Source: Actinomyces ruminicola (GTDB lineage: Bacteria; Actinomycetota; Actinomycetes; Actinomycetales; Actinomycetaceae). Taken from it: a stretch of DNA of 64,000 nt. A model generated the notes under the pieces. It was not told the origin of the DNA and searched no databases. It worked only from the letters and a program-made list of their open reading frames with translations. Positions within the stretch are counted from its first letter, which is position 1. Every line of letters starts with the position of its first letter. The stretch covers positions 540,138-604,137 of the forward strand of contig NZ_FNIM01000001.1 of assembly GCF_900103885.1 (NCBI RefSeq). Direction: 5' to 3'. Made by a program: the position numbers and the translations under genes. Of this stretch, positions 1 to 64,000 are shown one piece after another.

Positions 1-1198
1 GGACCACGGCGGTCTCGGGCAGCTCGACGACGGCGGCGACCGTGGTGTTACGGCTGGAGGCGCCCACCCGGACCACGTAGTCGCCGCCCTCGAGCACGGT
101 GGCGGTCTTGGCGGCGTCGTAGGAAGCGAGGTCGGTCAGGTCGAAGGTGACGGTGACGTCCTCGGCGGCACCGGCGGCGAGCTCACCGGTCTTGGCGAAG
201 CCGACCAGGGCCTGGTAGGGCTGGTCGAGCTCACCGGCCGGCACGGAGACGTAGACCTGGACGACCTCCTTGCCGGCGGCGGCACCGGTGTTGGTAACGG
301 TCGTCTTGACGGTGATCTCGGAGCCGGCCGCGCTCACGCTGGGGGCGCCGATGGTGAAGGTGGTGTAGCCCAGGCCGAAGCCGAAGGGGAACAGCGGGGC
401 GGTGCCGACGGAGTCGAAGTAGCGGTAGCCGACGTACACGCCCTCGCGATAGTGGGTGTCATCGGGGTCGCCGAAGTCGCCCTCGGTGGAGTAGTCCTCC
501 CAGGCGGCCCAGGTGGTGGACAGCTTGCCGGAGGGGTAGCTCTTGCCGAGCAGGACGTCGGCGAAGGCGTCGCCGATCACGGCGCCGACCTGGGAGAGCA
601 GGAGGATGTTCTCCACGTCCACCACCGGGCTCAGGTCGACCACGCCGCCGACGTTCAGGACCAGCAGGAAGCGCTCGAACTTGGCCGCGAGCGCGGTGAT
701 GTCGCGGATCTCGGAGTCGGTCAGCTTCACGTCGCCCGCCTCGGGGTGGCGGTCGTTGCCCTCGCCGGAGTCGCGGGCGACGACGTAGATAGCGGCCTCG
801 CCGTCGCCGTCAAGCGGCAGGTCGAAGGCCGGTGCGGGCTCGACGGCGCCCATGCCGAACATGATCGCGGGCACGCCGGCGGCCCTGGCCTTAGCCTTGA
901 GGTCGGCGACGAAGGCCTGGTGGTTGTCCTCGGCGACGCGGTCGTAGGCGTCCAGCCAGGACTTGGTGGTGATGGTGAACCCCGCGTTCTCCAGGCCCTC
1001 CTCGATGGAGACGACGTGGCGGGAGTTGACGTCCCCGCTGCCGGTGCCGCCCTTGATGGTGCGCCGCGCGCCGGCCCCGAACAGGGCGAGGGGGCCGGGC
1101 CGGTCAAGGGGGAAGGATCCGTCGGTCTTGAGCAGGACCATCGACTCGGGCGCACCCGCGCGCACCGTGGCCATGTGGTCGATCTCGTACTGGTTCAT
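1..1198 (-). CDS. GH3 family glycoside hydrolase (beta-glucosidase-like), partial, permuted domain order
   Basis: The first 399 codons are in the window; the rest lies beyond base 1. The protein starts MNQYEIDHMATVRAGAPE and after only about 20 residues enters the GH3 C-terminal alpha/beta sandwich (MVLLKTDGSFPL, then KGGTGSGDVNSR near residue 50). The family motif FPFGFGLGYT follows near residue 270 and an FnIII-like domain after it (TVTNTGAAAGKEVVQVYVSVP region). In ordinary GH3 enzymes a TIM barrel of about 350 residues precedes this sandwich. Here upstream DNA is non-coding, so the barrel should follow FnIII outside the window, as in known permuted GH3 enzymes of gut bacteria. The ATG has GGAG 8 bases upstream. 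Likely cytoplasmic (no signal peptide), releasing glucose or another sugar from beta-glucosides. Substrate is not readable from the sequence. Confidence 0.85.
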   Translation of the reverse strand, partial: MNQYEIDHMATVRAGAPESMVLLKTDGSFPLDRPGPLALFGAGARRTIKGGTGSGDVNSRHVVSIEEGLENAGFTITTKSWLDAYDRVAEDNHQAFVADLKAKARAAGVPAIMFGMGAVEPAPAFDLPLDGDGEAAIYVVARDSGEGNDRHPEAGDVKLTDSEIRDITALAAKFERFLLVLNVGGVVDLSPVVDVENILLLSQVGAVIGDAFADVLLGKSYPSGKLSTTWAAWEDYSTEGDFGDPDDTHYREGVYVGYRYFDSVGTAPLFPFGFGLGYTTFTIGAPSVSAAGSEITVKTTVTNTGAAAGKEVVQVYVSVPAGELDQPYQALVGFAKTGELAAGAAEDVTVTFDLTDLASYDAAKTATVLEGGDYVVRVGASSRNTTVAAVVELPETAVV

Positions 1199-1323
1199 GT
1201 TGTGCTCCACTGCGAGCCCCTTACGTCAGGTCAGGTTGTACGAGCACTCGCCGAAGAGCACCCGCTGATCACAATCCTACCGCTTGGTCCATTGTTTGGG
1301 AAGACCCCCGCCCACCCCCGCCG

Positions 1324-1379
1324 AGATCGGCAGAAGTTACGTGCCCAGATCGGTAGAAGTTACGTGCCCAGATCGTTCG
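1324..1379. repeat. Tandem array, 23-bp period, 2.4 copies
   Basis: Two near-identical units start at 1324 and 1347 (AGATCGGYAGAAGTTACGTG plus CCC), with a partial third at 1370. They differ at one base. The array lies between the divergent GH3 and MarR genes. The same unit occurs in inverted orientation at 4468-4513. Confidence 0.85.
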
Positions 1380-1481
1380 CCGCGGCACGGCGGCCGCGGA
1401 CAGCGCCGGCCCCATCCCAATCCGGCGAGCTTGCCGTGTACTATGTCCGATCTCGGACTTAACGGGCGCTGGGAGGCAACC

Positions 1482-1931
1482 ATGACCACCGATCTGCTTT
1501 CGCTGCAGAAGACCATCAACGCCGCGAGCAAACGCATCGAGGAGGCCTATCACCGGGCCGCCCGCGCGGCCGGGCTCTCGGACTCCGCCTTCGACATCCT
1601 CTACGCACTGCACGTCGCGGGTGAGGGCTGCTCGCAGAGACAACTGTGCGAACTGTGTTTCACGCGCAAACAGACGGTCAACTCCGCCATCAAGCGGCTG
1701 CAGCAGAACGGCACGGTACGTGTGGAAGCAGGCCCGGGACGGGCGACACACATCTTTCTCACCGCGCAGGGGCGCGAACTCGTAAACAACCGCGTCATCC
1801 CGATCATCGACGCGGAGACGACCGCGCTGAGTTCGCTCTCACCTCAGCAGCGCACCGCCCTCTCCGCCGGGCTGCCCCGCTACGCCGACGCCCTGGTGGA
1901 GGCACTCGACGCGACCGGAGGCCGACGGTGA
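1482..1931 (+). CDS. MarR-family transcriptional regulator
   Basis: A 149-residue winged-helix regulator. The DNA-binding segment is visible as CSQRQLCELCFTRKQTVNSAIKRL (about residues 50-73), followed by the wing and the C-terminal dimerisation helix. The ATG at 1482 was chosen because GGGAGG lies 5 bases upstream; the longer open frame reads through repeat DNA. The gene ends in a GTGA overlap with the MATE efflux gene, so the two are translationally coupled. MarR proteins usually repress an adjacent efflux gene and release it on binding a small aromatic ligand; that role here is inference from the neighbourhood. The promoter region contains the 23-bp array. Confidence 0.85.
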   Translation: MTTDLLSLQKTINAASKRIEEAYHRAARAAGLSDSAFDILYALHVAGEGCSQRQLCELCFTRKQTVNSAIKRLQQNGTVRVEAGPGRATHIFLTAQGRELVNNRVIPIIDAETTALSSLSPQQRTALSAGLPRYADALVEALDATGGRR

Positions 1932-3277
1932 CCATGGACATGTCGCGACACCTGAGCGCACGCGAGCTGCTGCGCTACACACTGCCCTCGATCGCGATGA
2001 TGGTATTCACCTCGGTCTATGCGGTAGTCGATGGCCTAGTCGTCTCCAACTTCGTCGGCAAGACGGCCTTCGCCGCGGTCAACCTGATTATGCCGTTCAT
2101 CATGATCCTGGGCACGGTCGGCTTTATGACGGGTGCGGGCGGCAGCGCGCTCGTCTCCCGCACTCGCGGGCAGGGACGCGCTGCACTGGCAAACCGCTAC
2201 TTCTCGATGATCGTCTACGTCACGCTGGGAACAGGCGTCGTCCTGGCGGTGGCCGGCGTCGGCGTCATGCGACCCGTGGCCCAGCTGCTGGGCGCCTCCG
2301 GCCAGATGCTGGAGCTGTGCGTGCTCTACGGGCGCATCATCATGGTCGGACTGCCGGCCTTCATGCTCCAGTACGCCTTCCAGACCTTCGCCTCGACGGC
2401 CGGCCGTCCCCGACTCGGCCTGTACGTGACGCTCACCGCAGGTCTGACCAATATGTCCCTGGACCTGGTGTTCGTCAGCATCCTCGGCTGGGGCGTCGCC
2501 GGAGCCGCGTGGGCCACCGTCACCGCGGCCCTCATTGGCGGATTCGTGCCACTGGCCTGGTTCGCACAGCCCAACCCGAGCTTCCTGAGGCTGGGGCGCC
2601 CCGCGAGAGACCTGGCCGCACTCGTACGGGTCTGCGTGAACGGCTCCTCGGAGATGATGGCCGTGGTCGCCGTCTCAGTGGTGAGCATCGTCTACAACTG
2701 GCAGCTGCTGAAGTACCTCGGGCAGGACGGGGTGGCCGCGTACGGCGCGGTTATGTATGTCAGCATGATCTTCACCGCGGTCTTCGAGGGCTTCTGCATG
2801 GGCGCGGCACCGCTGATGAGTTTTCAGCACGGGGCCGCGAACGACGTCGAGAAGCGCAGCCTCATGCGCACCTCGCTCGCCGTCATCGCCGCCTCCGGCA
2901 CGGCGATGCTGCTGGCCTCGCAACTGCTCGCACCCGCGCTGGCCCACATCTTCACCGGCTACGACCCGGAGCTGATGCGGTTGACCAAGACCGCCCTGCA
3001 CATATTCTCGGTGGCATTCCTGCCGATGGGTGTGGGCGTGTACGGCTCCTCGCTGTTCACCGCCCTCGGCAACGGTCTCGTTTCCGCCGCACTGGCAGCG
3101 GGCCGCACGCTCGGCCTGGAGGTCTGCTCGGTGCTGATTCTGCCGACGCTCATCGGCCCCGACGGCATCTGGTCCTCGGTCGTCGTGGCCGAGACACTCG
3201 CGGCAGCGGCAGTGGTGGCGCTCATCAGGTGGCTGGGGCCCAGGTACGGCCTGCGCGCCAGGCGGCAGGAGCGGTAG
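1928..3277 (+). CDS. MATE-family multidrug/cation antiporter
   Basis: A 449-residue integral membrane protein of the usual MATE length with about 12 predicted hydrophobic segments. The start TLPSIAMMVFTSVYAVVDGL is typical: the family begins with a similar first helix followed by a D-G-L/I-F loop. The internal duplication (first half near residues 15-215, second near 230-440) is evident in the repeated glycine-rich helices. It should export cationic or hydrophobic compounds using a Na+ or H+ gradient. The GTG at 1928 overlaps the MarR stop and sits 6 bases after GGAGG; an ATG at 1934 is the alternative. Substrate unknown. Confidence 0.87.
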   Translation: MTMDMSRHLSARELLRYTLPSIAMMVFTSVYAVVDGLVVSNFVGKTAFAAVNLIMPFIMILGTVGFMTGAGGSALVSRTRGQGRAALANRYFSMIVYVTLGTGVVLAVAGVGVMRPVAQLLGASGQMLELCVLYGRIIMVGLPAFMLQYAFQTFASTAGRPRLGLYVTLTAGLTNMSLDLVFVSILGWGVAGAAWATVTAALIGGFVPLAWFAQPNPSFLRLGRPARDLAALVRVCVNGSSEMMAVVAVSVVSIVYNWQLLKYLGQDGVAAYGAVMYVSMIFTAVFEGFCMGAAPLMSFQHGAANDVEKRSLMRTSLAVIAASGTAMLLASQLLAPALAHIFTGYDPELMRLTKTALHIFSVAFLPMGVGVYGSSLFTALGNGLVSAALAAGRTLGLEVCSVLILPTLIGPDGIWSSVVVAETLAAAAVVALIRWLGPRYGLRARRQER

Positions 3278-3342
3278 CCGAGACTGCTGGGGCGAGGCGG
3301 CGTCGGCGGCGAACCGCCAGTCGGGAAACACCCGGAACCACG

Positions 3343-3367
3343 CCGACTCAACCGCTGGTTGAGTCGG
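3343..3367 (+). terminator. Hairpin downstream of the MATE gene
   Basis: Perfect 11-bp inverted repeat (CCGACTCAACC / GGTTGAGTCGG) with a 3-base loop, 66 bases after the MATE stop codon. No T-tract follows, which is common in high-GC actinobacteria. Confidence 0.55.
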
Positions 3368-3533
3368 TCAGCGCCGGAGGCGCCGCTCAACGATTCGGTG
3401 ATCAACGGATGCGTGCTACCGCCGCGCCGGGGCGCCCGGCATCATCGGTACGGCGGCGCCAGGGACACCGTCCCGAATATCGCTCACCAACAGCGGGTCT
3501 GCAACCATCACCACTGAAAGCAGGAACACAAGA

Positions 3534-4172
3534 ATGAAGCACTCGGTCGGACGCAATATCGCAAGCCTGCGGCTGTCGCGCGGAATGACGCAGGAACAGC
3601 TGGCCCAGAAGATGGGCGTCACCCCACAGGCGGTCAGCAAGTGGGAGAACGACCTCAACTACCCGGACGTGGCCACGCTCCCCGCCCTGGCGGCGCTGCT
3701 CGGCACCAGCGTCGACGCACTGCTCGCCGTACCCGACGACGACGCACGTCCCGCTGCCGCAGGCCCAGCAGCGACTCCGGCATCACCTCCCTCTGTCGGC
3801 CCTACGCCGGCTCCGGCCTCTCCCCCATCGACGCCGTCGCCCGCCGAGCCCGTGTCCAACGGCTTCACCCTGGTGCGACCCGCGCCCATGACGGAGGACG
3901 CCGGGCGAGCACCTCGAACGGCCGGCCGCAGCCTCCACATCGAGGTCCGGGGCCCGCAGGACAATGTCGACCTGGCCTTCCCCATGCAGGCGGTCTCCGC
4001 GCTGGCGGCCCTCATCGCGAACGTGCCGCAGGTGCGCACCGCCGTCGGCGCCCACGGCATCGACCTCAATGCGCTCCTGGCGACCTCGTACAGCGCCCTG
4101 GACAGTGCCGGACCGAGCACTCTCATCGACGTCACCGACGAGGAGGACCGGGTGCGTATCTGGGTGGATTGA
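3534..4172 (+). CDS. XRE-family HTH regulator with C-terminal sensory-like domain
   Basis: A 212-residue protein. Residues 5-60 form a Cro/C1 HTH (NIASLRLSRGMTQEQLAQKM, then TPQAVSKWENDLNYPD), a classic five-helix fold. A Pro/Ala/Ser-rich linker (about 70-115) follows, then an acidic C-terminal domain of about 85 residues ending DVTDEEDRVRIWVD. I do not recognise that domain with certainty; Ser/Pro linkers and such domains are common in XRE regulators that read an envelope or metabolic signal. The gene stands alone, 256 bases after the MATE gene, and is followed by the inverted 23-bp array. Target genes are unknown; the MATE gene is one candidate. Confidence 0.8.
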   Translation: MKHSVGRNIASLRLSRGMTQEQLAQKMGVTPQAVSKWENDLNYPDVATLPALAALLGTSVDALLAVPDDDARPAAAGPAATPASPPSVGPTPAPASPPSTPSPAEPVSNGFTLVRPAPMTEDAGRAPRTAGRSLHIEVRGPQDNVDLAFPMQAVSALAALIANVPQVRTAVGAHGIDLNALLATSYSALDSAGPSTLIDVTDEEDRVRIWVD

Positions 4173-4530
4173 CCTCCGGGGAAGACCGGGACGGGCGATC
4201 AGACCCGGGTCGGAGGGTGCGGCGCAGCCGCCTCACCCGCCGACCCGCGTTCCACACCCCCGGCCGAGGGCCTCCCTCCGTACGTCTACACACACGAGTT
4301 CGCCTCTCACGCACGGATTCTCCTCAGAGACACGAGTATTTGAAGCCTTGCAGGTGTTAGACCCGTGTAGAACTCCAAAACGCGTGTCCTTGGCGGCAAC
4401 GCGTGATCATCGCGCGTACACGCCGGCTATTCCTTGCCCTCCACCTCCTTATCCGCGCCGCCGCGCCACTTCTACCGATCTCGGCACGTGACTTCTACCG
4501 ATCTCGGCGGAGGGAGCGAGTCAGCGCAAC
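4173..4530. other. Intergenic region holding the inverted repeat array
   Basis: 358 bases between the XRE gene and the end of the LysR gene. I see no credible gene. It holds the 23-bp array at 4468-4513, and a pair of AACGCGTG-type words near 4380-4405 with no clear structure. Confidence 0.6.
4468..4513. repeat. Tandem array, 23-bp period, 2 copies, inverted relative to 1324
   Basis: Two units start at 4468 and 4491 (ACTTCTACCGATCTCGGC plus five more bases). Their reverse complement matches the unit at 1324-1379 (GATCGGTAGAAGT core). Together the two arrays form an inverted pair bracketing the MarR-MATE-XRE segment. The second copy ends 17 bases before the LysR stop codon. Confidence 0.85.
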
Positions 4531-5379
4531 TCAGGCGGCGTGGCTGCGCACCCACTCGAAGACATCCGCCGCCTCGCTGCGGGCGCCCGGCCGCAGCAGC
4601 AGGTAGAAGGTGGCGTGCGCCATGGCGTCCAGGATCGGCACGACGACGCGATCGGGTCCGGGCGCGGACAGTGCGGGCGCGTCGGTGATGAAGTGCGGCA
4701 GCGACGAGCTGCGGGCAAATTGCTCGAAGACACCGCGGTCCTCCTGCACCACGAACTGGGAGTGGGGCAGGTAGCGGTCACAGCGCTCGCGCCAGAAGCC
4801 GATGTCCGCCAGGAGCAGGAAGGTCTCACCGTCGAGCTCGGTGGCGCTCACCTCGCTTCGGCCCGCGAGCGCATGCTCGGCGGGCAGGGCGACGGCGAGG
4901 TTCTCCACCATCAGCCAGGCCGAGCGCACGGTCGGCAGCGGGTGGGGTCGCAGCGAGATACCCAGATCCAGCTCGCCGCTCACGACCCCCTCCTCTACCT
5001 CCTCCCGGCTGAGGCTCTGGGAGGTGAGCACCAGGCCGGGGAAGCGCTCAACAATCAGGGCCGTGAGCCGCCACAGCGGCGCGGGGGCGACGGTGCCCAC
5101 GCGCAGTGCCCGGGTGCGGCGGGCAACGTCGTCGACGGCGGCGCGCAGGGCCTGCTCCTCACGCAGGAGCCGGCCGGCGTGCTCCAGGGCGACGCGTCCG
5201 GCCTCGTTGAGCACCAGGCGGCGGCCCGGACGGTCGAAGAGGGACTGGCCGAGCTCAGTCTCCAGGCGTTGCAGGGACCTGCTGAGCGCAGGCTGGGACA
5301 GGTGCAGGGTGCGGGCGGCGGCGCTGAGGGTGCCCTCGCGCGCGATCGTCTCCAGCTGGCGCAGCTGCTCGAAGTCCAT
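4531..5379 (-). CDS. LysR-family transcriptional regulator
   Basis: A 282-residue LysR protein, slightly shorter than the usual 300. The N-terminal winged HTH is MDFEQLRQLETIAREGTLSA followed by LHLSQPALSRSLQRLE (residues 1-60). The rest is the two-lobed effector-binding domain. ATG 5379 is preceded by GGGGGAG; a longer frame upstream lacks LysR-like sequence. It is transcribed divergently from the aldo/keto reductase operon at 5527 across a 147-base gap, the usual arrangement for a LysR controlling its neighbour. Effector unknown; redox or carbonyl stress is inferred from the target genes. Confidence 0.85.
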   Translation of the reverse strand: MDFEQLRQLETIAREGTLSAAARTLHLSQPALSRSLQRLETELGQSLFDRPGRRLVLNEAGRVALEHAGRLLREEQALRAAVDDVARRTRALRVGTVAPAPLWRLTALIVERFPGLVLTSQSLSREEVEEGVVSGELDLGISLRPHPLPTVRSAWLMVENLAVALPAEHALAGRSEVSATELDGETFLLLADIGFWRERCDRYLPHSQFVVQEDRGVFEQFARSSSLPHFITDAPALSAPGPDRVVVPILDAMAHATFYLLLRPGARSEAADVFEWVRSHAA

Positions 5380-5526
5380 CCACTCCCCCTGCTTATGCGT
5401 CTGGCGCATCAACAGTTCCGATATTGGCATTTTACATACGGGGTGCTGGCGGCGAAAACTTATGCGCACTGCGACGGTTTAACCGAAGCGGCCCTGTGGT
5501 CCCGCAGCCGACACGAGGAGCAGAAC

Positions 5527-6405
5527 ATGACCACCATCCCGTCCTTCACCATGAACAACGGCATCGACATCCCGGCGCTGGGCTACGGCGTCTTCCAGAT
5601 GACCTCCGACCAGGTGCGCGAGCACCTGCCGCAGGCCCTCGAACTCGGCTACCGGCACATCGACACCGCCAACGCCTACTTCAACGAGGTAGCCGTCGGC
5701 GAGGTGGTGCGGGACGCCATCGCCGCCGGCACCGTGAAGCGCGAGGACCTGTTCATCACCTCCAAGCTGTTCCCCCAGTCCTACCCCTATGAGCAGGCCG
5801 TGAAGGACATCGACGCCACCCTGGAGCGCCTGGGCCTGGACTACCTGGACCTGCTGCTGTTCCACCAGCCCTACGGCGAGTACACCTCCGGCTGGAAGGC
5901 CATGGAGGAGGCCGTGGCCGCGGGCAAGGTCCGCTCCATCGGCCTGTCCAACTTCCCCATCGCCAAGTTCCAGGAGATCCTGGACGTCGCCTCCATCAAG
6001 CCGGTCGTGAACCAGGTGGAGGCCCACCCGCGCTGGAACCAGCACGAGCTGAAGGCGCAGATGGACCGGGCCGCCGGCGCCGAGGTCCTGGTCGAGGCCT
6101 GGTACCCGCTCGGCCACGGTGACAAGACCCTTTTGGAAGAGCCCGCGATCGCCGCCGCCGCGCAGCGCACCGGCGCCAGCCCGGCCCAGGTGATCCTGGC
6201 CTGGCACCTGGCGGAGAAGAACATCACCTTCCCCAAGACCCTGAACCCCGCCCACATGGCCGACAACCTGGCCGCCCTGGACGTGCAGCTGACGCAGGCG
6301 GAGATCGCCGCGATCAACGAGATCCCGCAGGCCCCCTACTACGTAGTCCCCGACGAGCCGCCCGCCTTCACGACGACGGTCATGGACTACTCCCAGCAGG
6401 CCTGA
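5527..6405 (+). CDS. Aldo/keto reductase
   Basis: A 292-residue AKR of the 2,5-diketo-gluconate-reductase type (TIM barrel, NADPH-dependent). The catalytic tetrad is visible: Asp and Tyr in HIDTANAYFNE, Lys in ITSKLF, His in LLLFHQPYG. The C-terminal NADPH phosphate-binding segment is ITFPKTLNPAHMADNL, where KS is more usual than KT. The start has GAGGAG 6 bases upstream. First gene of a four-gene run (two more AKRs and an AhpD/CMD-like gene), facing the LysR gene. Reduces aldehydes or ketones in the cytoplasm; true substrate unknown. Confidence 0.88.
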   Translation: MTTIPSFTMNNGIDIPALGYGVFQMTSDQVREHLPQALELGYRHIDTANAYFNEVAVGEVVRDAIAAGTVKREDLFITSKLFPQSYPYEQAVKDIDATLERLGLDYLDLLLFHQPYGEYTSGWKAMEEAVAAGKVRSIGLSNFPIAKFQEILDVASIKPVVNQVEAHPRWNQHELKAQMDRAAGAEVLVEAWYPLGHGDKTLLEEPAIAAAAQRTGASPAQVILAWHLAEKNITFPKTLNPAHMADNLAALDVQLTQAEIAAINEIPQAPYYVVPDEPPAFTTTVMDYSQQA

Positions 6406-6521
6406 CCCTTCCGGCTCGCGCGCCCTCGCCCTCCGGCCGCCGCACACGCCGATCACCCATCCGCACCAGAACAATCAGCGATCCACAACCCGGATTCACT
6501 ACCCGCCTCAGGAGGCAACTC

Positions 6522-7406
6522 ATGACCACCGTCCCCACGAAGACCCTCAACAACGGCGTCGAGATGCCCGTGCTCGGCTACGGCGTCTTCCAGACCCCGC
6601 CCGATGAGACCGAGCGCTGCGTGAGCGAGGCCCTTGAGGTCGGCTACCGGCTCATCGACACCGCCCAGGCCTACGGCAACGAGGAGGGCGTCGGCGCCGC
6701 CGTCGCGAAGAGCGGCCTGCCGCGCGAGGACGTGTTCATCACCTCCAAGATCTGGGTGTCCAACATGAACTACGAGCGCGCCGCCGCCTCCATCGACGAG
6801 TCGCTGGACAAGCTCGGCACCGACCACATCGACCTGATGCTGCTGCACCAGGCGATGGGTGACTACCCGGGCGCCTACCGGGCCATGGAGGACGCCTACA
6901 AGGCCGGCAAGCTGCGCGCCATCGGCCTGTCCAACTTCTACCCCGAGCGGCTGGTGGACGTGGCCGCGCTGGCGGAGGTCCCGCCGGCCGTCAACCAGAT
7001 CGAGACCCACCCCTTCCGCCAGCAGGATGCCGCGCACGCGGTCATGGCCGAGCTCGGCGTCGTCCACGAGGCCTGGGCGCCCTTCGCGGAGGGGCAGAAC
7101 AACATCTTCGCCAACCCGACCCTGGCCGAGATCGGCAACAAGTACGGCAAGAAGCCGGGCCAGGTGATCCTGCGGGCACTGATCCAGAAGGACGTCGTGG
7201 TCATCCCGAAGTCCACCCACCGCAACCGCATGGAGGAGAACTTCGATGTCTTCGACTTCGAGCTGAGCGAGGAGGACCTGGCCACCTTCTCCGCCCTGGA
7301 CGACGGCACGCTGCCGCGGATCTTCGACCACTACGACCCGAAGGTGGTCGGCTGGCTGCTGCGCGACATGGTCAAGCAGCAGATCGGCGGCGGCTCGCTG
7401 TACTGA
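6522..7406 (+). CDS. Aldo/keto reductase
   Basis: A 294-residue AKR with the complete tetrad: LIDTAQAYGNEEGVG (Asp, Tyr), ITSKIWV (Lys), LMLLHQAMGDY (His). The NADPH motif VVIPKSTHRNRMEENFDVFDF is present near residue 225. It resembles the AKR at 36432 more than its neighbour at 5527, sharing the DTAQAYGNEE and FDFEL stretches. An AGGAGG ribosome site lies 6 bases before the ATG. It sits 116 bases after the first AKR and 47 bases before the CMD gene, so it is probably part of the LysR-linked operon. Confidence 0.88.
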   Translation: MTTVPTKTLNNGVEMPVLGYGVFQTPPDETERCVSEALEVGYRLIDTAQAYGNEEGVGAAVAKSGLPREDVFITSKIWVSNMNYERAAASIDESLDKLGTDHIDLMLLHQAMGDYPGAYRAMEDAYKAGKLRAIGLSNFYPERLVDVAALAEVPPAVNQIETHPFRQQDAAHAVMAELGVVHEAWAPFAEGQNNIFANPTLAEIGNKYGKKPGQVILRALIQKDVVVIPKSTHRNRMEENFDVFDFELSEEDLATFSALDDGTLPRIFDHYDPKVVGWLLRDMVKQQIGGGSLY

Positions 7407-7453
7407 CGGCCGAGATCGACTACTCACGAACCACGCACGAAGGAAGACACACT

Positions 7454-7786
7454 ATGGCTGAGAAACAGACTGCCGGTCGCGACCACCTGGGCGACCTCGC
7501 CCCGCAGTTCGCCGCTCTCAACGACGACGTACTGTTCGGGGAGGTCTGGGCGCGCGAGGAACAGCTCAGTGCCCGCGACCGCTCCATGATCACCATCGCC
7601 GCCCTCTTCTCCGCGGGGCTGTACCCTCAGCTGCGCGCCCATCTCGAACTCGGCAAGGCACACGGCATCACCAGGGAGGAAGCCATAGAGATCGTCACCC
7701 AGCTCGCCTTCTACTGCGGCTGGCCCAAGGCCTGGAGCACCTTCCCCATGGTCGCTGAGATCTGGGACGACGACGCCGAGGAATGA
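7454..7786 (+). CDS. Carboxymuconolactone decarboxylase / AhpD-like family protein
   Basis: A 110-residue all-helical protein. The sequence LFGEVWAREEQLSARDRSMITIAALFSAG is the conserved CMD core, and AFYCGWPKAWSTF closes the helical bundle. Only one cysteine is seen in the active-site area (FYCGW), so the CxxC redox pair of true AhpD is absent. Members of this branch often sit beside AKRs or alkene reductases in aldehyde detoxification operons; the reaction here is not established. It lies between AKR genes with 47- and 12-base gaps, so co-transcription is likely. Confidence 0.82.
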   Translation: MAEKQTAGRDHLGDLAPQFAALNDDVLFGEVWAREEQLSARDRSMITIAALFSAGLYPQLRAHLELGKAHGITREEAIEIVTQLAFYCGWPKAWSTFPMVAEIWDDDAEE

Positions 7787-7798
7787 GAGGAGCAGAGC

Positions 7799-8806
7799 AT
7801 GAGAACACGACGCCTGGGAACCCTAGAGGTCTCCGAGATCGGCATGGGCTGCATGGGACTGTCCCACGGCTACGGGCGCATCCCCGACGAGGAGGAGTCG
7901 ATCGCCGCCATCCGCGCCGCCTTCGACGCCGGCTGCACCTTCTTCGACACCGCCGAGGCCTACGGACCCAACCTCGACCCGGCCAACCGGGGCCACAACG
8001 AGCGCATCGTCGGGAAGGCGGTGGCGCCCTTCCGGGACGAGGTTGTGCTGGCCACCAAACTGCACCTGCCCACCGAGGAGGTGCGCGCCGACGGCGTCGA
8101 GGCCACGCTGCACGCACACCTGGCCGCCTCGCTTGAGCGCCTGGGCACAGACCGCGTGGACCTGTACTACCTGCACCGCATCAACCCGGAGGTGCCGATC
8201 GAGGACGTGGCCGCGGGTATGGGCGCACTCATTGAGGAGGGACTCATTCGCGGCTGGGGACTGTCGCAGGTGGACGTGCCGGTGATTCGCGCCGCCCACC
8301 AGGTCACGCCCCTGGCTGCCGTGCAGAACATTTACTCCCTGGTCGAGCGCGGCATCGAGGCCGAGGTGCTGCCGTTCTGCGCCGAGGAGGGCATCGGCGT
8401 CGTCCCCTTCTCCCCCATAGCGTCCGGGCTGCTGTCCGGTAAGGTCACCACCGCCACGCGCTTCGAGAAGAACGACGACGTGCGCAACTGGGTCCCGCAG
8501 CTGCAGCCCGACAACCTCGCCGCCAATCAGCCGCTAGTGGACCTGCTGACCACCTTCGCCGCCGACAAGGGGGCCACCAGCGCGCAGATCAGTCTCGCGT
8601 GGATGTTGGCCAAGTGGCCGCACGTGGTGCCGATCCCCGGTTCGAAGCGCCGGGAGCGGATCCTGGAGAACCTGGGCGCCGCAGACGTCGCGCTGACCGC
8701 CGCGGAACTGGCCGACCTGGAACGGGCACTGTCCGCCATCGAGATTCACGGACACCGCGGCTTCGACGAGTCCGAGGGACGCAGCTTCCTGGACCGTCCG
8801 CGCTGA
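7799..8806 (+). CDS. Aldo/keto reductase
   Basis: A 335-residue AKR of the longer, AKR13-like class. The N-terminus MRTRRLGTLEVSEIGMGCMG is typical. Tetrad residues appear in FFDTAEAYGPN, LATKLHL and YYLHRINPEV. The cofactor-binding end has VPIPGSKRRERILENLGA. The ATG follows GAGGAG by 6 bases and the gene starts 12 bases after the CMD stop. Last gene of the LysR-facing operon. A 186-base stretch without a recognised gene separates it from the convergent TetR gene. Confidence 0.87.
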   Translation: MRTRRLGTLEVSEIGMGCMGLSHGYGRIPDEEESIAAIRAAFDAGCTFFDTAEAYGPNLDPANRGHNERIVGKAVAPFRDEVVLATKLHLPTEEVRADGVEATLHAHLAASLERLGTDRVDLYYLHRINPEVPIEDVAAGMGALIEEGLIRGWGLSQVDVPVIRAAHQVTPLAAVQNIYSLVERGIEAEVLPFCAEEGIGVVPFSPIASGLLSGKVTTATRFEKNDDVRNWVPQLQPDNLAANQPLVDLLTTFAADKGATSAQISLAWMLAKWPHVVPIPGSKRRERILENLGAADVALTAAELADLERALSAIEIHGHRGFDESEGRSFLDRPR

Positions 8807-8992
8807 TCCGCGCCAAGGGTGGCTGGCTCGCTGAGCGCGCCCAGGGCCGCGGGTCGGTACCAAGTAGGACGCTCGTCATGTTCCGGTCCCCCGAGCTTCA
8901 ATGGTGGCGCGGTCCTCCAACAGCCGGCGCCCCATGCCGGGTGTGAACGTCAGTGGTACCGGGTCCGTGCCGCGCCGCTGGTAGACGTCGGC

Positions 8993-9574
8993 TCACTGGC
9001 TCCGATCGGTGCGCACGCCGTCGAGGAACAGCGCCAAGTGGCGGCGGTAGAGGTCGGGGGCGTCGTCCGGGCTGGCGTCCATGATGCCGACGAGCGCCAC
9101 CTGCAGGTAGGCGATGTCGCGGGCGGTGCAGTCGGACCGCAGAGTGCCCTGCGCGTGCGCGAGTTCTATCACCTGTTCAAGATAGGGATTGATCTGCGCT
9201 TTGCACTCGCGCACCGACTCGAATACTGATCCGGCCGGACACATCAGGGCACGCATGCCCCGGTTGGATGCCTGTAGGCGCATCGTCTCCTCCAGGTAGT
9301 CGACCAGCGCCCGCCACGCGTCACCTGCCTGTGCCATCGCACGCGCCCGCTCCACCTCCCGCTGAAGCTGTTCGGCGAATAGCGCGGCGACCAGGGCGTC
9401 CTTGGTGGGGAAGTGCCGGTACACGGTGCCGACGCCGACTCCCGCGTCCCGAGCGACGTCCTTGAGCGTGACCGCCAGGCCCCGAGATCCGAACAGTCGC
9501 TTCGCGGAATCGAGCAGCCTCGCACGATTGCGGGCCGCGTCCTTCCTTGCCGGGGTCACTGCTGCACTGGGCAC
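8993..9574 (-). CDS. TetR-family transcriptional regulator
   Basis: About 193 residues. The HTH is LLDSAKRLFGSRGLAVTLKD followed by DAGVGVGTVYRHFPTKDAL (residues 18-60); the rest is the helical ligand-binding domain. No ATG fits; the GTG at 9574 gives a normal TetR length, and a GTG at 9559 is the alternative. It faces the QorB-like gene at 9701, with a perfect operator-like palindrome between them. It most likely represses that gene and itself; the ligand may be a quinone or electrophile, by analogy with similar pairs. Confidence 0.83.
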   Translation of the reverse strand: MPSAAVTPARKDAARNRARLLDSAKRLFGSRGLAVTLKDVARDAGVGVGTVYRHFPTKDALVAALFAEQLQREVERARAMAQAGDAWRALVDYLEETMRLQASNRGMRALMCPAGSVFESVRECKAQINPYLEQVIELAHAQGTLRSDCTARDIAYLQVALVGIMDASPDDAPDLYRRHLALFLDGVRTDRSQ

Positions 9575-9593
9575 GCGGACATCATAACCGATA

Positions 9594-9609
9594 CGGACCA
9601 GAGGTTCCG
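9594..9609. promoter_or_regulatory. Second, imperfect TetR-type half-palindrome
   Basis: CGGACCAGAGGTTCCG, an imperfect version of the perfect site at 9644, lying just upstream of the TetR start. Two sites would allow autorepression plus repression of the divergent gene. Confidence 0.45.
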
Positions 9610-9643
9610 CTTTCGGCTCCAGCCTGCTAGTCTCATCTCGAAA

Positions 9644-9659
9644 CGGACCACATGGTCCG
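9644..9659. promoter_or_regulatory. Probable TetR operator
   Basis: Perfect inverted repeat CGGACCA-CA-TGGTCCG between the divergent TetR and QorB-like genes, 42 bases before the QorB-like start. Size and symmetry are typical of TetR operators. The binding partner is inferred from position. Confidence 0.65.
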
Positions 9660-9700
9660 CTTCGGATAGTCATATCATCCGCCAGAAAGGTAATCCCCTC

Positions 9701-10570
9701 ATGTTGCTGGCCCTCACCGGAGCCTCCGGAAACCTTGGACGCCTCGTCGTCGACGAGCTGCTCTCCCGCGACGTTCCGGCCGCGCAGATCGTTGCCATCG
9801 TCCGAAACCCCGCCCGGGCCACCGACCTGGCCGAGCGCGGCCTTATCGTGCGCCGGGCGGACTACGCAGACCCGACGGCGCTGCGGGCCGCGCTGGACGG
9901 CGTGGACCGCCTGCTGCTGATCTCCATTTCCGGCACCGGAGCCTCCGCGGCACACCGCAACATCATCGAATCCGCCCAGGACGCCGGCGTGGGCCACATC
10001 GCCTACACCTCCATCCTCAATGCCGACCACAGCAGCAACCCGCTCGCCCCCGAGCACTACGCCACCGAACGCATCCTTGCCGCCAGCGGCATCCCGACCA
10101 CGGTCCTGCGCAACGCCTGGTACCACGAGGTCTACACCCGCCTGATCCCCAGCAGCCTCGCCTCCGGGGAGGTCGTGGGCTCCACCGGTGAGGGACGGAT
10201 CTCCGGCGCAGCCCGTGCCGACTTCGCCGCCGCTGCCGCCACGGTCCTGCTCGACGATGCCGTACCCGAGGCCGGTACTCCGCGCATCTACGAGCTCGGC
10301 GGTTCCTCCTTCACTCTGGGTGAGTTCGCGCGCACGCTGTCCGATGTCACCGGCCGCACCATCACCCACCGTAACCTGACCGACGTCGAGTACACGGCCG
10401 AGCTTGAGGCCGCCGGAGCGGGGGCCAGTGCGGGACTGGTTGTGGGAACCGATGCCTCCATCCGGGCCGGGGAGATGGAGACCGACTCCCAAGACCTGGC
10501 GCAACTGGTCGGCCGCCCGCTCATCCCGCTCGCGCAGACCATCCGGCAGGTCCTGGAGGCACAGGCATGA
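9701..10570 (+). CDS. NmrA-like NAD(P)H:quinone oxidoreductase (QorB-type)
   Basis: A 289-residue atypical short-chain dehydrogenase. The N-terminus MLLALTGASGNLGRLVVDEL carries the GxxGxxG dinucleotide-binding motif, and IVRNPARATDLAERG follows beta-2. Length and layout match E. coli QorB (286 residues), including HIAYTSILNAD and the ERILAASGIPTTVLRNAWYHE segment that lines the substrate pocket. It should reduce quinones or act as a redox sensor with NADPH. Transcribed away from the TetR gene with a palindrome in its promoter. Its stop overlaps the next start (ATGA), so the following SDR remnant is translationally coupled. Confidence 0.83.
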   Translation: MLLALTGASGNLGRLVVDELLSRDVPAAQIVAIVRNPARATDLAERGLIVRRADYADPTALRAALDGVDRLLLISISGTGASAAHRNIIESAQDAGVGHIAYTSILNADHSSNPLAPEHYATERILAASGIPTTVLRNAWYHEVYTRLIPSSLASGEVVGSTGEGRISGAARADFAAAAATVLLDDAVPEAGTPRIYELGGSSFTLGEFARTLSDVTGRTITHRNLTDVEYTAELEAAGAGASAGLVVGTDASIRAGEMETDSQDLAQLVGRPLIPLAQTIRQVLEAQA

Positions 10571-10986
10571 GTGCGAGCACGGCAGAGGCTCCGGCAGGAG
10601 CGCCGCGGAGATTCTCGGGAAGGGGCGTCGTGGTCACCGGGGGCGCGGGGAACATCGGTAGCGCCATCACCCGACGGTTCGCCGCCGAGGGCGCCGTCGT
10701 CAATTTCACGCGCGGACTGGCCTTCGACCTGGGCGAGTGGGGGATCCGGGTCAACGCCGTCGCACCGGCCCTGACCGTCCCCGACGACCTGGCCGCCACC
10801 GCCCCGGTCAGCGAGTGGGTCGCCCGAGGCGAGCAGCGCCAAGCCCTCCCCGGCCACGCCCGGCCGGACGACGTCGCCGCCGCGACGGCCTTCCTGGCCA
10901 GCCAAGACGCGCGCTTCATCACCGGAGCCGTCCTGCCCATCGACGGGGGTATCTCGGCAGCAAGTGGCCTGCCCGACTTCTTCTAG
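10567..10986 (+). pseudogene. SDR oxidoreductase with internal in-frame deletion
   Basis: A 139-residue open frame that still begins as an SDR (VVVTGGAGNIGSAITRRFAAEGAVV, cofactor motif) and ends as one (RGLAFDLGEWGIRVNAVAPA, then DDVAAATAFLASQDARFITGAVLPIDGG). The central 100 or so residues are missing: no NNAG, no catalytic Ser, no YxxxK. The join falls at AVV|NFTRG, exactly where the strand after the catalytic helix would begin. The reading frame is kept, so a protein may be made, but it cannot be an active dehydrogenase. Start overlaps the QorB-like stop. A strong terminator follows. Confidence 0.8.
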
Positions 10987-11000
10987 TTCTTCTAGACGCT

Positions 11001-11035
11001 CGTTGGGGCGGCGCGCTGAACGCGCCGCCCCAACG
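11001..11035. terminator. Bidirectional hairpin terminator
   Basis: Perfect 15-bp inverted repeat (CGTTGGGGCGGCGCG and complement) with a 5-base loop, between the SDR remnant and the convergent hydrolase gene. Confidence 0.75.
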
Positions 11036-11116
11036 ACGATTGCTCAGGACCGCCTGCCGTGGGCACGCTCGGGTTATTCAACCGAGCGGGAACCAGCCGC
11101 CGGACTCGAACCAGTA

Positions 11117-12085
11117 TCAGGCCAGGTTCTGCGCGAGGAACGCGTCGACGGCGTCGAAGGGAATCAGATCCACCCGGTCGTAGAGGTCGATGTGGCGCGC
11201 ACCGGGGACCTCGACGATGCTCGCGCTGTCCCCGATCTGCTCCTTCGCCTCCTCGGTGAACCAGCGGGAGAAGGCCAGCTCACCAACGAGCATGAGCACC
11301 GGCCGCGGGGCGATGTCCTCCAGATAGCGCAGGCCGCCGTAGCCCAGGTAGCCCAGGTGGCTGACGGCGACGTGCCCACCCTGCGAGTGCGGGTGGTAGC
11401 CGCGGTCGTTGCTCTTGACGTAGTAGTCGAAGAACTCGCTCGTGATCGGGTCCAGCTCCACGTCCGCGGGCGGCACCTCCTCGGGGAAGACCGGGTCATA
11501 GGCGGCCTCGCCGGAGTCGAGGTCGGCCCAACGCTGGGCGGCCAGCCGGTCCCGCTCGGCGCGGCGGTCGGCGTCGCTCCAGCCGTGCTGCCAGCCGTTG
11601 CGGTAGTTCTCACCGATGTCGTACATGGACGCGGTCACGACCGCCTTGATGCGGGAGTCGATGCGCGCGGCCCCCAGGCTGAAACCGCCCGAGCCGCAGA
11701 TGCCCACCACGCCGATCCGCTCGCGGGACACGTACTCGAGGGTTCCCAGGTAATCCACGCCGGCGCTGAAGTCCTCCATGAAGATCTCCGGGGAGGAGAC
11801 GAAGCGCGGTTCGCCGGAGGAATCGCCCTTGTAGGAGGGGTCGAAGGCGAGGGCGACGTAACCGCGCTGGGCGAGCTCGTTGGCCCACACGCCAGGCATC
11901 TGCTCCTTCACGCCGCCGTGACTGGGGCCGATGACGACCGCCGCGTGCCGAGCGGTCCTGTCGAGGTCCTTGGCGGTGTACAGGTCCGCGGCGATGGTGA
12001 TGCCGTAGCGGTTCTTGTAGTTGACGCGCGTGCGCTCCACCTCCGGCGAGATTACAAACGTCAGACCGTCTGGTTGCAAGGGCAC
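11117..12085 (-). CDS. Alpha/beta hydrolase (YcjY/dienelactone-hydrolase-like)
   Basis: A 322-residue cytoplasmic alpha/beta hydrolase. The nucleophile elbow reads VVGICGSGGFS, so the nucleophile is probably Cys, as in dienelactone hydrolases and YcjY-like proteins. The acid is likely in MLVGELAFS and the base is His in ARHIDLYD near the C-terminus. The GTG at 12085 follows AAAGGA by 6-7 bases; no ATG fits better. It is a paralogue of the hydrolase at 21226 (shared GITIAADLY/GITLAADLY, ALAFDPS/TIAFDPS, YHPHS/YHPRS). It points away from an SDR gene. Substrate unknown. Confidence 0.78.
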   Translation of the reverse strand: MPLQPDGLTFVISPEVERTRVNYKNRYGITIAADLYTAKDLDRTARHAAVVIGPSHGGVKEQMPGVWANELAQRGYVALAFDPSYKGDSSGEPRFVSSPEIFMEDFSAGVDYLGTLEYVSRERIGVVGICGSGGFSLGAARIDSRIKAVVTASMYDIGENYRNGWQHGWSDADRRAERDRLAAQRWADLDSGEAAYDPVFPEEVPPADVELDPITSEFFDYYVKSNDRGYHPHSQGGHVAVSHLGYLGYGGLRYLEDIAPRPVLMLVGELAFSRWFTEEAKEQIGDSASIVEVPGARHIDLYDRVDLIPFDAVDAFLAQNLA

Positions 12086-12441
12086 TTCGTGTTCCTTTCT
12101 GCTTTGAACGCAGGGCCTCCGCATCCCGTGTGCGGCAGGCTGCGTCAGCGTATGCGGGAACGCCGCGCCGGGGAACCACCGATTGGGGTTCTCTCCGTGC
12201 CCGTGTCAACCGGAATACGCCGTCGGCCGCGCACCGCCGTCCCGCACGGACCGCGGCATGATTCCTGCAGGGTGGTACTGGCGGTCACTCCCGCGGCGCC
12301 GACCGGCCGCATAGGCTGGACGCCACCGGGCGGCGAGACGCGCCCGCCCCCATAACATCGCCGGACCGGTCTGGGCATGTCACTAGTGCCGGTCTCGGCG
12401 CACAGATACCGTACAAGCGCTGAGCAACAGAGGACACCACC
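12086..12441. other. Intergenic region between divergent hydrolase and SDR genes
   Basis: 356 bases without a credible gene. It contains one solitary copy of the dispersed repeat at 12379-12402 and presumably the promoters of both genes, which I could not pin down. Confidence 0.5.
12379..12402. repeat. Solitary copy of the 23-bp dispersed repeat
   Basis: GTCACTAGTGCCGGTCTCGG and four more bases match the 4468 array unit (ACTTCTACCGATCTCGGC) at about 14 of 18 positions. Intergenic. Confidence 0.5.
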
Positions 12442-13110
12442 ATGACCACCATCGCCATTGTCGGAGGCGGCCCGGGCCTGGGCCGCGCCGTCGCCCGCCG
12501 CTTCGGCCGCGAGGGCTTCGACGTCGCCCTGATCTCCCGCAGCCGCGAGCACCTGGACGAGCGGGTCGCCGCCCTGAGTGCCGACGGCGTGAATGCCCGC
12601 GGGTACGTCGCCGACGGCCGCGACGGTGAGGCCCTGACCCGGGCCCTGGCCGACGCTGCCCGCGAACTTGGCCCCATCGAGGTGCTCCAGTGGAGCCCAG
12701 TACCGGCGCGTGAGTTCATGAAGCCGGTGCTGGAGACCAGTGCCGCGGACCTGGTCGGCCCCATCGAGATGTCCGTCTACGGCCCCGTCAACGCGGTGCG
12801 CCAGGTACTGCCGGGCATGCGCGAGCTCGGCCGCGGCACGATCCTGCTGATCAACGGCGGCTCCGCCGTCCGCCCGGGCCCGAGGGTCACGGGCACCTCG
12901 GTGGCCTTCGCCGGGGAGAGCGCCTACGGGCAGCTCCTCCACGACGCGCTTGCCATGGAGGGGATTCACGTCGCCCAGCTGATCATTCCGCGCGGCATCG
13001 GCGGCGGCGAGCCCTCCCACGAGCCGGCCGCCCTGGCCGATCGCATCTGGGAGTTGCACGCCCGGCACGACGGCGACTTCCGCACCTTCGTGGAGCCCAT
13101 GGACGCCTGA
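12442..13110 (+). CDS. SDR-family protein lacking the usual catalytic Lys
   Basis: A 222-residue short-chain dehydrogenase-like protein. The N-terminal Rossmann motif is IAIVGGGPGLGRAVARRFGR, and ALISRSREHLDE suggests NADP binding. The usual NNAG is replaced by LQWSP, the Ser position by LLINGGSAV, and the catalytic YxxxK by SAYGQLL (no Lys). It may therefore be an atypical or non-catalytic SDR. A GAGG site lies upstream of the ATG at the usual distance. Divergent from the hydrolase at 11117. Specific role unknown. Confidence 0.75.
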   Translation: MTTIAIVGGGPGLGRAVARRFGREGFDVALISRSREHLDERVAALSADGVNARGYVADGRDGEALTRALADAARELGPIEVLQWSPVPAREFMKPVLETSAADLVGPIEMSVYGPVNAVRQVLPGMRELGRGTILLINGGSAVRPGPRVTGTSVAFAGESAYGQLLHDALAMEGIHVAQLIIPRGIGGGEPSHEPAALADRIWELHARHDGDFRTFVEPMDA

Positions 13111-13198
13111 CCCAGCCGCCTGAACCTGCACATCCACCTGGCCGGCATCGACCCTGCCGGAATGCTTGCCCGCTGGGAAGGCCGAGAGGCATAATGAT

Positions 13199-13233
13199 GG
13201 GGAGCCACCCGGAGCTAACCCGGATGACTCCCC
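13199..13233 (-). terminator. Hairpin terminator of the small-peptide gene
   Basis: GGGGAG...CTCCCC outer stem with an inner CCGG/CCGG stem, 13 bases after the stop of the peptide gene. On the minus strand it is followed by an A/T-rich ATCATTAT stretch. Confidence 0.6.
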
Positions 13234-13245
13234 GAGGCAGACGGC

Positions 13246-13389
13246 TCAGTTGAGCCACCTGCCGAGGGCATCCACAAGGACACCAATGGCCCGGATCAGT
13301 TGAGCGAGTGATTCGAGTATTTCGCTCAGCTTCCGGGCCATTCCCTTGTCCTTGCGGACTTTGGCATGTCGGCCCTTCGGCTTGGACAT
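13246..13389 (-). CDS. Small cationic amphipathic peptide, 47 residues, hypothetical
   Basis: A 48-codon frame. The start is supported by AGGAAGGAGG, about 7 bases before the ATG, one of the best ribosome sites in the window. The N-terminal third is strongly basic (MSKPKGRHAKVRKDKGMARK). The rest is a continuous amphipathic helix (LSEILESLAQLIRAIGVLV, then DALGRWLN). There is no Cys, no double-Gly leader and no signal peptide. A terminator-like hairpin follows the stop. I do not recognise a family. Size, charge and helix pattern resemble leaderless bacteriocins, phenol-soluble-modulin-like peptides or small membrane-active toxins, but a DNA/RNA-binding small protein is equally possible. It is not antisense to a known gene. 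Confidence 0.6.
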   Translation of the reverse strand: MSKPKGRHAKVRKDKGMARKLSEILESLAQLIRAIGVLVDALGRWLN

Positions 13390-13678
13390 GGCCCCCACCT
13401 CCTTCCTGGCTCCTGACCTTCCCGGCTAAGGACATGGAATGTTCCGGGAGGAGGTGCCGAAGAAGGCGCTTCCAGCGTACGCGGCAGGTACGACGCGTAC
13501 GGGGTGGTCATTCGACCATCGCGCCTCTTCGCCCACGCGCCCACGATCGACAACTCATGCGGCTCTTCGCGTGTGGGGGGATAGAGGGCCAACGGGTGGC
13601 GGTTGTCCGGGTGATGGTTGGCGTTCGCGTCACCTGTAGGTGCGGGGCGTCCGCAGTTCGACGCTTCGCCACTTGTGG

Positions 13679-13743
13679 CGACGGTTCGCGGGTGTCCTGA
13701 GACAGGACAGCGACGGTTCGCGGGGTAGGTGCGCGAGCCGTCG
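13679..13743. repeat. Direct repeat with hairpins
   Basis: CGACGGTTCGCGGG occurs at 13679 and 13711. The spacer holds GTCCTG-AGA-CAGGAC (13694-13708). The second copy pairs with CGCGAGCCGTCG at 13732-13743 (12-bp stem, one G-T wobble). May act as the terminator region for the SDR at 13817 or be a mobile short repeat. Confidence 0.55.
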
Positions 13744-13816
13744 CCGTTCATAGCGAAGCGCCGGTGCTACCTGACGAACCGTCACCGACGCAGCAGCCCG
13801 TCGCCGGCAAGCGCGG

Positions 13817-14593
13817 TCAGATGGCGGTGTAGCCGCCGTCCACGGGAATAGCCGTGCCGGTGACGTAGGCGGAAGCGGGCGCGGCCAGGAACAGGGCGGT
13901 GGTGTCCAACTCCCCCTCCGCGCCGTAGCGCCCCACGGGAATGGTGCGCTTGGCGTGCTCCTGGAAGAACTCCGAGTCGAGCGTGTCGGTGGTCAGCTCG
14001 GTGTAGAAGTAGCCGGGGCAGATCGCATTGACCGTGATGCCGTGCTTGCCCCACTCTGCCGCAAGCGCCCGGGTCAGGTTCACCACCCCGCCCTTGGCGG
14101 CGTGGTAGGGGGCGGAGCCGGCCACCATATTGCCCACCAGCCCATACATGGAGGAGATGTTGACGATCCGACCGTAGCCGGCCGGGATCATCGCCTTCTT
14201 CGCGACGGCGCGCGCCACGCGGAAGGAGCCCAGCAGGTCGATGTCGAACTCGTGCTGGAACTGCTCGTCGGTGATGTCCTCCGCCGGGCCGACGGCGCCG
14301 GTGCCCGCGTTGTTGATCAGGATGTCGAGCCTCCCGTACTTCTCCAGGACGGCGTCCACGACCGCCTCCACATTCGCGGTGTCGGTGATGTCGCAGCGGA
14401 TGGCGAGGGTGGGCACGCCGAATTCCGCGGCGATCTCTGCGGCGACCGCCTCGATGCGGTCCACGCGGCGGGCGACGGCGACGATGGCGGCGCCGGCGGA
14501 GGCCAGCGCCCTCGCCATCTGCACCCCCAGGCCCGAGGAGCAGCCGGTGACGAGGGCGACCTGCCCGGAAAGATCGAAGTAGTTGCGGTCCAT
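13817..14593 (-). CDS. SDR oxidoreductase, gluconate 5-dehydrogenase-like
   Basis: A 258-residue classical SDR: TGCSSGLGVQMARALASAGA (cofactor), NNAGTGAVGP, catalytic Ser in VNISSMYG, YHAAKGG (Tyr and Lys), and CPGYFYTELT after beta-6. ARRVDR after beta-2 suggests NADP preference. The most similar group I know is gluconate 5-dehydrogenase/2-deoxy-D-gluconate 3-dehydrogenase, cytosolic enzymes of sugar-acid metabolism. A palindrome like that of the inositol region lies 148 bases upstream (14741), so the gene may belong to that regulon; this is inference. Confidence 0.83.
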   Translation of the reverse strand: MDRNYFDLSGQVALVTGCSSGLGVQMARALASAGAAIVAVARRVDRIEAVAAEIAAEFGVPTLAIRCDITDTANVEAVVDAVLEKYGRLDILINNAGTGAVGPAEDITDEQFQHEFDIDLLGSFRVARAVAKKAMIPAGYGRIVNISSMYGLVGNMVAGSAPYHAAKGGVVNLTRALAAEWGKHGITVNAICPGYFYTELTTDTLDSEFFQEHAKRTIPVGRYGAEGELDTTALFLAAPASAYVTGTAIPVDGGYTAI

Positions 14594-15053
14594 GGTTGTT
14601 CAAGGTCTTTCTGTCGGGAAATGTGGGGGCACGGAGCCGGTACAGGTGCGCAGGAAGCGAACCCGGCGACGCCCTCCAGTCGGCAGCGACCGGCGAGGGC
14701 GTGAGGCAAGCCTATGTGCTCGGGCCGGCCGCCAGGAACCCTTGTCACAACAAATAGTGAGATGAGATGCCCTCGGCCCGCTGCCGGCCGGAGCGCACCC
14801 AGACACCCGGGGCCCGCGCCGACGCCGCCCGGTACCCGATTGACCGCCCCAGGATCGTGAGCCGTCCAAGCCCTCGTACACGCGGCACCCCTGACAGGCC
14901 CTGCCGGTGCCTGGCAGGCCTACGCCGGCGCCGCCTACCGTGGCCGACGAATCTTCGGTAGGCACCCACGGCACCGCGGCCCCATCACGGGCCGTCCGTG
15001 CCCGCTCGCCCCTGACCGATTGCATCCAGCCCTTACTTCATGCAAGGAGTCCC
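14594..15053. other. Divergent promoter region
   Basis: 460 bases between the SDR (minus) and the quinone-reductase-like gene (plus). Besides the operator-like site at 14741-14754 I see nothing that looks like a gene; short frames here lack ribosome sites. Confidence 0.5.
14741..14754. promoter_or_regulatory. Candidate copy of the inositol-region operator
   Basis: CTTGTCACAACAAA matches TTTGTCAGGACAAA at 11 of 14 positions. No clear promoter with the 18-bp spacing seen at the other sites. Confidence 0.4.
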
Positions 15054-15614
15054 ATGCAGACCACCGTCCTCGTGTTCCACCCGCGCCTGGCCACCGGCTC
15101 GCGCGTCAACGCCCGCCTGATGCAGGCCGCTCAGGCCGCCAACCGCCCAGAGCACCCCGTCGAGGTGCGCGACCTGTACGCGCTCTACCCGGACTTCCGC
15201 ATCAACGTCAAGGCCGAGCAGGACGTCCTGACCGCCGCGGACCGCATTGTCTGGCAGTTCCCGATGTACTGGTACTCCACCCCCGCACTCCTGAAGCAGT
15301 GGGAGGACGACGTGCTGGAGCACGGCTGGGCATACGGCTCCACCGGCACCGCCCTGCACGGCAAGGAGCTCGGCGTCGCCGTCTCCCCCGGCGGAGCCGG
15401 CGAGCGCTACGCCCGGGAGGGAGCCTTCCACTACACGCTCACCGAGCTGCTGCGCCCCCTGCAGGCCACCAGCAACCTGATCGGCACGCGCTTCCTGCGG
15501 CCCTTCATCACCACCGGGGCCATGGCGATCTCCGACGCCGAGCTGGCCTCCCGCGCGGCCGCCTACCCGGCCTGGCTGACGGGGCAGGTGCCCGCGCTCG
15601 GCGACTTCGAGTAA
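15054..15614 (+). CDS. NAD(P)H:quinone oxidoreductase, KefF/MdaB-like flavodoxin fold
   Basis: A 186-residue flavoprotein. FHPRLATGSRVNARLM is the FMN/FAD phosphate-binding loop; VWQFPMYWYSTPALLKQWED is the conserved active-site motif of the NQO1/MdaB/KefF group; VAVSPGGAGERYAREG completes the isoalloxazine pocket. It should reduce quinones by two electrons, cytosolic. The ATG at 15054 follows AAGGAG by 6 bases. The gene is separated by a bidirectional hairpin from the convergent two-component regulator. Confidence 0.87.
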   Translation: MQTTVLVFHPRLATGSRVNARLMQAAQAANRPEHPVEVRDLYALYPDFRINVKAEQDVLTAADRIVWQFPMYWYSTPALLKQWEDDVLEHGWAYGSTGTALHGKELGVAVSPGGAGERYAREGAFHYTLTELLRPLQATSNLIGTRFLRPFITTGAMAISDAELASRAAAYPAWLTGQVPALGDFE

Positions 15615-15645
15615 GTCGCCCGCTTCTCCCGATCCCCGACCGACG

Positions 15646-15680
15646 GCCGCCCCGGCACGGGCGCCATTGGCCGGGGCGGC
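15646..15680. terminator. Bidirectional hairpin terminator
   Basis: 11-bp perfect stem GCCGCCCCGGC / GCCGGGGCGGC between convergent genes. Confidence 0.65.
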
Positions 15681-15682
15681 GG

Positions 15683-16330
15683 TCAGGGCAGGCGGGAGGG
15701 CCGGTAGTACAGCACCGCTATCTGGGTGCGGTTGCGCAGGCCGAGCTTGGCCAGCACGGTGCTGATGTGGTTGCGCACGGTGCCCTCGCTCAGGTGCAGT
15801 CGGTCTGCTACCTCGGAGTTGTCCAGCCCCTCGCACACCGCCTCGACCACCTCGTACTCCCGCTCGGTGAGCGGGGCGAACACGGGCGGGCGCACCCCGC
15901 GCGCCGACGGCGTTCCCGCGCTGATCCCGAGCCTCGCCGTGCGCTCCAGCACCTGCCCCTCCAGCACGCTGACCCCGGCCATGACGCTGCGCAGCGCCGG
16001 GGCGATCTGGGCCACGTCCTGCTTGATCAGGTAGCCGCGCACCCCCATGCGCAGGGCGCGCACGATGTACTCGTCGTCGGAGAAGGTGGTCAGCAGCACG
16101 ATCCGGGCCTGCGCGTCGAGCCGGAGAATCCGCTCGGCAGCCGTGAGCCCGTCGCCCGCCGGCATCTGAATGTCCAGCAGCAGCACGTCCGGGCGGCTCG
16201 CCGTATACGCCTCGACCGCCTCCGGTCCGCTGAATCCCAGGCCGACGACGTCGATGTCCGGCTCCGCGGCCAGGATCGTGGCCAGAGACCGCGCGAGCAG
16301 GGGGTCGTCGTCGACGATGAGCACCTTCAT
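15683..16330 (-). CDS. Response regulator, NarL/LuxR family
   Basis: A 215-residue two-domain regulator. Receiver domain 1-120: acidic DDD at 7-9, phospho-acceptor Asp53 in LLLDIQMP, conserved Thr in LLTTFSDD, Lys in YLIKQD. The LuxR-type HTH follows at about 148-210 (LTEREYEVVEAVCEGLDNSE and HLSEGTVRNHISTVLAKL). The start overlaps the stop of the histidine kinase (ATGA), so both come from one transcript. The divergent ABC exporter at 17616 is the obvious target candidate, a very common actinobacterial arrangement. Confidence 0.92.
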   Translation of the reverse strand: MKVLIVDDDPLLARSLATILAAEPDIDVVGLGFSGPEAVEAYTASRPDVLLLDIQMPAGDGLTAAERILRLDAQARIVLLTTFSDDEYIVRALRMGVRGYLIKQDVAQIAPALRSVMAGVSVLEGQVLERTARLGISAGTPSARGVRPPVFAPLTEREYEVVEAVCEGLDNSEVADRLHLSEGTVRNHISTVLAKLGLRNRTQIAVLYYRPSRLP

Positions 16331-17514
16331 GCGGTCTCCTTCGGGATCGTGGCGAGCACCGTGAACCTTGGGTGGGAGAGGATGCGCAGACTGCCGCCCA
16401 AGGACTCGACCCTATCGCTCATGGAGCGCAGGCCGAGTCCGGCTCCGAGCAGGTCCGGCTCCAGCGCCTCCGTCGGGCTCCGGGACTGGTTCCGATTCGG
16501 TACGACCCCGTCGTTGGCGACCGTGAGCCGCCAGAACCCGGGGAAGTCGGTGACGGTCACCGAGGCATTGACGGCTCGCCCGTGCCTGGCCGCATTGGTC
16601 AGCGCCTCCCGCGTCACCGCCACCAGACAGCGCGCCACCGGCACCGGCGGAGGCTCGCTTGGCGCGCAGTCGACCCTGACCGTCTCAATGCCGCTGCGGT
16701 TCGCAAGCCGATTCAGCGCCACCGCCAAGTCCTCGCCCTCGTCTGCGAGCGCATGAACCGATGCGCGCATGGAGGCGAGCGCATCATCGACCGTATCCGC
16801 CATCTGAGTCAGGTCGGCGACTACGTCGGGGGCGTCTCGATGGGACACCTGTGCCGCACGCATCTGAAACAGCAGCCGGGTCAGCAGGTGGCCGACGCCG
16901 TCGTGGATCTCACGGGCGATCCGGGTGCGCTCGGACAGGGCGGCCGCCCGCGTCTCGTGGTCCTGGGCCGCTTCCAGCCGCGCCTGCGCCTCCTGCAGCG
17001 CGGTGACCCGCTCGTGCAGATCGTCCCTGACCCGATGCAGGGCGCCGCGCGCACGATCCTCCTGACCGGTACGTGCCGCCAGCAGGGCCGAGAATACGGA
17101 CAGCACCGCCGCGCCCACGACGACGTCGGGAGTATGCCGTAGCGCCGCCAGCAGCGGTGCCGCGCATATCGCCGCCCCGCCCCAGGCCCAGCGGGTCCGG
17201 CCCGAGAGCGCCTGCATCAGGTCATAGGCGGCCAGCGGCACCCCCACCGTAGCCGCAGGATGCAGGCAGCCCGCCAGCAGGTAGGCGGTCGGCAGCACGG
17301 CCGCGCCACGCCCCCGCTCCGCTGCGGCGCAGGCCCCGCTGCAGGTGACTGCGACCAGGAACCACACGATCGTCGCCGTTCCGGGCACACCCGCCACCAG
17401 TGCCAGAACAATGCAGGCTCCCATGACCACGGCCCGGTCCGCCAGCTGCTTCACGCCCCGATTATCGATTACACGGGCCGCCTCAAGGGGCCGACGGCGG
17501 CGTCTCCCTGACAT
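16327..17514 (-). CDS. Sensor histidine kinase, HisKA_3/NarX-like
   Basis: About 395 residues. The N-terminal half has four or five hydrophobic segments (residues 25-155) and little extracytoplasmic sequence, so sensing is probably within the membrane. A coiled segment follows (LHERVTALQEAQARLEAAQD), then the phospho-acceptor His in REIHDGVGHLLTRL, the ATP N-box in EALTNAARHGRA and the G-box GAGLGLRSMSDRV. The start is uncertain: ATG 17514 has no clear ribosome site and starts with a run of Arg, so a GTG some 20 codons inside is possible. Partner of the LuxR-type regulator. Confidence 0.88.
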   Translation of the reverse strand: MSGRRRRRPLEAARVIDNRGVKQLADRAVVMGACIVLALVAGVPGTATIVWFLVAVTCSGACAAAERGRGAAVLPTAYLLAGCLHPAATVGVPLAAYDLMQALSGRTRWAWGGAAICAAPLLAALRHTPDVVVGAAVLSVFSALLAARTGQEDRARGALHRVRDDLHERVTALQEAQARLEAAQDHETRAAALSERTRIAREIHDGVGHLLTRLLFQMRAAQVSHRDAPDVVADLTQMADTVDDALASMRASVHALADEGEDLAVALNRLANRSGIETVRVDCAPSEPPPVPVARCLVAVTREALTNAARHGRAVNASVTVTDFPGFWRLTVANDGVVPNRNQSRSPTEALEPDLLGAGLGLRSMSDRVESLGGSLRILSHPRFTVLATIPKETA

Positions 17515-17615
17515 CTGTCATGCCCGAGCCGCTGATTGATGACAGCACACACTTCCGGCGCAGCACGTGTACTCGGCACCATGAAGCCACGCAATCCACG
17601 GAGGAGGGAACCGGC

Positions 17616-18575
17616 ATGAGCGAACCGGCAGTGGTCGTTGAGAACCTGGTCAAGCGCTACGGGGAACTGGTCGCCGTCGATGGTCTGTCGCTCAACGTCG
17701 CCTCCGGCGAGATCCTGGGCCTGCTCGGCCCCAACGGCTCGGGCAAGACCACGGCGATCAACTGCATCCTGCAACTGCTTACCTACAACCGGGGCGAGAT
17801 CCGTGTATTCGGGGAGCCTATGTCGGCCACCGCCTATGAGCTCAAACGGCGGATCGGGGTGGTGCCGCAGGAGGTGGCCGTCTTCGAGGAACTCACGGTG
17901 CAGGAGAACATCGACGCCTTCTGCGCCCTGTATGTCTCCGACCGCACGCACAGGCGGGAACTGGTGCAGGAGGCGATCGAATTCGTTGATCTGGGGCGGT
18001 TCGCGAAGTTCCGCCCCAAGAAGCTATCCGGCGGGCTGCTGCGTCGTCTGAACATCGCCTGCGGCATTGCCCACCGGCCAGAACTGATCATCCTGGACGA
18101 ACCCACCGTGGCCGTCGACCCGCAGAGCCGCAGCGCCATCCTCGACGGGATCAAGCGCCTCAACGCCCGCGGCGCCACCGTCATCTACACCAGCCACTAC
18201 ATGGAGGAGGTGGAGCAGCTGTGCACGCGGATCAGCATCATGGATCGGGGCAAGCAGATCGCCGGCGGCACCGCCAGCGAGCTCAAGGCGATGATCGGCA
18301 CCGGCGAGCGTATCCGCGTGGAAGTCGTCTCCCCCACAGAGCTCGGTGAGCGTGAACTGGAGGCGGTGCGTCGAGCGGAGCATGTACGCACCGTCGTCTA
18401 CGAGGCGCCCGAGCTGGTCGTCGAGTGCAGCCCGGGGGCGCACAACCTGGCCGACGTTCTCGAAGCACTCGCCAGAGCGGGCGTGTCATGTGGGCGGATC
18501 ACCTCCGAGCCGCCGACCCTGAACGACGTGTTCCTGGAGATCACCGGCCGAGCCCTGCGCGACGAGGCGGCCTGA
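17616..18575 (+). CDS. ABC transporter ATP-binding protein (ABC-2 exporter type)
   Basis: A 319-residue ATPase. Walker A is LGLLGPNGSGKTTAIN, Q-loop VVPQEVAVFEELT, signature LSGGLLRRL, Walker B LIILDEPTVAVDP and H-loop TSHYMEE. The C-terminal 80 residues are the extra domain typical of DrrA/CcmA-like exporters. ATG 17616 follows GGAGGAGGGAA. It is the first gene of a three-gene exporter (with 18577 and 19712) and faces the two-component system. Likely exports an antibiotic, peptide or lipid. Confidence 0.92.
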   Translation: MSEPAVVVENLVKRYGELVAVDGLSLNVASGEILGLLGPNGSGKTTAINCILQLLTYNRGEIRVFGEPMSATAYELKRRIGVVPQEVAVFEELTVQENIDAFCALYVSDRTHRRELVQEAIEFVDLGRFAKFRPKKLSGGLLRRLNIACGIAHRPELIILDEPTVAVDPQSRSAILDGIKRLNARGATVIYTSHYMEEVEQLCTRISIMDRGKQIAGGTASELKAMIGTGERIRVEVVSPTELGERELEAVRRAEHVRTVVYEAPELVVECSPGAHNLADVLEALARAGVSCGRITSEPPTLNDVFLEITGRALRDEAA

Positions 18576-18576
18576 T

Positions 18577-19725
18577 ATGCGCTCCGTCTTCTCCTACCAG
18601 GTGCTGCGCCTGCTGCGCGACAAGATCCTGCTGCTGTGGACGCTCGGCCTGCCGATCATGCTCTCGCTGATATTCATGGCGATGTTTTCCGCGTTGGAGG
18701 CGGGCTACGCCGTCGAGCCCCTGCGGATCGGGGTCGTCCACGATCAGGCCTACACCACCGAGGTCGGGCTGGACGCGACCCTGGAGGCACTGTCCGACGA
18801 CGACGCCGAGCTGCACCTGCTCGATCCCGTGGTCTACGGCTCCGTGGCCGAGGCCGAGGAGGCCGTCGTCGACGGCGAGACCCTCGGCTATCTCGCGGTC
18901 GAGGACGGCGGGCCCGCGCTACACCTCACGCCCGCATGCAATGACCTGGCTACGACCCCGGTACTGCGTGCCGCGCTGGACGCCTACGTGCAAAGCCGTG
19001 ATGAGTTCACCGGGCTGGTCACTGCGGGCGCCGATCCCGCGCAGGCGTCCGCAGCGCTGCAGCTCCGGCACGAGTTCACCGAGGAGTTGCAGGTGACCCG
19101 CGTACCAGGGAAGCCCGCCGTGCCCTACTACTTCGCGCTGCTCGCCTTCACCAGTGGCATGGGCATGACCATCGCGGTGGTGGCCATTCGGGAGATCACC
19201 GCTCCCGCGGGCCCCTTGGCGGCGCGCCGCAACCTGGGGGCGCTGCCCCGCTGGCGGGTGCTGGCGGGCACCCTCGCCGGGGCGTGGTTGTGCACCTGGG
19301 CCTGCCTGGTACTCGCCTTCATCTTCATGCGGTTCGTGGTGGGCGTGGACTTCGGCCCGTATGCGGCCCTGTGCCTGGTGGCCATCGCCGTCTCCAGTCT
19401 CATGTCCTGCGCGGCGGGCGCCGCCCTGGGGACGATCCCGCGGCTGCCGCTGGGCGGAGTGTCGGCAATCAGCTGCCTGCTGGGGCTGTTCTGCGGCCTG
19501 TACGGCACCGCCTCTCAACGGCTGACCAGCACCATTGAGGTCAATGCCCCGCTGTTCGCTCAGCTCAATCCCCTGTGGCAGGCGACCCAGTGCTTCTTCG
19601 GGCTGCTGTACTACGACTCCCTGGTGCCTTTCGCCCGCAGCTGCGCCGTGCTGGCGGGTATGAGCGTCGTGTTCCTACTGATCGCCCTGATGCGCATGCG
19701 GAGGATGAGCTATGAGCACCTTTAG
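18577..19725 (+). CDS. ABC-2 type transporter permease
   Basis: A 382-residue membrane protein with one N-terminal helix (LLLWTLGLPIMLSLIFMAMF), a large extracytoplasmic domain (about 45-185), and five or six helices at the C-terminal end (from YYFALLAFTSGMGMTIAVV). This is the YhgE/ABC2_membrane_3 layout. It starts one base after the ATPase stop and overlaps the next permease by 14 bases, so stoichiometric assembly as a heterodimer is likely. Confidence 0.87.
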   Translation: MRSVFSYQVLRLLRDKILLLWTLGLPIMLSLIFMAMFSALEAGYAVEPLRIGVVHDQAYTTEVGLDATLEALSDDDAELHLLDPVVYGSVAEAEEAVVDGETLGYLAVEDGGPALHLTPACNDLATTPVLRAALDAYVQSRDEFTGLVTAGADPAQASAALQLRHEFTEELQVTRVPGKPAVPYYFALLAFTSGMGMTIAVVAIREITAPAGPLAARRNLGALPRWRVLAGTLAGAWLCTWACLVLAFIFMRFVVGVDFGPYAALCLVAIAVSSLMSCAAGAALGTIPRLPLGGVSAISCLLGLFCGLYGTASQRLTSTIEVNAPLFAQLNPLWQATQCFFGLLYYDSLVPFARSCAVLAGMSVVFLLIALMRMRRMSYEHL

Positions 19726-20935
19726 GACCTCGCTGCGGATCGTGGCCGCGCACCGCGTCTATGTCCTGATTTATCTGGTGTTGATGAGCGTGGGCGGCCT
19801 GTTCACGGGCCTCGGCGCCGGCACCGAGACGGAGGCCGGGATAACCCAGCCGACGGCGGATGTGGCCGTGATCGACCGCGACGACTCCGTGGTCTCTCGG
19901 GCGCTGGCCGACTACGTCGGCTCCGTCGGCGAGCCGCAGCCCCTCCAGGACAGTCCGCAGGCGATTCAGGAAGCTACCGCCAAAGACCGCATCCAGTACA
20001 TCCTGATCATCCCCGCCGGCTTCGGTCAGGATCTGCAGGACGCGGCGCGGGCGGGAACTAAGCCGCCGAGGCTGCAGACCGTCATCAGCTACCGCTCCTA
20101 CGCGGGCTCGCTCATGAACGTGCGCACCGGCTCCTACCTGAACCAGGTCTATGACTACCTGAGTGCCGTGGACACCGATTCCACCGGCACGCAGACCGCG
20201 GATGCCGCAGGCGACTGCGCGGAGCGGGCCGTGAGCCTGGCGAATCAATCCATGCAGGGTAGTGCAACAGCGCGGCTGATCACCCAAGAGTCCCTCCCGC
20301 TGCCGGAGACGCTCAAGGTGTATCTACTGTTCTCGCTCTTCCCGCTGATGGCGTCCAGCGTGGTGACAATCGCAATGCTGATGGCCTCTTTGAACCGGCG
20401 CGCCGTGTACTCGCGCGTATCGGCCGCGCCCGTGACCGGCCGCTCACGCGGCCTGGGCCTGCTGGGCGCGTGCCTGGTGATCGGCGTGGTCGGATGGGCG
20501 TGGTTCTTCTGCCTGGGAACGGCGGTGTTCGCCGGCGACCGCATCGGCGACTCCGCACCGCGACTGGGAGTCATCGGCCTGGCATTGGCGGCGTACACCC
20601 TCAGCGGGGTCGCCGTGGGCTTCCTGGTGGGCCAGCTGCGATTGGGAGAGAACACGGCCAATGCGGCGGCGGTCATCGGCGGCATGGCGCTGTCCGCGCT
20701 GGCGGGCGCCTGGGCACCCCTGGACATGCTGCCCGACGCCGTGGTCGCGGTTTCGCGGCTCACCCCCGGCTACTGGGCGACCCAGGCAGTCAGCGGCGCC
20801 TTCAGCGCAGACACGGCCTCGGCGCAGGAGCTCATGCCGCTGATCGGGGACTGCGGAGTGTGCGCACTGTTCGCCGTCGCGATCGCCGCCGTCGGCCTGG
20901 CCGTAGGTCGTTCACGCGCGCGGGAGTCGCTCTAG
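19712..20935 (+). CDS. ABC-2 type transporter permease
   Basis: A 407-residue permease with the same layout as 18577: first helix VYVLIYLVLMSVGGLFTGLG, extracytoplasmic domain about 40-190, then six helices from VYLLFSLFPLMASSVVTIAM. It pairs with the preceding permease. The overlap of 14 bases shows translational coupling. No terminator is obvious directly after it; a 7-bp palindrome (GTTTCAT-T-ATGAAAC) lies at 20999-21013. Confidence 0.87.
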   Translation: MSTFRTSLRIVAAHRVYVLIYLVLMSVGGLFTGLGAGTETEAGITQPTADVAVIDRDDSVVSRALADYVGSVGEPQPLQDSPQAIQEATAKDRIQYILIIPAGFGQDLQDAARAGTKPPRLQTVISYRSYAGSLMNVRTGSYLNQVYDYLSAVDTDSTGTQTADAAGDCAERAVSLANQSMQGSATARLITQESLPLPETLKVYLLFSLFPLMASSVVTIAMLMASLNRRAVYSRVSAAPVTGRSRGLGLLGACLVIGVVGWAWFFCLGTAVFAGDRIGDSAPRLGVIGLALAAYTLSGVAVGFLVGQLRLGENTANAAAVIGGMALSALAGAWAPLDMLPDAVVAVSRLTPGYWATQAVSGAFSADTASAQELMPLIGDCGVCALFAVAIAAVGLAVGRSRARESL

Positions 20936-20960
20936 CCAGACATCGAGTCACCGGTAGAGA

Positions 20961-21092
20961 TGTCCATCGGTGCCCAGTTTCACCGCAACCAACCCATAGT
21001 TTCATTATGAAACCGAAGTAAAACGGCGCAACCACGTAGGGCCCCAAAACAGCGCCCAGGCCCTCCACCGTGAAAGTGGTCACGGATGGACA
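20961..21092. other. Intergenic segment with palindromes
   Basis: Holds GTTTCAT-T-ATGAAAC (20999-21013, perfect) and an outer pair TGTCCATCGGTG / CACGGATGGACA (20961 and 21081, one mismatch in 12). Possible regulator sites; no gene seen. Confidence 0.4.
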
Positions 21093-21155
21093 CTTTTTCC
21101 TCTCGGCACGTCACCCCGGACAAGCTCCGCGAAGGCATCGTCGGCCGAGGCCGAG

Positions 21156-21190
21156 CGTTCGGGGCGGCCCACCGTGTGCCGCCCCGAACG
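21156..21190. terminator. Hairpin terminator
   Basis: 13-bp perfect stem CGTTCGGGGCGGC / GCCGCCCCGAACG, 36 bases beyond the stop of the hydrolase gene. Confidence 0.7.
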
Positions 21191-21225
21191 CCATGTCGTT
21201 CCCAGCCCCGAACCGCGAGCCTAGC

Positions 21226-22209
21226 TCAGCCGAGGTTGGCGCTCAGGAACTCCGCGATCCTCTCCCAGGGGATGGCGCCGTTCTCGCCGCCGTCGTACAG
21301 GTCGGTGTGAGTGGCGCCGGCGATGGAGACGAACTCCTTGTTGTCACCCTGGAGTCGGGCGAAGGCGTCCTTGCCCATGTAGTAGGAGTGGGCCGCCTCC
21401 CCGTGGACGATCATGACGGCGTTCTCGATCTCCTCGATGCAGCCCAGCAGGGTCGCGTTCATGAGGGACGACCCACCAATGACGGCCCACCCGTCGTTTG
21501 AGTTCAGGGAGCGGGGGTGGTAGCCGCGGGGCGTCTTGTAGTAGGCGTGGTAGTCCTTGACGAAGTCGGGGGCGTCCTCGGGCAGCGGATCCACCACGCC
21601 GCCGGCAAGGGCGTAGGTGCCGGAGCGGTAGTCGGCGGTGCGCTGGGCGGCAACGGTTGCGCGCATCTGGTTGCGCGACTCGGCGGAGTCGGCGGAGTCG
21701 AAGTAGCCCTTGGCGGCCACGCGGCTCAGGTCGTACATGGTGGAGGACACGGTGGCCTTGATGCGCGGGTCGGCGGCTGCGGCGGCCAGGGCCATGCCGC
21801 CCCAACCGCAGATGCCGATGATGCCTATGCGCTCGGCGTCAACATCCTCACGCACGGACAGGTAGTCGACGGCGGCCTGGAAGTCCTCGATGTTGATGTC
21901 CGGGGAGTTCATGTAGCGGGGCGTGCCGCCGGACTCACCGGTGAAGGACGGGTCGAAGGCGATGGTGACGAAGCCGCGCTCGGCCATGGTCTGTGCGTAC
22001 AGACCGCTGGACTGCTCCTTGACGGCTCCGAAGGGACCGGCCACGGCCAGTGCGGGCAGGGGGCCGCTCGCATCCTTGGGCTTGTACAGGTCGGCGGCGA
22101 GGGTGATGCCGAAGCGGGTGTGGAAGGCGACCTTCTCATGGTCCACGGCGTCGGACTGGGGGAAGACCTTGTCCCACTCCTGAGTCAGCTTGAGGTTCTC
22201 TGTGCTCAT
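21226..22209 (-). CDS. Alpha/beta hydrolase (YcjY/dienelactone-hydrolase-like)
   Basis: A 327-residue paralogue of the hydrolase at 11117. The nucleophile elbow is IIGICGWGGMA, again with Cys. The catalytic His is in GATHTDLYDGG. Active-site flanks VAGPFGAVKEQSSGLY and TIAFDPSFTGES match the family. It is divergent from a LysR gene, with a TGTCA-TACT-TGACA palindrome between them, so it is probably LysR-controlled. Substrate unknown. Confidence 0.8.
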   Translation of the reverse strand: MSTENLKLTQEWDKVFPQSDAVDHEKVAFHTRFGITLAADLYKPKDASGPLPALAVAGPFGAVKEQSSGLYAQTMAERGFVTIAFDPSFTGESGGTPRYMNSPDINIEDFQAAVDYLSVREDVDAERIGIIGICGWGGMALAAAAADPRIKATVSSTMYDLSRVAAKGYFDSADSAESRNQMRATVAAQRTADYRSGTYALAGGVVDPLPEDAPDFVKDYHAYYKTPRGYHPRSLNSNDGWAVIGGSSLMNATLLGCIEEIENAVMIVHGEAAHSYYMGKDAFARLQGDNKEFVSIAGATHTDLYDGGENGAIPWERIAEFLSANLG

Positions 22210-22324
22210 GTCCTGATGCTCCGTTTCTTCGGATCTTATGCGTATCTGTGGCGCTCCGGCACGGTGCCGCGGCGCCTCCGGTATCCAAATTAACCGCGCG
22301 GATGAGATGACGCTAATGACTGTT

Positions 22325-22338
22325 TGTCATACTTGACA
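22325..22338. promoter_or_regulatory. LysR-type binding site candidate
   Basis: TGTCA-TACT-TGACA, a perfect 5-bp-arm dyad in the 146-base space between the divergent hydrolase and LysR genes. Confidence 0.5.
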
Positions 22339-22364
22339 TTCCATACTGGCATATCATGTTCGAC

Positions 22365-23297
22365 ATGGAAATCCGTACGCTGCGCTACTTCGCCGCCGTC
22401 GCCCGCGAGGAGAACATGACCCGGGCCGCCACCCAGCTGCACGTGTCCCAGCCGACACTCTCGAAGCAGATGAAGGCGCTGGAGCGGGAGCTGGGGCACA
22501 AGCTGTTCGTCAGACACTCCTTCAGCATCGAGCTCACCGCGGAGGGCCGACTGCTGCGGGAGCGGGCCGAGGACCTCATCGGCCTGGCGGACCGCATCGA
22601 GAACGACTTCCTCGCCCTGGGCGACATCACCGGCGGCGACCTCTATCTGGGACTGGCCGAGTCCTACCAGGTGGGCCTGCTCGCCCGTCAGCTCAAGCTC
22701 CTGAAGCAGGAGTGCCCCGGACTCCACTACCACATCACCAGCGGCGACACCGAGCAGGTAACGGAGAAGCTGGACCGGGGCCTGCTCGACTTCGCCGCCA
22801 TCGTGGAGGAGCCCGACGGCGAACGCTTCAGCCGGTACGAGGCCCTGCCCCTGCCCGTGGCGGACAGGTGGGGCGTGGTCATGCGGCGCGACGACGCCCT
22901 GGCCGGAGAGGCTGCCATCACCGTGGAGGACCTGGTAGGGCTGCCGCTGTTCTGCTCCGAGCAGTCCTGGTCCCGGGACATCCCCGCCTGGGCCGGAGGG
23001 CGTATGGCGGACTTACACCTGGAGGGCACCTTCCGCCTGCCCTACAACGGCTCGGTGTTCGCGCGCGAGGGCCTGGGCTACCTGCTCACCTTCGACCGCC
23101 TGACCGACACGAGCACGTCCAGCGGCCTGGTCTTCCGGCCGCTGGCCCCGGCGCTCGAGTCCCGGATGTATCTGATCTGGCGCCGGCAGCAGGCCCTCTC
23201 CCCCATCGCTGAGCGCTTTCTGACCCGGCTGCGGGCCTCACTGGCCGACGACGGCACGGACGCCGGCCGAGGGAACAAACGCGACGGGAATGACTAG
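22365..23297 (+). CDS. LysR-family transcriptional regulator
   Basis: A 310-residue regulator. HTH: MEIRTLRYFAAVAREENMTR then LHVSQPTLSKQMKALE (residues 1-60). The effector domain follows. The start at ATG 22365 gives the canonical LysR N-terminus; ATG 22356 three codons upstream is possible, and neither has a clear ribosome site. The C-terminal tail (DDGTDAGRGNKRDGND) is unusually polar. Divergent from the hydrolase at 21226, its likely target. Confidence 0.85.
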   Translation: MEIRTLRYFAAVAREENMTRAATQLHVSQPTLSKQMKALERELGHKLFVRHSFSIELTAEGRLLRERAEDLIGLADRIENDFLALGDITGGDLYLGLAESYQVGLLARQLKLLKQECPGLHYHITSGDTEQVTEKLDRGLLDFAAIVEEPDGERFSRYEALPLPVADRWGVVMRRDDALAGEAAITVEDLVGLPLFCSEQSWSRDIPAWAGGRMADLHLEGTFRLPYNGSVFAREGLGYLLTFDRLTDTSTSSGLVFRPLAPALESRMYLIWRRQQALSPIAERFLTRLRASLADDGTDAGRGNKRDGND

Positions 23298-23415
23298 TAC
23301 TTCACTGTCCCTGCAGACATCAGCACCTCCCGTCGCGACCGACACCGGCAGCTCACCGCGAGCCACCCAGACGGCTCCCCCGAGCGCATAGTGTGCCGTG
23401 CTCCGGTTGCAGCAC

Positions 23416-23438
23416 GTCACTTGTGCCGGTCTCGCCGA
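23416..23438. repeat. Solitary dispersed-repeat copy overlapping the lacI stop
   Basis: GTCACTTGTGCCGGTCTCGC and three more bases; matches the unit of the 4468 array and the copies at 12379 and 58204. It provides the last codons and stop of the LacI gene on the minus strand, suggesting the repeat arrived by insertion or conversion at the gene end. Confidence 0.5.
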
Positions 23439-24445
23439 GGAGCGATCTCCCCACTGCCACGTATCAGGAACTGGGTGGGAATCACAATGTGCTCCGGCGC
23501 CGGCCGCTCACCCTCCAGGCGGAGGAACAGCCGCTGCGCAGCCACCCTTCCCATGCGCCGCGGGTCCTGCCGCACCACCGTCAGCGCGGGCTGGAGCATG
23601 TCCGCCAGCGGCAGGTCGTCGAAGCCGACGTGCGCAATCCGGTCACGCAGACCCAGCACGTGCAGCGCGTGCAGTGCCCCCTCGGTGAGCAGATTCTGCC
23701 CACTGAAGATCGCCGTGGGCGGTTGCGGGCCGTTCATGAGCTCAAGGACAGCCCGCTCGGACGCAGCCGCGCCCACCAGCCCCGAGACGAGGACCGCACC
23801 ATCGGCGTCGGCACCGAACTGCTCGAATGCGGCGGAGAATCCCTCCCAGCGCTCCACCGCGGTGGCGACGTTGAGGCGCTCTGTCAGCAGGGCGATGCGG
23901 GTGTGCCCGCGCTGGAGCAGATGCAGCGTTGCCCGCTTCGCGGCGGCCCGGGTGTCGCTCGTGACCCTGTCCGCCTCCACGTTGTGCGGGGCGCGATCCA
24001 CGAAGACAATCGGCACGCCCAGGTGCAGCACGCGTTCGAGTGCGGCGCCGTCCACCGTGGTGGTGTTGACAATGATGCCGTCCACGTGGCGCCTGATGGA
24101 GTCCTCAACCGCCGCCACCTCGCGCACCGGCTCCTCGTCCAGGCTGGAGGCCAGCACCGCGACGTCGTGCTCGCGTGCCACGTCCTCCACCCCGCGGTGC
24201 AGTTCTCCGGCGAAGGGATTGTCGACGCTGCCGACCAGCAGCGCGATCGTACGCGTCGCCCCGCCGGGCCGCCGCAGGCTGCCCGCCCGCAGATCCACGT
24301 GGTAGTCCAGCTCCCGCACCGCGTCCCACACGCGCTCGGCCGTGGCGTCGGCGACATTGGGCTCACCGTTGACGACGCGCGAAACCGTCTTGACCCCTAC
24401 CCCCGCCAGGCGCGCGACCTGCTTCATGGTGGCGCGCCGCTGCAC
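23417..24445 (-). CDS. LacI-family repressor of the sugar ABC operon
   Basis: About 342 residues. The HTH is TMKQVARLAGVGVKTVSRVV, followed by the hinge helix and a periplasmic-binding-protein-like effector domain (IALLVGSVDNPFAGELHRGV; VGFDDLPLADMLQPALTVV). Start: ATG 24427 would remove the residue before the first HTH helix, so the GTG at 24445 (VQRRATMKQ) is preferred; neither has a strong ribosome site. Transcribed divergently from a ribose-type importer with a LacI-type operator between. It likely senses the imported sugar. Confidence 0.85.
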   Translation of the reverse strand: MQRRATMKQVARLAGVGVKTVSRVVNGEPNVADATAERVWDAVRELDYHVDLRAGSLRRPGGATRTIALLVGSVDNPFAGELHRGVEDVAREHDVAVLASSLDEEPVREVAAVEDSIRRHVDGIIVNTTTVDGAALERVLHLGVPIVFVDRAPHNVEADRVTSDTRAAAKRATLHLLQRGHTRIALLTERLNVATAVERWEGFSAAFEQFGADADGAVLVSGLVGAAASERAVLELMNGPQPPTAIFSGQNLLTEGALHALHVLGLRDRIAHVGFDDLPLADMLQPALTVVRQDPRRMGRVAAQRLFLRLEGERPAPEHIVIPTQFLIRGSGEIAPRRDRHK

Positions 24446-24509
24446 CCCAGGCGTCGAACCGGCTGACGAGTATGACCCCACTGTCTCCTCCCCAATTCTC
24501 GAAACGCAC

Positions 24510-24538
24510 TTGACCCGAACGGGAACCAACCGTACCAT
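24510..24538 (+). promoter_or_regulatory. Promoter of the sugar ABC importer operon
   Basis: -35 TTGACC (24510-24515), 17-base spacer, -10 TACCAT (24533-24538). It lies just upstream of the LacI-type operator. Confidence 0.5.
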
Positions 24539-24550
24539 CGGACTCGCGAT

Positions 24551-24564
24551 TGACATCGTTGTCA
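24551..24564. promoter_or_regulatory. LacI-family operator
   Basis: TGACATCGTTGTCA: 5-bp arms TGACA/TGTCA around a central CG, the hallmark of LacI-family operators. It would cover the start region of the promoter at 24510-24538, giving repression of the importer. Confidence 0.65.
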
Positions 24565-24683
24565 GTACTGGAACGCCGCCACTTGGCAGCGCTCCAATAA
24601 CCCAACCCCAACAGTCGCCCCGGCGGCTCTCCCACCCGCGCCCGCAGCGTCGAGCGCGGACCACGAAAAGCAATGGAGCAGAT

Positions 24684-26198
24684 ATGGCACCACCACGGCC
24701 ACCACGCCTGAGACTCATAGACGTCTCCAAGTCATTCCCCGGAGTGCAGGCGCTCAGCGGCGTTTCCTTCGACCTGCTCCCCGGCGAGGTGCACGCCCTC
24801 GTGGGCGAGAACGGCGCCGGGAAGTCCACGCTGGTAAAGATCCTCACCGGCATCCACCCGGACTTCGAGGGCACCTACGAGTACGACGGCGCCCCCGCCG
24901 CCTTCCACTCCATCCGTGACGCACAACAGGCCGGCATCGCCATCGTCCATCAGGAACTGAACATGATGGCCGACCTGACCGTGGCACAGAACATCTTCAT
25001 CGGTCGGGAGTCCTCCTCCCTGCTGATCTCCGACCGCGCACTGAACCGGCGAGCCCGGGACCTGCTCGCGGAGCACGAGGTCGACGTCGACCCGCGGACC
25101 CTGCTGCGCGACCTGTCGGTCTCCAAGGCACAGTTGGTGGAGATCGTGCGCGCACTGTCCTTTGAGTCCACCAGGGTACTCATCCTGGACGAGCCCACGG
25201 CGGCGCTGTCGGAGGCCGAGAGCGCCGAACTGCTTCAGCGCGTGAAGCGCCTGCGCGACCGCGGCGTGGCGATCGTGTACATCTCCCACCGCATGCACGA
25301 GGTCATGGCCGTAGCCGACCGGATCACGGTGCTGCGCGACGGCACCCACGTCGGCACGCTCACCGCCGCCGAGACGAACCTCGATCAGATCATCGAGATG
25401 ATGGTCGGGCGCCAGGTGGTCAACACCCCGAAGACCCGCTCCGAGGTGGCACCGGACGCACCCGTCGTCATGCGGGCCGAGCATCTGGCCTCCGGCGACG
25501 TCAAGGACGTCTCCTTCACCCTGCATCGTGGCGAGATCCTCGGCTTCGCCGGACTCGTGGGAGCGGGCCGCACCGAGACCATGCGGATCATTGCCGGCGC
25601 GGATCGCCCCACCTCCGGGAGGCTGGAGGTCAACGGCACCGAGGTGTCTTTCCGCCGCCCCAAGGACGCGATCCGGGCGGGCATCGCCTACCTGTCCGAG
25701 GACCGCAAGCGCTTCGGCCTGGTCACCGGCCTGTCCGTCTCGGACAACACGGTGCTGGCCTCCTACGACGCCTTCACCACCGCGACGGTCGTGCACGAGC
25801 GCGCGGTGCAACGGGCGACCCGCAAGTACGTGGACATGCTGCGCATCAAGACCCCCTCCACCCGCCAGCGCGTGCGCAACCTCTCCGGCGGCAACCAGCA
25901 GAAGGTGGTTCTGGCCAAGTGGCTGCTGCGCGACGTCGACGTGCTCATCTTCGACGAGCCGACCCGCGGGATCGACATCGGTGCGCGCGCAGAGATCTAC
26001 CAGCTCATGCGCGACCTGGTGGCGCAGGGCAAGTCGATCATCCTCGTCTCCTCCGACCTCGATGAGGTCCTCCACCTGTCCGATCGCGTGGTCGTCATGC
26101 GCGAGGGACGCAAGACCGGAGAGCTCGACGCCTCCGAGGCAACACAGATCAAGATCATGGAACTGGCCACCAAGCAGGAAGCAGGTCGTGCAGCATGA
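24684..26198 (+). CDS. Sugar ABC transporter, duplicated ATPase (RbsA/MglA type)
   Basis: A 504-residue protein with two ABC domains, the usual size. First: Walker A LVGENGAGKSTLVKIL, Walker B VLILDEPTAALSE. Second: degenerate Walker A GLVGAGRTETMRIIAG, as in all RbsA proteins, with LSGGNQQKVVLAKWL and LIFDEPTRGIDIGA. ATG 24684 follows GGAG by 6 bases; the longer frame upstream covers the promoter and operator. It powers import through the 26195 permease. Substrate is probably a monosaccharide; which one is not readable. Confidence 0.93.
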   Translation: MAPPRPPRLRLIDVSKSFPGVQALSGVSFDLLPGEVHALVGENGAGKSTLVKILTGIHPDFEGTYEYDGAPAAFHSIRDAQQAGIAIVHQELNMMADLTVAQNIFIGRESSSLLISDRALNRRARDLLAEHEVDVDPRTLLRDLSVSKAQLVEIVRALSFESTRVLILDEPTAALSEAESAELLQRVKRLRDRGVAIVYISHRMHEVMAVADRITVLRDGTHVGTLTAAETNLDQIIEMMVGRQVVNTPKTRSEVAPDAPVVMRAEHLASGDVKDVSFTLHRGEILGFAGLVGAGRTETMRIIAGADRPTSGRLEVNGTEVSFRRPKDAIRAGIAYLSEDRKRFGLVTGLSVSDNTVLASYDAFTTATVVHERAVQRATRKYVDMLRIKTPSTRQRVRNLSGGNQQKVVLAKWLLRDVDVLIFDEPTRGIDIGARAEIYQLMRDLVAQGKSIILVSSDLDEVLHLSDRVVVMREGRKTGELDASEATQIKIMELATKQEAGRAA

Positions 26199-27178
26199 GC
26201 ACTAACGTCACCAAGAACAACCCGCTGCGCGCACTACCGATGCAGCAGCTCATGGCGCTGGCCGCGCTCGTGATTCTGTACGCATTCTTCGCCGTATTCG
26301 GCAACCACTTCCTGTCCCCCAGCACCTTCGTGTCGATCCTCGACTCCTCCTACTACATCGGCTTCCTGGCCATCGGCATGACCTTCGTGATCATCACCGC
26401 AGGCATCGACCTGTCCTCCGGGACGGTCATGGTCGGCTCCGCCCTGGTAGGGGGCGTGGCCTACAACGTCTGGCACCTGCCGATCGGCCTCGCGCTGCTG
26501 GTGGTGCTGGCCACCGGGATCGCCTTCGGCATCGGCAACGGGATCCTGGTCGGCTTCCTGCACATCCCGCCGTTCATCGCCACGCTCGGCATGCAGTTCG
26601 CCTCGCTGGGCCTGTGCGCGGTCATCGCCCAGGTGCAGACGCAGACCTACCCCAGCCTCACCTCCGAGGACGGCTGGTTCAAGACGGTCCTGTACAAGGC
26701 CGGAAACCTGCCCGTGGGCATCCTCTGGCTGGCCGCATTCTTCGTAATCGCCTGGTTCATCCTCACCCGCACCAAGCTGGGCCGCTACACCTACGCCATC
26801 GGCTCCAACGAGGAGGCCGTCGAGCTGTCGGGCGTGGTGGTCTCCCGCTGGAAGTTCTGGGTCTACGTGCTCAACGGCTTCTTCTGCGGGCTGGCCGGCG
26901 TCATCTACGCGGCCACCTTCTCCTCCATCACCCCACAGACCGGCAACGGTCAGGAGATGTACGCCATTGCCGCCTGCGTCATCGGCGGCACCTCCCTGGC
27001 GGGAGGCGTCGGCTCCCTGTGGGGAACCATCATCGGCGTCTTCGTCATCTCCGTACTCAAGACCGGGCTGCTGTCCATGGGACTGCCCGTGCAGTGGCAG
27101 CAGGTCCTGATCGGCGTCGTCGTGGTGCTCGCGGTGCTGCTCGACGTCATCCGCACCCGCCGCGCCGGCCGCGCCTGA
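26195..27178 (+). CDS. Sugar ABC transporter permease (RbsC type)
   Basis: A 327-residue permease with 8-10 helices. Family motifs: GMTFVIITAGIDLSSGTVM, GNGILVGFLHIPPFIATLGM and the EAA-like loop AIGSNEEAVELSGVVVSRWK. ATGA overlap with the ATPase gene. Forms the membrane channel of the importer, probably as a homodimer. Confidence 0.93.
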   Translation: MSTNVTKNNPLRALPMQQLMALAALVILYAFFAVFGNHFLSPSTFVSILDSSYYIGFLAIGMTFVIITAGIDLSSGTVMVGSALVGGVAYNVWHLPIGLALLVVLATGIAFGIGNGILVGFLHIPPFIATLGMQFASLGLCAVIAQVQTQTYPSLTSEDGWFKTVLYKAGNLPVGILWLAAFFVIAWFILTRTKLGRYTYAIGSNEEAVELSGVVVSRWKFWVYVLNGFFCGLAGVIYAATFSSITPQTGNGQEMYAIAACVIGGTSLAGGVGSLWGTIIGVFVISVLKTGLLSMGLPVQWQQVLIGVVVVLAVLLDVIRTRRAGRA

Positions 27179-27227
27179 CCCCAACCTCCGCATTCCACCG
27201 CCCCACCCCATGAAAGGAAACCACACC

Positions 27228-28343
27228 ATGGCCATCACCCTCACCCGCAGGTCCGCTCTGACCGCGGCGCTCGCCTCCGCCTGCTCGCTCTCACTGCTCG
27301 CCGCGTGCAGCGACGACGGCGGTTCCGCGAGCTCGGACGGCAAGATGAAGGTCATCATCATCTCCAAGAGCTACCAGAACCAGTTCTATCAGGCCGCCTT
27401 CAAGGGCGCGCAGGACGCCGCCGACGAGCTCGGCGTGGACCTGGAGACCAACGGCCCCGACGCGGAGAGCAATGTCTCCCAGCAGGTGGAGCAGCTCGCG
27501 TCGGCGGTCAACCAGCGGCCGGCCGCCATCGCCCTGGCGGCCTGCCAGCCCGACGCCGTCCAGGACGCCCTGGTGAACGCCAAGAACCAGAACATCCCGG
27601 TGATCGGTTTCGACTCGGGCGTGCCCGACGACGCCTCCGGTGCGGTGCTGGCAACGGCCACGACGGACAACGAAGTGGCCGGCGGCAATGTGGCCACCAA
27701 CCTCGCCGCCAACACCGACTTGCAAGCCGCCCTGGCCTCCGCGAGCGCCGACTCACCCGCCGTCATCGGCGTGCTCGCGCAGGACTCGACCTCCGGCTCA
27801 ATCGTCCAGCGCGTGGACGGCTTCACCGCCACCCTGGTCACCGAGTTGGAGAAGCTCGACGGCCTGGCAGGTGCGGTCGACATCTCCGGGCAGCAGCGCT
27901 GGACCACGCCGTCCTCCAACCCCGCCAAGGTCAAGATCGTCGTCACCGTGCCGCCCACCACCAGTCAGGCGGACATCCAGTCCGCCGCCACCTCGATCCT
28001 GTCCACCGATGGCCTGGTGGCGCTGTTCGCCGCGAACCAGGACGCGGTCAACGGCGTCATCAGCGCCACCGCGGACGCCTCCCAGCTGGACCGCGACTCC
28101 GGCCGGTACAAGGATCTGCTGGTAGTCGGCTTCGACGCCGGCACCTCCCAGAAGGACGCCGTGCGCTCGGGCGCCTTCCTCGGCTCGGTCACCCAGGACC
28201 CCTACCAGATGGGGTACCAGGCGGTCGCCCTGGCAGTGAAGGCTGCCAACGGAGAGAGCGTCGAGGACGTGGACACCGGCTCGCACTGGTACGACTCCTC
28301 CAACATCGACGACGAGGACATCTCCGTGCTGCTGTACGACTGA
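27228..28343 (+). CDS. Sugar-binding lipoprotein of the ABC importer (RbsB type)
   Basis: A 371-residue solute-binding protein. Signal peptide with a TRR n-region, hydrophobic core (LTAALASACSLSLLAA) and lipobox LAAC, so it is lipid-anchored outside the membrane. Two Rossmann-like lobes: VIIISKSYQNQFYQAAFKGA and LLVVGFDAGTSQKDAVRSGA; QDPYQMGYQAVALAVKA is the typical closing helix. ATG 27228 follows GAAAGGAAA; the ATG at 27210 has none. Last gene of the operon, with a terminator-like hairpin after it. Confidence 0.92.
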   Translation: MAITLTRRSALTAALASACSLSLLAACSDDGGSASSDGKMKVIIISKSYQNQFYQAAFKGAQDAADELGVDLETNGPDAESNVSQQVEQLASAVNQRPAAIALAACQPDAVQDALVNAKNQNIPVIGFDSGVPDDASGAVLATATTDNEVAGGNVATNLAANTDLQAALASASADSPAVIGVLAQDSTSGSIVQRVDGFTATLVTELEKLDGLAGAVDISGQQRWTTPSSNPAKVKIVVTVPPTTSQADIQSAATSILSTDGLVALFAANQDAVNGVISATADASQLDRDSGRYKDLLVVGFDAGTSQKDAVRSGAFLGSVTQDPYQMGYQAVALAVKAANGESVEDVDTGSHWYDSSNIDDEDISVLLYD

Positions 28344-28364
28344 CCGGTTCCTTGACGGCGCGGC

Positions 28365-28391
28365 GGCCGGGCGGCAATGCGCCGTCCGGCC
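28365..28391. terminator. Hairpin terminator of the importer operon
   Basis: 11-bp stem GGCCGGGCGGC / GCCGTCCGGCC with one G-T wobble and a 5-base loop, between convergent transcription units. Confidence 0.6.
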
Positions 28392-28445
28392 ACCACGTGG
28401 TTTCCCCGTAGGCGGCCACCGCCCGCGTCTTGGAGAGACTCCCAC

Positions 28446-29948
28446 CTACTCGACAAGCAAGTGCAGCTCTCCTGCGGCGTTCCGGTGAATCCGCCAGGTG
28501 ATGGAGGTAGTGGCCTCCACCAGGGCTGCGTCGTGGGAGACGAGCAGCAGCGCCCCCGGGAATGCCGCCAGCATCCGCTCCAGCGCCCGGATGGAGCCGA
28601 GGTCCAAGTGGTTGGTGGGCTCGTCCATGACAATGAGCTCCGGGCGGTCGAGGACGCCGAGCGCGAGCATGAGCTTGCGCATCTCTCCGGGACTGACCAC
28701 CTCCCCCTCCAGGACCCGCTCCGGAGAGGAGTTGAGCCTGGCCACGATCGACAGCACCCGACCGCGTTGTTCATCGCCGAGCCCCGCCAGGCGCGCCAGC
28801 GTCGCCTCCTGCACCGCCCGGTCGGGCTCCTGGGGCACGTACAAGCACGCAGTGCCGTCCGGCAGACGCTCCAGCAGGGTGCGGACGAGCGTGGTCTTGC
28901 CGGTGCCGTTGTCACCCACCAGCGCCACATGGTCGCCACTGTCCAGGTGCAGCGCCGGGGTGCGTAGCGTCGTCGTCTCCTCCAGGGACAGCGTCAGCGG
29001 CCCGGTGCGCAGCAGCACCGGCCGACGGCTCGGGGCGGCGTCGACCCACACGTCGGCGTCGTAGCGCTTGTCGATCCTGATGGCCTCCAGCGCGGCGTCG
29101 GCGCGGGCGAGCCGGGCCTCCATGCGGGAGGCGAGGCGCCCGGCCTTGCCGTCCTGCCCGGTGACCACGGCCAGTCGGCGGCGGAAGCGGGCGTCGTTGT
29201 CGTGCTTGGCGATGTTGCGGCCGGAGCGGCGGGAGGCGGTGCGGGAGGCCTCCTCGCGCCGCCGCTGGGTCTCCCGGGCCAGGCGCCTCTGCTCGCGCCG
29301 GGCCTGCTCGCGCTGCTGGACGGCGAACTCCCGCTCCTGCTCGGCCTGGTCGGCGGCCCGCGTGTATCCGCCCGGGCGCATCACACCGGTGCCGGCGGTC
29401 ATGAACAGGCACTGGGTGCACAGGGCGTCCAGCAGGGCGCGGTCGTGGGAGATGAGGACGCCGACGCCGCCGAAGCGCCCCAGGGCGGTGCGGATGGCCG
29501 CGCGGGCGGCGGCGTCGGCGTGGTTGGTCGGCTCGTCCACCACCAGCACGTCCGGTTGCTCCCACAGGGCACAGGCGATCTGGACCAGTTTGCGCTGGCC
29601 GCCCGAGAGCGCGTCGTAGCGCCAGGCCCAGTCGTCATCGACGCCGAGGTCGCGCCGCAGCCGCATGGCGACCTCGTCGTAGGCGCAGGCGAAGTCCATC
29701 AGCGTCGGCGGCGGTGCGGTGGCGTCCTGGGCGCAGTAGTGGGTCACCAGCTGCTGAGACTGCGGGAACAGCGCGCCGGCGTCAGGTGCCAGCTGGCCGC
29801 AGGCGATGCGGGCGAGGGTGGTCTTGCCGCAGCCGTTGTCGCCGACGACGCCGGTCCAGCCGACCGGGAAGGCGGCGGTGACGCCCACCAGTGCCGGGGC
29901 GGCGGCGCCGGGGTAGGTGTACTCGATGGCGGAGAGGGTCAGTTGCAT
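28446..29948 (-). CDS. ABC-F family ATPase
   Basis: A 500-residue protein with two ABC domains and no membrane segments. First domain: Walker A GVVGDNGCGKTTLARI, signature LSGGQRKLV, Walker B LVVDEPTNHAD. A long charged linker (about 215-300, rich in Arg/Glu and QREQARREQRR-like) matches the P-site tRNA-interaction linker. Second domain: LVGDNGTGKTTLVRTL, signature altered to VSPGEMRKLML, Walker B IVMDEPTNHLD. ABC-F proteins act on the ribosome in translation or protect it from antibiotics. ATG 29948 has GGAGG upstream. Single gene; resistance type cannot be read. Confidence 0.88.
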   Translation of the reverse strand: MQLTLSAIEYTYPGAAAPALVGVTAAFPVGWTGVVGDNGCGKTTLARIACGQLAPDAGALFPQSQQLVTHYCAQDATAPPPTLMDFACAYDEVAMRLRRDLGVDDDWAWRYDALSGGQRKLVQIACALWEQPDVLVVDEPTNHADAAARAAIRTALGRFGGVGVLISHDRALLDALCTQCLFMTAGTGVMRPGGYTRAADQAEQEREFAVQQREQARREQRRLARETQRRREEASRTASRRSGRNIAKHDNDARFRRRLAVVTGQDGKAGRLASRMEARLARADAALEAIRIDKRYDADVWVDAAPSRRPVLLRTGPLTLSLEETTTLRTPALHLDSGDHVALVGDNGTGKTTLVRTLLERLPDGTACLYVPQEPDRAVQEATLARLAGLGDEQRGRVLSIVARLNSSPERVLEGEVVSPGEMRKLMLALGVLDRPELIVMDEPTNHLDLGSIRALERMLAAFPGALLLVSHDAALVEATTSITWRIHRNAAGELHLLVE

Positions 29949-30291
29949 ACGGGCCTCCTTTGGATTGGGAGACCGTGCGGCGGTGCAGGCTGCTCTCGAG
30001 GTGCGTTCCGACTAGGCCGTCCTCATGGACCACCACCAGTTGGCGCGACGCGGGGACGGCACCTATATCCGCCGCCATCGCGGGGATCGGGGATGCGGCT
30101 GGTCGGTATGGAGGTCAGCGATGCTGCACCCCGGGCACGGCCTCATGGGTGGGATCTGTTCCGTGCGTCCGTGGGGCATCGCTACTTCCTCATGCGCCCG
30201 ACGTTACCGACCGCGCGCGCCTTCGTCCAGGCTTTCCACGGATACTGCGCCCGCCCGGTGGCCTCTCGGGCGGGCGCACCCGCAGTTGCCG
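29949..30291. other. Intergenic region
   Basis: 343 bases between the ABC-F start and the end of the convergent-side AKR. Besides the hairpin at 30246-30278 I see no gene. A leader peptide for ABC-F control was looked for and not found with confidence. Confidence 0.5.
30246..30278 (-). terminator. Hairpin terminator of the AKR gene
   Basis: 12-bp perfect stem TGCGCCCGCCCG / CGGGCGGGCGCA, loop of 9, starting 13 bases after the AKR stop codon. Confidence 0.7.
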
Positions 30292-31302
30292 CTACTTGAG
30301 GACGGCGGTGCCGGCGAGCGGCTTGTCGCCGGGGCGGGCGAGCGGGCCGACCAGCTCGTGGGGCTGGTAGGGCTCCTCCAGGTAGGCGACCTCCTCGGCG
30401 GTGAGCTTCAGGTCCAGGGCGCGCACGGCGTCGTCGACCCGGCTGGGCCGCGAGCAGCCGACGATCGGCGCGGCCACGCCCCGCGCCCAGTGCCAGGCCA
30501 GCGCCACATCCGCCATGGGCACGCCGTGCTTCTCGGCGGTCTCGGCGACGCGCGCCACAATGGGCATGTCGATCTCGCGGTCGCGGTCGTACTTGGAGCG
30601 CATGGTGGCGTCCGTGGTGGAGCGCACCGAGTCGGAGTCCCAAGTGGGGCGGGTCAGGTGGCCAGAAGCGAGCGGGCTGTACGGGGTCAGCGACATGCCG
30701 TACTGCTGGCACACGGGGATCAGCTCGCGCTCGTCCTCCCGGTAGAGCAGGTTGTAGTGGTTCTGCATGGAGGCGAAGCGGGTCCAGCCGCCCGCGTCGG
30801 CGGCCAGCTGCAGGTTGTGCAGCTGGTAGCCATACATGGCCGAGGCGCCCAGGGCGCGGACCTTGCCGGCCTTCACCAGGCCGTCCAGCGCCTCCATGGT
30901 CTCCTCGATCGGGGTGTCGTAGTCGAAGCGGTGGATGATGTACAGGTCCAGGTAGTCGGTGCCCAGGCGCCTCAGGGTGCCCTCGATCTCACGGTTGATC
31001 GCCTCCCGGCACAGGTGTCCCTCATTGAAGTAGACCTTGGAGGCGAGTACCACGTCCTCACGCTTGACGCCGAGGTTCTTCAGGGAGGCGCCGATGAACT
31101 CCTCACTGGTGCCACGGGCGTAGACGTTGGCGGTGTCGAAGAAGTTCACCCCCAGCTCCAGCGCGCGGGCGATGACGGCCTGGGTGGCGTTCTGGTCGAT
31201 CACCCACTGGTGGAAGTCGGGGAAGACCTTCCCGAAGCTCATGCCACCGATGCACAGGCGGGGGATGGTGATGTCCGTGGTTCCGAGCTTGGTGTACTCC
31301 AT
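30292..31302 (-). CDS. Aldo/keto reductase (YajO-like)
   Basis: A 336-residue AKR. N-terminus MEYTKLGTTDITIPRLCIGG; tetrad in FFDTANVYARG (Asp, Tyr), LASKVYF (Lys), YIIHRFDYDT (His). The C-terminal cofactor motif is APIVGCSRPSRVDDAVRAL. Length and N-terminal features resemble E. coli YajO. Single gene with its own terminator. Substrate unknown. Confidence 0.87.
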   Translation of the reverse strand: MEYTKLGTTDITIPRLCIGGMSFGKVFPDFHQWVIDQNATQAVIARALELGVNFFDTANVYARGTSEEFIGASLKNLGVKREDVVLASKVYFNEGHLCREAINREIEGTLRRLGTDYLDLYIIHRFDYDTPIEETMEALDGLVKAGKVRALGASAMYGYQLHNLQLAADAGGWTRFASMQNHYNLLYREDERELIPVCQQYGMSLTPYSPLASGHLTRPTWDSDSVRSTTDATMRSKYDRDREIDMPIVARVAETAEKHGVPMADVALAWHWARGVAAPIVGCSRPSRVDDAVRALDLKLTAEEVAYLEEPYQPHELVGPLARPGDKPLAGTAVLK

Positions 31303-31438
31303 GTGCGGTTCTCCTTAACAGTTCGGTGGCGCGCCAGGTACGCGGGACGACGACGCCGCTGCCGTCCTACCGCCCAGCCTGCCCCGGAACCGGGGCGCGC
31401 AGCCAGGACCTGACAGATCCCCCATGCCGGCGAAACCG

Positions 31439-33727
31439 CTAGGCGCGAGCCTCCGCGGCGGCGGCCAGGTAGGCACCGGTACGGGAGTCGGGGCACGCCA
31501 TCAGCTCTGCGGGCGTGCCGGTGAAGAGCACCTGCCCACCCTCGCTGCCGCCGGCGGGCCCCATGTCGATGACCCAGTCGGCCTGGGCGATCATTTCCAG
31601 CCGGTGCTCGACGATCACCACAGTGTTGCCACCGTCGACCAGTTGCCGCAGCAGGGCCAGCAGCTCGGCCAGGTCATTGTTGTGCAGGCCGGTGCTGGGT
31701 TCGTCCAGGATGTAGACGTTGCCGCGCTTGTGCAGCTCGCTGGAGAGCTTGACCCGCTGGACCTCGCCGCCGGACAGCGTGGAGGTGGGCTGCCCGAGCG
31801 TGAGGTAGCCGAGTCCGACGTCGGCCATGGTGCGCAGCGGGCGGCGCACCCGCTCGTCGTCGAAGAAGCTCAGGGCCTGCTCGATGGTCAGGGCCATGAC
31901 CGTCTCAATGTTCCTGCCCTTGTAGGTGTAGCTCAGCGCAGTGGGGTTGTAGCGGTGTCCCCCGCACTCCTCGCAGGGGACCTCTACGGGTTCGGCGAAG
32001 GCCATGTCGTAGGTGACCTTGCCCTTGCCCTTACAAACCAGGCAGGCACCCTTGGAGTTGAAACTGAACCAGCCGGCGCCCACACCGTTGGCGCGAGCGA
32101 ACAGCTTGCGGATCTCGTCCATCGCCCCGGTGTAGGTGGCCGGGGTGGACCGGATGGAGGTGCCAATGGGCTTCTGGTCGATGGTGATCGCCTCGGGGCG
32201 GCGGGCGGCGAGCTCATAGGTGGCCAGCGAGCTCTTGCCGGAACCTGCCACCCCGGTGACGGCAGTGAGAACGCCCTTGGGGATGGTGACGTTCACGTGT
32301 TTGAGGTTGTGGCAGTGGGCGTCGGTGATCTCAAAGCCCTCGCTCCAGGGAAGCGGGGCGGGGTTGATCTCCACGGGCCGACGCAGGGCCCGGGCCGTAG
32401 CGGTATCTGCATCGGCCAGGCCGGCGAGATCCCCCTGGTAGACGATCCTCCCGCCGTGCTCGCCGGCTGCCGGGCCGAGCTCGATGATGTGGTCGGCGAG
32501 CTGGAACATCTGGCGGCTGTGCTCGACGATCAGCACGTTGTTGTGCCGCTCGCGCAGGCTGATCAGGAGGCGGCCTATGCGTTCCGCGTCGGCCGGGTGC
32601 AGGCCAGCGGTGGGCTCATCGAAGATGTAGGTGATGTCCGCCAGGCTGCTGCCCAGGTTGCGGACCATCTTGATGCGCTGCGCCTCTCCGCCGGAGAGGG
32701 TGTCCGTGCGCCGTGAGAGCGAGAGGTAGCCGATGCCGACGTCGACCATGCGCTCGAGGTAGGCGGTGATCTGGGCAGCCAGGGAGGTGCCGCGCGGATC
32801 GCAGATCCGCCCCAGGATGGGGATCAGGTCGCGCACCGGCAGATCAGACAGGTCCACGATGTTGTGCCCGTTGATGCGGGAGGCGAGCGCCTTCGGGTTC
32901 AGGCCGGTGCCGCCGCAGGCCGCACACGGCCCCTGGTGCACGTGCGCGCGGATCTCCTCCTGCAGGCTCTTGCGGAGCTTGGAGATGTCGCGGTTCAGGT
33001 AGAGCCTGTTGAAGCGCGGGATGACGCCCTCGTAGTCGACGGTGTCCACCCGGCCGGTGTTGTTGGAGCGGATCTCCACCTTGAGCGGCTGCGGGGAGCC
33101 CTCGCGCAGTGTGCGCCATTCCTCGGCGGTGAAGTCGCGCAGCTTCTTGTGCGGGTCCAGCAGCGGGTTAGCCTGGTAGAGGTAGGTCTGCCAGCCGGAG
33201 GAGAACTGGCTGAAGCGGATGGCGCCCTCGGCAAGGGTCTTGTCGACGTCGAAGAGCGTGTCCTCATCGAGCACCAGCCGCTCCCCCAAGCCGGTGCACT
33301 CCGGGCACATCCCCAGAGGATGGTTGAAGGAGTAGGCCATGGAGCCGCCGGCGCTGGGCTCGCCCACGCGCGAGAACAGCAGACGCATCAGTGGGGCGAC
33401 GTCGACGGCCGTGCCGACGGTGGAGCGGGCGCTGGTACCGACCGGCCGCTGGTCGACGACGATCGCCGGGGTCAGGTTGCGCAACTCGTCAGCCTTGGGA
33501 CGCTCGTAGTGAGGCTTCTTGTTGCGCAGGTACAGCGGGTAGGAGGACTGCCACTGGCGGGCGGACTCGACGGCGAGCGTGTCGAAGGCAAGGGAACTCT
33601 TGCCCGAGCCGGAGACGCCGGCGAACACCACCAGCCTGCCCTTGGGGATCGTTACGTCGACGTGCTTGAGGTTGTTCTCGGCGGCGCCGATGACCTCGAT
33701 GCTGTTCGCGGCGGGATCATGCGCCAT
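31439..33727 (-). CDS. UvrA-like ABC ATPase, short form (UvrA2/DrrC-like)
   Basis: A 762-residue double-ABC protein, about 200 shorter than housekeeping UvrA. First Walker A: GVSGSGKSSLAF; signature TLSGGEAQRIKMV with FDEPTAGLHPAD. Second: GVAGSGKSSLATYEL; TLSGGEVQRVKLSSEL with LDEPSTGLHNND. Zinc-module cysteines are kept (CPECTGLGE, CAACGGTG, CLVCKGKGK...CEECGGH). The large UvrB-interaction insert appears reduced. Such short UvrA proteins are usually linked to drug or DNA-damage resistance. ATG 33727 overlaps the end of the upstream MarR gene by 11 bases, so expression is coupled to MarR. Confidence 0.85.
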   Translation of the reverse strand: MAHDPAANSIEVIGAAENNLKHVDVTIPKGRLVVFAGVSGSGKSSLAFDTLAVESARQWQSSYPLYLRNKKPHYERPKADELRNLTPAIVVDQRPVGTSARSTVGTAVDVAPLMRLLFSRVGEPSAGGSMAYSFNHPLGMCPECTGLGERLVLDEDTLFDVDKTLAEGAIRFSQFSSGWQTYLYQANPLLDPHKKLRDFTAEEWRTLREGSPQPLKVEIRSNNTGRVDTVDYEGVIPRFNRLYLNRDISKLRKSLQEEIRAHVHQGPCAACGGTGLNPKALASRINGHNIVDLSDLPVRDLIPILGRICDPRGTSLAAQITAYLERMVDVGIGYLSLSRRTDTLSGGEAQRIKMVRNLGSSLADITYIFDEPTAGLHPADAERIGRLLISLRERHNNVLIVEHSRQMFQLADHIIELGPAAGEHGGRIVYQGDLAGLADADTATARALRRPVEINPAPLPWSEGFEITDAHCHNLKHVNVTIPKGVLTAVTGVAGSGKSSLATYELAARRPEAITIDQKPIGTSIRSTPATYTGAMDEIRKLFARANGVGAGWFSFNSKGACLVCKGKGKVTYDMAFAEPVEVPCEECGGHRYNPTALSYTYKGRNIETVMALTIEQALSFFDDERVRRPLRTMADVGLGYLTLGQPTSTLSGGEVQRVKLSSELHKRGNVYILDEPSTGLHNNDLAELLALLRQLVDGGNTVVIVEHRLEMIAQADWVIDMGPAGGSEGGQVLFTGTPAELMACPDSRTGAYLAAAAEARA

Positions 33728-34181
33728 GGTCAAGTACCTCCTCGCGTTCGAACTCGCTGTGCAGCGCATCCAGGAACTCATTGCGCAGGGCCACGTAGCG
33801 CTCCGCCCGTTGCAGGCCCATGGCGGTTACGGCCTGCTCCTCCGCCCTGATGAGCCGCTCCACGGTGGAGCGCGCGAATGCCTCCCCGGCGGGCGTCAGT
33901 TGCACGTGCTTGCGGTTGTGCGTGCCCGGTATCGGCTCCAGTCGCAGGTAGCCGCGCTTGACCAGGGAGAAGACCGCGGAGTTGATGGTCTGCTTGGGGA
34001 ACATCATCAACTCGATGAGCTCGTGCTGGGTCAGGGGCGTTTCCGCGATCCGGATGAAGTAGAGCACCCACATGGCACACTCCGAGATGCCGAAGGCCGC
34101 CGCCGCCTGCCGGTAGAGGGCGGCGAACTGCTTGTCCTGCCTGCCCATGGTGTCCAGGTATTCCCTGGCGCCGCCACCCAT
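33717..34181 (-). CDS. MarR-family regulator, operon partner of UvrA-like gene
   Basis: A 154-residue winged-helix protein: LTQHELIELMMFPKQTINSAVFSL is the HTH and IPGTHNRKHVQLTPAGEAF the wing. GGGAGG sits 6 bases before ATG 34181. The gene overlaps the UvrA-like gene by 11 bases, a MarR/UvrA2 pairing that suggests a drug-inducible operon. The QTINSAV recognition helix is nearly identical to that of the MarR at 1482 (QTVNSAI), though the proteins otherwise differ. Confidence 0.83.
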   Translation of the reverse strand: MGGGAREYLDTMGRQDKQFAALYRQAAAAFGISECAMWVLYFIRIAETPLTQHELIELMMFPKQTINSAVFSLVKRGYLRLEPIPGTHNRKHVQLTPAGEAFARSTVERLIRAEEQAVTAMGLQRAERYVALRNEFLDALHSEFEREEVLDHGA

Positions 34182-34376
34182 GTCGGCCTCCCGTTCATGT
34201 CGCCCCGAGCGCAGTTTCCGAAATCGGACACTACCATGAGGCGCCTACTTTCAGATACTCACCATCACCTCCCACATCGAGCAACACTCCAACATGTATG
34301 CAGTGCCGACCTAACGGCGGGTCCATCCGGATTGCAGAAGTCGAGCGCCGACTCGTCTCCACCGCATCCTGCACCT

Positions 34377-34868
34377 CTACGACTCGGTCAGCGATCCGCT
34401 GCGGTCATGGCGGTGCCAGATCTCATCGGCGCGCGCCGCCAGGCACTCGAGCCTCCGCGCCAGCGCGGCCATCTCCTCCAACGACAGGTCTGCATAACAG
34501 GTCGCATTCCACGCATCGACCACCTCGTGCATGCGCACCGCAGCCGCCCGCCCGCGCTCGGTGAGAAACACCCTGTAGGCGTGCAGTGCGGTCGTATCGC
34601 GCTCGCGGCGCACGTACCCGTCAGCCTCCAAGGCGGCGACTATGCGCGCGACATTGCCCGCATCTAAGGCCCCGCGGTCCGCCACAGCGGTCTGCGTGAT
34701 GCCGTCCTCGGTGTCCAGTATCCGAATGACGGCCTGCTTGCCGGACCCAAAGCCTTCCCCGGCGAGTTCGCGCGACACATAGGAGAAGGTACGCCGGTAG
34801 AGCATGGCCACCGCCGCGTCGATGCGATTGCCCAGGGCGTTGGCCGGTGTCGGGACATATGTCTCCAT
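34377..34868 (-). CDS. MarR-family transcriptional regulator
   Basis: A 163-residue MarR protein. HTH region: ITQTAVADRGALDAGNVARIVAALEADGYV, wing RRERDTTALHAYRVFLTERG. ATG 34868 is preceded by GGAGGGGAG at 8 bases. It lies 44 bases downstream of the SDR gene at 34913 on the same strand, so both are probably one operon. It may control the divergent 35808-37274 pair of redox genes; inferred from location only. Confidence 0.82.
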   Translation of the reverse strand: METYVPTPANALGNRIDAAVAMLYRRTFSYVSRELAGEGFGSGKQAVIRILDTEDGITQTAVADRGALDAGNVARIVAALEADGYVRRERDTTALHAYRVFLTERGRAAAVRMHEVVDAWNATCYADLSLEEMAALARRLECLAARADEIWHRHDRSGSLTES

Positions 34869-34912
34869 GTCCGAATCTCCCCTCCGTATCCCCGGCGCAG
34901 TCGGCAGCTCCA

Positions 34913-35689
34913 TCAGACCGACCAGCCGCCGTCGGCGATGATCGCCTGCCCGACCACGAATCCCGCCGCCGGACTGGCGAGCCACACTACCGTCTGCGCG
35001 ATCTCGGCGGCTCGTCCCATGCGGCCGACCGGGATCGCGTCCACGATTGCGCGAATATGCGCGGGTGCATCAGCGGCGGCGCCGGCCACCATAGGCGTGT
35101 CACAAGTACCGGGGCATACCGCGTTGACCCGTATTCCCCGAGCGGCGTACTCAAGCGCAGCCGACTTGGTCAGTCCCAGCACCCCGTGCTTACTCGCCGT
35201 GTAGGCACCGATGGTGGGAATGCCGCGCAGTCCGCCTTGCGATGAGCAGTTGACGATCACTCCCCGCGAGCCGGAGGCGTCGGGCGCCTGCTCCCGCATA
35301 ACACGCAGTTCGTGTTTCGTGCAGAAGAATGCGCCGTAGAGATTGATCTTCATCACCCGATCGAACTCCTCGGCGGGAAGGTCAGCAAGTTCCCGGTGTT
35401 CGGACTGCACTCCGGCGATGTTGGCGGCAATATCCAGCCTGTCGAACAGCTCCACGGCGGTACCGACAGCGGCCTCGACCTGTTCCTCGCTGGTCACGTC
35501 GCAGGATACGGCCGCCGCCCTGCCACCGTCCGCCGTGATCTGTTCCGCCAGGGCGCGAACTGCTTGCACCCGAATGTCTGCTAAGACAACAGCCGCACCC
35601 TCGCGAGCGAAGGCCTCCGCACAGGCCCGGCCGATTCCCGAGGCCGCCCCGACAACGAGGGCCGTCGCACCCTCCAATTCCGCGTTCAT
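34913..35689 (-). CDS. SDR-family oxidoreductase
   Basis: A 258-residue classical SDR: VVGAASGIGRACAEAFAREGA, LADIRVQ (Asp after beta-2 suggests NAD), NIAGVQ in place of NNAG, Ser in NCSSQGG, YTASKHG (catalytic Tyr and Lys), and C-terminal VVGQAIIADGGWSV. ATG 35689 follows GGGGAGGA. Divergent from the NAD(P)-binding protein at 35808 and upstream of the MarR gene. Substrate unknown. Confidence 0.87.
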   Translation of the reverse strand: MNAELEGATALVVGAASGIGRACAEAFAREGAAVVLADIRVQAVRALAEQITADGGRAAAVSCDVTSEEQVEAAVGTAVELFDRLDIAANIAGVQSEHRELADLPAEEFDRVMKINLYGAFFCTKHELRVMREQAPDASGSRGVIVNCSSQGGLRGIPTIGAYTASKHGVLGLTKSAALEYAARGIRVNAVCPGTCDTPMVAGAAADAPAHIRAIVDAIPVGRMGRAAEIAQTVVWLASPAAGFVVGQAIIADGGWSV

Positions 35690-35807
35690 GCCGTTCCTCC
35701 CCAGCGCGCCCTTGCCACGAATGCTTCTCAAGCCTAGGCTGGTGAACTATAATGTTGCAACCGCAAGATAGCCGCTCACCACACCTTAGAGACAGGAGCG
35801 CCTGGAC

Positions 35808-36416
35808 ATGACCACAATGACTCGCAACGTTGCCGTGCTGGGGGCTACCGGCAAGCTCGGCTCCGCACTGTCGCGCGCGATCCAGGCGGACCCCGCGCTC
35901 AACCTGACACGGGTCGCGCGGCGGGCACCCGAGAACCAGGAGGGATCGCGCTTCCTGTCCGCAGACGTCGGCGACATCGACGCGCTGGAGCACGTGCTCA
36001 CGGGCCAGCACGCGGTGATCTGCGCAATCCCCGGGAGCGACCTGCCCCGAATTGCCGAGAATCTCGTTACCGTCATGGATCGGCTCGGCATCAAGCGGCT
36101 GATATTCACCGGCGCAGTCGGCATCTACAACGAGATCTCCGCACCGGACGGCATCCGCCATAACGTCGCCCATGAGCCGAAGCAGGTGCCTAATCGCGAC
36201 GCCGTCGGCATCGTTGAGGCCAGCGACCTCGACTACACGATCCTGCGGCCGGGTTTCCTCCGGGACGGCGATGCCGACGACGTGGTGCTCACCCCCAAGG
36301 GCGCGCCCGTGGCCCGTTATCACACCACCATTCCCTCGGTCGTCGGGTTCGTCATGAACCTGCTTAAGGACGAGACGACTCACCTCCACGAAAGCATCGC
36401 CATCACCCGCAAGTGA
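35808..36416 (+). CDS. NAD(P)H-binding protein, atypical SDR
   Basis: A 202-residue protein of the NmrA/NAD(P)H-binding group. VAVLGATGKLGSALSRAIQ carries the GxxGxxG fingerprint, RVARRAPENQEGSRFLSADV the adenine end, and RLIFTGAVGIYNEI and YTILRPGFLRDGDADDV are typical of the family. ATG 35808 follows AGGAG with about 9 bases; ATG 35817 is an alternative. It is 15 bases upstream of the AKR gene at 36432, forming a two-gene operon. Likely a reductase of small carbonyl or quinone compounds. Confidence 0.8.
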   Translation: MTTMTRNVAVLGATGKLGSALSRAIQADPALNLTRVARRAPENQEGSRFLSADVGDIDALEHVLTGQHAVICAIPGSDLPRIAENLVTVMDRLGIKRLIFTGAVGIYNEISAPDGIRHNVAHEPKQVPNRDAVGIVEASDLDYTILRPGFLRDGDADDVVLTPKGAPVARYHTTIPSVVGFVMNLLKDETTHLHESIAITRK

Positions 36417-36431
36417 ACAGGAGCAGAGCAC

Positions 36432-37274
36432 ATGCAGACCATCACCTTGAACAACGGTGTCGAGATGCCGATCATCGGCTTCGGCACCTATCAGATCACC
36501 GATCCCGCCGAGTGCGAGCGCTGCGTGGTTGAAGCCGTCGCGACAGGCTATCGGCTCATCGACACCGCGCAGGCCTACGGCAACGAGGAGGCGGTCGGCG
36601 CCGGCATCGCGCGCTGCGGTGTGCCGCGCGAAGAACTCTTCATCACCACCAAGCTCTGGTTCCGCAACTACGAGCGCGACTCCTCGCTGGCGTCATTGGA
36701 GGCATCCCTGCGCCGCCTGGGCACCGACTACGTGGACCTGGTCCTGCTGCACTGGCCATTCGGCAACACCTATGCCGCGTGGCGCGCACTCGAAGAGCTC
36801 CAGCGGGACGGGCGGACGCGCGCCATCGGCGTGTCCAACTACGCGCCCAGCCAGCTGATCGACCTCATCGAGTTCAACGAGGTCGTGCCCGCCGTCAACC
36901 AGGTGGAGACGAATCTGCTCGCCCAGCAGAACGCTCTTCATGAGCTCATGGCTGACAAGGGTATCGCCCACCAGGCGTACGCGCCCTTCGGGCAGGGCCG
37001 GGCGAATGAGATGTTCAACCTGCCCGAGGTGACCGCGGCTGCACGGGCGCACGGCAAGACGCCGCGCCAGGTGGCGCTGCGCTTCATGATTCAGCGCGGC
37101 ATCGGCGTCATTCCCAAGTCGACTCACGCCGAGCGTATGGCCGAGAACCTGGACGTGTTCGACTTCGAGCTGACCGGGGCCGAGATGACCGCCCTCGCCT
37201 CCATCGACACCGATCGTCCGATGATCGGCAACCCGCAGGATGCGACGCTCGCCGCGTCGGCCATCACCTGGTGA
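36432..37274 (+). CDS. Aldo/keto reductase
   Basis: A 280-residue AKR with tetrad LIDTAQAYGNEEAVG, ITTKLWF, LVLLHWPFG and cofactor motif GVIPKSTHAERMAENLDVFDFEL. Closest in the window to the AKR at 6522. ATG follows AGGAG by 8 bases. Second gene of a two-gene operon; its stop is embedded in a hairpin. Confidence 0.88.
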   Translation: MQTITLNNGVEMPIIGFGTYQITDPAECERCVVEAVATGYRLIDTAQAYGNEEAVGAGIARCGVPREELFITTKLWFRNYERDSSLASLEASLRRLGTDYVDLVLLHWPFGNTYAAWRALEELQRDGRTRAIGVSNYAPSQLIDLIEFNEVVPAVNQVETNLLAQQNALHELMADKGIAHQAYAPFGQGRANEMFNLPEVTAAARAHGKTPRQVALRFMIQRGIGVIPKSTHAERMAENLDVFDFELTGAEMTALASIDTDRPMIGNPQDATLAASAITW

Positions 37275-37296
37275 CGGGCACTGCGGAGCCCGTCAC
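37271..37296. terminator. Hairpin overlapping the AKR stop codon
   Basis: 9-bp perfect stem GTGACGGGC / GCCCGTCAC; the TGA stop is inside the first arm. Confidence 0.55.
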
Positions 37297-37412
37297 CCGG
37301 CGGCGGGCTCTGCGGCGTCGCGGATGCGCAGGCTCATCGCGCTGGCGAAGACGCACATGGCGATGTCGATCGTCCAGATGGCCACATAACCGCCGGTCGC
37401 ATCCACAGCACG
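37293..37412 (-). pseudogene. C-terminal remnant of an MFS transporter
   Basis: The last 40 or so codons of the open frame read VDATGGYVAIWTIDIAMCVF followed by ASAMSLRIR and a polar tail. This looks like the last helix and cytoplasmic end of a major-facilitator protein. Upstream sequence on that strand has no membrane segment and no start or ribosome site, so only the end of a lost gene seems to remain. Confidence 0.4.
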
Positions 37413-37679
37413 GTGGCGGATTTCGGGAACAACGTTCCCGAATTTGACCGGCTCTTCGTGTTTGAGGGTGCGGCGTGGCGCCTCCTCCAACCTCGCCGGT
37501 GTTTGGCAGTGCGAAGGAACCCGTCCCCCAGCTGCCAGGGAAGGCGTGTCCGACAGCCGCCCTGTGCCCCTGGGGGCCAAACCCCGCGTTGTGGACGAGC
37601 CCACCGCAATCTCGGCCTGAACTACCACGCCCTCAAACCGGAAGCGCCGGTTATGGTCCAGGACAACGTTAACAATCCC

Positions 37680-37708
37680 TTGAAAACCAGCCCCTCAAGC
37701 AGTATCCG
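37680..37708 (+). promoter_or_regulatory. Candidate promoter of the lyase gene
   Basis: -35 TTGAAA, 17-base spacer, -10 TATCCG, ending 35 bases before the GTG start at 37744. Confidence 0.4.
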
Positions 37709-37743
37709 ATAGCACAGCAGCGCCAATCGCGAAGGAGCAGGAC

Positions 37744-38940
37744 GTGGGCATGATCAACGCTGCCCTGAGTAACAAGCGTGCCACCCCCGACGCATCGGTC
37801 CACCGCTACAGCCTGGAGACCGCCGAGCGCGCACGTGCCTAGTGCCGCAGCCTCCCGGAGTACCGGGAGACGCCGATGATCAGCCTGGATCACTTGGCTG
37901 CGCATTTGGGTGTCTCCTCGCCGTACGTCAAGGATGAGAGCAGTCGCTTCGGGCTCAACGCCTTCAAGGTCCTGGGCGGCAGCTACGCCATGGGGCGCGT
38001 GCTCGCGCAGCGCCTGGGCCAGGAACTGTCCGAGCTCCCCTACCCCGTGCTCACGAGCAGCGATACCCGTGAAGCGCTCGGCACGCTCACCTTCGTGACC
38101 GCGACGGACGGAAATCATGGGCGCGGCGTGTCCTGGACGGCTAACCGCCTCGGCCACAAGAGCGTGGTGTACATGCCCCGGGGCAGTGCACGGGAGCGGC
38201 TGGAGAACATCCGCGCCCTGGGCGCCGAGGCCTGCATCACCGACCTGGTCTATGACGACGCCGTCCGGCTCGCCGCCGCGCACGCCCAGGAGCGCGGCTG
38301 GATCCTGGTGCAGGACACGTCCTGGCCCGGCTATGAGCAGATCCCAGGCTGGATCATGGAGGGCTACACCACCATGGGGGCGGAAATCATGGAGCAGCTG
38401 GGCGGCGTCCGGCCTACGCACGTGTTCCTGCAGGCGGGCGTGGGCTCGATGGCGGGCGCAATGGCCGCATTCCTAGCCGACTGCTATGGGCTGGAGCGAC
38501 CACTGATCGCGATCGTGGAGCCGGACGGGGCGGACTGTCTGTACCGCACCGCGGCCGCCGACGACGGGCGGCTCCACGCGGTCAAAGAACCACAAACCAT
38601 CATGGCGGGACTGTGCTGCGGGGAGCCCTGCGGCATCGGCTGGGAGATTCTGCGCCAGCACGCCGACGCCTTCCTCGCCGTCCCCGATGAGGTCGCGGCA
38701 ACCGGCATGCGCATCCTGGGTAATCCGCTTACCGGCGACCGGCCGATCATCTCCGGCGAGAGCGGGGCCGCCTCGCGGGGCACCGTCACCGAGCTTCTGC
38801 GGAGGGACTGCTATGCCGACCTGCGGCGCGACCTGCGCCTCGGGGCGGACGCGCGGGTCCTGTGCATCTCCACCGAGGGCGACACGGACCGGGACAACTA
38901 CCGCCGAGTGGTGTGGGACGGCCGCTACGCGAGCGCGTAA
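37744..38940 (+). pseudogene. dpaL: Diaminopropionate ammonia-lyase, interrupted by amber codon
   Basis: A PLP-dependent lyase that should split 2,3-diaminopropionate to pyruvate and ammonia. The start is GTG 37744 (GGAG 6 bases upstream) or ATG 37750. After 32 codons an in-frame TAG occurs (37840-37842). The frame then continues unbroken: SLPEYRETPMISL is the family's S-L/F-P-x-Y-x-x-T-P-L entry segment, and KDESSRFGLNAFKVLGGSYA contains the PLP lysine. TDGNHGRG, the VGSMAGAMAAF loop and SGESGAASRG complete the core. Restart at ATG 37876 would lose about 44 residues, including part of the family N-terminus. TAC to TAG is one base change. A sequencing error is also possible. Confidence 0.78.
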
Positions 38941-38944
38941 GCGG

Positions 38945-40204
38945 TCAGTGGCGCAAGCAGGCCAGGGGGATGACGAGCACGCCGTCGTCACGCCGGTAGG
39001 CGGTGGCGCCCGCGGTGATCACGGCGAGGAAGGAGGGCTCCCCCATGCGGGCTGTATCCACGCGATCGCGCAGCCGCCGCAGGTGGGCGGCGGCGTCGTC
39101 GAGTTGGCGCGAACCGAGCTTCACCTCCAGCGGCGCCCACCGTCCGTCGGCGAGGACAACGACGGCGTCGGCCTCCAGCCCGGTCTTGTCACGGTAGTGG
39201 AAGAGCGTCCCGTCGTTGGCCTCGGCGTAGACCCTTAGGTCGCGCACGCACAGCGACTCGAACTGCAGTCCGAAGGCCTCGAAGTCGCGCAGCAGGTCGG
39301 CCGGCGCCCACCGCATGACGGCCGCACCGATTGACGGGTCCACGAAATGACGCGTCGGGCTGGTTCGGATTGCGGTCTTCGAACGCAGCGCGGGAGTCCA
39401 GGCGGGCAGGTCCTCAATCACGTAGGCACGCGACAACGCGCCGAGGTAGTCGCTGACGGTGTTGGGCGCCATGGTGGCATCGTCGACGGCGAGGTCCGCG
39501 GCGATCGTGGCCTGCGCGGCCCGGGTGGAGACGTGGCGGGCGTAGGCGCGCATGAGTGCGCGCATACGCGTCGAGTTGCGGGAGACGCCGTCCATGCGGG
39601 CGACATCGGAGTCGATCAGGCCCTCTACATAGTTGCGCGCCAGGCGTCCGGGCGACGCCGTCGCACCTGCGGTGACGGCGGCGGGCCAGCCGCCGCGGCA
39701 CAGAATCCGCGCTATGTCTTCCACGTCTAATGCGCTGACACCCGCGACCTCCGCCTCCCCATCGAAGAGCGCCCGCAGGGACACCTGCCCGGTGGACTCC
39801 TCCGACTCGAAGAGCGCCATGGTCCGCATGACGAGGGTAGCGATCCGCCCAACGCCGGAGTGCGCGCCCTGGGCGGTCGGCGCGGCCGAGCCGGTGAGGA
39901 TGAACTGCCCGGGCTCCCCGCGGCGGTCGACGGCGAAGCGGACGGCGTCCCACAGCTGTGGCGCCATCTGCCACTCGTCAATGAGCCGCGGAGTGGCCCC
40001 CTCCAGCAGCGCGGAGGGCTTGGCATCCGCGAGAGCGATGTAGGACTGGCTGCGATCGGGATCCTGCATGTAGATGACGCTGCCGGCCTGCTGCAGGGAT
40101 GTGGCGGTCTTGCCGCACCACTTCGGACCCCTGACCTGCACGGCACCACTAGTTGCTAGGGCGACGGCGAGCAGGTCATCTGCCACACGCGGCAGATAAC
40201 GCAT
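38945..40204 (-). CDS. P-loop ATPase with C-terminal DUF4143 domain
   Basis: A 419-residue protein. N-terminal AAA-like ATPase: Walker A GPKWCGKTATSLQQ (residues 26-39), Walker B LIDEWQMAP, sensor-like FILTGSAAP. The helical middle carries a winged-helix-like section, then the DUF4143 domain, which has a PD-(D/E)xK-nuclease-like motif (EADAVVVLADGRWAPLEVKLGS). Function of this family is unknown. The start is at ATG 40204 with GGAGGA upstream. Its promoter region contains four 23-bp tandem units. A second, frameshifted member lies at 41010-42272. Converges with the lyase gene (4-base gap). Confidence 0.87.
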   Translation of the reverse strand: MRYLPRVADDLLAVALATSGAVQVRGPKWCGKTATSLQQAGSVIYMQDPDRSQSYIALADAKPSALLEGATPRLIDEWQMAPQLWDAVRFAVDRRGEPGQFILTGSAAPTAQGAHSGVGRIATLVMRTMALFESEESTGQVSLRALFDGEAEVAGVSALDVEDIARILCRGGWPAAVTAGATASPGRLARNYVEGLIDSDVARMDGVSRNSTRMRALMRAYARHVSTRAAQATIAADLAVDDATMAPNTVSDYLGALSRAYVIEDLPAWTPALRSKTAIRTSPTRHFVDPSIGAAVMRWAPADLLRDFEAFGLQFESLCVRDLRVYAEANDGTLFHYRDKTGLEADAVVVLADGRWAPLEVKLGSRQLDDAAAHLRRLRDRVDTARMGEPSFLAVITAGATAYRRDDGVLVIPLACLRH

Positions 40205-40259
40205 CAGTTCCTCCTCCGGCTTGCGAAACCCGCATGTCTCCGCCTCTAAGCCTAGCCGA

Positions 40260-40347
40260 TTGCGTGAGTCGGACGGGTTTCATTGCGTGAGTTGGACCGA
40301 TTCTGTTGCGTCAGTTGGACGGGTTTCGTTGCGTGAGTTGGACGGTG
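40260..40347. repeat. Tandem array, 23-bp period, four copies, upstream of the DUF4143 ATPase
   Basis: Units start at 40260, 40283, 40306 and 40329, each close to TTGCGTGAGTTGGACGGGTT plus three bases. The period is exactly 23. The array lies 56-143 bases upstream of the ATPase start codon and contains no spacers, so it is not CRISPR. Confidence 0.88.
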
Positions 40348-40440
40348 CGGCGCCGCCAGCCGCAGCGATGACGGGCGCCTGCACGAGTCGCCACCTCCGC
40401 AGCCCGAGCCGGCGCCGCCGGCCGGGCTGCCGCCCGCGAC

Positions 40441-40893
40441 CTACTGCTCCTTCCAGCGGCGCAGCTGGGGCAGGACCGCACTCAGGTAGGAGACGGCCTC
40501 GTCCTCCGTGATGTGCGCGCTCTCGGACACGTACGGTGCGCTGTGCTCAATCAGGTCCTCCAACGTCTCCGGACCGACAAAGGCGCCGTCCTGGTAGCAC
40601 ATGGAACAGTAGTCCTCGGACCTGGTCCCATTGGCCTCGCTGCCGTGCTGCCCCTCCCTTGGAATGGGCATGCCGCAGCTCTGGCAGTGCGGGCCGGGCG
40701 GAGCCTCGAGCAGGCGGGTGACCGGCACGTCGAGCGCGGCGGCCAGCAGCTTGCACATGTCGATGCCCGGGGTGGTGGCGCCAGTCTCCCAGCGCGAGAC
40801 CGCCTGCCGGGTCACCATAACCCGATCCGCGAGCTCCCCCTGAGTCATCCCCCGCGCCCCCCGGACGTCGGCGATGATTTCTCCGATTGTCAT
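40441..40893 (-). CDS. XRE-family HTH regulator fused to a zinc ribbon
   Basis: A 150-residue protein. Residues 3-60 are an HTH (IIADVRGARGMTQGELADRV, TRQAVSRWETGATTPGID). Residues 80-145 match the putative zinc-ribbon family: CQSCGMPI ... YCSMCYQDGAFVGPETLEDL. Four cysteines in two CxxC pairs are present. The ATG at 40893 has AGGAG 6 bases upstream. HTH plus this zinc ribbon is a known pairing in Firmicutes and Actinobacteria with unknown signal. It stands alone between the two DUF4143 genes. Confidence 0.82.
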   Translation of the reverse strand: MTIGEIIADVRGARGMTQGELADRVMVTRQAVSRWETGATTPGIDMCKLLAAALDVPVTRLLEAPPGPHCQSCGMPIPREGQHGSEANGTRSEDYCSMCYQDGAFVGPETLEDLIEHSAPYVSESAHITEDEAVSYLSAVLPQLRRWKEQ

Positions 40894-41009
40894 GTCGTTC
40901 TCCTGTTCCGCGGCACACCAACCGCGCCGCAGCACAAGAACACCACAGAGCCCCGATCCCGTCGAGCAACAGGTTGTTGCATCACAACGCGGCGCCAGCC
41001 CGACGCCGT

Positions 41010-42272
41010 TTACGGGCGCAGCGCGTGCAGTGGGAAGGTGAGGACGCCGTCGGGCAGTCGCATGGTCGGCCCGTCCGCGGTCACGACAGCGGTGAAGACC
41101 GGCGCCGGCGTGCGCTCGACGTCGATATCCGCGACGAAGGCCGCGAGCGACGCCCGTCCCTTCGGGATCTGCCGCTGGCCGAGCTTGAGCTCGAATGCGG
41201 CCCAGCGTCCGTCATCGAACTCAACGACGGCGTCGACCTCCTTGCCGGACTTGTCCCGGTAGTGGTACACACGCCCGCCCCGCAGCTCGGCGAAGGTCCG
41301 CAGGTGCTGGACGACCTGGGATTCGAACCACAGCCCCGCCGTCTCCAGGTCCTGCATGAGCCGCTCCACCGAGGTCGCGGTGATGGCAGCCGCCAGGGCG
41401 GGGTCCACGAAGTGGAGCTTCGACGAGGTGCGCACTGCATAGCGAGAGCGCAGGTGCGGGGTCCATGCGGGCTGCTCCTCTACGATGAACAGCCGCTTGA
41501 GCGCGTTCACATAACCGACGGCGGTCTCCGCGCTCAGCGTCCGCGCCGTCACGTCCCTGGCGATGGTGGCGAACGAGGCCTCAGTGGCGATATGGCGCGC
41601 CAGTGAGCGCAGCAGCGCCTGCAGCCGGATCGGGTCGCGACGGGGGCTCCCCGTCGAGTCGCCCCACGTCGACATTGACGACGTCCTCCACATAGTCGCG
41701 CAGATGCCGCTGCGCCTGAGCGGCGGACGCATCGAGGTCGCCCGGCCGGCCGCCGTGTATTAGCGCGTCCAGGGCCTCCCGGACGCTCGTGCCGGATTCG
41801 AGCACGGGTTCCGGACCGTCACCGTTGAACAGAGCCGCCAGCGAGACGTCCCCGCCGCCCAGACCGCGCTCGAACAGGGTCATGGGTCGCATCCGCACCC
41901 TGGAGATGCGGTGGCGCCGGAGCAGCGCGTCGCATCCTCGGCGGGGACAGAGGACCCGGTGAGAATGAACTGCCCCGGGCTCCGCCTGGCGTCGATCTCC
42001 CTACGGACTGCGTTCCACAGGTCCGGCGCGAGCTGCCACTCATCGATCAGCCTGGGGGTATCGCCGTCCAACAGCAGCGCGGGGTCGAGGTCCAGCGCGG
42101 CGCGGATCTGCGGCAGGCCGGAGTCCAGCGTCACTTCCGAGGCCGCATGCTGCAGCCCGGTCATGGTCTTGCCACAGGCGCGCACACCCTCAATCAGCAA
42201 ACCGCCTGAGTACCCCAGGACACCGTCAACGGGGGCGTCAACGACACGAGGACGGCAGCTCACATCAGCCAT
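41010..42272 (-). pseudogene. Second DUF4143 P-loop ATPase, two compensating frameshifts
   Basis: About 420 codons. The first part starts at ATG 42272 (AGGAGG upstream): MADVSCRPRVVDAPVDGVLG, Walker A GVRACGKTMTGLQH, Walker B LIDEWQLAP, FILTGSSVP. Near 41915 the frame shifts: adding one C on the coding strand restores SGAHRISRVRMRPMTLFERG. Near 41642-41646 (a run of five G on the plus strand) it shifts back: removing one base restores RLDGEPRRDPIRLQALLRSL. The end (EVDAVVEFDDGRWAAFELKLGQ) is in the original frame. Both lesions are in short homopolymers, so sequencing error is a real alternative; otherwise it is decayed. Clearly paralogous to 38945-40204. Confidence 0.8.
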
Positions 42273-42316
42273 CAGCTTCCTCCTGCAATGCAGCGCAAGG
42301 CCCACCTCAATCCGGG

Positions 42317-42374
42317 AGTTGGCGCCATTTCGACCCGGCATTTGGCGCCGCTTCAACTGGACAGTTGGCGTTCG
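42317..42374. repeat. Tandem array, 23-bp period, upstream of the second DUF4143 gene
   Basis: Units start at 42317, 42340 and 42363 (AGTTGGCGCCATTTCGACCC plus three; ATTTGGCGCCGCTTCAACTG plus three; AGTTGGCG partial). A degenerate fourth unit may start at 42294. Period is 23, as at 40260, and the unit shares AGTTGG and TTTC words. The array starts 45 bases upstream of the start codon. Confidence 0.8.
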
Positions 42375-42633
42375 GGAGCGGCGCAGCAAAGCACAACAGC
42401 CGACCGATACCACCAATTCACGCGCGGGATCCGGGTGCTCCACCCGGTACCCCGACACGAGCTTCGCGCCCCGCCTGCAACCACGACCGGGGCGGGAGGA
42501 GCGCTCCTGAACCTCCGCGAGCAAGTACTCGGTGGCCGGACAGTAGCGGCAGAAGAACTGCCTGTTGATGCGCGCCGCTCACGCAGTTCCTTGACGAACG
42601 ACGGTGCCGCAGCACCGACGTCCAGTCGGCCGG

Positions 42634-43146
42634 CTACTCCGGCGCGGCCAGCTCGCACACCATCAGCCACTCGGTCTCATCGAAGCCGTCGCCGACGATG
42701 CGGAAGCCCAGCCGCTCATACAGGTGCACGGCCCGGTTGGCCTTGACGACGCCGAGCGAGGCACGCGCACAGCCCGCCTCCCGCAGTTCCTGAAGCATGC
42801 GCTGCATCATGCGCGTGCCGATTCCCCGGCCCCGGTACTCCCGGTACAGGGAAATCGAGAACGCCGGCGTGGAGGCGTCCAGGTGCCCATAGCCCTTCGT
42901 GGTACGCACCCAGCAGGCGCCCACTACTCGGCCATCGACTTCCGCGACCAGCGCCCGGTCGTCCGGAAGGGTTCCAAAGCCCTCGAAGTGGGCGCGGCAC
43001 ATGGGGTCGTCGTAGATGACGCTGCGCGGCACCTGCCCGGTGAAGTCCTCGGGCACGTAGACGGCCTCCAGCAGGAAGTCCTCCAGCAGAGGCGTCTCCT
43101 CGGGCCGCAGGGGCCGTATTACTACGGCGTCGTCTTTGATCGTCAT
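42634..43146 (-). CDS. GNAT-family N-acetyltransferase
   Basis: A 170-residue acetyltransferase. The acetyl-CoA-binding motif A is SLYREYRGRGIGTRMMQRML (R/Q-x-x-G-x-G/A) near residue 110, followed by ASLGVVKANRAVHLYERLGF. Substrate unknown. The start at ATG 43146 yields the usual beta-1 VIRPLRPEE; no clear ribosome site is visible. The next gene upstream on this strand is the Fic gene. Confidence 0.83.
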   Translation of the reverse strand: MTIKDDAVVIRPLRPEETPLLEDFLLEAVYVPEDFTGQVPRSVIYDDPMCRAHFEGFGTLPDDRALVAEVDGRVVGACWVRTTKGYGHLDASTPAFSISLYREYRGRGIGTRMMQRMLQELREAGCARASLGVVKANRAVHLYERLGFRIVGDGFDETEWLMVCELAAPE

Positions 43147-43193
43147 CGGGTGCGATTGTAGGTGAAGCGCTGCTTCTGCGGCATGCCGGACGC

Positions 43194-43946
43194 TCAGCCG
43201 GTGTAGGGGATGCGGAAGTAGTCGAGGTGCTGTTTGAAACGGTCCTGCGCAGCACGGCAGGTCTCCAGGAGGAATCCCGGCTGCGAGTCCCATTCGCGCA
43301 GGCCCCGGTAGTAGAAGCCCTTCATGTCATCGGTGATGACGAAGGGCACGACGTCACTCGCCAAACACTCACCCAGCATGATCAGCCTCCCGACCCGGCC
43401 GTTGCCGTCCTGGAAGGGGTGGATGCGCTCGAAGCGCACGTGCATGTCGATGATCTCCTCCAGGGCGTGTCGCTCAGCCGGACGGTAGTGGGCCAGGAGC
43501 GCACCTATCGCCTCGGGCACCTCCTCAGGCCGCGTCGTCGGCATCCCGGAGACCTCGTTGGGCACGCGCTTATAGTCGCCGACGGCGAACCACTCCTTGG
43601 CGGCGTCGCCGGTCGCCACCTTGAGAATGCCATGCAGGCGCTTGAGCGCGTCCTCGGTGAGCGGCTCACCCGCGTGGTCAATTACGGCGTCGATGGCGCG
43701 GAAGTGGTTGGAGGTCTCGACGACGTCGTCGACGCGCACGGAGCCTTCGGAGGCATCGAGCGTGCGGGTCTCAAAGATGAGGCGGGTCTGGTCCTCGGAG
43801 AGCAGACTGCCCTCGATCCGGTTCGAGGAGTAGGTGAGGTCGATCTGGAGGCGGTGGTAGATGCCGCCCTTGATCCTATCCGCCTTCTCCGCCCGCAGCC
43901 GGGCGAGCAGCGGTGACTCAGGCGTGGTCACGGCGACGCCAGGCAC
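43194..43946 (-). CDS. Fic-domain protein, class II (N-terminal inhibitory motif)
   Basis: About 250 residues. The core motif is HVRFERIHPFQDGNGRVGR (HPFx[D/E]GNG[K/R]xxR), so AMPylation of target proteins is expected. An inhibitory motif S-x-x-x-E-G is present near residue 45 (SSNRIEGSLL), as in class II Fic proteins that carry their own antitoxin helix. GTG 43946 follows GGGGAG by 5 bases; a GTG at 43931 is an alternative. It lies 17 bases after the ATPase-only GMP synthase stop and is probably co-transcribed. A target is not evident. Confidence 0.87.
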   Translation of the reverse strand: MPGVAVTTPESPLLARLRAEKADRIKGGIYHRLQIDLTYSSNRIEGSLLSEDQTRLIFETRTLDASEGSVRVDDVVETSNHFRAIDAVIDHAGEPLTEDALKRLHGILKVATGDAAKEWFAVGDYKRVPNEVSGMPTTRPEEVPEAIGALLAHYRPAERHALEEIIDMHVRFERIHPFQDGNGRVGRLIMLGECLASDVVPFVITDDMKGFYYRGLREWDSQPGFLLETCRAAQDRFKQHLDYFRIPYTG

Positions 43947-43963
43947 GTGTACTCCCCATGGTG

Positions 43964-44947
43964 TTACTCCCACTCGATGGTGCCGATGGGCTTGGGGGTC
44001 AGGTCGTAGGCGACGCGGCACACGCCGGGGACCTCGGCCAGGATACGGTCGGTGATCCGCCGCAGCAGCGGCCAGTCGAGCTCGGGCACCTCGGCGGTCA
44101 TGGCGTCGACGGTGTTGACGCAGCGGATGATGACGGGCCAGTCGAAGGCGCGCTTGCCGTCGCGCACGCCGGTGGCACGCATGTCGGGCACCACGCAGAA
44201 GTACTGCCAGATGTCCTGGCCGGCGGCCTCGATCTCCTCGCGGACGACGGCGTCGGCCTCGCGCAGCGCCTCCAGGCGGTCGCGGGTGATCGCGCCCAGG
44301 CAGCGCACCCCCAGCCCCGGGCCGGGGAAGGGCTGGCGCTCCACCATGGACTGCGGCAGGCCGAGCCGGCGGCCGACCACGCGCACCTCGTCCTTGTACA
44401 GCAGCTTGACGGGCTCCACCAGCTCGAAGTCCATGTCCTCGGGCAGGCCGCCGACGTTGTGGTGGGCCTTCACGCCGTCGGCGGACTCAAGGATGTCGGG
44501 GTAGATGGTGCCCTGCCCCAGGAAGCCGACGCCCTCAAGCTTTGCGGCCTCCTCGGCGAAGACGTTGATGAACTCCGCCCCGATGAGCTTGCGCTTGGCC
44601 TCGGGCTCGGCCACGCCCGCCAGCAGGTTCAGGAACCGGTCGGCGGCGTCGACGTAGACGAGGTTGGCGTCCAGCCCGTCCCGGAAGACCTCGATCACCT
44701 GCTCGGACTCGCCCTTGCGCATCAGGCCGTGGTTGACGTGGACGCTGATCAGCTGCTTGCCGATCGCCTTGATGAGCAGGGCGGCGACGACGGAGGAGTC
44801 GACGCCGCCGGACAGGGCCAGCAGCACCTTGCCGTCACCCACCTGCGTGCGCACGGCCTCGACGGCCTCGGCGATGAAGGCGTCCGCCAGCTCGGGGGTG
44901 GTGATGCGATCCATGTCGGCGGGGCGCTGGTTGGAGGTGAAGTCCAC
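43964..44947 (-). CDS. GMP synthase, ATP-pyrophosphatase domain only
   Basis: A 327-residue protein equal to the C-terminal two-thirds of GuaA. The P-loop [17 protein letters not shown] is the ATP-PPase motif. [18 protein letters not shown] and [15 protein letters not shown] are synthetase motifs, and the C-terminus KPIGTIEWE is the GuaA dimerisation end. No glutamine amidotransferase domain precedes it. GTG 44947 follows AAGGAG by 6 bases. It would make GMP from XMP using ammonia or a separate glutaminase subunit (not seen here). A full GuaA follows 277 bases upstream on the same strand. Confidence 0.87.
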   Translation of the reverse strand: MDFTSNQRPADMDRITTPELADAFIAEAVEAVRTQVGDGKVLLALSGGVDSSVVAALLIKAIGKQLISVHVNHGLMRKGESEQVIEVFRDGLDANLVYVDAADRFLNLLAGVAEPEAKRKLIGAEFINVFAEEAAKLEGVGFLGQGTIYPDILESADGVKAHHNVGGLPEDMDFELVEPVKLLYKDEVRVVGRRLGLPQSMVERQPFPGPGLGVRCLGAITRDRLEALREADAVVREEIEAAGQDIWQYFCVVPDMRATGVRDGKRAFDWPVIIRCVNTVDAMTAEVPELDWPLLRRITDRILAEVPGVCRVAYDLTPKPIGTIEWE

Positions 44948-45053
44948 TGCGGTCTCCTTCGTCGTCGCGTGCGCGGGTTCGCGCCCGACTCTACTGCCAT
45001 CCCCGAGACGGCGCGGAAGAAGCCGCCCCCTCCCGATGAGTCGATGCCCAAGA

Positions 45054-45072
45054 TGTCAAAATCGATGACAAA
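45054..45072. promoter_or_regulatory. Operator-like element, first of an inverted pair
   Basis: TGTCAAAATCGATGACAAA, with TGTCA/TGACA arms. It matches the reverse complement of 45155-45173 in 18 of 19 positions. Confidence 0.45.
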
Positions 45073-45154
45073 CGCGTCCAGGGGCGTTGGCGACAGCGAA
45101 CAAAACGTTGGAATCATGCGGGCGCCAGGCCGACTCTCGCCGGCATCGGGAGGG

Positions 45155-45173
45155 TTTGTCATCGATATTGACA
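45155..45173. promoter_or_regulatory. Operator-like element, second of an inverted pair
   Basis: TTTGTCATCGATATTGACA, inverted relative to 45054. The pair, 82 bases apart, lies between the full guaA stop and the ATPase-only GMP synthase start and may control the latter. Confidence 0.45.
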
Positions 45174-45223
45174 CTTCCGCTCCATGCGCTGGCGGCGGCT
45201 GGCAGTCAGGGAGACGTCAGCCA

Positions 45224-46831
45224 CTACTCCCACTCGATGGTGGCGGGGGGCTTGCTGGTCACGTCCAGCACCACGCGGTTGACCTCCGGGACGGCGTTGG
45301 TGATGCGGGTGGAGATGCGGGCCAGCACGTCGTAGGGCAGACGCGTCCAGTCCGCCGTCATCGCGTCCTCACTGCTCACCGGCCGCAGCACCACCGGATG
45401 CCCGTATGTGCGCCCGTCGCCCTGCACGCCCACGGACCTCACGCCGGCCAGCAGCACCACCGGGCACTGCCAGATCTCCTTATCCAGCCCGGCCGCCGTC
45501 AGCTCCTCGCGGGCGATGCCGTCCGCGGCCCGCAGGATCCGCAGGTTCTCCGCCGTCACCTCACCAATGACGCGAATGCCCAGGCCCGGCCCGGGGAAGG
45601 GCTGGCGGGCCACGATCCCCTCGGGCACGCCCAGCTCCCGCCCGATCGCGCGCACCTCGTCCTTGAACAGCGCCCGCAGCGGCTCGATCAGCTCGAAGTC
45701 CAGATCCTCGGGCAGCCCGCCCACATTGTGGTGGCTCTTGATGTTCGCGGCGCCCTCACCGCCGCCGGACTCCACCACGTCCGGGTACAGCGTGCCCTGC
45801 ACCAGGAACTTGATCTCGCCGCCGGCGGCGCCGACCTGCGCGATCACGCGCCGCTGGGCGGCCTCGAAGGAGCGGATGAACTCCCGGCCGATGATCTTGC
45901 GCTTGGCCTCGGGCTCGGCGACGCCCGCGAGCGCGGTCAGGAAGCGCTCGGACTCGTCCACGGTGATCACGCGGATGCCCATGCCCTGGGCGTAGTCGCG
46001 CTCCACCTGCTCGCGCTCGCCTGCGCGCAGCAGGCCGTGGTCCACGAAGATGCAGGTCAGCTGGTCCCCGATGGCCCGGTGCACCAGGGCCGCGGCCACG
46101 GAGGAGTCGACGCCGCCGGACAGGCCGCAGATGACGTGGGCGTCGCCCACCCGCTCCCGGATGGCCTCGACCTGCTCGTCGATGATGTTGCCCGGCGTCC
46201 AGGTGGCGGGGATGCCGGCGCCGTCATGCAGGAAGTTCTCCAGGGCTCGCTGACCGAACTGGGAGTGCATGACCTCGGGATGCCACTGCAGCCCGTACAG
46301 CCGCCGGGCGGGGTCCTCGAAGGCGGCCACCGGCGTCTGAGCGGTGGAGGCGGTGACGGCGAAGCCGTCCGGGGCGGCCTGCACGGCGTCGCCGTGGCTC
46401 ATCCACACCGCCTGCCGGGCGGGTGTGCCGGCGAACAGGCGGGAGCCGGAGGCGACGTCGGCGTCGGTGTGCCCGTACTCGCGGGTGCCGGTGCGCCCGA
46501 CGGTGCCGCCGAGGGCCTGGGCCATGGTCTGGAAGCCGTAGCAGATACCCAGCACGGGCACGCCCGCGTCGAACAGGGCGGGGTCGACCCCGGGGGCGCC
46601 GTCGGCATACACCGAGGCGGGCCCGCCGGACAGGATGATGGCGGCCGGCCGCTTGGCGAGCATGTCCGCCGCCGACATGCTGTGCGGCACGATCTCGGAG
46701 TAGACGCTGGCCTCGCGCACGCGGCGGGCTATCAGCTGGGCGTACTGGGCGCCGAAGTCCACCACGAGGACGGGGCCGATCCGGCCCTCCTCGTCACCGG
46801 TGGCACCATGGGGAGTTGTCGTCACCGGCAC
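45224..46831 (-). CDS. guaA: GMP synthase (glutamine-hydrolysing)
   Basis: A 535-residue complete GuaA: class I amidotransferase ([20 protein letters not shown], nucleophile Cys in [12 protein letters not shown], His/Glu in [10 protein letters not shown]), ATP-PPase ([17 protein letters not shown]), and dimerisation end [10 protein letters not shown]. Converts XMP to GMP. The GTG at 46831 has no obvious ribosome site; a downstream GTG is possible. The sequence is about 50% similar by eye to the ATPase-only copy in the shared part. Confidence 0.92.
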
Positions 46832-46931
46832 AGGATAGCGGCATCGCCAGCCGCGACGACGACGGCGTCCGCGGTCGCCGCCCGCCTCCTGTGGGCCCGT
46901 TGGTCGCGCGCCAGAGACGTCAGCCCCGGCC

Positions 46932-47669
46932 TCACACCAGCAGGTAGGCGGCAGACAGGACCGTGAGCACCGTTACCAGCGGGTCGAAGACCTGGTTGTT
47001 CATGTGCGCGGCCAGCCAGCGCCCGCCGAGCGCCGCGACCACGACCACCGGTACCAGTGCCAGGTCCACCCACAGCGTGTCGGGGCGGATGATGCCCAGG
47101 CCGATCGAGAAGGGCAGCTTGACCAGGTTGACAATGAAGTAGAACCAGGCGGTGGTGCCCAGGAAGGTGAGCACCGAGAAGCGGGAGGCCAGGAAGTACA
47201 TGGTGGTGACCGGCCCGCCGGCGTTGGCCGCCATGGTGGTGAATCCGGCCAGGGTGCCGTAGACGGCGCGACCCACCCGCCCCTGGAGCTGCGGCGGCCG
47301 GGGCAGCCGCATGAGCAAAAGCGTGATGGCTATCAGGGCGATCAGTAGCACGCCGATGAACCTCTTGGTGGCCTCGTCGGAGGCCAGGCGCAGGAACAGG
47401 GCACCGAGCACAACGCCCGCGAGCACCCCGGGCACGAGTCGCCGCAGGGTGCCCCAGTCGGCGTCACGGCGGTACATGATGATCGCCAGCACATCGCCCA
47501 CCAGCAGCAGCACCAGCATGGTGCCGGTGGACTCCTTGGCGGGCAGCACGGTGGCGAACAGGGCGACCGCGAGCGTGGCCGCGCCCGGGAGCGCGGTCTT
47601 GGCCAGGCCGATGGCGGCGGCGGCGATGATGAGTATGATCCATGACGGAGTGGACAACAATGTCAGCAC
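46932..47669 (-). CDS. TauE/SafE-family (TSUP) membrane transporter
   Basis: A 245-residue protein with seven or eight hydrophobic segments. The repeated half signatures [20 protein letters not shown] and [21 protein letters not shown] are diagnostic for TauE/SafE (G-x-G-G, A-A-N-x-x-G-P). Predicted exporter of sulfite/sulfonate-like or organic anions. Divergent from the MFS gene at 47768. Confidence 0.85.
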
Positions 47670-47767
47670 AAAGGCATCCTAAAACCTGAGCCCCGCGTCG
47701 GCCCAGTCCCAGGATCGCACACCTGGGCGCATCACCGGGCGCGCTCCTCACGGCAGGAAGGCGATTA

Positions 47768-49147
47768 ATGGCGACCGCTGTACGCACCCCGGCGCAAAGG
47801 CGCCTGCGGGCCCTGCTCGTCAGCTCCGCGCTCGCCGCCGGCGCCGCCTGGGGAGCGATTGGCATATCCCTGGCAGGGGACGCCGCTGCCAGAGCCGCTC
47901 TGACCGCCCACGGAGCCGCCGGCACCGAGGCGCTGCCGATAATCCTGCTGACGCTGGCGGCCCTGCCGCTGGGTTCTCTGGTAGGCGCGCCCGCGCTGGA
48001 CCTCATCTCCCACGCCTGCGGGCGCCGTCCGGCGGTGCTCGCATGCGCGGTCCTGACCACGGTCGGCTGCCTCGTGGCCGTGTGCGACCGGCCGCTGCTG
48101 CGGGTCGCGGGAATCGGCGTCGTCGGTCTGGGGATCGGCGGCTACGCGATCGTGGTGCCCAAGCTCGCCCACGAGCTGGCCGAACACGGACACCGCCGCT
48201 TGATGCCGCGCGTACGCGCCGCCGCCCCGGCGGGCGCCGGGCTCGCGATTCTGGCCGGAGCCCTGGGCGAGCGGCTGGCCCCCGGACAGAGCGCGGTCTG
48301 CGCATGGCTGATCCCCCAACTGGCGGCAATGGTCTCCCTGCTGCTGGCACTGACCCTGCCGGAGACGCCGCACTGGTATGCGGCGCAAGGACGCTTGGAG
48401 TCCGCCTACGCGGCGCTGCAGCGAATGCTGGGCAGCCTCGAGGCCGCGGTCGGCATCGACTGGGTGATGATGGACACCGGCACCCGGGACGAGCAGCATC
48501 CGCTTGGCCGCGGCGACCTGTCGATCGCGCGCGTGCGGCGCACGGTCGCGGCCGGGCTACTACTCGAGGTGGTGCAGGCGCTGCCGCTGGGGGTGGCGGC
48601 GCTGTGCCTGGGCCCGGCGCTTATGGCGGAGGCGGCCGGGGCGATGGCCGGAGGCACCGCCGGGTCAGGCCCCGCGCACTTGCCCCTCGGCGTCGCCGCA
48701 GCGCTGGCGCTGGCCTGGGTGGCGGTCGCGCTACTGGGCACCGGCCGACGCGGCAACCACTTCGCCTACGCCTGGATTCTTGTCGGCATCGGCGTATCCG
48801 CCTTCGGTATCACGCTGCTGGCGCTGGCCGATACGCTCCACGGGGCGGGCATGATGGCACTGCTGGTCTGCGTGGATGTGCTGCTGGTGGCCTGCCAGTT
48901 CACGGCCGTAGCGCCGGCCTGCACCGGCAACATCGACCCGCTCGTCCCCCCGTGGCTGCTGCGTTCGCAGCGGCGGGCCATTGCCGCGATCAGGCCCCTG
49001 GTGCAGTTGGCGGCCGTGTTGGCGCCGGCGCTATTGCTGGCACTCACGCCCCCGCAGGCAGCGGTCGGCGTCGTGCTCAGCTGCCAGGTTCTCAGCCTGC
49101 TGATTGCGGTGGCAGCACTGCCGTGCGCCCTGGAGGCACTGCGCTGA
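47768..49147 (+). CDS. MFS transporter, sugar-porter-like
   Basis: A 459-residue protein with about 12 hydrophobic helices. LPETPHWYAAQGRLESAYAA resembles the PESPRWL signature after helix 6, and the first half has the GxxxxPxxG-like transport motif in weak form. Low conservation of the GRR/K loop (ACGRRP) is unusual. Substrate unknown. AGGAAGG precedes the ATG. A terminator follows. Confidence 0.75.
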   Translation: MATAVRTPAQRRLRALLVSSALAAGAAWGAIGISLAGDAAARAALTAHGAAGTEALPIILLTLAALPLGSLVGAPALDLISHACGRRPAVLACAVLTTVGCLVAVCDRPLLRVAGIGVVGLGIGGYAIVVPKLAHELAEHGHRRLMPRVRAAAPAGAGLAILAGALGERLAPGQSAVCAWLIPQLAAMVSLLLALTLPETPHWYAAQGRLESAYAALQRMLGSLEAAVGIDWVMMDTGTRDEQHPLGRGDLSIARVRRTVAAGLLLEVVQALPLGVAALCLGPALMAEAAGAMAGGTAGSGPAHLPLGVAAALALAWVAVALLGTGRRGNHFAYAWILVGIGVSAFGITLLALADTLHGAGMMALLVCVDVLLVACQFTAVAPACTGNIDPLVPPWLLRSQRRAIAAIRPLVQLAAVLAPALLLALTPPQAAVGVVLSCQVLSLLIAVAALPCALEALR

Positions 49148-49158
49148 AGACAGTGAGA

Positions 49159-49182
49159 AGCGCCGACCATCGGGTCGGCGCT
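49159..49182 (+). terminator. Hairpin terminator of the MFS gene
   Basis: 10-bp perfect stem AGCGCCGACC / GGTCGGCGCT, 4-base loop, followed by CAATAAT. Confidence 0.7.
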
Positions 49183-49245
49183 CAATAATGGGCTCACGGA
49201 TCTCCCGCCGCGTCCGGGTTGCCGGTGGCGCGGTGCGGTACAGCC

Positions 49246-49494
49246 TCAGGCCGCCGGGAGGTTCACACCGGTGCTGGCGTTGACCAGGGCGGCCACGACG
49301 GTGAACAGGCCCGACGCAATGAGCAGGGGCTCGGAGGCGACGATCATGCCGACAATGGTCATTACCAACAGCACCGCGACTACGGTCGCCATTCCTATTT
49401 GAAAGGTGAGCAGGTCGGCGGCCTTGGACGCGTCCTGCGGGGTGGCGGCGGACTGCGGGGTGGCGGCGACGGCGTCGACGACGGGAGCGTTCAT
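49246..49494 (-). CDS. Small membrane protein, two helices, hypothetical
   Basis: An 82-residue protein. ATG 49494 follows AAGGAG by 8 bases. N-terminus polar and Ala/Pro/Gln-rich (MNAPVVDAVAATPQSAATPQ), then two hydrophobic segments about residues 31-52 and 54-72 (GMATVVAVLLVMTIVGMIV; LIASGLFTVVAALVN). I recognise no family. Its promoter (-35 49622-49627, -10 49598-49603 on the minus strand) overlaps the 14-bp palindrome of the inositol region, which suggests co-regulation with that region. Confidence 0.68.
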   Translation of the reverse strand: MNAPVVDAVAATPQSAATPQDASKAADLLTFQIGMATVVAVLLVMTIVGMIVASEPLLIASGLFTVVAALVNASTGVNLPAA

Positions 49495-49820
49495 GGCGGC
49501 TTCTCCTTCCGGTTCCTGTGCGGAACCGGTCGGGCGGCCCGCACAGCGGTGTGCCCGACCTGGCGGTCGGTACCGGCCTGGTCGGCCGGCAGGCAGTACA
49601 TTAGGAACCCCGCCGACACTTTGTAAAGACAAACTACTGATAAGCGCATCACTCCCGGCGAGCAACCGGCTCGCCACTCCCGCCCGAGCTCCACCGTGAC
49701 CCACCTCCCCTTGCCGCAGCCCTGCCCACAGGACTCTCTCGACGCCGAATCGCCGCCGGAGCCCGTCATCTATCCTGAGGTGGTCCATTCCCGCCCGCCA
49801 CGGGACGTACAGGAGTAGCC
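49495..49820. other. Divergent promoter region of the small membrane gene and the LacI gene
   Basis: 326 bases. Contains the operator at 49620-49633 and the minus-strand promoter described at 49598-49627. No further gene is seen. Confidence 0.6.
49598..49633 (-). promoter_or_regulatory. Promoter with overlapping inositol-region operator
   Basis: Minus-strand -35 TTTACA, 18-base spacer, -10 TAATGT. Palindrome TTTGT-AAAG-ACAAA (49620-49633) covers the -35. Drives the small membrane gene. Confidence 0.55.
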
Positions 49821-50828
49821 GTGTTCCCCACCCCGCGTCCGGCACAGACCCACGCCACCCAGCAGGATGTCGCCGCCGCCGCCGGAGTGTCCCGCGGGCT
49901 GGTCTCCCTTGCGCTCAAGGGAGAGGGACGAATGTCGGACCAGACGCGCCAACGCATCCTGGACACCGCGGCACGCCTGGACTACCACCCGAACGCCGCC
50001 GCCGCGGAGTTGGCCGCCCGGCACTCCCGGCGCCTGGCGGTCGTCCTCCCCTACCTGGACAACCCGTTCTTCGACCTGCTGCTGCGGGCCCTGCGCCGCC
50101 GCGCGAAGCAGGCCGGCTACACCCTGGTGGCGCTGGTTTCAGACCTCGCTGACGATCTGGAGAGCTCCACCATCGACGACGTGCTGTCGCTGCGTCCGGC
50201 CGGTCTGATCCTGCCGGGTACCTCCATGAGTGCCGGGGAGCTGGGGGAGCTGGGGCAACGGGTTCGCCTGTGCGTAATCGACCGCACGCTGCCGGAGTCG
50301 GCCGACATCGCCACGGTCCGCCTGGACGAGGCCGACGCCGCGCGCCTGACCGTCGAGCACTTGATCTCCCAGGGATACACCCGCCTGGCCTTCCTCTCCC
50401 CCGCCGCCCGGCTGCGGGAGGCCATCCTGGGCGAACGGCTTGAGGAGTGCCGTACCGCTGCGGCTAGCGCCGGAATCGACTTCATCGAGGTCGACGCCGA
50501 CGCCGGCATCAGGTCGGGTATCACCCGAGCCATGGACACCGGAAGGGGGCCGCTGGGCCTGATCGCCTACAACGACCTACTCGCGATCGACGCCGTCGCC
50601 GCCGGACTCAGTCTGGGGCTGAGCATCCCCCAGCAGCTGGGCGTCTCCTCCTACGACAATACCTCCCTGGCCGAGCGCGCCGAACTGAGCATCACCAGCA
50701 TCGATCAGAACCCAGACCTGCTGGCGGCCGGTGCGCTCGAGGCGCTACTGACGCCTGACAGCGACTCGGCCTTCCATCGAGTCGTCCCCGCACAGCTGGT
50801 CGAGCGCGCCTCCACCGCCCGTCGCTGA
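49821..50828 (+). CDS. LacI-family transcriptional regulator
   Basis: A 335-residue regulator. HTH TQQDVAAAAGVSRGLVSLAL, hinge region LDYHPNAAAAELAARHS, then a sugar-binding domain (LAVVLPYLDNPFFDLLLRAL; LGVSSYDNTSLAERAELSIT). GTG 49821 is 5 bases after AGGAG. The close relative at 54983 shares the SRxLVSLAL recognition helix, so both may bind a similar site. It sits at the left edge of the inositol region and may control it. Confidence 0.85.
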   Translation: MFPTPRPAQTHATQQDVAAAAGVSRGLVSLALKGEGRMSDQTRQRILDTAARLDYHPNAAAAELAARHSRRLAVVLPYLDNPFFDLLLRALRRRAKQAGYTLVALVSDLADDLESSTIDDVLSLRPAGLILPGTSMSAGELGELGQRVRLCVIDRTLPESADIATVRLDEADAARLTVEHLISQGYTRLAFLSPAARLREAILGERLEECRTAAASAGIDFIEVDADAGIRSGITRAMDTGRGPLGLIAYNDLLAIDAVAAGLSLGLSIPQQLGVSSYDNTSLAERAELSITSIDQNPDLLAAGALEALLTPDSDSAFHRVVPAQLVERASTARR

Positions 50829-50960
50829 CGCCGCCACGGTCACCCCAGATCGCGCCGGCCCACGCGGAACCGCCGCGCGCTCCACGACCTTGGTGGCGCC
50901 ACCTTCACCTCGCCCAGCCCAGCCCCGCCCGGGGCGCACTGCACGACCTTGGCGACACTG

Positions 50961-51021
50961 CACGACCTTGGGGTACGTTCCACGACCCCGGGGTGGTCGT
51001 GGAACGTACCCCAAGGTCGTG
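50961..51021. repeat. 27-bp perfect inverted repeat
   Basis: Arms at 50961-50987 and 50995-51021 (CACGACCTTGGGGTACGTTC at the left end of the first) with a 7-base loop. Too long and clean for an ordinary terminator; it could be a terminator, a short mobile repeat or a replication/structural element. Direct repeats of CACGACCTTGG occur upstream. Confidence 0.8.
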
Positions 51022-51160
51022 ATTTGTTCGGCATTCGTCCGGCGAAAGCAGGTGACGAAGACAAGGGGCGGGCGGCGGCCATAGAGGACCCGCACCTAGC
51101 CCCCGCCATCACCCGCCGGAGCCGGCCAAGCCCTCCTCAACCCTCCGACCCACCTCACCC

Positions 51161-51191
51161 CTTGACAGGACAAATTGACGGCACATAGACT
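51161..51191 (+). promoter_or_regulatory. Promoter with overlapping inositol-region operator
   Basis: -35 TTGACA (51162-51167), 18-base spacer, -10 TAGACT (51186-51191). Operator CTTGACAGGACAAA at 51161-51174. A half-site TTGTCCTG lies at 51229-51236. Drives the Gfo/Idh gene at 51284. Confidence 0.6.
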
Positions 51192-51283
51192 GCTCCCACG
51201 TCATCGCTGACGCGTGTTACCGCACTGATTGTCCTGTTTGCTCACCACGATGCCGACCACGGCGGTCGGCGAAGGAGTCACCC

Positions 51284-52480
51284 ATGAGCACCAAACGCAA
51301 GCTGGGAGTCGGAGTCATCTCCCTGGGATGGATGGGCCGCCTGCACTCCCGCAGCTACCGCGCCCTGTCCGAGCGCTTCCCCGAGCTGGGCGTCGAGGCC
51401 CGCCTCGTGGCCGCCGCCGACCCGATCGAGGAGGCGCAGCGGGCCGCAGTCGAGGACCTGGGCTTCGAGCGCGCCTACGCGGACTACCACGAGCTGCTGG
51501 CCGACCCCGAGGTAGAGGTGGTATCAATCGCCTCCCCCAACTTCCTGCACGAGGAGATCGCCCTGGCCGCCGCCAAGGCCGGCAAGCCCTTCTGGATCGA
51601 GAAGCCGATGGGCACCTCCGCGCAGCAGTCCGAGAACATCGCCCGCGCCGCCGAGGCCGCAGGCCTGGTCACCTGCGTCGGCTTCAACTACCGGCACGTA
51701 CCCGCCATCGAGTACATGCGCGAGCTCATCCGCTCCGGGAAGCTCGGCCGCATCACCAACGCCCGCGTCTGGTTCATCGCCGACTACAACTCCTCCCCCC
51801 GCAGCCCGCTGACCTGGCGCGCCTCCCGGGAGAAGGCCGGTGCCGGCGTCGTCCCCGACCTGATGAGCCACGGGGCGGACCTGGCCCAGTACCTGATCGG
51901 CCGCATCTCCTCGGTGACCGCCCTGACCGACACCTTTATCAAGGAGCGCCCCATCCCCACCAAGGTGGGCATCGGCCACTCCGGCTTCGAGATCGGCGAC
52001 GAGGTCGGCGAGGTGGAGAACGAGGACTATGTGGGCATGCTCGCCCGCTTCGATTCCGGCGCCGTGGCCACCATGGAGTCGTCCCGCGTGAGCGTCGGCC
52101 CGCGCGCCGAGTACGTGGTGGAGGTCTATGGCACCGAGGGCTCGGCCCGCTGGAACTTCGAACGGCTCAACGAGTTGGAGGTCTGCCTTGGCGTCGACGG
52201 CGGCCCCACCCACGGCTACCGCCGCGCCATGGCCGGCCCCGCCTGGGGCGAGTGGCACCGCTACCAGCCCGCGATCGGCACCTCGATGGGCTTCGACGAC
52301 CTGAAGTCCATCGAGGCCGCCCAGTTCGTCCGCTCCGTCCTGACCGGCGAGCAGCACGCCCCCTCCGCCGCGGACGCCTGGTGCGCCGCCGAGGTAGACG
52401 CCGCTGTCGTCGCCTCCGCCGCCGACGGCCAGTGGCACGACGTCGCCCGCGTCGAGGGCCGGACCACCTTCGACGCCTGA
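51284..52480 (+). CDS. Gfo/Idh/MocA-family dehydrogenase
   Basis: A 398-residue oxidoreductase. Rossmann motif GVGVISLGWMGRLHSRSYRA, cofactor/active-site EKPMG (here IEKPMGTSAQQ), and the C-terminal beta-sandwich. Catalytic Lys is in EKP; the His/Asp pair near SHGADLAQYLIG is likely. Oxidises a polyol or inositol isomer with NAD(H); the longer C-terminus relative to IolG suggests another isomer. First gene of an operon with the IolE-like gene (57-base gap) and its own regulated promoter. Confidence 0.87.
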   Translation: MSTKRKLGVGVISLGWMGRLHSRSYRALSERFPELGVEARLVAAADPIEEAQRAAVEDLGFERAYADYHELLADPEVEVVSIASPNFLHEEIALAAAKAGKPFWIEKPMGTSAQQSENIARAAEAAGLVTCVGFNYRHVPAIEYMRELIRSGKLGRITNARVWFIADYNSSPRSPLTWRASREKAGAGVVPDLMSHGADLAQYLIGRISSVTALTDTFIKERPIPTKVGIGHSGFEIGDEVGEVENEDYVGMLARFDSGAVATMESSRVSVGPRAEYVVEVYGTEGSARWNFERLNELEVCLGVDGGPTHGYRRAMAGPAWGEWHRYQPAIGTSMGFDDLKSIEAAQFVRSVLTGEQHAPSAADAWCAAEVDAAVVASAADGQWHDVARVEGRTTFDA

Positions 52481-52537
52481 CCCCACCCCCGATCACCACC
52501 ACTACGGATCCACCCCAACCACATCAAAGGAGATCTC

Positions 52538-53464
52538 ATGAGCTTCCGCCTCGACCCCGCCACCGCCATTAACGACCCCCACGGCATCACCTGGGGCATG
52601 CACCCCATCGCCTGGCGCAACGACGACATCAAGGAGGTCGGCGCCTTCAACACCCTGGAGGACATGCTGCTGGACCTGGCCGACCTGGGCTACCACGGCA
52701 CCGAGGTGGCCGGCTGGTTCCCGCCCAAGGAGGTCGCCAAACAGCGCGCCGACGCCCGCGGCATCCAGATCGTCGCCCAGTGGTTCTCCTCCTTCATCGT
52801 GCGCGACGGCGTGGACGCCGTCATCCCGGAGTTCACCGCCACCTGCGAGTACCTGCAGTACCTGGGCGCCACCCGCGTGGTCGTCTCCGAGCAGACCGGC
52901 TCCGTGCAGGGCAGGCGCGACGTGTGCATCTTCACCAACAAGCCGGTGCTCACCGAGGAGGAGTGGCCCGTGCTGGCCGCGGGCCTGAACCGTCTGGGCG
53001 AGATCGCAGGGGAGCACGGGCTCACGCTTGTCTACCACCATCACCTGGGCACGGTCATCCAGACCAAGGCCGAGACCATCAAGCTCATGGAGCTGACCGA
53101 CCCGGACAAGGTCAGCCTCCTGTTCGACACCGGCCACGCCTTCGTCGGCGACGGCGACGTCATGGGCCTGCTTCAGGCCACCATCGACCGCGTGGCGCAC
53201 GTGCACTTCAAGGACGTGCGCCCGGAGAAGCTGGAGGAGTCCAAGCGGCTGGAGCGCTCCTTCCTGGACTCCTTCCTAGCGGGCATGTTCACCGTCCCCG
53301 GCGACGGCATGATCGACTTCACCGAGCCCTACCGGTTCCTGATCGACCACGGCTACCGGGACTGGATCCTGGTGGAGGCCGAGCAGGACCCGGCCATCGC
53401 CAACCCGCACGAGTACGGCGCCAAGGCCCGCGCCTACATCGAGTCCACGCTGCTGCCCCTCTGA
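52538..53464 (+). CDS. iolE: Inosose dehydratase (IolE-like)
   Basis: A 308-residue TIM barrel. N-terminal WGMHPIAWRNDDIKEVGAFN is the IolE signature, GYHGTEVAGWFP follows, and metal ligands are expected in HHLGTVIQTKAE, LLFDTGHAFVGDG, VHFKDVRP and the end E of ILVEAEQDP. Dehydrates 2-keto-myo-inositol to a diketone in the iol pathway. AAAGGAG precedes the ATG. Last gene of its operon before a strong terminator. Some sugar-isomerase homologues look alike, so the exact product is moderately certain. Confidence 0.82.
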   Translation: MSFRLDPATAINDPHGITWGMHPIAWRNDDIKEVGAFNTLEDMLLDLADLGYHGTEVAGWFPPKEVAKQRADARGIQIVAQWFSSFIVRDGVDAVIPEFTATCEYLQYLGATRVVVSEQTGSVQGRRDVCIFTNKPVLTEEEWPVLAAGLNRLGEIAGEHGLTLVYHHHLGTVIQTKAETIKLMELTDPDKVSLLFDTGHAFVGDGDVMGLLQATIDRVAHVHFKDVRPEKLEESKRLERSFLDSFLAGMFTVPGDGMIDFTEPYRFLIDHGYRDWILVEAEQDPAIANPHEYGAKARAYIESTLLPL

Positions 53465-53500
53465 GCGGTCCGGCGTCCGCCCGCCAACACCACTCACAGC

Positions 53501-53536
53501 GCGAGGCCCCCGGGGATGGACCCCCGGGGGCCTCGC
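53501..53536 (+). terminator. Strong hairpin terminator
   Basis: 15-bp stem GCGAGGCCCCCGGGG / CCCCGGGGGCCTCGC, 36 bases after the IolE-like stop. Confidence 0.75.
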
Positions 53537-53540
53537 GGCG

Positions 53541-53576
53541 GCTCATGGCGTCTCATAGCGTCTCATAGCGTCTCAG
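53541..53576. repeat. 10-bp tandem repeat
   Basis: About 3.5 units of TCTCATAGCG just after the terminator. Probably replication slippage; no function is evident. Confidence 0.6.
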
Positions 53577-53618
53577 CCTGCGCCGTCGTCGGATACGGCG
53601 CCTGCCGGAGCCCCGGTC

Positions 53619-54773
53619 TCACAGGCTCATGTCCACCACGGCGCGGCCCTGAATCTCGCGGTTGCGCAGGGCCTCGTAGCCGGTGCCGGCCTCCTCGAGC
53701 GGGAAGCGGCGGGAGACGACGTCCTTGTAGTTGATGACCCCGCGGGCGGCCAGGTCAACCACGGCCGGCAGGTCCTGGCGGGTGCGGGCGCCGTAGGAGC
53801 CGAGGATCTTCTGCGAGCGGCGCACGGTGCGGTTGATCTCCACCTGCGCGGTCTGCACGCCGGCCCCCAGGCCGATCGGGACCATGCGGCCGCCGTCTGC
53901 CAGGACATCCAGGGCGGTCTTCCAGGTGGCGGGGATGCCGAGCGCCTCGAAGGCGACGTCGACGCCCTTGCCGCCGGTGAGCTTCAGGACCTCCTCGCGC
54001 GCGTCCTGGGTGACGGAGTTGACCACCGCGGTGGCGCCGTAGCCGGGCATGGGGGCGAGCTTGTCGTCGGAGACGTCGATGGCGATGACCTGGCTGGCGC
54101 CGAAGGCGCGGGCGACCTGCACGATATTGGTACCCACCCCGCCGGTGGCGACAACGGCCACGGTCTCCCCGAAGCGCAGGTCAGCACCGCGGCGCACGGC
54201 GCCGTAGCCGGTCATGGCGGCGCAGCCGAGGATGGCGCCGGGGACGAGGTCCAGGGCGTCGGGGACGGGGGCGACGGAGGTGGACGGGATCACCGCGTAC
54301 TCGGCCAGGCCACCCATGGAGTACATGTAGATGGGGTCGTCCTCGAGGGTGGCCAGGCGGGTGGTGCCGTCGTACAGGAGGCCCTGCAGGCGGTTGAGGC
54401 CGAAGAAGGGGCCGCACAGCTCGTCGTGTCCGGCAGCGCAGGCCTCGCACTGGCCGCAGGGCATGAGGAAGCCGCCGGCGACGTTCTGCCCGACCTTCAA
54501 GCCGGTGTGCTCATTGCCGGGGCCGAGCTCGACGATGGTGCCGGTGACCTCGTGGCCGAGCACGGCCGGAAGGGGGAAGGCGATGGCTCCGCCGATGACG
54601 TGAAGGTCGGAGTGGCACAGGCCGCACGCGGCGACCTTGATCAGGACCTCCCCGTTCTTCGGACGAGGAGTGCGGATGATCTCGACCTCCAGGCCGACCT
54701 CGGGGTCGCGCAGCACCGCGGCGCGCATGGTCTCGGGGATGGTGGTGTTGTGGACTGCTTCGTTGCTCGTCAT
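53619..54773 (-). CDS. Zinc-dependent alcohol dehydrogenase
   Basis: A 384-residue medium-chain ADH. Catalytic zinc ligands CGLCHSDLH and GHEVTGTIVE; structural zinc CGQCEACAAGHDELC; Rossmann motif VAVVATGGVGTNIVQVARAF; NAD-specific Asp in AIDVSDDKL. Resembles formaldehyde- or alcohol-oxidising families; in this region it may oxidise a sugar alcohol or an inositol-derived aldehyde. The start at ATG 54773 has only a weak GAGAGAG site. Divergent from the LacI gene at 54983 with a perfect operator between. Confidence 0.87.
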   Translation of the reverse strand: MTSNEAVHNTTIPETMRAAVLRDPEVGLEVEIIRTPRPKNGEVLIKVAACGLCHSDLHVIGGAIAFPLPAVLGHEVTGTIVELGPGNEHTGLKVGQNVAGGFLMPCGQCEACAAGHDELCGPFFGLNRLQGLLYDGTTRLATLEDDPIYMYSMGGLAEYAVIPSTSVAPVPDALDLVPGAILGCAAMTGYGAVRRGADLRFGETVAVVATGGVGTNIVQVARAFGASQVIAIDVSDDKLAPMPGYGATAVVNSVTQDAREEVLKLTGGKGVDVAFEALGIPATWKTALDVLADGGRMVPIGLGAGVQTAQVEINRTVRRSQKILGSYGARTRQDLPAVVDLAARGVINYKDVVSRRFPLEEAGTGYEALRNREIQGRAVVDMSL

Positions 54774-54853
54774 GTGGGTGTCTCTCTCGAAGCGGACGCG
54801 ACGATCGCGCCCCCGGCGCGTGGCCTGCATTCAGGCTACCACACCAACGAGCC

Positions 54854-54867
54854 TTTGTCCTGACAAA
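54854..54867. promoter_or_regulatory. Inositol-region operator, perfect palindrome
   Basis: TTTGTC-CT-GACAAA between the divergent alcohol dehydrogenase and LacI genes, 81 bases upstream of the former and 116 bases upstream of the latter. Confidence 0.65.
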
Positions 54868-54982
54868 TAGTGTCGCGCTTGCGAGGCCCGCCGCAGGCAC
54901 GCCCAACCGCAACACCGGCACGCCTCCTGCATCGACTAGAGTCCCTCTCGTTCGCCTGTGAGCACAGGCGGGAGGGAGCACC

Positions 54983-55999
54983 ATGTCCGCCAACGGCCAC
55001 GACGTCACGCAGTCGGACGTCGCCGCGGCCGCCGGCGTCTCCCGCAGCCTCGTCTCCCTGGCGCTGAGCGGCTCCCCCAAGGTCGCTGAGGAGACGCGCG
55101 CGCATATTCTGCAGGTGGCCGCATCCCTCGGCTACCGGATCAACGCGGCGGCCTCCGCCCTCGCCCGCCAACGCTCCAACACCATCGGCCTGGTGCTGCC
55201 CAACCTGCGCAACGCCTTCTTCGAGCAGGTCTCGCGCTCACTGGACGACGCCGCCGCCCAGCAGGGGCTGACCGCCTTCGTCACCGTCGGAGCCGAGGAT
55301 CAGGAGCGCCTGAAACGAGCCATCGACTCCCTGCTGGGCGTGCGCGTCCTCGGAATCATCCTCGTCTCCCCCTGGCTTACGGATGCGCAGCTGGTCGCAC
55401 TCGGCGAGGAGGCACCCACCTGCCTGATCGGCCGGCGCTCCCCCGGCGGGCACGTCGACTCCGTGCACATCGACGAGAGTCATGCCGCGGAGCAGATCGT
55501 CTCCCACCTGGTCTCACAGGGGGTCAGCTCATTGGGATACGTCGCCCCCAGGATCGGCGACGACGCCTCCCGAGCGACCCGTGAAGAGTCCCTGGCCCGG
55601 GCCGCCCACCAGGCCGGGCTCACCCTGACCACGGAGGAGGCGAGCGCCGACGACGCCGGCACCGCCATTCGCAGGCTGCTGGGCGCCGGCACGCCACAGA
55701 TGGGGCTGATCGCGCACAATGACATGCTCGCCATTGACGCCGTCGCCGTGCTGCGCAAGCTGGGACACGAGGGCGGGGGGCGCATACCACTTGCCTCCTA
55801 CGACAACACCTACCTGGCCCGACGCACCGAGTTCGCCCTGACCAGCCTGGATCAGCCCGATCAGCAGATGGCGCGCGAGGCGGTGCGGCTCCTGGTCGAG
55901 CGCGCCACCGCCCTGACCCGTACGCCGGGCAGGCCGCCGGCCGCGCAGGACGTGCCGACACAGGGGCACCTGGTCATCCGCGCCTCCTCCACCGCATGA
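54983..55999 (+). CDS. LacI-family transcriptional regulator
   Basis: A 338-residue repressor. HTH VTQSDVAAAAGVSRSLVSLA, hinge region GYRINAAASALARQRSNTIG, effector domain VLPNLRNAFFEQVSRSL and IPLASYDNTYLARRTEFALTS. ATG 54983 follows GGGAGGGAG. It lies in the middle of the inositol region with the palindrome 116 bases upstream, so it is the best candidate for the shared repressor; the LacI at 49821 is the second. Which one binds is inference. Confidence 0.86.
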   Translation: MSANGHDVTQSDVAAAAGVSRSLVSLALSGSPKVAEETRAHILQVAASLGYRINAAASALARQRSNTIGLVLPNLRNAFFEQVSRSLDDAAAQQGLTAFVTVGAEDQERLKRAIDSLLGVRVLGIILVSPWLTDAQLVALGEEAPTCLIGRRSPGGHVDSVHIDESHAAEQIVSHLVSQGVSSLGYVAPRIGDDASRATREESLARAAHQAGLTLTTEEASADDAGTAIRRLLGAGTPQMGLIAHNDMLAIDAVAVLRKLGHEGGGRIPLASYDNTYLARRTEFALTSLDQPDQQMAREAVRLLVERATALTRTPGRPPAAQDVPTQGHLVIRASSTA

Positions 56000-56086
56000 C
56001 CACACGCCCCCAGCCGCCCCGCCGAGGGGGAATCCACCGAGGGGGGTTGACGCCCCGCTGGGAACGCGCGAGGATGATGCCGTGAA

Positions 56087-56100
56087 TTCACGCGTGTGAA
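56087..56100. promoter_or_regulatory. LacI-type operator upstream of the iolG-like gene
   Basis: TTCAC-GCGT-GTGAA with central CG, different from the 14-bp element of the other genes. A TTGACG at 56047-56052 may be the -35 box. Confidence 0.5.
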
Positions 56101-56194
56101 TCACGCGGATTCAGCCGCCCGGCAACGCCGCCGCCCGGCCTCCGACGACAGCGCCCGACCCGCCTGAGCCTGGGCAGTCCCGAAAGGAATCCTC

Positions 56195-57196
56195 ATGCAA
56201 ACCTTCGCCCTCCTGGGCGCCGGTTTCATCGGCCGTGTCCACGCCGAGAATCTCGCCGCCCAACCCAACGTCGACTTTGCCCGCGTCTTCGACGTTGATG
56301 CCTCCCGCGCCGCCGAAATCGCAGACCGCTACGATGCCGCCGCCACCGATGATGTCGACGCCGTCTTCACCGACCCGGCCATCGATGCCGTCCTGATTGC
56401 CTCCTCCACCAATACTCACGCCGACCTTCTCAAGCGCGCCGCCGCCGCAGGCAAGGCCGTCTTCTGCGAGAAGCCCATCGACCTGTCCCTGGAGGTGGCC
56501 CGCGACGCGGCCGCCGCCGCCCGCGCGGCCGGCATCCCCGTGATGATGGACTTCAACCGCCGCTACGACGCCGCCTACGCGGCCGTACACGACGCCGTCC
56601 AGTCCGGCGAGGTCGGCCAGGTGGAGCTCGTCTCCATGACCACCCGCGGCCCCTCGCTGCCGCCAATCGCCTACCTGGAGGTATCCGGCGGGCAGATGCG
56701 CGACCAGACCGTGCACTTCTTCGACCTGCTGCGTTGGATCACCGGCCTGGAGCCGGTGGAGGTGTACGTCGCCGGCGCCGCCCTGGCGGACCCGGCCGTG
56801 GCCGAGGTCGGCGACGTCGACACCTCCGTGGCCGTGCTGCGGCTGGTCAACGGCGCGCTGGTGCAGATCGACTCCCAGCGGCGCATCGGCTACGGCTACG
56901 ACGAGCGCATCGAGGTCAACGGCTCGGTGCGCATGGTCGAGGCCGCCCGCCACCGCACCGGCTTCGTGAACCACTACGGGCCCGGCGAACTGCGCACCAA
57001 CGGACTCGATGCCGGCTGGTTCGAGCGCATCCGCGGCACCTACCGCAAGAGCCTGGACGCCTTCGTCGATGCCCTGGAGCGCTCCGCCCCGATGCCCGCC
57101 CCGCTCGATGACGGCCTGCGCGCCCAGGTGATCGCCGAGGCGGCCACACAGTCGCTGCGCACTCATCAGCCGGTCGCCATCCCCGAGGGCCTGTAA
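56195..57196 (+). CDS. Inositol 2-dehydrogenase-like protein (IolG type)
   Basis: A 333-residue Gfo/Idh/MocA enzyme. Rossmann FALLGAGFIGRVHAENLAAQ, active-site CEKPIDLS, catalytic region MMDFNRRYDAAYA and MRDQTVHFFDLLRWI (Asp/His pair). Length fits IolG (about 335). ATG 56195 has AAAGGAA upstream. Forms an operon with the isomerase at 57280 (83-base gap). Probably oxidises myo-inositol or an isomer; the 61781 gene is a second IolG candidate. Confidence 0.85.
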   Translation: MQTFALLGAGFIGRVHAENLAAQPNVDFARVFDVDASRAAEIADRYDAAATDDVDAVFTDPAIDAVLIASSTNTHADLLKRAAAAGKAVFCEKPIDLSLEVARDAAAAARAAGIPVMMDFNRRYDAAYAAVHDAVQSGEVGQVELVSMTTRGPSLPPIAYLEVSGGQMRDQTVHFFDLLRWITGLEPVEVYVAGAALADPAVAEVGDVDTSVAVLRLVNGALVQIDSQRRIGYGYDERIEVNGSVRMVEAARHRTGFVNHYGPGELRTNGLDAGWFERIRGTYRKSLDAFVDALERSAPMPAPLDDGLRAQVIAEAATQSLRTHQPVAIPEGL

Positions 57197-57279
57197 TGCC
57201 GTCGACGTCCCGATAGTCCACCCGCAAACCGGCGGGCCCCGAGTTGGCCCACCACCATCCCGATCGAAGGAGATCAACC

Positions 57280-58143
57280 ATGAAACTGTCCATGAATGTC
57301 ACCTCCACCTTCCACGGCACCGCCCTCAACGACATCACCGTCGCCAAGGACGTCGGCTTCGAGGGCATCGAGCTGCAGAGCCCCAAGCTGTGGCGCTACC
57401 TCGATGCCGGCTTCTCCCCCGAGTCGCTGCTGCCGCACCTGGAGGGCATCGAGGTCTCCGGCATCGGCGCCCTGCAGGAGGCCGAGCCCGAGGCCTTCCG
57501 CGCCGAGGCGGAGAAGCTCGCCCACGTCGGCCAGGTCGTGGGCGCCCCGGCCATGCAGATGTGCACCGGCCCGGTCGACGTCACCGTCGTACAGGACTTC
57601 AAGGCGGGCCGCCTGGCCGATGACGATCCCCGCTTCCGCGGGCTGCTCGGCCGTCCCGAGGCGGAGGTAATCGCGGAGACCGCCAAGAACGTGGCGCTGG
57701 CGGCGGACATCGCCGCCGACCACGGCCTGGACCTGTTCCTCGAGCCGCTCGGCTGGGCTCCGGTGTGCCACGTGAACCAGGCCCTGGAGATTCTGGAGCG
57801 CATCAACCGGCCCAACGCGAAGATCGTCGTCGACTTCTGGCACTTCTGGGTGACCGGCTCGACCCCGGAGGAGGTTGCCCAGCTCGACAAGGACCTGATC
57901 AGTGCCGTCCACGTGTGCGACGGCCTGCCCGTGCCGGCCGGCGAGGTGCCCGACCAGGGCGTGTCCCGCAACGTGTGGACCGGCGGCGGCTCCATCCCGC
58001 TGCAGGAGTGGGTCGACGCCGTCAAGGCGACCGGCTACGACGGCTGGTACTGCTCGGAGATCTTCCACGACCACTCCGCCGAGCTGGACTTCCACCTGGT
58101 GGCCCAGACGCTGCTGAACGAGATGCGGATCCTCACCGCCTGA
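57280..58143 (+). CDS. Sugar phosphate isomerase/epimerase TIM barrel
   Basis: A 287-residue TIM barrel of the xylose-isomerase-like/AP-endonuclease-2 group. Key segments: VGFEGIELQSPKLWRYL, LFLEPLGWAP (metal Glu), VVDFWHFWVTG (metal Asp/His), SAVHVCDG and ISGWYCSEIFHDH-like end (GWYCSEIFHDH). ATG 57280 follows AAGGAGA. Operon with 56195. May act as an inosose isomerase (IolI-like) or as another ketose epimerase; exact role unknown. Confidence 0.8.
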   Translation: MKLSMNVTSTFHGTALNDITVAKDVGFEGIELQSPKLWRYLDAGFSPESLLPHLEGIEVSGIGALQEAEPEAFRAEAEKLAHVGQVVGAPAMQMCTGPVDVTVVQDFKAGRLADDDPRFRGLLGRPEAEVIAETAKNVALAADIAADHGLDLFLEPLGWAPVCHVNQALEILERINRPNAKIVVDFWHFWVTGSTPEEVAQLDKDLISAVHVCDGLPVPAGEVPDQGVSRNVWTGGGSIPLQEWVDAVKATGYDGWYCSEIFHDHSAELDFHLVAQTLLNEMRILTA

Positions 58144-58163
58144 ACGCACCGCCTGAACGGCCG

Positions 58164-58202
58164 CGCCCCAGCCGACCCGGACATTCCCGGGCGGCTGGGG
58201 CG
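58164..58202. terminator. Hairpin terminator, bidirectional
   Basis: Stem of 11 bp (CGCCCCAGCCG / CGGCTGGGGCG) plus an inner 5-bp stem with one bulge. Lies between the isomerase and the convergent MFS gene. Confidence 0.7.
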
Positions 58203-58203
58203 C

Positions 58204-58227
58204 GTCACTGGTGCAGGTCTCGGCACA
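58204..58227. repeat. Solitary copy of the 23-bp dispersed repeat
   Basis: GTCACTGGTGCAGGTCTCGG and four more bases, matching copies at 12379, 23416 and the 4468 array. Confidence 0.45.
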
Positions 58228-58238
58228 TCGACGCCGGA

Positions 58239-59693
58239 CTACTTGCCGCGCTTGAAGAGCGCGCCGCTCATGACGTCGGCCTCCAGCTGCTCCAGTGTGC
58301 GCCCCTTGGTCTCGGGTACGAACAGGAAGAAGAACACGAAGGCGATGACGTTGAGGACGGCGAAGCCGATGAAGGACATCGACAGCCCGACAGCGCGGAG
58401 AATGCTGTCGAAGAACAGGCTCAGGAAGGAGTTGGTCATCCACAGGACGAAGACCGACAGCCCCATGCCGAAGGCGCGCATCTTCAGTGGGAAGATCTCC
58501 GAGAGCGTCACCCAGGTGGCCACATTGAGGCACAGCTGCATGGAGCCGACGAAGAACACGATCAGCGCCAGCAGCACGAAGGGCTTGGCGCCGCCCTCCG
58601 GCAGCACGCCGGCCGCGGTAGCGATGAGCACGTGCGTGACCGCAACCAGCCCGTAGCCCCACAGGAAGGTCTTGCGCCGGGAGAAGCGATCCATCATCTG
58701 CAGGGCGATGATTGCGGCAATCACCGAGATGGTAGCTGGGGCGATGTTCGCGATCAGGGCGCCGTTCCTGGAGAACCCCGACTGCTCGAGCACCTTCTCC
58801 CCGTAGTACAGGATGGAGTTGATGCCGGTGGTCTGCTGGAAGAAGCCGATACCGCACCCGATGAGGACGATGCGCACCAGGTTCTTGTTGGAGAAGATCT
58901 CCTTGACGCTCATGTTGACCCGGCTGGCCTCCTCCCTGCTGGCGGCCTGAATCTCGGCCAGCTCGGGCTCGGCCCTCCCCTCGGGCCGCAGGTCATCCAG
59001 AATCTTTAGGGCCTCCTCCTCACGCCCCTTGTCAGCCAGCCAGCGGGGGGACTCGGGCAGGCGGGTCACGCCCAGCAGCAGGAGGATGGCGGGGATGGCC
59101 GCAAGCGTGAACATGACGCGCCATACCCACGGGTACTGCTCGCCCCAGATGTTGCCGATGATGGCGTTCATGATGATGGCCAGGAGCTGGCCGGTCACGA
59201 TCATCATCTCGTTGCGGCCGGCCAGCGAGCCACGGATCTCGTAGGGCGCGAGCTCGGCCAGGTAGACCGGCACGACCACGGATGCCGAGCCGACGGCGAG
59301 CCCCAGGATGACGCGACCGAGCGCCAGCATGGGCAGGTTGACGGCGGCGACGACGACCACCACGCCCACGATGAACATCGAGGCCATGACGGTGATCGTG
59401 GTCTTGCGACCGATCCTGTCAGAGATGCGTCCGCCGGTCAGGGCGCCGACTGCGCTGGCGAACAGCAGCGAGCTGACGGCGATGCCGACGCCGAGCGGGG
59501 TGAGGTTCAGTTGGTCGGGCTGCTCCATGAAGCTCTGGGCGCCATTGATGACACTGGTGTCGTAGCCGAAGAGCAGGCCACCCAGCGTGGCGATCAGGGC
59601 GACGACGGTCAGACGGGCACGGTAGGGACCGGGCGTGAGCGGGGGCAGCTTGGCGCCACCGGCTTGTGCGGTGGCGGTTGGACTATGCGACAC
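58239..59693 (-). CDS. Sugar-porter MFS transporter (IolT-like)
   Basis: A 484-residue 12-helix transporter with clear sugar-porter signatures: GYDTSVINGA, GGRISDRIGRK, VYLAELAPYEIRGSLAGRNE, LPESPRWLADKGR, and FVPETKGRTLEQLE near the C-terminus. These match inositol/xylose/glucose proton symporters. Its promoter (-35 CTGACA, -10 TAGCGT on the minus strand) overlaps the shared palindrome. It probably imports inositol or a related polyol. Confidence 0.88.
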   Translation of the reverse strand: MSHSPTATAQAGGAKLPPLTPGPYRARLTVVALIATLGGLLFGYDTSVINGAQSFMEQPDQLNLTPLGVGIAVSSLLFASAVGALTGGRISDRIGRKTTITVMASMFIVGVVVVVAAVNLPMLALGRVILGLAVGSASVVVPVYLAELAPYEIRGSLAGRNEMMIVTGQLLAIIMNAIIGNIWGEQYPWVWRVMFTLAAIPAILLLLGVTRLPESPRWLADKGREEEALKILDDLRPEGRAEPELAEIQAASREEASRVNMSVKEIFSNKNLVRIVLIGCGIGFFQQTTGINSILYYGEKVLEQSGFSRNGALIANIAPATISVIAAIIALQMMDRFSRRKTFLWGYGLVAVTHVLIATAAGVLPEGGAKPFVLLALIVFFVGSMQLCLNVATWVTLSEIFPLKMRAFGMGLSVFVLWMTNSFLSLFFDSILRAVGLSMSFIGFAVLNVIAFVFFFLFVPETKGRTLEQLEADVMSGALFKRGK

Positions 59694-59727
59694 ATTGACT
59701 CCTTTGTCGGATCGTACGGTGAGACCA

Positions 59728-59763
59728 ACGCTAGCACGAATAGCGACTATTTGTCAGGACATA
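59728..59763 (-). promoter_or_regulatory. Promoter with overlapping inositol-region operator
   Basis: Minus-strand -35 CTGACA, 18-base spacer, -10 TAGCGT (59728-59733). Palindrome TTTGTCAGGACATA at 59750-59763 covers the -35. Drives the MFS gene. Confidence 0.55.
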
Positions 59764-59820
59764 TTTTCGCGACTGCTTCGCCCCACCTGTTGATTGCCGG
59801 TAGCGGCAGGTATTGACTCA

Positions 59821-59857
59821 GGGGGTGGCCGCTGCGCGCCGCGCAGCGGCCACCCCC
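59821..59857 (-). terminator. Strong hairpin terminator
   Basis: 17-bp perfect stem GGGGGTGGCCGCTGCGC and complement, loop GCC, starting a few bases after the stop of the TIM-barrel gene. Confidence 0.8.
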
Positions 59858-59862
59858 CGGGG

Positions 59863-60735
59863 TCAGGCGCCGAGCTCCTGGGTCAGGCGCTCCAGCGCGG
59901 CCTTGTTGTACTCGTCGGCCCACTCGTGCCAGCCGAAGATGCACACGGACACCACGCCGTCGAACTCAACCTCGCGCAGCGTCGAGAACACCTGCTCCCA
60001 GGGGACCTCGCCGTTGCCGATGGCGTTGTGCTGGTGGACGGTGACGTCGGCACCCGGCGGGTTGATGATGTACCGATTGCCGTCGTTGATGCGGTGGTTG
60101 AAGCCGTCGGAGACGTGCACCTCCCGGAGCTTGCCCGCCGCCGCGGCGGTGCGGATCATGCGGTCGGCGTCGCCCGCGCCGTCGGACAGGTGGAAGGTGT
60201 GCGGGCAGCAGTACTCGTACCCGAGCCAGTCCTTGTCCACGCTGCGCACGAGCTCCAGGGCCCGGTCATGCAGCTCCACGAAGTCGTAGGGGTGCGCCTC
60301 CATGTTCAGGCGGATGCCGTACTTCTCGAAGTGCGGCATCAGCTCCTCGATGGACTTGTACCACTGCTGCTCCGAACGGCTGGCGCGGTTGCGGTCGCCG
60401 GAGAACTCCGAGACGATGTCGCGCACGTCCAAGGCGTCGGCCAGCTCGAGCAGACGCCGCCAGTTGCGCACCTGCGCCTGCCGCTCGGCCTCGTCGGGCG
60501 AGGACCAGTTGAACACGGGGTTGAGGGTGCGCACCTTGACACCGGAGTCCTTCTCCGCCTGCTTGAGCTCGGCGATGAATGCCCGATCGGCCTTGGGGTA
60601 GTGGTGCCAGAGGTGGAACTCGTTGTTGGGTGACAGCTCCACGTACTTGAACCCGAGCTCGGCAGCCTTGTGCAGGGTGTCCGCGGTGGACATGCTCAAG
60701 TAGTACATGTTCGGGTCGAGTGCGATGTCGACCAT
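59863..60735 (-). CDS. Sugar phosphate isomerase/epimerase TIM barrel
   Basis: A 290-residue TIM barrel. Landmarks: GFKYVELSPNNEFHLWHHYP, LNMEAHPYDFVELHDRALEL (metal Glu), LGYEYCCPHTFHLSDG (metal Asp), REVHVSDGFNHRINDG and the end IFGWHEW. ATG 60735 follows AAAGGAG. Last gene of the three-gene operon 62810-59863 (35-base gap). The family acts on keto-sugars or inososes; the exact reaction is not certain. Confidence 0.82.
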   Translation of the reverse strand: MVDIALDPNMYYLSMSTADTLHKAAELGFKYVELSPNNEFHLWHHYPKADRAFIAELKQAEKDSGVKVRTLNPVFNWSSPDEAERQAQVRNWRRLLELADALDVRDIVSEFSGDRNRASRSEQQWYKSIEELMPHFEKYGIRLNMEAHPYDFVELHDRALELVRSVDKDWLGYEYCCPHTFHLSDGAGDADRMIRTAAAAGKLREVHVSDGFNHRINDGNRYIINPPGADVTVHQHNAIGNGEVPWEQVFSTLREVEFDGVVSVCIFGWHEWADEYNKAALERLTQELGA

Positions 60736-60770
60736 GGGTCTCTCCTTTCGGTTCGCCTTCCCGCCTACTG

Positions 60771-61781
60771 TCAGGCGTAGAAGTCCGGCTTGTCGATGAG
60801 CGTGACGTCGACCAGCGGGGAGGTCTCGTCCTCCAGGGAGGCGACGGCGGCGTCGACGACGGAGGTGGCGGCGTAGCCGTCCCAGGAGGTCGAGCCGGTG
60901 TGCTCGTCGCGGGCGACGGCGTTGATCCACTCCTGGAACTCGCGGTTGAAGGCGCCCTGGAAGCGGTCGATGTGCGACTGGCACATGGCGTTGCGGTTGC
61001 CGTGGGCGTCGCGGATGTGGATCTTCTCCTGGTCGCCGAGGCGCACCGCCGCGGTCTCGAGCACGAGCTCGCACTCGATGGAGTAGGCCCACTGCAGGTT
61101 GACGTTGACCTCGTCGTCGATGCGCACGCCGGACTCGGTGTACATGACCACCACGACCGGGTCGATCAGGTGCTCGAAGCGGTGGGTGGTGGACTTCGGG
61201 CGCTCGACGCGCACCTTGACGATCTCCTCCCCCAGCAACCAGCGCATGGTGTCGATCTCGTGGATGGCGGTGTCGTCGATGGCCATGCGCGAGGTGTAGG
61301 ACTCGGGCACCGAGGGGTTGCGGTGGCGGTTGTGCACCAGGAGGGCCTGGCCGTTCTCGCCCGCCTCCAGCACGGCCTTCATCTCGTTGTAGGCGGCGTC
61401 GAAGCGGCGCATGAAGCCGACGGTGACCAGCTTCTTGCCGGCCTTCTGCTCGGCCTCCATGATCTTGATGCAGTCCTCGGCGGTGGTGGCCAGGGGCTTC
61501 TCGCACAGGACGTACTTTCCGGCCTCGATGCACTTGATGACGTCCGGGGCGTGGACCTTGCCGAAGGTGGCGATGACGACGGCGTCGACCTCGGGGTCGC
61601 CCACCAGCTCGTCGGAGGTGTCGTAGACCTTGGCGCCGTAGGGCTCGGCGGCCGAGACCGCGGCGTCGTGGTTGATGTCCGCCACGGCGACGACCTCGCC
61701 GCCGGACAGCTCGTTGGTGATGCGGGCGAGGTGGGCGCGGCCCATGCCGCCGGCGCCGATCAGGCCAATGCGAACGGTCAT
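60771..61781 (-). CDS. iolG: Inositol 2-dehydrogenase
   Basis: A 336-residue Gfo/Idh/MocA enzyme of exact IolG length. Rossmann IGLIGAGGMGRAHLARITNE, VCEKP-type motif LCEKPLATT, substrate-site MRRFDAAYNEMK and AIDDTAIHEIDTMRWLLGEE (catalytic Asp/His). It matches IolG more closely than the other two family members in the window, hence the symbol, with moderate certainty. AAGGAAGAGAG precedes the ATG. Middle gene of the operon. Confidence 0.85.
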   Translation of the reverse strand: MTVRIGLIGAGGMGRAHLARITNELSGGEVVAVADINHDAAVSAAEPYGAKVYDTSDELVGDPEVDAVVIATFGKVHAPDVIKCIEAGKYVLCEKPLATTAEDCIKIMEAEQKAGKKLVTVGFMRRFDAAYNEMKAVLEAGENGQALLVHNRHRNPSVPESYTSRMAIDDTAIHEIDTMRWLLGEEIVKVRVERPKSTTHRFEHLIDPVVVVMYTESGVRIDDEVNVNLQWAYSIECELVLETAAVRLGDQEKIHIRDAHGNRNAMCQSHIDRFQGAFNREFQEWINAVARDEHTGSTSWDGYAATSVVDAAVASLEDETSPLVDVTLIDKPDFYA

Positions 61782-61868
61782 GATTTCTCTCTTCCTTGAG
61801 GATTCTTTGAAGGTGAAGGTTTGCGGGTGCGCCCGGCGGCCCACCCGGGGCCGCCGGGCGAGCGTCGG

Positions 61869-62810
61869 TCAGGCCAGGCCCAGGCCGCACTCGGCCAGGT
61901 ACTTGCGCATGTTGATGGCGTTGGGCTTCGGGAAGGACGGGTCACAGGGGTAGCAGTCCTGCTCGCAGATGCAGTAGATCGGCTTGTCCAGCTCGGCGAG
62001 CGCATCGACGAAGGCGTGCATCTCGGGCAGGCCGGCGGGTGGGCAGACCGAGGCACCCTTGGTGACGGCCTCCCCGAAGGGCCAGTCCTTCTCGTGGGCC
62101 TCGCGGGTGATGTCCTCGTCGAAGGCCTTGATGTGCACATAGGTGATGCGCTCGGGGTACTGCTTGCACAGCTCGACCGGATCACCGCCGCCGTACACGA
62201 CGTGCCCGGAGTCCAGGCACAGGTTGACGTATGTGGGGTCGGTGGCGTCGAAGATGCGGGCGATCTCCTCGGGGGTCTCGATGTGCGAGTCGCCGTGCGG
62301 GTGCAGCACCATCTTGAGGCCGTACTCGTCCAGCAGCATCTGCCCCAGGGCATTGGCGTGCTCGACGTACAGCTTCCAGGCGTCGTCGGACAGGACGCGG
62401 TCGTCGGTCCACTCCCAAGTCTTGTCGTCGCGGTACAGCGGGGGCAGGTGGACCATGTACTCGGCGCCGACGGCGGCGTGGGTCTCGGCGATCTCGCGGA
62501 AGTGCCTGACCGTCTCGGGCCAGGCCTCCGCCTTGTGCAGAATGCCCCAGCCGGTGCCGGCGACGACGCGCATGCCGAACTCGTCGCACCACTTCTGCAG
62601 TTCCTTGGGGTCGGTGGGGAAGTAGCCCCAGGGCCCGGTCTCAATGACCTCGAAGCCCGCCTCGGCCATCTCCTCCCAGGCCTGGCGGGGGTCCATCTGC
62701 TTGGGGTCGTCGGGGAACCAGACACCCCACTGGTCGGGGCAGACGCCGATGGTGAGCTTGGAGTACTTCGGATCGTTGGTGTTGACAGCCTTCGAGGCGG
62801 TTGACGTCAT
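61869..62810 (-). CDS. Sugar phosphate isomerase/epimerase or IolE-like dehydratase
   Basis: A 313-residue TIM barrel. N-terminal ITIGVCPDQWGVWFPDDP-like entry (LTIGVCPDQWGVWFP), FEVIETGPWGYFP, VLHPHGDSHIETPEEIAR (metal), NLCLDSGHVVYGGGDP (metal), VHIKAFDED, and CEQDCYPCD at the C-terminus, a Cys-rich end common in IolE/inosose-like families. It has the size and motif order of a 2-keto-inositol dehydratase. First gene of the operon, with a regulated promoter upstream. Confidence 0.82.
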   Translation of the reverse strand: MTSTASKAVNTNDPKYSKLTIGVCPDQWGVWFPDDPKQMDPRQAWEEMAEAGFEVIETGPWGYFPTDPKELQKWCDEFGMRVVAGTGWGILHKAEAWPETVRHFREIAETHAAVGAEYMVHLPPLYRDDKTWEWTDDRVLSDDAWKLYVEHANALGQMLLDEYGLKMVLHPHGDSHIETPEEIARIFDATDPTYVNLCLDSGHVVYGGGDPVELCKQYPERITYVHIKAFDEDITREAHEKDWPFGEAVTKGASVCPPAGLPEMHAFVDALAELDKPIYCICEQDCYPCDPSFPKPNAINMRKYLAECGLGLA

Positions 62811-62909
62811 TGTCGCTCCTGAGAGTTCTGATCGATTGCGCGGTCCGGCAATAGGACCCGGCCCGGCCGCCCGAATCGTTTCGGACGATCACAAGTGTAA
62901 CGGCTCCAG

Positions 62910-62940
62910 ATCCGAAACGCCAGAGATTTGTACGGACAAT
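62910..62940 (-). promoter_or_regulatory. Promoter with overlapping inositol-region operator
   Basis: Minus-strand -35 TTGTCC, 18-base spacer, -10 TCGGAT (62910-62915). Palindrome TTTGTACGGACAAT at 62927-62940 overlaps the -35. Drives the 62810-59863 operon. Confidence 0.5.
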
Positions 62941-62989
62941 TTGAGGATCTGCGAAGGCGCCCCCGCCGCCCGCGAACCCGCGCAGAGAC

Positions 62990-63029
62990 GGCGCGCCCCC
63001 GCAGTCACAGGTCGCTGCGGGGGCGCGCC
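62990..63029 (-). terminator. Strong hairpin terminator of iolA
   Basis: 15-bp perfect stem GGCGCGCCCCCGCAG / CTGCGGGGGCGCGCC, 37 bases after the stop of the MMSDH gene. Confidence 0.75.
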
Positions 63030-63066
63030 GGCAGGAACCGCACCCGTCTTCCCGGAGCCGACCGGG

Positions 63067-64000
63067 CTACTCCTCGCGCTGGAAGGACATGGTGGCCGCG
63101 TAGGTCTTCTCACTGGGCCAGCGGGAGGTGACCGCCTTGGCCCGGGTGTAGAACTTCACGCCCTCCGGGCCGTGGATGTGGGTATCCCCGAGCAGGGACT
63201 CCTTCCAACCGCCGAAGGAGTAGTAGGCCACCGGCGTCGGGATCGGCACATTGATGCCGACCATGCCCGCCTCCACGTCAAGCTGGAAGCGCCGGGCGAC
63301 CCCGCCGTCGTTGGTGAAGATGGCCGAGCCATTGCCGTAGGGCGAGGAGTTGACGATCCCAATGGCCTCGTCATAGCTGTCCGCGTGCACGATCACCAGG
63401 ACCGGGCCGAAGACCTCCTCCCGGTACAGCTCGGAGTCCAGCGGCACGTTGTCGACGATGGTGGGGCCGAGGAAGTGGCCGTTCTCGTGGCCGGTAATCA
63501 CCAGGCCACGGCCGTCCAGCACCACCTCGGCGCCCTTGGACTCGCCCTCATTGATCAGGCCGATGATCTTCTCCTTGGACTTGGCGTCGATCACCGGACC
63601 CATCTCCACGCCCTCGTCCATGCCGTAGCCGACCTTGATCCGCTCGGCGTGCGCCTTGACGCGCCGGGCCAGGTCCGGGCCGATCCCGCCGACGGCGACG
63701 ACGACCGGCAGCGCCATGCAGCGCTCACCGGCGGCGCCGAAGGCGGCGGCCGAGATGTGCTGGGCGGCGAAGTCCAGGTCGGCGTCGGGCATGACGATGG
63801 CGTGGTTGTTGGCGCCGCCGAGCGCCTGCACCCGCTTGCCGTGGGTGACGCCGGTGTCCTGCACGATGTGCGCCACCGGGGTGGAGCCCACGAAGGAGAT
63901 GGCGTTGATCCCGGGGTGCTCCAGCACCTTGGTGACCATCTTGCGGTTGCCGGAGACCACGTTGAAGACGCCGTCGGGCAGGCCCGCCTCCTGGTACAGC
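63067..64000 (-). CDS. iolA: Methylmalonate-semialdehyde dehydrogenase, C-terminal part
   Basis: The last 311 codons are present; the start lies beyond 64000. Aldehyde dehydrogenase motifs: INAISFVGSTPVAHIV (NAD loop), ALGGANNHAIVMPDADLD, catalytic Cys in AFGAAGERCMALPVVVAVG, EEVFGPVLVIVHADSYDEA, and C-terminal IPTPVAYYSFGGWKESLLGD. The CMALPV pattern and lack of the usual GQ/E general-base context match the CoA-dependent MmsA/IolA family, which converts malonate semialdehyde to acetyl-CoA at the end of inositol breakdown. Symbol mmsA is the alternative. Strong terminator follows. Confidence 0.9.
   Translation of the reverse strand, partial: LYQEAGLPDGVFNVVSGNRKMVTKVLEHPGINAISFVGSTPVAHIVQDTGVTHGKRVQALGGANNHAIVMPDADLDFAAQHISAAAFGAAGERCMALPVVVAVGGIGPDLARRVKAHAERIKVGYGMDEGVEMGPVIDAKSKEKIIGLINEGESKGAEVVLDGRGLVITGHENGHFLGPTIVDNVPLDSELYREEVFGPVLVIVHADSYDEAIGIVNSSPYGNGSAIFTNDGGVARRFQLDVEAGMVGINVPIPTPVAYYSFGGWKESLLGDTHIHGPEGVKFYTRAKAVTSRWPSEKTYAATMSFQREE

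Follow-up and report, generated by a model that had tools for sequence, protein, structure and literature searches.

Gene-specific 23-bp direct-repeat arrays upstream of AAA_14-DUF4143 (PDC-S01) ATPase genes as candidate autoregulatory sites

Self-specific operators that travel along with autoregulated mobile genes are known from restriction-modification C proteins and toxin-antitoxin operons. Direct repeats are the sites from which MalT activates, and each of MalT and ORC serves multiple genes or origins. The AAA_14-DUF4143 family, common in bacteria and archaea, is already a candidate virus-defense gene; the addition made here is a self-matched array at the promoter. The family is listed as PDC-S01, an ATPase fused to the PD-(D/E)XK superfamily and the fourth most common defense across all prokaryotes, in a report according to which most PDCs still await validation and whose main text contains no occurrence of "promoter," "direct repeat," or "tandem repeat" (PMC12988326). 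This listing qualifies the statement in a preliminary description of the present locus that DUF4143 ATPases have no known function. In the literature covered, with bioRxiv preprints (including one that names PDCs) outside its scope, we found no report of these arrays, and we found nothing on how PDC-S01 works.

The window, a 64,000-nt stretch of Actinomyces ruminicola DNA, contains the following features, all on the minus strand.

38945..40204, minus strand: intact AAA_14-DUF4143 gene, PDC-S01 candidate by PADLOC (Pfam, PADLOC, AlphaFold model, fold comparison)
40249..40254, minus strand: -10-like hexamer TAGGCT, 19 nt from position 1 of the last unit of array 1 (sequence; register statistics over 86 arrays)
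40259..40345, minus strand: array 1, four 23-bp units, unit about TCCAACTCACGCAATGAAACCCG (minus strand), directed toward the gene at 38945-40204 (layout; TRF period 23, 3.8 copies, score 118)
about 41010..42273, minus strand: second AAA_14-DUF4143 gene, frame-split, either broken or mis-sequenced (Pfam, ORFs)
42302..42370, minus strand: array 2, three 23-bp units unlike those of array 1, CGCCAACTGTCCAGTTGAAGCGG and variants (minus strand) (layout; TRF period 23, 3.0 copies, score 61)

The protein encoded at 38945-40204 exceeded the Pfam cut-offs for both DUF4143 (PF13635, E 8.9e-30, 104 bits, cut-off 28.1) and AAA_14 (PF13173, E 2.9e-10, 40.7 bits, cut-off 27) and is thus a member of the AAA_14-DUF4143 family. 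For the second gene, DUF4143 was detected on one ORF and AAA_14 on another. The preliminary description had placed two arrays, of four units (40260-40347) and three units (42317-42374), next to two paralogous P-loop/DUF4143 genes. Both genes are confirmed by Pfam, with the proviso that the second is split, and both arrays by TRF, each directly upstream of its own gene; array 2 begins about 15 bases earlier than had been given, at 42302. The word AGTTGG, said to be common to the units, reads CCAACT on the opposite strand, and CCAACT forms the first, conserved part of the unit. The suggestion that a 23-bp period amounts to about two turns and places every unit on the same helix face is not exact: at 10.5 bp per turn of B-DNA, one period spans about 2.2 turns, and successive units are not aligned on precisely the same face. 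The 15-base core of array 1 (allowing at most one mismatch) was found at four sites, all within array 1, and nowhere else in the 3.1 Mb genome. The third DUF4143 gene of the genome (L001), intact and outside the window, has its own period-23 array at 809-873 of that locus, and an array therefore accompanies all three DUF4143 genes found in A. ruminicola.

The AlphaFold model of the 419-residue protein (mean pLDDT 93) comprises, with borders by our own reading, an NLR/STAND-like NTPase core (residues about 1-180), a winged helix (about 187-285), and a PD-(D/E)XK domain (about 300-419). Fold comparison recovered the STAND/NLR nucleotide-binding domain and winged-helix core in this predicted model, and the remainder beyond that core, residues 300-419, carries the nuclease motif. 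Residues E344, D346, E360, and K362 were invariant in 22 diverse members. In an alignment of 77 members (80 top matches out of at least 580 relatives, less three with stops or unknown residues), D346, E360, and K362 were invariant and E344 was retained at 90% or more. The nuclease-like C-terminal motif noticed earlier is thus conserved, and its intact D...ExK active-site motif marks the protein as a putative nuclease. A PADLOC model for PDC-S01 (PDLC04790) matched the window protein over its full length (residues 1-417, E 2.8e-68), and for each of the five proteins scanned the best match was to a PDC-S01 model, with an E-value of 2e-144 for L001.

Of at least 580 relatives, the best 80 were analyzed; these were 47-86% identical and spanned at least six phyla including archaea, and four of them were left out for too little upstream sequence. 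A period-23 (or 46) array with a score of at least 12 was located directly upstream in 70 of the remaining 76 full-length training relatives (65 of 70 when made non-redundant). The hold-out set consisted of loci L223-L325 (103 loci), from which 13 were removed beforehand as training copies, fragments, or members of another subfamily; here the array was present in 87/90, and in 79/82 after eight more loci at least 90% identical were dropped for the code test. The array is thus near-universal in the subfamily and its period constant. Control segments inside the gene or far upstream yielded no period-23 array, and downstream segments yielded one of 75 (training) and three of 87 (hold-out); at other periods, control segments scored 12 or more in up to 12/75. 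The units were also gene-specific, being confined to the gene's own array in all three genomes tested, one of which was an archaeal genome with 23 family matches at E up to 1e-30.

In a wider DUF4143 set, 54 of 100 genes exhibited an upstream self-match at a period of 22-24 (or double) with a score of at least 15. Each of seven control segments provided 0 or 1 such match at period 22-24 among 96-101 sequences, and 0 to 8 at any period, while shuffling produced a self-match at any period in 2 of 500 cases. These controls and shuffles rule out chance or composition as the source of the array. We also rejected a direct array for every DUF4143 protein: 38 of the 84 genes with a chosen start had none at a score of 15. 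Strong inverted repeats were located upstream of 11 of these 38 genes, compared to 0/76 control segments and 3/46 array-bearing genes; direct arrays are missing from other DUF4143 clades, some of which carry palindromes in their place. The proposed search of homologues for upstream repeats of period 22-24 thus came out in favor of gene-specific arrays for the window's subfamily, and for about half of the wider group.

Two broader interpretations of the period were discarded. Thirty Fic loci from the same genomes, used from a larger match set (a few fragmentary matches of a further search were left out), had a self-match of at least 15 at some period in 56 of 766 segments, and at period 23 only at L128, L136, and L122. 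The arrays at L128 and L136 belong to neighboring DUF4143 genes, and L122 has an orphan two-unit array with no DUF4143 match reported there, so the array is not a general feature of accessory genes. Nor is period 23 exclusive to DUF4143 genes in A. ruminicola. TRF returned 23 period-23 rows in 864 kb of this genome, which we sorted into 16 rows of one dispersed family (unit GCCGAGATCGGTAGAAGTTACGT), three DUF4143 arrays, and four others; period 23 alone is therefore not specific. The dispersed family includes convergent pairs that resemble element ends.

The position of the arrays relative to promoter-like sites was assessed over 86 arrays. Counted from position 1 of the last unit, matches to the -10-like pattern TANNNT had peaks of 30 sites at offsets 19-21 and 25 sites at offsets 42-44, where 2.8 per offset would be expected. 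Arrays and promoter-like sites are thus in register, which makes the array a candidate site at the gene's own promoter. A -10 element at offset 42-44 puts the array upstream of the -35 region, which does not agree with simple occlusion, and the protein could activate; a last unit covering the -35 region would make repression likelier.

Residues of the protein covaried with bases of the unit. In the training set, lysine at residue 340 accompanied C at unit position 2 in 44 of 46 pairs, whereas other residues did so in 0 of 13; without near-identical genes, the counts were 38/40 and 0/13. A few genes are represented more than once among the 59 training pairs and 86 register arrays (e.g., L140 and L069), and the main counts were repeated without these copies. 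A fixed phasing rule placed 24 of the 82 non-redundant hold-out arrays, among which C was found with K340 in 15/16 and with other residues in 2/8 (Fisher P 0.0013). With the tested columns withheld from tree building, residue 340 changed 13 times and unit position 2 changed 12 times over 164 branches; on eight occasions both changed on the same branch (P about 5e-8, assuming all branches equally likely). A phase-free test located the best 12-residue stretch within residues 333-345 in training and hold-out sets alike; K340 ranked 17 of 387 columns in the hold-out, and N248 ranked 1 of 363 in training and 38 of 387 in the hold-out. Residue 248, on the presumed recognition helix, covaries more weakly, with moderate hold-out replication (P about 0.04 each). 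Residue 341 was dropped as a code letter: in the hold-out, T accompanied C in 0/3 and D accompanied T in 0/1, and N or S accompanied A in 12/17 against a base rate of 18/24. A single archaeal genome, tested by itself on 16 arrays, gave ranks of only 249 (residue 248), 240 (residue 340), and 232 (residue 341) of 335.

We consider it probable, at roughly 0.7 and judging from sequence comparison, that the protein binds the array at its own promoter and controls its own gene. Gene-specific arrays together with residue-unit covariation are what putative recognition would be expected to leave, and they bear out the earlier proposal that the ATPase recognizes its own array. Each gene of the subfamily would be a self-contained unit of an ATPase-nuclease-like protein and a directional array, which usually has three to five units spaced 23 bp apart. 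The recognition helix of the winged helix (residue 248 and neighbors) would read the unit near positions 10-12 and a nuclease-domain loop (residue 340) would do so near position 2, and the protein may assemble head to tail along the array, presumably cooperatively and perhaps depending on ATP, to control transcription in either sense. Such autoregulation would hold a potentially dangerous nuclease, if active, at a set level, and the protein may have a role in defense.

An unlikely alternative is that the array is a sensor, in which an invader's matching units titrate the protein off the promoter, so that expression rises and the nuclease is directed to the invading DNA. Thirty-three viral contigs have exactly two units of a general form of the unit and no family gene on the parts of these contigs that were covered, and 26 contain one exact 19-base form, compared to none for the reversed pattern. 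Many of these contigs are related, however, leaving about a dozen independent contexts among the 26 by our reading, and several elements lie close to or at the starts of phage genes, where they could serve the phages themselves as regulatory sites. Moreover, the window array and a typed double unit had no match beyond chance in named phages, matching arrays in named phages or plasmids appeared only at chance-level E-values, two other units were in no viral contig, and the exact common unit occurred in 0 of 395 Bacteroidota genomes, providing no host match. Slightly less likely again is a reading of PDC-S01 as a minimal NLR-like nuclease with array-based DNA sensing, kept as an inactive head-to-tail store at the promoter until matching phage or plasmid units pull it off, expression rises, and the nuclease is delivered to the invader. 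If sensing of this type were true, a many-copy genome, each paralogue having its own unit, would be a set of orthogonal DNA sensors, and the viral two-unit arrays would be targets or decoys.

We find it rather improbable that a separate host DNA-binding protein, an activator or silencer, binds the array with the ATPase merely as regulated cargo. Direct-repeat operators for separate regulators are common, and Pfam places an HTH_3/Zn-ribbon gene between the two window genes; yet the array accompanies the gene from phylum to phylum, archaea included, a range over which a shared regulator would not be expected, the unit changes with an ATPase residue on the same branches, and the units are unique to the gene in the three genomes tested. 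An iteron-like origin or transposon end, with a gene product that serves a minimal mobile element in replication or transposition, is very unlikely. In its favor, ORC/Cdc6 ATPases are among the Foldseek matches, the subfamily (best 80 of at least 580 relatives) reaches distant phyla at 47-86% identity, some viral 23-bp GCCAAA arrays are near DnaB-like genes or within a replication-like ORF, and the dispersed A. ruminicola arrays include element-end-like pairs. Against it, the DUF4143 array is directly upstream with only the few downstream exceptions above, is in register with promoter-like sites, is the sole location of its unit in three genomes, and is accompanied by no replication or transposase domain, including any replication initiator, among the nine window proteins scanned with Pfam.

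Recognition of the array by the protein it precedes would offer the first testable biochemistry for PDC-S01, since a member's candidate DNA ligand can be read from its own promoter and a partial recognition code is available with it. The arrays also open a route to asking what trips the system, and their gene specificity may explain how numerous paralogues coexist without cross-talk.

The closest systems include the archaeal Walker-type ATPases 2qen (PAB2304) and 2fna (SSO1545), for which we know of no operator array and whose alignments leave the nuclease part uncovered. The NLR/STAND ATPases (plant RPP1, CED-4, and EfAvs5) are also among the closest; the window protein differs in its length of 419 residues, its C-terminal nuclease-type domain, and a winged helix that appears to read DNA. 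MalT and ORC/Cdc6 (weak Foldseek matches 8bob and 2qby) are likewise ATPases with DNA-binding domains, but in contrast to their several sites of action, the unit here is found at one gene, its own, in three genomes. Compared to C proteins and toxin-antitoxin operons, the regulator, ATPase, and nuclease-type domain are here one protein, and the candidate operator usually consists of at least three direct repeats.

Two tandem arrays of 23-bp period had been described upstream of two DUF4143 ATPase genes, and both were borne out by TRF in this 3.1-Mb genome of 39 contigs. A domain scan placed a minus-strand AAA_14-DUF4143 gene just downstream of either array:

38945-40204, minus strand, first AAA_14-DUF4143 gene, intact
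40259-40345, array 1, period 23, upstream of a minus-strand gene
40441-40893, minus strand, HTH_3 and Zn_ribbon_2 gene, flanked by the DUF4143 genes
42302-42370, array 2, period 23, upstream of a minus-strand gene

The second ATPase gene is split between frames and its array still has three units. A third DUF4143 gene, intact and on another contig, has a period-23 array near its start codon. An orphan two-unit array of the type of array 2 was found at about 2830-2880 of L122, a locus from a relative; no DUF4143 match was reported at that place, and the array is perhaps a remnant of gene loss. Adjoining it is a gene that, judged by eye, resembles the HTH_3/Zn-ribbon gene of the window. The background of the window genome also holds a dispersed family of 23-bp repeats, beside which no DUF4143 gene was seen in this genome:

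1320-1375, plus strand, repeats with the unit GCCGAGATCGGTAGAAGTTACGT
4458-4507, minus strand, repeats of the same family
contig C10 of the window genome, 40 clusters of 1-4 sites (≤6 mismatches), some being convergent pairs 0.7-3 kb apart that flank ordinary genes

Taking array presence as a self-match score, by which weak arrays are missed and a few of those counted are possibly due to chance, period 23 or 46 at a score of at least 12 was observed for 70/76 genes with upstream sequence among the best 80 of at least 580 subfamily relatives from GTDB genomes. These relatives (identity 47-86%, mostly metagenome-assembled) came from Actinomycetota, Bacteroidota, Clostridia and other Bacillota, Spirochaetota, Proteobacteria, relatives of Acholeplasma and Izemoplasma, a Lentisphaerae MAG, and archaeal MAGs. 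Three of the six failing genes were still best at period 23 with scores of 10-11, and one of the six, L146, has a clear 23-bp array that was outscored by another repeat. The hold-out set of 90 additional genes, drawn from the orders around a Prevotella, a Lachnospiraceae and a Treponema genome, from those genomes themselves and from one archaeal genome, yielded 87/90 (79/82 when non-redundant). Control segments inside the gene and far upstream gave no period 23 or 46 and downstream segments gave 1/75 and 3/87; other periods reached up to 12/75 in controls.

Units are near-identical inside many arrays and differ from gene to gene. A common phase that fits many arrays, not all, begins G/T, C, C, A, A, A/C, T/C; the next four to five positions vary, and an AA step and a stretch of A come after them. 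The archaeal MAG G189 (1.6 Mb, the genome of locus L176) has 23 subfamily profile matches, about 20 of them full length, and units differ among many of the copies examined. In all three genomes tested, the unit was confined to its own array. The window genome had 4 sites at ≤1 mismatch (two mismatches added 8 sites, compared to 13 for a control pattern); the counts were 4/4 in the archaeal genome with its 23 family matches and 6/6 in a same-genus relative, the latter two at ≤3 mismatches with no control sites. In these three genomes the units are thus gene-specific, as the preliminary description had anticipated.

The broader expectation, that related DUF4143 genes generally carry such arrays, held in part. 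Among 101 DUF4143 loci (from the window genome, relatives in 39 searched genomes, and 30 of the loci matched in 149 genomes sampled across the phylum), the best upstream period was 23 in 52, 46 in 8, 22 in 5 and 24 in 1. Period 22-24 or its double at a score of at least 15 was found in 54/100 (one locus lacked sequence) versus 0 or 1 in each of seven control segments (of 96-101). A quick tree of 84 proteins placed the arrays mostly within one large clade, and they were absent from other clades. Strong inverted repeats lie directly upstream of 11/38 genes that have no direct array at score 15 (0/76 control segments); in some other clades such palindromes, not direct arrays, lie directly before the start (L037, L042, L050, L053, L055 and L082). 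Gene-specific promoter repeats may therefore be a theme of the wider DUF4143 family.

Counted from position 1 of the last unit, -10-like TANNNT sites in 86 phased arrays (typically 3 to 5 units long) peaked at 19-21 bases (30 sites) and 42-44 bases (25 sites), where shuffles gave 2.8 per offset. As the second peak lies 23 bases beyond the first, a promoter-like site is in register with the array, the last unit either overlapping the putative -35 region or directly preceding the site. The window gene at 38945-40204 is of the -35-overlap type, with a -10-like TAGGCT at 40254-40249.

The proposal that the ATPase recognizes its own array was examined by covariation. Column-by-column comparison of 59 phased training pairs ranked two couplings highest, that of residue 340 to unit position 2 and that of residue 248 to position 12. 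The top-scoring 12-residue windows fell within 237-259, a segment made up of the presumed recognition helix and residues just preceding it. C occupied position 2 in 44/46 arrays of K340 proteins and 0/13 of non-K proteins (38/40 and 0/13 with near-identical genes removed). In the 24 of 82 non-redundant hold-out arrays that could be phased, these values were 15/16 and 2/8 (P 0.0013). At residue 248 of the hold-out, N accompanied position-12 C in 4/6 and D/E accompanied G in 4/7 (P about 0.04 each), and D accompanied position-11 C in 6/6 vs 2/18 (P 0.0002, a pairing chosen after looking). In a phase-free comparison the top window of either set fell within 333-345; N248 ranked 1/363 in training and 38/387 in the hold-out, where T249 was the top column. 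On a FastTree tree of 164 branches built without the tested columns, residue 340 changed 13 times and position 2 changed 12 times, 8 of them on shared branches (P about 5e-8, under the assumption of equal likelihood for every branch and for one of the ways to place ties). This covariation of residue 340 and position 2, with changes on the same branches, is the main reason for thinking that the protein itself reads its array. An association of residue 341 with the unit failed on the 24 phased hold-out arrays, and no effect was seen when 16 arrays of the archaeal genome were tested alone (phase-free).

Related repeats were present in viral contigs. Three GCCAAA words spaced 23 bp occurred in 51 contigs, with a family gene adjoining in one of the stretches examined. 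The unit form GCCAAACTCGGAAGTRAAA occurred exactly in 26 contigs (reversed pattern, 0), each with a second unit 23 bp away that matched 9 to 15 of 15 bases; many viral contigs are related, and about a dozen separate contexts were counted among these 26. A general two-unit pattern matched 33 contigs, with exactly two units in each and no family gene on the stretches examined. Searches with two other units returned no viral contig. The loci were as follows:

L368, L370, L396, L384: 23-bp GCCAAA arrays next to genes for DnaB-like helicases or within a replication-like ORF (names read from translations)
L417, L418, L420-L443, L444-L471: two-unit 23-bp arrays of PDC-S01 unit type, family gene absent from the examined stretch

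The former may be phage origin iterons. Several two-unit elements coincide with or immediately precede the start of a phage gene (M15-peptidase-like, ThyX-like and small-terminase-like, read by eye); the two-unit elements may be phage operators, decoys or targets.

The window protein matches PADLOC PDC-S01, and a full-text literature search found no report on the promoter of DUF4143, COG1373 or PDC-S01 genes. Passages of a 2026 paper rank PDC-S01 fourth among the commonest defences of prokaryotes as a whole (PMC12988326); passages of that and another 2026 paper, taken together, describe multiple transfers across domains and report that no other individual locus is as frequent in rumen genomes as PDC-S01 (PMC12988326, PMC13356809).
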